NCBI GenBank assembly: GCA_003140115.1
Contig: PLIQ01000139.1
Coordinates: 1-9,834, forward strand
Origin: Actinomycetota bacterium
GTDB taxonomy: Bacteria > Actinomycetota > Actinomycetes > Streptosporangiales > Streptosporangiaceae
Direction of reading: 5' to 3'
DNA: 9,834 nucleotides
Positions 1 to 9,834 of this stretch are shown here, one piece after another. Below the pieces are notes generated by a model. That model saw only the letters and a program-made list of their open reading frames with translations. It was not told the origin of the DNA and searched no databases. Within the stretch, counting starts at the first letter, position 1. Every line of letters starts with the position of its first letter. Made by a program: the position numbers and the translations under genes.

Positions 1-18
1 GGGGAAATCAAGGCTCAT
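1..18 (-). CDS. Possible start of a leftward gene, cut by the window edge
   Basis: On the minus strand an ATG at 18-16 opens a frame reading M-S-L-D-F-P before the window ends. A TACCAT hexamer (26-31) lies 7 nt upstream, the spacing expected of a leaderless actinobacterial promoter. No Shine-Dalgarno sequence is visible. It would follow the HTH/discoidin gene after a 57-nt gap. Six residues cannot identify a product, so this is only a candidate start. Confidence 0.3.
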
Positions 19-75
19 GGACATGATGGTAAGTCGCGTTCCGCACCCGCGGCATCGGCCCGGTTGAGCAGGGTC
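19..75 (-). promoter_or_regulatory. Candidate leaderless promoter for the left-edge gene
   Basis: TACCAT at 26-31 (minus strand) fits the TANNNT -10 consensus and is 7 nt from the ATG at 18. I see no -35 TTGACA-like hexamer and no terminator for the gene ending at 76. The rest of this stretch shows nothing further. Confidence 0.3.
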
Positions 76-1062
76 TTAGCGCTGGCCCTGGACCGTGATC
101 CGGTAGACGTTGACCTGATAGGTGCCGGCCGGGTCGGGCGGCAGCTTGGTGAACCAGACGAGCAGGTAGCGGGCGTGAACCGGGGTGCCGAGCCGCAGCG
201 TCAGCGTACCGCTGGCGGTCGAGGAAGCCACCGGCGGCAGGTCGGCCAGCACCGGCTGGCTTCCGGCCCGCAACTGGAGGCTGGCGCCCGCGGCACCGCC
301 GAGCGAGAGCCGCACCGAGGAGATCGTGACCGGACGGCCCATGTCGAGCAGCAGGCCGGTGCCCGCCTGCATGTCCCCGAAGTCCGCGGTGGCGTACCAG
401 TCGCTGTACCAGGGCGTGGCCGGGTCCCCCGCGATCGCGAGCGCGGCCCGCTGCGGGTCGTCACCGTCGGCGGTCCCGGCCGGGCCGAAGGCGGTCACCT
501 GGGCCGGGGTCAGGGCCCGGACCGCCACCGGGCTGGCCGACGCGGTCGCGGTCGGGCTGGCCTGCGCGCTGCTGGCCTTCGCGATGCCGGTCTGGACGCT
601 GGGCGTGGTGGCCGACACCGCCGCGGGCTGGCCGGCGTGGGTCGGCCGCTGGCCCGAGGCGTCGGCCGCGCGCTGGGTCTTGCCGACTCCGGAGGCGAAC
701 TTGTAGCCGGCGAAGCCGATCACGGCCAGCACCAGGACGGCCAGGGCGGCCGTCCACCGGACCCGGCGCCGCTCGCGCTTCCTGACCGGCAGGACGGGCT
801 GGAAGGCCTCGGCCGCGGTCATCTCCTGGGCGGACCGCCACGTCTGGTCGAACTCCTCGATCAGCGACGCGGGACCGGTGCCCACCGCCTCGGCGATGGC
901 GCGGATATGACCCCGGGCGTAGAAGTCACCGCCGCAGGCCGCGTAGTCGTCCTGCTCGATGCCCTCGATGATGTTCTCCCGGACCCGGGTGCGCGCGCTG
1001 ACCTCGGCGATGGACAGACCGGCATGGCGACGGGCCGCGGCCAGTGTCGCGCCGATGCTCAC
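76..1062 (-). CDS. RodZ-like HTH protein with one TM helix and discoidin-like C-terminus
   Basis: This is a predicted single-pass membrane protein of 328 aa. Residues about 3-70 form an Xre/RodZ-type helix-turn-helix (IGATLAAARRHAGLSIAEVS, then a region with DDYAACGGDFYARGHIRAIA, typical of the HTH_25 domain). A basic cluster (RKRERRR) precedes a TM helix at about 103-123. An Ala/Ser/Thr/Pro-rich linker follows to about 180, then a beta-rich domain (183-328) with GTGLLLDMGRPVTISSVRL and ARYLLVWFTKLPP motifs. Such discoidin/F5-8C-like domains occur at the C-termini of actinobacterial kinases and MviN/MurJ proteins. The GTG at 1062 is chosen because GGGAGG (1068-1073) sits 5 nt upstream; an upstream ATG at 1122 lacks one. 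The basic residues before the TM put the HTH in the cytoplasm and the C-domain outside. A role in cell shape or envelope is inferred from the domain plan. The gene lies 88 nt after purE. Confidence 0.8.
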   Translation of the reverse strand: MSIGATLAAARRHAGLSIAEVSARTRVRENIIEGIEQDDYAACGGDFYARGHIRAIAEAVGTGPASLIEEFDQTWRSAQEMTAAEAFQPVLPVRKRERRRVRWTAALAVLVLAVIGFAGYKFASGVGKTQRAADASGQRPTHAGQPAAVSATTPSVQTGIAKASSAQASPTATASASPVAVRALTPAQVTAFGPAGTADGDDPQRAALAIAGDPATPWYSDWYATADFGDMQAGTGLLLDMGRPVTISSVRLSLGGAAGASLQLRAGSQPVLADLPPVASSTASGTLTLRLGTPVHARYLLVWFTKLPPDPAGTYQVNVYRITVQGQR

Positions 1063-1124
1063 GCCCGCCTCCCAGGCTGACCGACCGATTCCCCTTCCGG
1101 CAAAGGGCTGCCGAGGGAGCATGC

Positions 1125-1143
1125 CCGGATCCGGCGGATTCTA
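1125..1143 (-). promoter_or_regulatory. Candidate promoter/operator of the HTH-discoidin gene
   Basis: On the minus strand TAGAAT (1138-1143) is a good -10 hexamer, directly followed by a perfect 10-bp palindrome CCGGATCCGG (1125-1134) near the expected transcription start. No clear -35 is visible. A weak 5-bp hairpin (CCCTT/AAGGG, 1092-1107) lies in the leader, without a U tract. The gene could therefore be transcribed separately from purKE. Confidence 0.35.
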
Positions 1144-1150
1144 AGCCGGT

Positions 1151-1663
1151 TCACCCGGCAGCCCGGCGATCACGCAGCGCGGCGCCCTTGGCCCGGGCCT
1201 GGTCGGCCAGGTGCGCGGCGAACGAGACGAGCCGGGCACGCAGCGCCGCGGCGGCCGGGTCCTCGGCGGCGGCGAGGATGCGGACGGCGAGCAGGCCGGC
1301 GTTGCGCGCGCCGCCGATCGCGACGGTCGCGACCGGGATCCCGGCTGGCATCTGGACGATCGACAGCAGCGAGTCCAGGCCGTCCAGGGCGGCCAGCGGA
1401 ACGGGGACGCCGATGACGGGCAGCGGCGTGACCGAGGCCAGCATGCCCGGCAGGTGCGCGGCGCCGCCCGCGCCCGCGATGATCACCCGCAGGCCGCGGT
1501 CGGCCGCCGACGACCCGTACTCGATCATGTCCCGCGGCATCCGGTGCGCCGACACCACGTCCGCCTCGTACGGGACGGCGAACTCGTCAAGCGCCGCAGC
1601 CGCGGCCTGCATGACCGGCCAGTCCGAGTCGCTGCCCATGACGATCCCCACCACCGGGTTCAC
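1151..1663 (-). CDS. purE: N5-carboxyaminoimidazole ribonucleotide mutase (PurE, class I)
   Basis: PurE moves the carboxyl group of N5-CAIR to carbon 4 to give CAIR in de novo purine synthesis. The 170-aa protein has all class I landmarks: GSDSDW near residues 10-15, SAHRMP (38-43, carrying the conserved histidine), [12 protein letters not shown] (63-74), and the P-V-I-G-V-P segment around 82-87. The length is normal for the family. The GTG start at 1663 has an AGGAGG (1671-1676) 7 nt upstream and overlaps the purK stop in a GTGA, so the pair is translationally coupled. The C-terminal tail is basic (RARAKG-like, RDRRAAG). A much longer upstream extension of this frame runs over purK in another frame and is not coding. 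Confidence 0.96.
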
Positions 1664-2865
1664 GGGCCGTCCTCCTGGCCCCAGCGCAGGTAGCTGGCGG
1701 CCCGGCGGGCCCGGTCCGCGAGTTCGGCCGGGTCGCGGTGGCTCCGGTCGGCGGTCACCGTGACGTGGCCGATCTTGCGGCCGGGACGAACCGGCTTGCC
1801 GTACATGTGCACCTTGACCGCCGGGTCGCCGGCCATCACGTGGATATACCGGTCGTAGACATCGTCGTCGTCGCCGCCCAGCACGTTGGCCATTACGGTC
1901 ACCGGCGCGGCCTGCGCCGGCGACCCGAGCGGCAGGTCCAGGACGGCCCGCAGGTGCTGCTCGAACTGGGAGGTGACCGCGCCCTCGATGGTCCAGTGGC
2001 CGCAGTTGTGCGGGCGCATGGCCAGTTCGTTGACCAGCAGCCCGCGTGAGGTCTGGAACAGCTCCACCGCGAGCAGCCCGGTCACGTCCAGCTCGGCGGC
2101 GATCCGCAGCGCCAGCTCCTGCGCTTGCACCGCCAGTTCGTCGGCCAGCCCCGGCGCGGGAGCGATCACCTCGCGGCAGATGCCGTCCCGCTGGACGGTC
2201 TGCACCACCGGGTACACCGCCCCCTGCCGGTGCGGCGAGCGGGCCGCGAGCACGGCCAGCTCGCGCTCGAACGCGACGTACTCCTCGGCGATCAGCGCCA
2301 GGCCGTGCGCGAGGACGGCCTGGGCTTCGTCCGCCGAGGCGCACACCCAGACGCCCTTGCCGTCGTAACCGCCGCTGACCGCCTTCAGCACCACCGGCCA
2401 CGACCCGGCCGCGAACGCCTCCACCTCGGCGATCCCGTTCACCGGCGTGAACCGCGGGCAGTCGATGCCCAGGCCGGCCAGCCGCTCCCGCATGGCCAGC
2501 TTGTCCTGGGTGAAACGCAGCGCCGCGGCGGCGGGCCGGACCGGGACGCCCGCCTGCTCGAGGGCGGCCAGGTGCTCGCCTGGCACGTGTTCGTGGTCGA
2601 AGGTGAGCACGTCGCACCCGGCGGCGAAGTCGCGCAGGTCAGCCAGGGAGCGGTAGTCCCCGAGCTGCGTCCCGGCGGCCACCTGGGCGGCGCTGTCGGT
2701 CGCCGAGCCGGCCAGGACGCGGAATCCGACGCCCAGGCCGTTGGCCGCCTGGGCGGTCATCCGGGCCAGCTGGCCGGCGCCCACCATGCCGACCACGGGC
2801 ACCACGGGGTCCCCGCCCCGGGTGGCGCGGGGCGGCGCGCCGGGTACTTCCAGGGAGCTGGTCAC
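1660..2865 (-). CDS. purK: N5-carboxyaminoimidazole ribonucleotide synthase (PurK)
   Basis: This ATP-grasp enzyme makes N5-CAIR from AIR, bicarbonate and ATP and passes it to PurE, encoded just downstream. In the 401-aa product, the N-terminal PurK motif [11 protein letters not shown] is at 26-36, the actinobacterial FDHEHVP near 89-95, the ATP-grasp lid [11 protein letters not shown] at 161-171, and the signature [12 protein letters not shown] at 279-290. The C-terminal lobe ends with KIGHVTV near 364-370. The GTG at 2865 is preferred: a TAGGGT hexamer lies 7 nt upstream (leaderless arrangement), and farther upstream starts would overlap that promoter. The N-terminus has about 20 extra, Pro/Arg/Gly-rich residues before the core, so a slightly later start is possible. 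The last codons overlap purE. Confidence 0.95.
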
Positions 2866-2878
2866 GGTCCGTACCCTA
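2866..2878 (-). promoter_or_regulatory. Leaderless-type promoter of purK
   Basis: TAGGGT at 2873-2878 (minus strand) matches the TANNNT -10 consensus and lies exactly 7 nt before the GTG at 2865. Transcription would begin on or next to the start codon. No strong Shine-Dalgarno is present, which agrees with a leaderless mRNA. No TTGACA-like -35 is seen. Confidence 0.5.
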
Positions 2879-2955
2879 CGTGACCGGTGGCACGCAGGTG
2901 AGGAGGACAGGAACCACGGGTCGTTCGGCATAAATATGGAAGCCTGGCGGGGCGA

Positions 2956-2965
2956 AAGTTAACTT
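2956..2965. promoter_or_regulatory. Palindrome in the purK/permease divergent region
   Basis: AAGTTAACTT is a perfect 10-bp palindrome in an otherwise GC-rich intergenic region between purK and the NCS1 permease. Its position 30-90 bp from both predicted transcription starts would suit an operator shared by the two. The regulator is unknown and nothing in the sequence names it. Confidence 0.35.
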
Positions 2966-2995
2966 CGGGGATACACCGGGCCGGGGTCGCGGATC

Positions 2996-3018
2996 TATGA
3001 TCACGGCAACCGAAGGAG
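2996..3018 (+). promoter_or_regulatory. Candidate -10 and ribosome binding site of the permease gene
   Basis: TATGAT (2996-3001) is a near-consensus -10 hexamer, followed by AAGGAG (3013-3018), a strong Shine-Dalgarno 7 nt before the ATG at 3026. The leader would be only about 15-20 nt. The -35 region has no recognisable TTGACA. The Shine-Dalgarno is certain enough to fix the start; the -10 is less sure. Confidence 0.5.
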
Positions 3019-3025
3019 CAGGCTG

Positions 3026-4450
3026 ATGGCAACACGCGACCAGGACGTTACCCACGGCAGCGGCGCGGAAGCGGGCGTGCTGGTCCGCGAGGGCAGTTAC
3101 GGCAGCCAGGTCATGACCGTCGAGCCGGGCGGCGCGGAATTTATCCCGCTGAACGAGCGGCACGGCCGGCCGATCCAGCTGTTCTGGACCTGGACCTCGC
3201 CGAACATGGAGTTCGCCACGATCTTCGTCGGCGTGCTCGCGGTGTCGGTGTTCGGCATGGGCTTCTGGTCGGCGGCGCTGGCCCTCATCCTGGGTAGCGC
3301 GATCGGCGGCGTGACCCAGGGCATCTTGTCCCTGCGCGGCCCGAAGTACGGGGTGCCGCAGATGGTGCTGAGCCGCCTCGGGTTCGGCTACTGGGGCAAC
3401 GCGCTGCCCGCCGGGCTGAACGCGGTCACCGCGGGCATCGGCTGGTTCGCGGTCAACAGCGTCAGCGGCGCGCTGGCGCTTAACGTGCTGACCCACCTGC
3501 CGCAGGTACTCTGCCTGCTCATCGTCGTGGCGCTGCAGGTGGTGGTCGCCTTCTTCGGCTACAACCTGGTGCACCTGTTCGAACGGTACGCCTTCCCTAT
3601 CCTGACCGTGATCTTCCTTATCGCGTCCGGTGTCGTGCTGAGCAAGGCCCACCCCGGCGCCACCCACCACACGTTTCCGGGCGCGTTCCTGCTGACGTTC
3701 GGCGCGTCGTTCGGCTACGCGGTCGGCTGGAACCCGTACGCGGCGGACTACACCCGCTACTTCAGGCCGGATGCCAGCAGGCGCGGCATCGCCTGGTGGT
3801 CCGGGAGCGGGCTGTTCCTGTCCTGCGCGCTGCTCGAGATCGTGGGCGCGGCCGTCGGCACCGCGGTCAGCGCGGACAAGGCGACCGCCGGTCCCGGCGG
3901 CATGACCAGCCTGCTGGCCACCCCGCTGGCCGACCTGACGCTGCTGGCCATCGCGCTCGGCGCGGTCTCGGCCAACGTGCTCAACATCTACTCCGGCGCG
4001 CTGTCCTTCACCGCGATCGGCATCAAGCTGCCGCTGTCGCTGCGGCGGGCGATCGTCGCGCTGGGGTTCGGCATCATCGGGTTCTTCCTGGCCTGGTACG
4101 GGCTGTCCAATGTAAGCAAGTACGAGAACTTCCTGCTGATCATCGCGTACTGGATCGCGCCGTGGCTGGCCGTGTACTTCTGCGACCTGTGGCTGCGGCG
4201 CAACCCGGACGAGGCGCTGCTGTTCTGGACGCGGCGGACGAACTGGGCTGGGCCGGTGGCCATGCTCGTCGGCATGGGCATCTCGATCTGGCTGTTCTCC
4301 AACCAGACCGAGTACGTGGGCGTGGTGCCGACCCATGTGCCGTCGGTCGGAGACCTGACCTTTGAGGCCGGCTTCCTGATCACCGCGGTGGTGTACCTTG
4401 GCTGGCACGCCGTGGCCCGGACCGGGCGGGAGAACACGCTGGCGGGCTGA
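3026..4450 (+). CDS. NCS1-family nucleobase:cation symporter (cytosine/purine permease-like)
   Basis: This is an integral membrane transporter of 474 aa, a usual size for the purine-cytosine permease (NCS1) family, with about 12 hydrophobic segments. Family features seen are GPKYGVPQMVLSRLGFGYWGN (105-125, starting near TM3), FGYNLVHLFERYAFPILT (177-194) and NPYAADYTRYF (236-246, the conserved region after TM6). The N-terminal 50 residues are hydrophilic and cytoplasmic. The family imports nucleobases or related compounds with H+ or Na+; the substrate (cytosine, purine, allantoin, hydantoin) cannot be read from the sequence. Divergence from purKE supports a purine or pyrimidine base. The start is fixed by AAGGAG 7 nt upstream. 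Confidence 0.9.
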   Translation: MATRDQDVTHGSGAEAGVLVREGSYGSQVMTVEPGGAEFIPLNERHGRPIQLFWTWTSPNMEFATIFVGVLAVSVFGMGFWSAALALILGSAIGGVTQGILSLRGPKYGVPQMVLSRLGFGYWGNALPAGLNAVTAGIGWFAVNSVSGALALNVLTHLPQVLCLLIVVALQVVVAFFGYNLVHLFERYAFPILTVIFLIASGVVLSKAHPGATHHTFPGAFLLTFGASFGYAVGWNPYAADYTRYFRPDASRRGIAWWSGSGLFLSCALLEIVGAAVGTAVSADKATAGPGGMTSLLATPLADLTLLAIALGAVSANVLNIYSGALSFTAIGIKLPLSLRRAIVALGFGIIGFFLAWYGLSNVSKYENFLLIIAYWIAPWLAVYFCDLWLRRNPDEALLFWTRRTNWAGPVAMLVGMGISIWLFSNQTEYVGVVPTHVPSVGDLTFEAGFLITAVVYLGWHAVARTGRENTLAG

Positions 4451-4496
4451 GCGCGGCGCGGGCTGAGCTCCGGGCGGTTTGAGAGGGGCGGCTCAG
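4442..4496 (+). terminator. Weak candidate terminator after the permease
   Basis: CTGAGC (4463-4468) and GCTCAG (4491-4496) can form a 6-bp stem with a 22-nt loop just past the permease stop. There is no U tract. The stop codon itself lies in an exact 11-bp direct repeat, GCGGGCTGAGC, at 4442-4452 and 4458-4468. Termination here is only possible. Confidence 0.25.
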
Positions 4497-4528
4497 GGAA
4501 GAGTAAGCCGGCACCCAGGCGTAGCCGG

Positions 4529-4604
4529 TAGCATGTGCGGGTCTTGCTTGAAGCCTGCCGGGGGTTTGCGCAGGCCGCTCCTGACGTCGTACATGCCGAA
4601 AGGA
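4529..4604 (+). promoter_or_regulatory. Candidate -10 and ribosome binding site of the GtrA-family gene
   Basis: TAGCAT (4529-4534) could be a -10 element, with no clear -35. AAAGGA (4599-4604) is a good Shine-Dalgarno 9 nt before the ATG at 4614 and decides that start over in-frame ATGs at 4479 and 4593. The rest of the 163-nt gap shows no further structure. Confidence 0.4.
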
Positions 4605-4613
4605 CCCTTTTCT

Positions 4614-5234
4614 ATGCCCAGGATGGCAAGCCTCCGCAAGCGCTTGACCGACCTGATCCCGGAACTGGCAAGGTTCGGCGTGGTCGGGCTGATCGGGTCG
4701 GTCATCGACCTGGGCGGCGCGGACTACCTGCACATCCACATGGGCATCGGGCCCCTGGTGGCCAAGGCGGCCTCGATTGCCGCGGCCACGGTGATCACCT
4801 ATCTGGGCAGCCGGTTCTGGACCTTCCGGCACCGGGTCAACCAGGCGCTGCTGCGCGAGGGCCTGCTGTTCGTAGTGCTGAACATCATCGGCCTGGCCAT
4901 CGCCGAGGTCGTGATCGCGGCCACCACGTACGGGCTCGACATGAAGTCGGAGCTGGCCTACAACGGGGCCAGCGTGGTCGGCACCGGGCTGGCGACGATC
5001 TTCCGGTACTTCTCGTACAAGAAGTGGGTCTTCCTGGCGGGCGCACCCGGCACCGTGGTGGCGGCCGGAGAGGCGGCGGTGTCCGGGATCGTCGACTCGG
5101 CCGAGACGAGCCCGGTGGGTGTGGCGCTGACGGGTGCCGGTGACGGGCCGCCGTGGGAGGAGCTCGAGCCGCCCGGCTACTCCCCCGCTTGGGAGCACCT
5201 CGAGCCGGCCGACTCCGACGGCGGGCGCCGCTGA
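4614..5234 (+). CDS. GtrA-family membrane protein with acidic C-terminal tail
   Basis: This is a four-TM membrane protein of the GtrA/DPMS family, whose members are thought to flip polyprenyl-phosphate-linked sugars or otherwise serve cell-surface glycan synthesis. In the 206-aa product, ELARFGVVGLIGSVIDLGG (17-35) is the typical first helix, SRFWTF (66-71) the signature after helix 2, and RYFSYKKWVF (131-140) the usual close of the domain. The first 140 residues match the family length. The remaining 65 form a soluble, Gly/Ala/Glu-rich tail ending in two W-E-x-L-E-P repeats (181-186 and 193-198, period 12). In mycobacteria a GtrA-like gene also neighbours purK/purE (Rv3277 beside Rv3276c/Rv3275c), so this linkage is old. 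The ATG at 4614 is supported by AAAGGA. The glycan substrate is unknown. Confidence 0.88.
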   Translation: MPRMASLRKRLTDLIPELARFGVVGLIGSVIDLGGADYLHIHMGIGPLVAKAASIAAATVITYLGSRFWTFRHRVNQALLREGLLFVVLNIIGLAIAEVVIAATTYGLDMKSELAYNGASVVGTGLATIFRYFSYKKWVFLAGAPGTVVAAGEAAVSGIVDSAETSPVGVALTGAGDGPPWEELEPPGYSPAWEHLEPADSDGGRR

Positions 5235-5246
5235 CGCTTGTCAGCG
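5229..5246. terminator. Hairpin between convergent genes, likely shared terminator
   Basis: CGCTGAC-GCTT-GTCAGCG forms a perfect 7-bp stem with a 4-nt loop. It overlaps the GtrA stop codon (5232-5234) and ends 5 nt before the histidine kinase stop (5251-5253). It reads the same on both strands and could end transcription from each side. There is no U tract on either side, so its strength is uncertain. Confidence 0.55.
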
Positions 5247-5250
5247 CTCA

Positions 5251-6255
5251 CTAGGCGGGGCCGCGGACCGGCTGGGTGCCGGGCCGCAGCGGGTGCCGGG
5301 GCAGGAACACCCCGAACGTGGCGGGATTGGCCTTGACCAGCACGACCCGGCCGCCGTCGGCGGCGGCCATGGTCCGGGCCAGCGCCAGGCCTAGCCCGGT
5401 GCCCTCGGGGCGGCCGCTGACGCTCCGCTCGAAGATGCGCGAAACCAGGTCCGGCGGGACGCCGTTACCCTCGTCCCGGACCTCGATCACCACCGACCGC
5501 GCGCTCTGCGAGGTCTGGATGGTCACCGTGCCGCCGCCGTGCATCAGCGCGTTGTCCAGCAGGGTCGCGAGCACCTGGGCCAGTCCGCCGGGAGTGACGT
5601 GGGCCTGCAGGTCGCGCACGCCGATGACGACCAGCTTGCGCCGGGCCCGGCGGAACGCGGGCTCCCACTCCACGACCTGCTGTTGCACGATCTCGTCGAT
5701 GCCGGTCAGCTCGGCCGAGGCCGCGGTCGCCCGGCGGGCCGGGCTGAGCAGCTGGGTGACGACGTCGGCGAGGCGTTCGGCCTGGGCCAGGGCGGCGCTG
5801 CCCTCTTCGCGCACCACGTCGGGGTCGTCCGCGGCGGCGATCATCTCCTCCAGCCGCATGGACAGCGCGGTCAGCGGGGTGCGCAGCTGGTGCGAGGCGT
5901 CCACGGCGAGCTCACCGCCCGCGGCGAGCAGGCTGGACAGGCGCCGGGCCGAGCTGTCCAGCCCGTCGGCCACCTGATCCAGATCGGCCACCCCGTACCG
6001 GCGGCCGAGCGGGCGCGGGTCCCCGGCGCCGAGCCGGGCGGCGGCTTCGGCGAGTTCCTCGACCGGCCGAGCCATCCGGCCCGCGAGCACCCCGGCCAGC
6101 CAGGCGGCCAGGGCCACCGCCCCGGCCATCAGCCCGGCCACGACGGCCACCGCGCCCGCGCCGCGCCCGGTGACGATGACCAGCGCGGGCACGCCCACCA
6201 CCAGGATCGCGGCCACCGCCACGGAGAAGATGGAGAACCATAGCCTCCTGCGCAC
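5251..6255 (-). CDS. Sensor histidine kinase with minimal extracytoplasmic loop
   Basis: This is the membrane kinase of a two-component system, partner of the regulator encoded 37 nt upstream. The protein is 334 aa. TM1 is about 7-28 and TM2 about 33-57, with only a few residues (TGRGAG) between them, so there is almost no external sensor domain. A HAMP-like linker (58-110) is followed by the H box DASHQLRTPL (119-128, phospho-acceptor His122), the N box LLDNALMHG (232-240), the G1 box DEGNG (261-265) and the G2 box GTGLGLALA (285-293). All residues needed for ATP binding and autophosphorylation are present. The start is a GTG at 6255; its ribosome site is weak, which fits coupling to the preceding gene. 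The stimulus is unknown; a membrane or cell-wall signal is suggested by the architecture. Confidence 0.93.
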   Translation of the reverse strand: MRRRLWFSIFSVAVAAILVVGVPALVIVTGRGAGAVAVVAGLMAGAVALAAWLAGVLAGRMARPVEELAEAAARLGAGDPRPLGRRYGVADLDQVADGLDSSARRLSSLLAAGGELAVDASHQLRTPLTALSMRLEEMIAAADDPDVVREEGSAALAQAERLADVVTQLLSPARRATAASAELTGIDEIVQQQVVEWEPAFRRARRKLVVIGVRDLQAHVTPGGLAQVLATLLDNALMHGGGTVTIQTSQSARSVVIEVRDEGNGVPPDLVSRIFERSVSGRPEGTGLGLALARTMAAADGGRVVLVKANPATFGVFLPRHPLRPGTQPVRGPA

Positions 6256-6292
6256 GGCTCAGCCCGCAGTCGCCGCGAGGGCCCCGTCCGGG

Positions 6293-6964
6293 CTAGTCGC
6301 CGCGTTCAAAGCGGAACCCGACGCCGCGGACCGTGGTGATGTACCGGGGGCTGTGCGCGTCGTCGCCGAGCTTGCGGCGCAGCCAGGAGATGTGCATGTC
6401 GAGCGTCTTGGTGGAGGTCCACCACTTCGCGTCCCACACCTCGCGCATGATCTGCTCGCGGGTGACGACCTTGCCCGCGTCCCGCAGCAGGATCCACAGC
6501 AGGTCGAACTCCTTGGTGGTCAGGTCCAGCTCGACGTCGCCGTGCCAGGCCCGGCGCGCGTCGGGGTCGATCCGCACGCCGAGTACCGCGGAGCCCTCGG
6601 CCGTCCCGCGCCGCAGCAGGGCGCGGACCCTAGCCAGCAACTCGGCCAGCCGGAACGGCTTGGTCACGTAGTCGTCGGCGCCCGCATCCAGGCCCACCAC
6701 GGTGTCCACCTCGTCGGCGCGGGCGGTGAGGATCAGCACCGGCACCGTGTAGCCGCTGGCCCGGACCCGCCGGCAGACCTCGAGCCCGTCGAGCTCGGGC
6801 AGGCCGATGTCGAGCAAGATCAGGTCGACGCCTTCGCCGAGGGCCCGGTCCAGCGTGGCCGGCCCGTCCGCGGTGACATCCACGTCGTACCCCTCGCGGC
6901 GCAGGGCCCGGGACAGGGGCTCGGAGATGGAGGCATCGTCCTCGGCGAGCAGCACGCGAGTCAT
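6293..6964 (-). CDS. OmpR/PhoB-family response regulator
   Basis: A DNA-binding regulator of 223 aa, the standard length. The receiver domain (1-115) shows the acidic pair D9-D10, phospho-acceptor D52 in LLDIGLP, T80 and K102 in the K-P-F motif. The winged-helix effector domain (about 128-221) has LTTKEFDLLWIL, VVTREQIMREVW and TTVRGVGFRFE, as in PhoB. The ATG at 6964 opens at the conserved MTRVLLAEDD. A longer upstream frame exists but crosses the promoter and the carboxylase gene. The gene is first in an operon with the histidine kinase. It probably binds the 11-bp-spaced repeats in its own promoter and autoregulates (inference). Confidence 0.95.
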   Translation of the reverse strand: MTRVLLAEDDASISEPLSRALRREGYDVDVTADGPATLDRALGEGVDLILLDIGLPELDGLEVCRRVRASGYTVPVLILTARADEVDTVVGLDAGADDYVTKPFRLAELLARVRALLRRGTAEGSAVLGVRIDPDARRAWHGDVELDLTTKEFDLLWILLRDAGKVVTREQIMREVWDAKWWTSTKTLDMHISWLRRKLGDDAHSPRYITTVRGVGFRFERGD

Positions 6965-6989
6965 ACCTAAATAGTAAAGGAAAGGTAAA
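6965..6989 (-). promoter_or_regulatory. Promoter of the two-component operon with 11-bp-spaced repeats
   Basis: On the minus strand TACTAT (6971-6976) is a -10 element 6 nt from the ATG at 6964, a leaderless layout. TTTAC occurs at 6985-6989 and again at 6974-6978, exactly 11 bp apart. One helical turn between direct repeats is the binding pattern of OmpR/PhoB-type regulators, and the second copy overlaps the -10. The stretch is strikingly AT-rich for this genome. Confidence 0.5.
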
Positions 6990-6996
6990 ACGTTTG

Positions 6997-7025
6997 CCGC
7001 GTAAGCGGGGTTGGCCCTCACGCGG
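6997..7025 (-). terminator. Candidate terminator of the lyase-carboxylase operon
   Basis: CCGCGT (6997-7002) pairs with ACGCGG (7020-7025), and inside it GGGG (7007-7010) can pair with CCCT (7015-7018, one G-U) around a TTGG loop. In the direction of the carboxylase gene the hairpin begins at its stop codon and is followed within 10 nt by GTTTTACC and further T runs. Those T runs also belong to the response regulator promoter. Confidence 0.4.
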
Positions 7026-8535
7026 GGCTGATGCCGTGGCGGCGGCGGGGCGGGGTGCGGTCGCGGCCGCGGGCGACGGCGAACCGGCGGATCAGTTCGT
7101 CGCGCAGGTCCTCGGGCTCCACCACGTCGTCCACGACGAGTTCGGAGGCGAGCCGCAGGATGTCGATGTCCTGCTCGTAGTCGCGGCGGAGGCGGTCGGT
7201 CTCGGCGGCCCGCTCGGTCTCGTCGGCGATCTGCTCGAGCTTGTTCGCGTAGACGGCGTTCACCGCGGCCTCGGCGCCCATGACCGCGATCTTGGCCGTC
7301 GGCAGGGCGAGCGTCGCGTCCGGCTCGAAGCCGGGGCCCGCCATCGCGTACAGCCCGGCCCCGTAGGCCTTGCGGACCACGACGCAGATCTTGGGCACGG
7401 TGGCGTCGGACATGGCCGCGATCATCTTCGCGCCGTGCCGGATGATGCCCTGCCGCTCCACGGCGGTGCCGACCATGAAGCCCGGCACGTCGGCCAGGAA
7501 CAGCAGCGGGATCCCGAACGCGTCGCAGGTCTGGATGAACCGGGCCGCCTTGTCCGCCGAGTCGACGAACAGCACCCCGCCCTTGAACATGGGGTTGTTC
7601 GCGATCACGCCGGTCACCCGGCCGTCCAGGCGGGCGAAGCCGGTGACGAGCTCCCGGGCCCACAGCGCGTGGATCTCGAAGAACGAGTCCTCGTCGGCCA
7701 CGCCGCGGACGAACCGGCGCATGTCGAAGGCCTGGCGCTCGCTCTCGGGCACCAGCGCCCGCAGGTCAGTCGGCTTGGGGTCCCGCGCCGGGAACACAGG
7801 CAGCGGCGCGGACCAGTTCTGCGGCAGGTAAGACAGGTAAGCCCGGACCGCGTCCAGCGCTTCGGCCTCCGAGGACGCCAGGAGATGCCCGCTGCCGGAC
7901 ACGGTGCAGTGCAAGCGGGCACCGCCCATCTCCTCCAGCGTGGTCTTCTCGCTGACCACCATCTCGACCATCCGCGGGCTGCCCAGGTACATCGAGGCGT
8001 TGCCGTCCACCATCGCGGTGAAGTCGCAGAACGCCGGGATATACGCGCCGCCCGCCGCCGACGGGCCGAACAGCGCGCAGACCTGCGGGATCGAGCCGGA
8101 GGCGCGGATCTGGGTGCGGAAAATACGCCCGGCGCCGCGGCGGCCGGGGAACATGTCCACCTGGTCGGTGATCCGGGCCCCGGCCGAGTCGACCAGGTAG
8201 ATCATCGGGATGGCGGTCTCGTAGGCCTGCTCGATGATCCGGATGATCTTCTCCACGGTGCGGGCGCCCCAGGACCCGGCCTTGACCGTGGAGTCGTTGG
8301 CCATCAGCGCGACCGGGCGGCCGTCTAGCAAGGCGGTGCCTGTGATCACGCCGTCCGCGGGCAGTCCGTCGGCCAGGGCGTTGGCGTACCGGCCGTCCTC
8401 GGTGAAACTGCCCTCGTCGGTCAGGACGGCGATCCGCTCGCGGGCGAACAGCTTGCCGCGCGCGGCGGCGGCCTCGTGGTAGCGGGTGGCGCCGCCGCGC
8501 TCGATGCTCTCGCGCAGCTTTCCGAAGTCAGTCAT
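7018..8535 (-). CDS. Acyl-CoA carboxylase carboxyltransferase (beta) subunit, methylcrotonyl-CoA type likely
   Basis: This subunit moves CO2 from biotin to an acyl-CoA in a biotin-dependent carboxylase and needs a biotin carboxylase/carrier (alpha) subunit, which is not in the window. The 505-aa product has two crotonase-fold halves. The N-terminal half holds FGPSAAGGAYIPA (156-168, first oxyanion hole), the C-terminal half has DVPGFMVG (349-356) and RKAYGAGLYAMAG (388-400, second oxyanion hole), followed by AEAAVNAVY (421-429). The length suits MCC/PCC-type beta subunits. The ATG overlaps the HMG-CoA lyase stop as ATGA, so the two are co-translated; this pairing points to 3-methylcrotonyl-CoA (leucine breakdown) rather than propionyl-CoA. 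The basic tail RGRDRTPPRRRHG looks dispensable. Substrate assignment is by context. Confidence 0.88.
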   Translation of the reverse strand: MTDFGKLRESIERGGATRYHEAAAARGKLFARERIAVLTDEGSFTEDGRYANALADGLPADGVITGTALLDGRPVALMANDSTVKAGSWGARTVEKIIRIIEQAYETAIPMIYLVDSAGARITDQVDMFPGRRGAGRIFRTQIRASGSIPQVCALFGPSAAGGAYIPAFCDFTAMVDGNASMYLGSPRMVEMVVSEKTTLEEMGGARLHCTVSGSGHLLASSEAEALDAVRAYLSYLPQNWSAPLPVFPARDPKPTDLRALVPESERQAFDMRRFVRGVADEDSFFEIHALWARELVTGFARLDGRVTGVIANNPMFKGGVLFVDSADKAARFIQTCDAFGIPLLFLADVPGFMVGTAVERQGIIRHGAKMIAAMSDATVPKICVVVRKAYGAGLYAMAGPGFEPDATLALPTAKIAVMGAEAAVNAVYANKLEQIADETERAAETDRLRRDYEQDIDILRLASELVVDDVVEPEDLRDELIRRFAVARGRDRTPPRRRHGISPA

Positions 8536-9449
8536 GGAGCGATTGTCCTGGTGCGGGGGCCGGCCCGCAGCACCTGGGAGGGCAGGGTGCGACCGACGAT
8601 GCTCTCCGCCTCGGCGGCCGCGGCGATCATCGCCTCCAGGTCGATCCCGGTGGCCACTCCCATGTCCTGCACCATGTGCACGAGTTCCTCGGTGGCGATG
8701 TTGCCCGTCGCGCCCGGCGCGTAGGGGCAGCCGCCCAGGCCGCCGACCGAGGCGTCGAAGTCGGACACGCCGAGCTCCAGCGCAGCCAGCACGTTGGCCA
8801 GCCCGGTGCCGCGCGTGTTGTGGAAGTGCAGGTTCAGGGCGGTGTCCGGATGGGCCGAACGAAACGCCCCGACCAGCGCCCGGACCCGGGTCGGCGTGGC
8901 CATGCCGGTCGTGTCGCCGAAGGAGGCCGAGTCGGCCCCGTCGGCCAGGGCCCGCCCGGCCACCGACACCACCCGGCTGACCGGCACGTCGCCCTCGTAC
9001 GGGCAGCCCCAGGCGGTGGACACGATGACCTGCACGGTCGCGCCGCGGTCGTGGGCGACCGAGATGATCTCGGCGATCTCCTCCAGCGACTGCCCGGTGG
9101 ACCGGTTCACGTTCTTGCGGTTGTGCGTCTCGGAGGCCGAGACGACCGCCTCGAGTTCGGTGCAGCCGACGTCGAGGGCGCGCAGGGCACCACGGAGGTT
9201 CGGCACCAGGGCCGAGTACCTGACCGACGGGGCCCGGACCGCGCGCTTCCACACCTCTTCGGCGTCGGCCATCTGCGGGATCGCCGACGGCCGCACGAAC
9301 GACACCGCCTCGATCCGCTGCACGCCGGTGCCGGACAGCCGGTCCAGCAGCGCCACCTTCGCGTCAGTCGGCACCGGGTCCTCGTTCTGCAGCCCGTCCC
9401 TCGGCCCGACCTCGCGCACCGAGATCCGGTCCGGCAGTTCCCAGCTCAT
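8532..9449 (-). CDS. Hydroxymethylglutaryl-CoA lyase
   Basis: Splits HMG-CoA to acetoacetate and acetyl-CoA, the last step of leucine degradation, in the cytoplasm. The 305-aa TIM-barrel protein carries every expected site: VGPRDGLQNE near the start (R17, metal ligand D18), SASETHNRKNVN (104-115), the metal ligands H208 and H210 in LHFHNTRGTG, and the signature GGLGGCPYAPGATGN (236-250) with catalytic C241 and N250. The ATG at 9449 is chosen because GGGGAG (9457-9462) lies 7 nt upstream and the protein then starts at the family's usual N-terminus (a few residues before RISVREVGPRDG). It overlaps the stop of a 14-residue mini-ORF (ATGA) at its start and the carboxylase start (ATGA) at its end, so a chain of coupled starts runs through it. 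Confidence 0.94.
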   Translation of the reverse strand: MSWELPDRISVREVGPRDGLQNEDPVPTDAKVALLDRLSGTGVQRIEAVSFVRPSAIPQMADAEEVWKRAVRAPSVRYSALVPNLRGALRALDVGCTELEAVVSASETHNRKNVNRSTGQSLEEIAEIISVAHDRGATVQVIVSTAWGCPYEGDVPVSRVVSVAGRALADGADSASFGDTTGMATPTRVRALVGAFRSAHPDTALNLHFHNTRGTGLANVLAALELGVSDFDASVGGLGGCPYAPGATGNIATEELVHMVQDMGVATGIDLEAMIAAAAEAESIVGRTLPSQVLRAGPRTRTIAP

Positions 9450-9490
9450 GCTCTGTCTCCCCGCTCGCCTGCAAACCAAGGCTCGCTCAC
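9446..9490 (-). CDS. Leader mini-ORF 2 (14 aa), coupled to HMG-CoA lyase
   Basis: The peptide is MSEPWFAGERGDRA (GTG start), differing from mini-ORF 1 at residues 6 and 13. A GGGGAG (9498-9503) lies 7 nt before its GTG. Its TGA overlaps the ATG of HMG-CoA lyase (ATGA), and its 3' end carries the GGGGAG (9457-9462) used for the lyase. Six of its 13 codons after the start end in A or T (CCT, TTT, GCA, GGA, AGA, GCA), far from the usage of the flanking genes. A role in setting lyase translation by re-initiation is inferred. Confidence 0.55.
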   Translation of the reverse strand: MSEPWFAGERGDRA

Positions 9491-9531
9491 GCTGTGTCTC
9501 CCCGCTCGCCCGCAGACCAAGGCTCGCTCAT
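9487..9531 (-). CDS. Leader mini-ORF 1 (14 aa), first of the repeat pair
   Basis: The peptide is MSEPWSAGERGDTA: small, hydrophilic, with no membrane segment and no leucine. Its ATG at 9531 lies 6 nt after a TAGCCT -10 hexamer, so it may be the first codon of a leaderless mRNA. The stop TGA overlaps the GTG of mini-ORF 2 (GTGA). GGGGAG at 9498-9503 lies inside its 3' end and would serve mini-ORF 2. Codons CCT, TCT and ACA are unusual for this GC-rich strand. The peptide may have no function of its own. Whether it is translated is not shown by the sequence. Confidence 0.55.
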   Translation of the reverse strand: MSEPWSAGERGDTA

Positions 9532-9563
9532 GCCTTCAGGCTAACCGGCCGCGGGAGTTAGCC
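9532..9563 (-). promoter_or_regulatory. Leaderless-type promoter and inverted-repeat operator of the lyase operon
   Basis: TAGCCT (9538-9543, minus strand) lies 6 nt before the ATG of mini-ORF 1 and fits a leaderless -10. It overlaps a perfect inverted repeat, GGCTAAC (9539-9545) - 11 nt - GTTAGCC (9557-9563), whose half-site centres are 18 bp apart. A dimeric repressor bound here would block RNA polymerase. The regulator is unknown; the GntR-like fragment at the right edge is one candidate. Confidence 0.45.
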
Positions 9564-9603
9564 GGCCGGCTGAGCAGGCGTTCAGCGGGCCTTATTGCGG
9601 CTC

Positions 9604-9676
9604 GGAGAAAATTCAGGAACTTCTCCATGGCTACTCCCAGGTCAGCCGCTATAACTACAGGTGAGGGGGTACAGAG
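9604..9676 (+). promoter_or_regulatory. Upstream region of the rightward Tat-like ORF
   Basis: GGAGAA (9604-9609) and TTCTCC (9621-9626) form an inverted repeat around an inner TTC-AG-GAA (9612-9619), an operator-like shape. TATAAC (9650-9655) is a possible -10. GAGGGGG (9663-9669) is a Shine-Dalgarno 7 nt before the ATG at 9677. The remainder of this divergent gap shows nothing else. Confidence 0.35.
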
Positions 9677-9832
9677 ATGGCTGCAGATGGCTTGACCCGC
9701 CGGCAACTGCTGGGGCGGGGCGCAGTGGTGACGGCGAGCGTGGGCGGGCTGGCCGCGGCGGGCGGGGCCGGTTACGCGTGGCCGCGGCCCGCGGCGGCGG
9801 CCACCAGGCCCTCGCGTTCCAGGTCGCGGTAG
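9677..9832 (+). CDS. Short ORF with twin-arginine (Tat) signal-like N-terminus, possibly broken
   Basis: The 51-residue product starts MAADGLTRRQLLGRGAVV, with the pair R8-R9 followed by x-L-L, then a hydrophobic, Ala/Gly/Val-rich stretch to about residue 34. This is the layout of a Tat signal peptide. After A39-A42 it turns into an Arg/Ser tail (RPSRSRSR) and stops with TAG at 9830. A genuine exported protein should continue with a mature domain, and none is present in this frame. The last 60 nt are antisense to a GntR-like sequence. It may be a signal peptide cut off by a rearrangement, a frameshifted gene that continues beyond the window, or a small real peptide. Confidence 0.4.
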   Translation: MAADGLTRRQLLGRGAVVTASVGGLAAAGGAGYAWPRPAAAATRPSRSRSR

Positions 9833-9834
9833 GC
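9772..9834 (-). CDS. C-terminal end of a GntR-type helix-turn-helix regulator (partial)
   Basis: The minus-strand frame entering from the right edge reads AYRDLEREGLVAAAAGRGHA and stops at TAA (9772-9774). The A-Y-R-x-L-E-x-E-G-L-V ... G-R-G pattern is the recognition helix and wing of GntR-family DNA-binding domains. Family members usually continue into an effector domain, but short GntR-only proteins ending soon after G-R-G also exist. The gene would point toward the HMG-CoA lyase operon. The identification rests on 20 residues only. Confidence 0.45.
   Translation of the reverse strand, partial: AYRDLEREGLVAAAAGRGHA

Follow-up and report, generated by a model that had tools for sequence, protein, structure and literature searches.

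A dispersed, MIRU-like repeat family at gene start codons in Actinomycetota, probably mobile and carrying a putative stop/start relay

The window analyzed here, a stretch of 9,834 nucleotides from an Actinomycetota bacterium of the Streptosporangiaceae, carries on its minus strand a gene for HMG-CoA lyase (8532..9449), which was identified by profile and homology (a PF00682 match, and an NCBIfam hydroxymethylglutaryl-CoA lyase match above the cut-off) and starts with ATGAGC at 9449. Directly upstream, two tandem units of a 41-bp repeat occupy positions 9531-9450 of the minus strand, unit 1 at 9491..9531 and unit 2 at 9450..9490, as indicated by alignment, TRF, and pattern matching. The units are identical at 37 of 41 positions (90% in the alignment), their array had the highest TRF score (146) of the 12 rows obtained for the window, and the unit pattern matched twice, with 0.00 matches expected from 200 dinucleotide shuffles. 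Each unit contains a 14-codon open reading frame. Mini-ORF 1 (9487..9531, minus strand, ATG to TGA) reads as the 14-residue product MSEPWSAGERGDTA and shares GTGA with mini-ORF 2 (9446..9490, minus strand, GTG to TGA, also 14 aa), which starts with GTG, reads as SEPWFAGERGDRA following its start residue, and overlaps the lyase start in ATGA. On the same strand, an SD-like GGGGAG, found by reading and SD-like matching, stands 7 nt ahead of mini-ORF 2 (9498..9503) and another 7 nt ahead of the lyase (9457..9462). Thus, the two units with their frames, which a first-pass annotation had described, were recovered at unchanged coordinates, and reading of the sequence bore out its account of the GGGGAG spacing and of the GTGA and ATGA overlaps.

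The order in the window is TAGCCT, 6 nt, ATGAGC, the repeat units, and then ATGAGCTGG. TAGCCT (9538..9543, minus strand) reads as a putative −10 box 6 nt upstream of the mini-ORF 1 ATG, a spacing of the leaderless type. Each unit also contains a candidate hairpin on the minus strand, proposed from covariation and single-unit MFE folds, at 9504..9527 in unit 1 (six pairs, a possible tandem G.A, and an 8-nt loop) and at 9463..9486 in unit 2, where the MFE fold has one extra loop pair. Two plus-strand frames (8676-9695 and 8794-9561) cross the units but run antisense through the conserved lyase, and a gene on that strand was rejected. A divergent plus-strand frame of 51 codons at 9677-9832 has a twin-arginine-like N-terminus (RRQLLGRG) and stops with TAG at 9830-9832 near the window edge; it may be a short or broken gene.

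A strict DNA pattern formulated at the peptide level matched the genome collection at a single locus, L001, in an "Actinobacteria bacterium" MAG (G001), where a pair of units separates two genes and overlaps the downstream one in GTGA; this downstream gene is mutS-like (NCBIfam matches partial and below the cut-off). Comparison of the window's units with G001 by BLAST gave eight places at E ≤ 0.006. Model R1, built from the window's 2 units and 11 of those in G001 (13 in total), detected in G001 12 units at 9 sites with E 0.0021 or better, 11 of the 12 being training members; matches in this genome at E 0.027 and above were left out. Among 100 relatives, 18 genomes matched R1 at E ≤ 0.01, of which eight (G001-G007 and G010) were kept as carriers; each of the other ten had a single weak match (E 2e-4 to 8e-3), the context of which was read for some of them. 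With its training confined to the window and G001, R1 recovered new copies in G002-G007 and G010. Five carriers besides G001 had matches at E ≤ 1.1e-5, and G004 (8.6e-4) and G006 (1.7e-3), with weak independent matches, were taken as carriers for the position of these matches. Weak matches within the carrier clade at G003:C128, G004:C905 (L072), and G010:C39 (L071) were left out.

A stem-containing model of 30 units, R2, matched the same eight carriers at E ≤ 1e-4 and no other of 345 genomes of one order; 28 of its 29 matches are training members, the one new match being L121 in G002, and its informative part is the absence of matches in other genomes. In an even draw of 396 genomes across the phylum, G001 alone matched at E ≤ 0.001. 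Searches of more than 40 genomes were run with stricter filters, at which weak matches are lost, and as far as these sequence searches reach, the repeat family is narrow. Matches in the plasmid collection were limited to four short, weak ones (E 0.2-0.6), the phage collection had no repeat matches, the peptide-level pattern had no match in viral contigs, and Rfam had no match at E ≤ 1 in 9300-9834. No title or abstract opening among the open-licence papers searched described the family.

The window alone shows two copies only, as would be expected if the lyase start region had simply been duplicated in place, unrelated to any repeat family. A search of related genomes had been proposed in the first-pass annotation as a check, and copies were found in eight carriers, so that the family is not local to the window. 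Chance local duplication was ruled out by these dispersed copies (BLAST of G001 and the R1 search of relatives); with homologous units scattered in other genomes and the lyase starts of relatives repeat-free, it retains practically no probability. Within arrays, duplication probably acted: array mates had similarities of 0.80-1.00 (7 pairs) compared with a mean of 0.77 for units of different sites (428 pairs), which argues for tandem duplication, and the window's second unit most likely arose in this way from the first.

Over most of 103-9448, blastn segments and tblastx show the window to be collinear with G010 contig C64, with a permease at approximately 3026-4450 outside the blastn coverage. 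Its PurK is 71-73% identical to those of G001 and G003, 81% to a partial match in G010, and 70% to that of the noncarrier G019. Its lyase is closest to those of the noncarriers G021 (87%) and G022 (85%), followed by G010 (84%) and G003 (82%); G010 carries the family without a unit at the lyase. The PurK and lyase identities and the collinearity with G010 would place the window in or near the carrier clade, a placement that is not firm.

The site table comprised 26 sites, including the window, and 32 units, and its counts are not independent because the copies are of common ancestry. Unit spacing was 36-48 bp (41 in the window), and arrays of two or three units occurred at 5/26 sites. The ORF of the last unit overlapped the next gene in an exact NTGA at 15 of the 26 sites, which supports the stop/start relay architecture suggested earlier from the window but lends no support to a tuning of expression by copy number; the distances of 36, 39, or 45 at these 15 sites are multiples of three by the definition of the overlap and add no evidence. 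It had also been argued that a length of 41 bp preserves the relay, which is right, and units of 38 and 47 bp as well as arrays fused in frame also reach the overlap. Where the array spacing bars a relay (L001, L004, L074), the units form one continuous frame, which likewise terminates in the gene's NTGA. The remaining 11/26 sites had no exact relay: the unit is fused into N-terminal coding sequence (L010, L068), the frame is shifted (L008), the next start is not NTGA (L051, L055, L057, L070, L077), an early stop intervenes (L121), or no start directly follows the unit (L073, L075). The units of L010 (G001) and L068 (G005) lie within the N-terminal coding part in different reading frames.

NTGA was found at 15 of 18 downstream starts (p = 4e-4), where the denominator includes L077 and would be 17 if limited to those gene loci at which the start comes directly after the unit, and where the p-value is a rough guide, being set against 16/38 starts in one Streptomyces plasmid region with sites treated as independent. 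On the upstream side, the stop of a frame of at least 100 codons overlapped the first NTGA of the unit at 7/26 sites, among which prfA at L003 alone was profile-checked and three have a second candidate frame. The upstream frame runs into the unit at two sites, L001 and L054, the latter being gatA. At L054 (G010, gatA/gatB), GatA would gain a C-terminal TSEPWFSGERGGSA tail ending in the GTGA overlap with gatB. A TANNNT box exactly 6 nt ahead of the mini-ORF ATG occurred at three of the 26 sites, namely the window, L009 (purB of G001), and L121 (a gene of G002).

Downstream genes above NCBIfam cut-offs include those for PrmC, NuoK, the Rieske subunit QcrA, FolD, PurB, GatB, AspS, dihydropyrimidinase, and a YgfZ-like protein, and those at L001, L007, L008, L051, L052, L059, L075, and L077 were below the cut-off or unmatched. 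This range of genes bears on the idea of a regulatory leader-peptide chain, in which tandem mini-ORFs are kept for tuning the lyase by attenuation or ribosome loading. An attenuator leader peptide combines conserved regulatory codons with an alternative terminator structure; in the mini-ORFs, codon 6 varies freely and the codon-position bias is weak. An unbroken relay is present in the window and at 15/26 sites, and arrays of two or three units recur at 5/26; in M. tuberculosis, a tandem repeat array is reported in PMC2734929 as linked to expression of the next gene. The repeat nevertheless precedes unrelated genes (mutS-like, prmC, nuoK, qcrA, folD, purB, gatB, aspS, dihydropyrimidinase) and was absent from all 13 upstream regions read for lyase orthologs of 75-87% identity, which makes a lyase-specific leader chain improbable.

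The repeat-free orthologs indicated what these sites look like without the units. At the lyase, three of the 13 orthologs (G010, G003, G022) have TA(A/G)CCT, 6 nt, and then GTGAGCTGG, and G021 has TAGTCT, 6 nt, and ATGGAT, that is, ATGG and not NTGA, so that a TANNNT box with 6-nt spacing precedes the lyase start in these four repeat-free relatives; the other nine have different leaders. The observation that the lyase itself begins with ATGAGC stands, but the suggestion that these six bases came from a third unit is unnecessary, because repeat-free G010, G003, and G022 have GTGAGCTGG there. The purB site is filled in G001; G007, G006, and G010 lack the repeat there and retain the box and its spacing, and G005 and G008 have other leaders. 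Decayed repeat copies were seen upstream of purB in G002 (L134) and G004 (L132). For dihydropyrimidinase, G007 has the filled site and G006 a repeat-free one, with GTGA shared, by reading, between the two genes; G003 is repeat-free within the 9 bases available before the contig edge. Two units precede prmC in G001 and one in G003 (one genome per species), and the site is repeat-free in G005, with a GTGA overlap with prfA by reading, and in G008 (TAATG). The folD gene has copies in G001 and G007 and repeat-free NTGA starts in G002, G005, G008, G010, and G003.

Three further dihydropyrimidinase leaders were recorded. L174 (G010, 47 nt) and L175 (G001, 29 nt) have, by reading, NTGA at both ends and an open frame, with little or partial similarity to the unit; they are either decayed copies or other relay cassettes. 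L176 (G004) shows a stem variant, GCGCGGC/GCCGCGC, where ordinary pairs would take the place of the GA/GA columns, and may belong to a further subfamily.

Insert lengths were determined by breakpoint scoring in twelve comparisons. The insert was 82 bp at the lyase against G022 (score 265; next best 81 with 262), 41 bp at purB against G007, 38 bp at dihydropyrimidinase against G006 (score 368; next other length 242), and, at prmC, 39 or 42 for one unit and 76 or 79 for two. The length was ambiguous or different in 4/12 comparisons: the lyase gave a best length of 49 against G010 and of 98 against G003 (score 253, with 247 for 82), and purB gave a tie of 56 and 41 against G006 and lengths of 84 and 53 against G010. 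Since NTGA flanks a unit on both sides, the joining side is not distinguishable. The empty orthologous sites fit a precise insertion at an NTGA start codon. Spread between start regions by recombination or gene conversion, with no transposition, would be in keeping with the lack of a linked transposase and with the short shared sequence that NTGAGC-like starts offer, but the clear-length inserts correspond to the unit length and the flanks of different sites are unrelated, and we consider this route unlikely. The view of the first-pass annotation that a repeat family might invade start codons and be tolerated there is well supported by the dispersed copies, the empty sites, and the housekeeping genes hit (aspS, gatB, nuoK, qcrA, prmC).

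The case for the hairpin is comparative. In the stem formed by positions 3-10 and 19-26 of the unit, paired changes preserved the pair at 3 of 6 pairs, and the covariation score of the stem was reached by 0/500 shuffles, with slid versions scoring far lower; the count of further pair types in the stem was reached by 486/500. A change from C-G to G-C occurs in three units of three genomes and may be one event. In 28 of 30 units, the inner stem columns read GA/GA, which would allow tandem G.A pairs. Single-sequence folding gives no support: the named stem was the MFE structure in 2/6 units, none of the six was clearly more stable than its shuffles (z −1.7 to 0.8), and a different structure, with the named stems absent, was obtained when both units of the window were folded together. 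A hairpin of this kind would serve as RNA or as single-stranded DNA.

The peptide offers another possible reason for the conservation of the unit, namely a functional 14-aa product. SEPW occurs in 23/32 units and SEPWxAGER in 15/32, and the mean entropy per column increases along the codon (0.33, 0.54, and 0.59 at positions 1, 2, and 3; 10 columns each, 30 units). This gradient is weak, however, with positions 2 and 3 hardly different, and the variable columns of the 30 units lie mostly in the hairpin loop (14-19), the tail (30-35), and one stem pair (10-19). The paired changes that keep the stem alter the peptide (SEPW to SEAW), and the leaders L174 and L175, by reading, have other peptides with the same overlaps. 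Consequently, a peptide gene was rejected, the codon-position bias being only weak, and we regard such a gene as very improbable. Given a covarying stem and a peptide without clear conservation, our guess is that the hairpin serves mobility.

Taken together, these observations lead us to a reading that we hold with good confidence, in which the units are a small dispersed, probably non-autonomous MIRU-like mobile repeat of one actinobacterial clade that enters at the NTGA of gene starts and, by means of a mini-ORF that couples itself to the gene, allows the latter's expression to continue. The repeat would insert at a start NTGA that is either the 4-nt stop/start overlap of an operon or the first codon of a leaderless-looking transcript; we infer transposition as the mode of spread. 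After insertion, NTGA stands on either flank, with an open frame bridging both and an SD-like sequence just ahead of the second, and a ribosome bound for the gene, directly or by coupling, should therefore start on the mini-ORF. Its translation would terminate at the second NTGA, where the ribosome may re-initiate on the gene, with a near-neutral effect on the latter. In the window, the promoter box now lies 6 nt ahead of mini-ORF 1, so that the transcript, presumably leaderless, would begin at this mini-ORF, and two relay steps would lead from there to the lyase. Sites of the leaderless type argue most directly for a relay, since insertion between such a promoter and its gene would impose a 41- or 82-nt leader on the gene; the element would provide both a start codon where the original one stood and an SD ahead of its new position.

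A relay step of this kind is plausible in actinobacteria, given the RTGA-coupled small ORFs on leaderless mycobacterial transcripts described in PMC4633059 (Shell et al., 2015), where the TGA of a leaderless small ORF overlaps the RTG of the next gene and, in the example given, the linkage is kept and the peptide is not. The likeness to the present cassettes is the RTGA coupling of a small ORF to the next gene on a leaderless transcript; the difference is that the ORFs described there are individual ones, whereas the cassette of the present family is dispersed and has empty sites.

The closest known elements are mycobacterial. MIRUs, the mycobacterial interspersed repetitive units, were reportedly described by Supply et al. 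in 1997. According to PMC12548453, they appear mobile, insert at start codons, and contain an internal ORF coupled with −4 spacing, and PMC3914561 and PMC2734929 give unit lengths of 46-101 bp and 40-100 bp, respectively. Judged by these descriptions, the present repeats resemble MIRUs in being short, tandem, and dispersed and in lying at start codons, where an internal ORF overlaps the next gene by 4 nt; MIRUs are regarded as mobile elements that affect the gene they enter only minimally. Start-codon insertion with a coupled internal ORF was found at 15/26 sites and was lacking at 11/26, and scattered tandem units were found as well (9 sites in G001; arrays of 2-3 units at 5/26 sites). By this analogy, the present repeats appear to work like MIRUs and to be the same kind of element. 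Their unit spacing of 36-48 bp (41 in the window) stands against 46-101 bp in PMC3914561 and 40-100 bp in PMC2734929, two ranges with different lower bounds, and the covarying stem, the leaderless-type sites, and the maximum of nine sites per genome are further features to be set beside the MIRU descriptions. We did not file the units as MIRU, because they are likened to MIRUs by published description and not by their letters and because 41 bp is shorter than the 46-101 bp of PMC3914561.

Short dispersed hairpin repeats beside a short target sequence are also typical of REP/RAYT and IS200/IS605-type elements, which involve a Y1 transposase. The present repeats share with these the short dispersed hairpin adjoining a short target and differ in lying at gene starts and carrying an ORF. 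When a link to a Y1 transposase was sought, PF01797 was found at E ≤ 1e-5 in one of the eight carriers (G007) and was absent from G001, and a RAYT-type REP was rejected on the ground that the Y1 family is present in 1/8 carriers.

The kind of element is thus already known from MIRUs, and what is new is another family of MIRU-like repeats, one in which empty sites and hairpin covariation can be seen. More tentatively, and at somewhat less than even probability, there may be a class of mobile elements that targets the stop/start tetramer NTGA, with MIRUs as its mycobacterial branch and the present family an independent or very distant one. Such elements would be tolerated in housekeeping genes because each copy is a complete relay of start, frame, SD, stop, and next start, the hairpin would be the transposition substrate, and leaderless promoters would be one landing place. 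The coexistence of filled and repeat-free versions of purB, dihydropyrimidinase, prmC, and the lyase makes the cost or gain of re-initiation through the NTGA overlap, as well as the mover of MIRU-like repeats, directly testable. If the proposed reading is true, the annotation of invaded genes would be affected, since their starts, N-termini, and small ORFs are easily miscalled, and start-codon invasion with a built-in translational relay would not be peculiar to mycobacteria.
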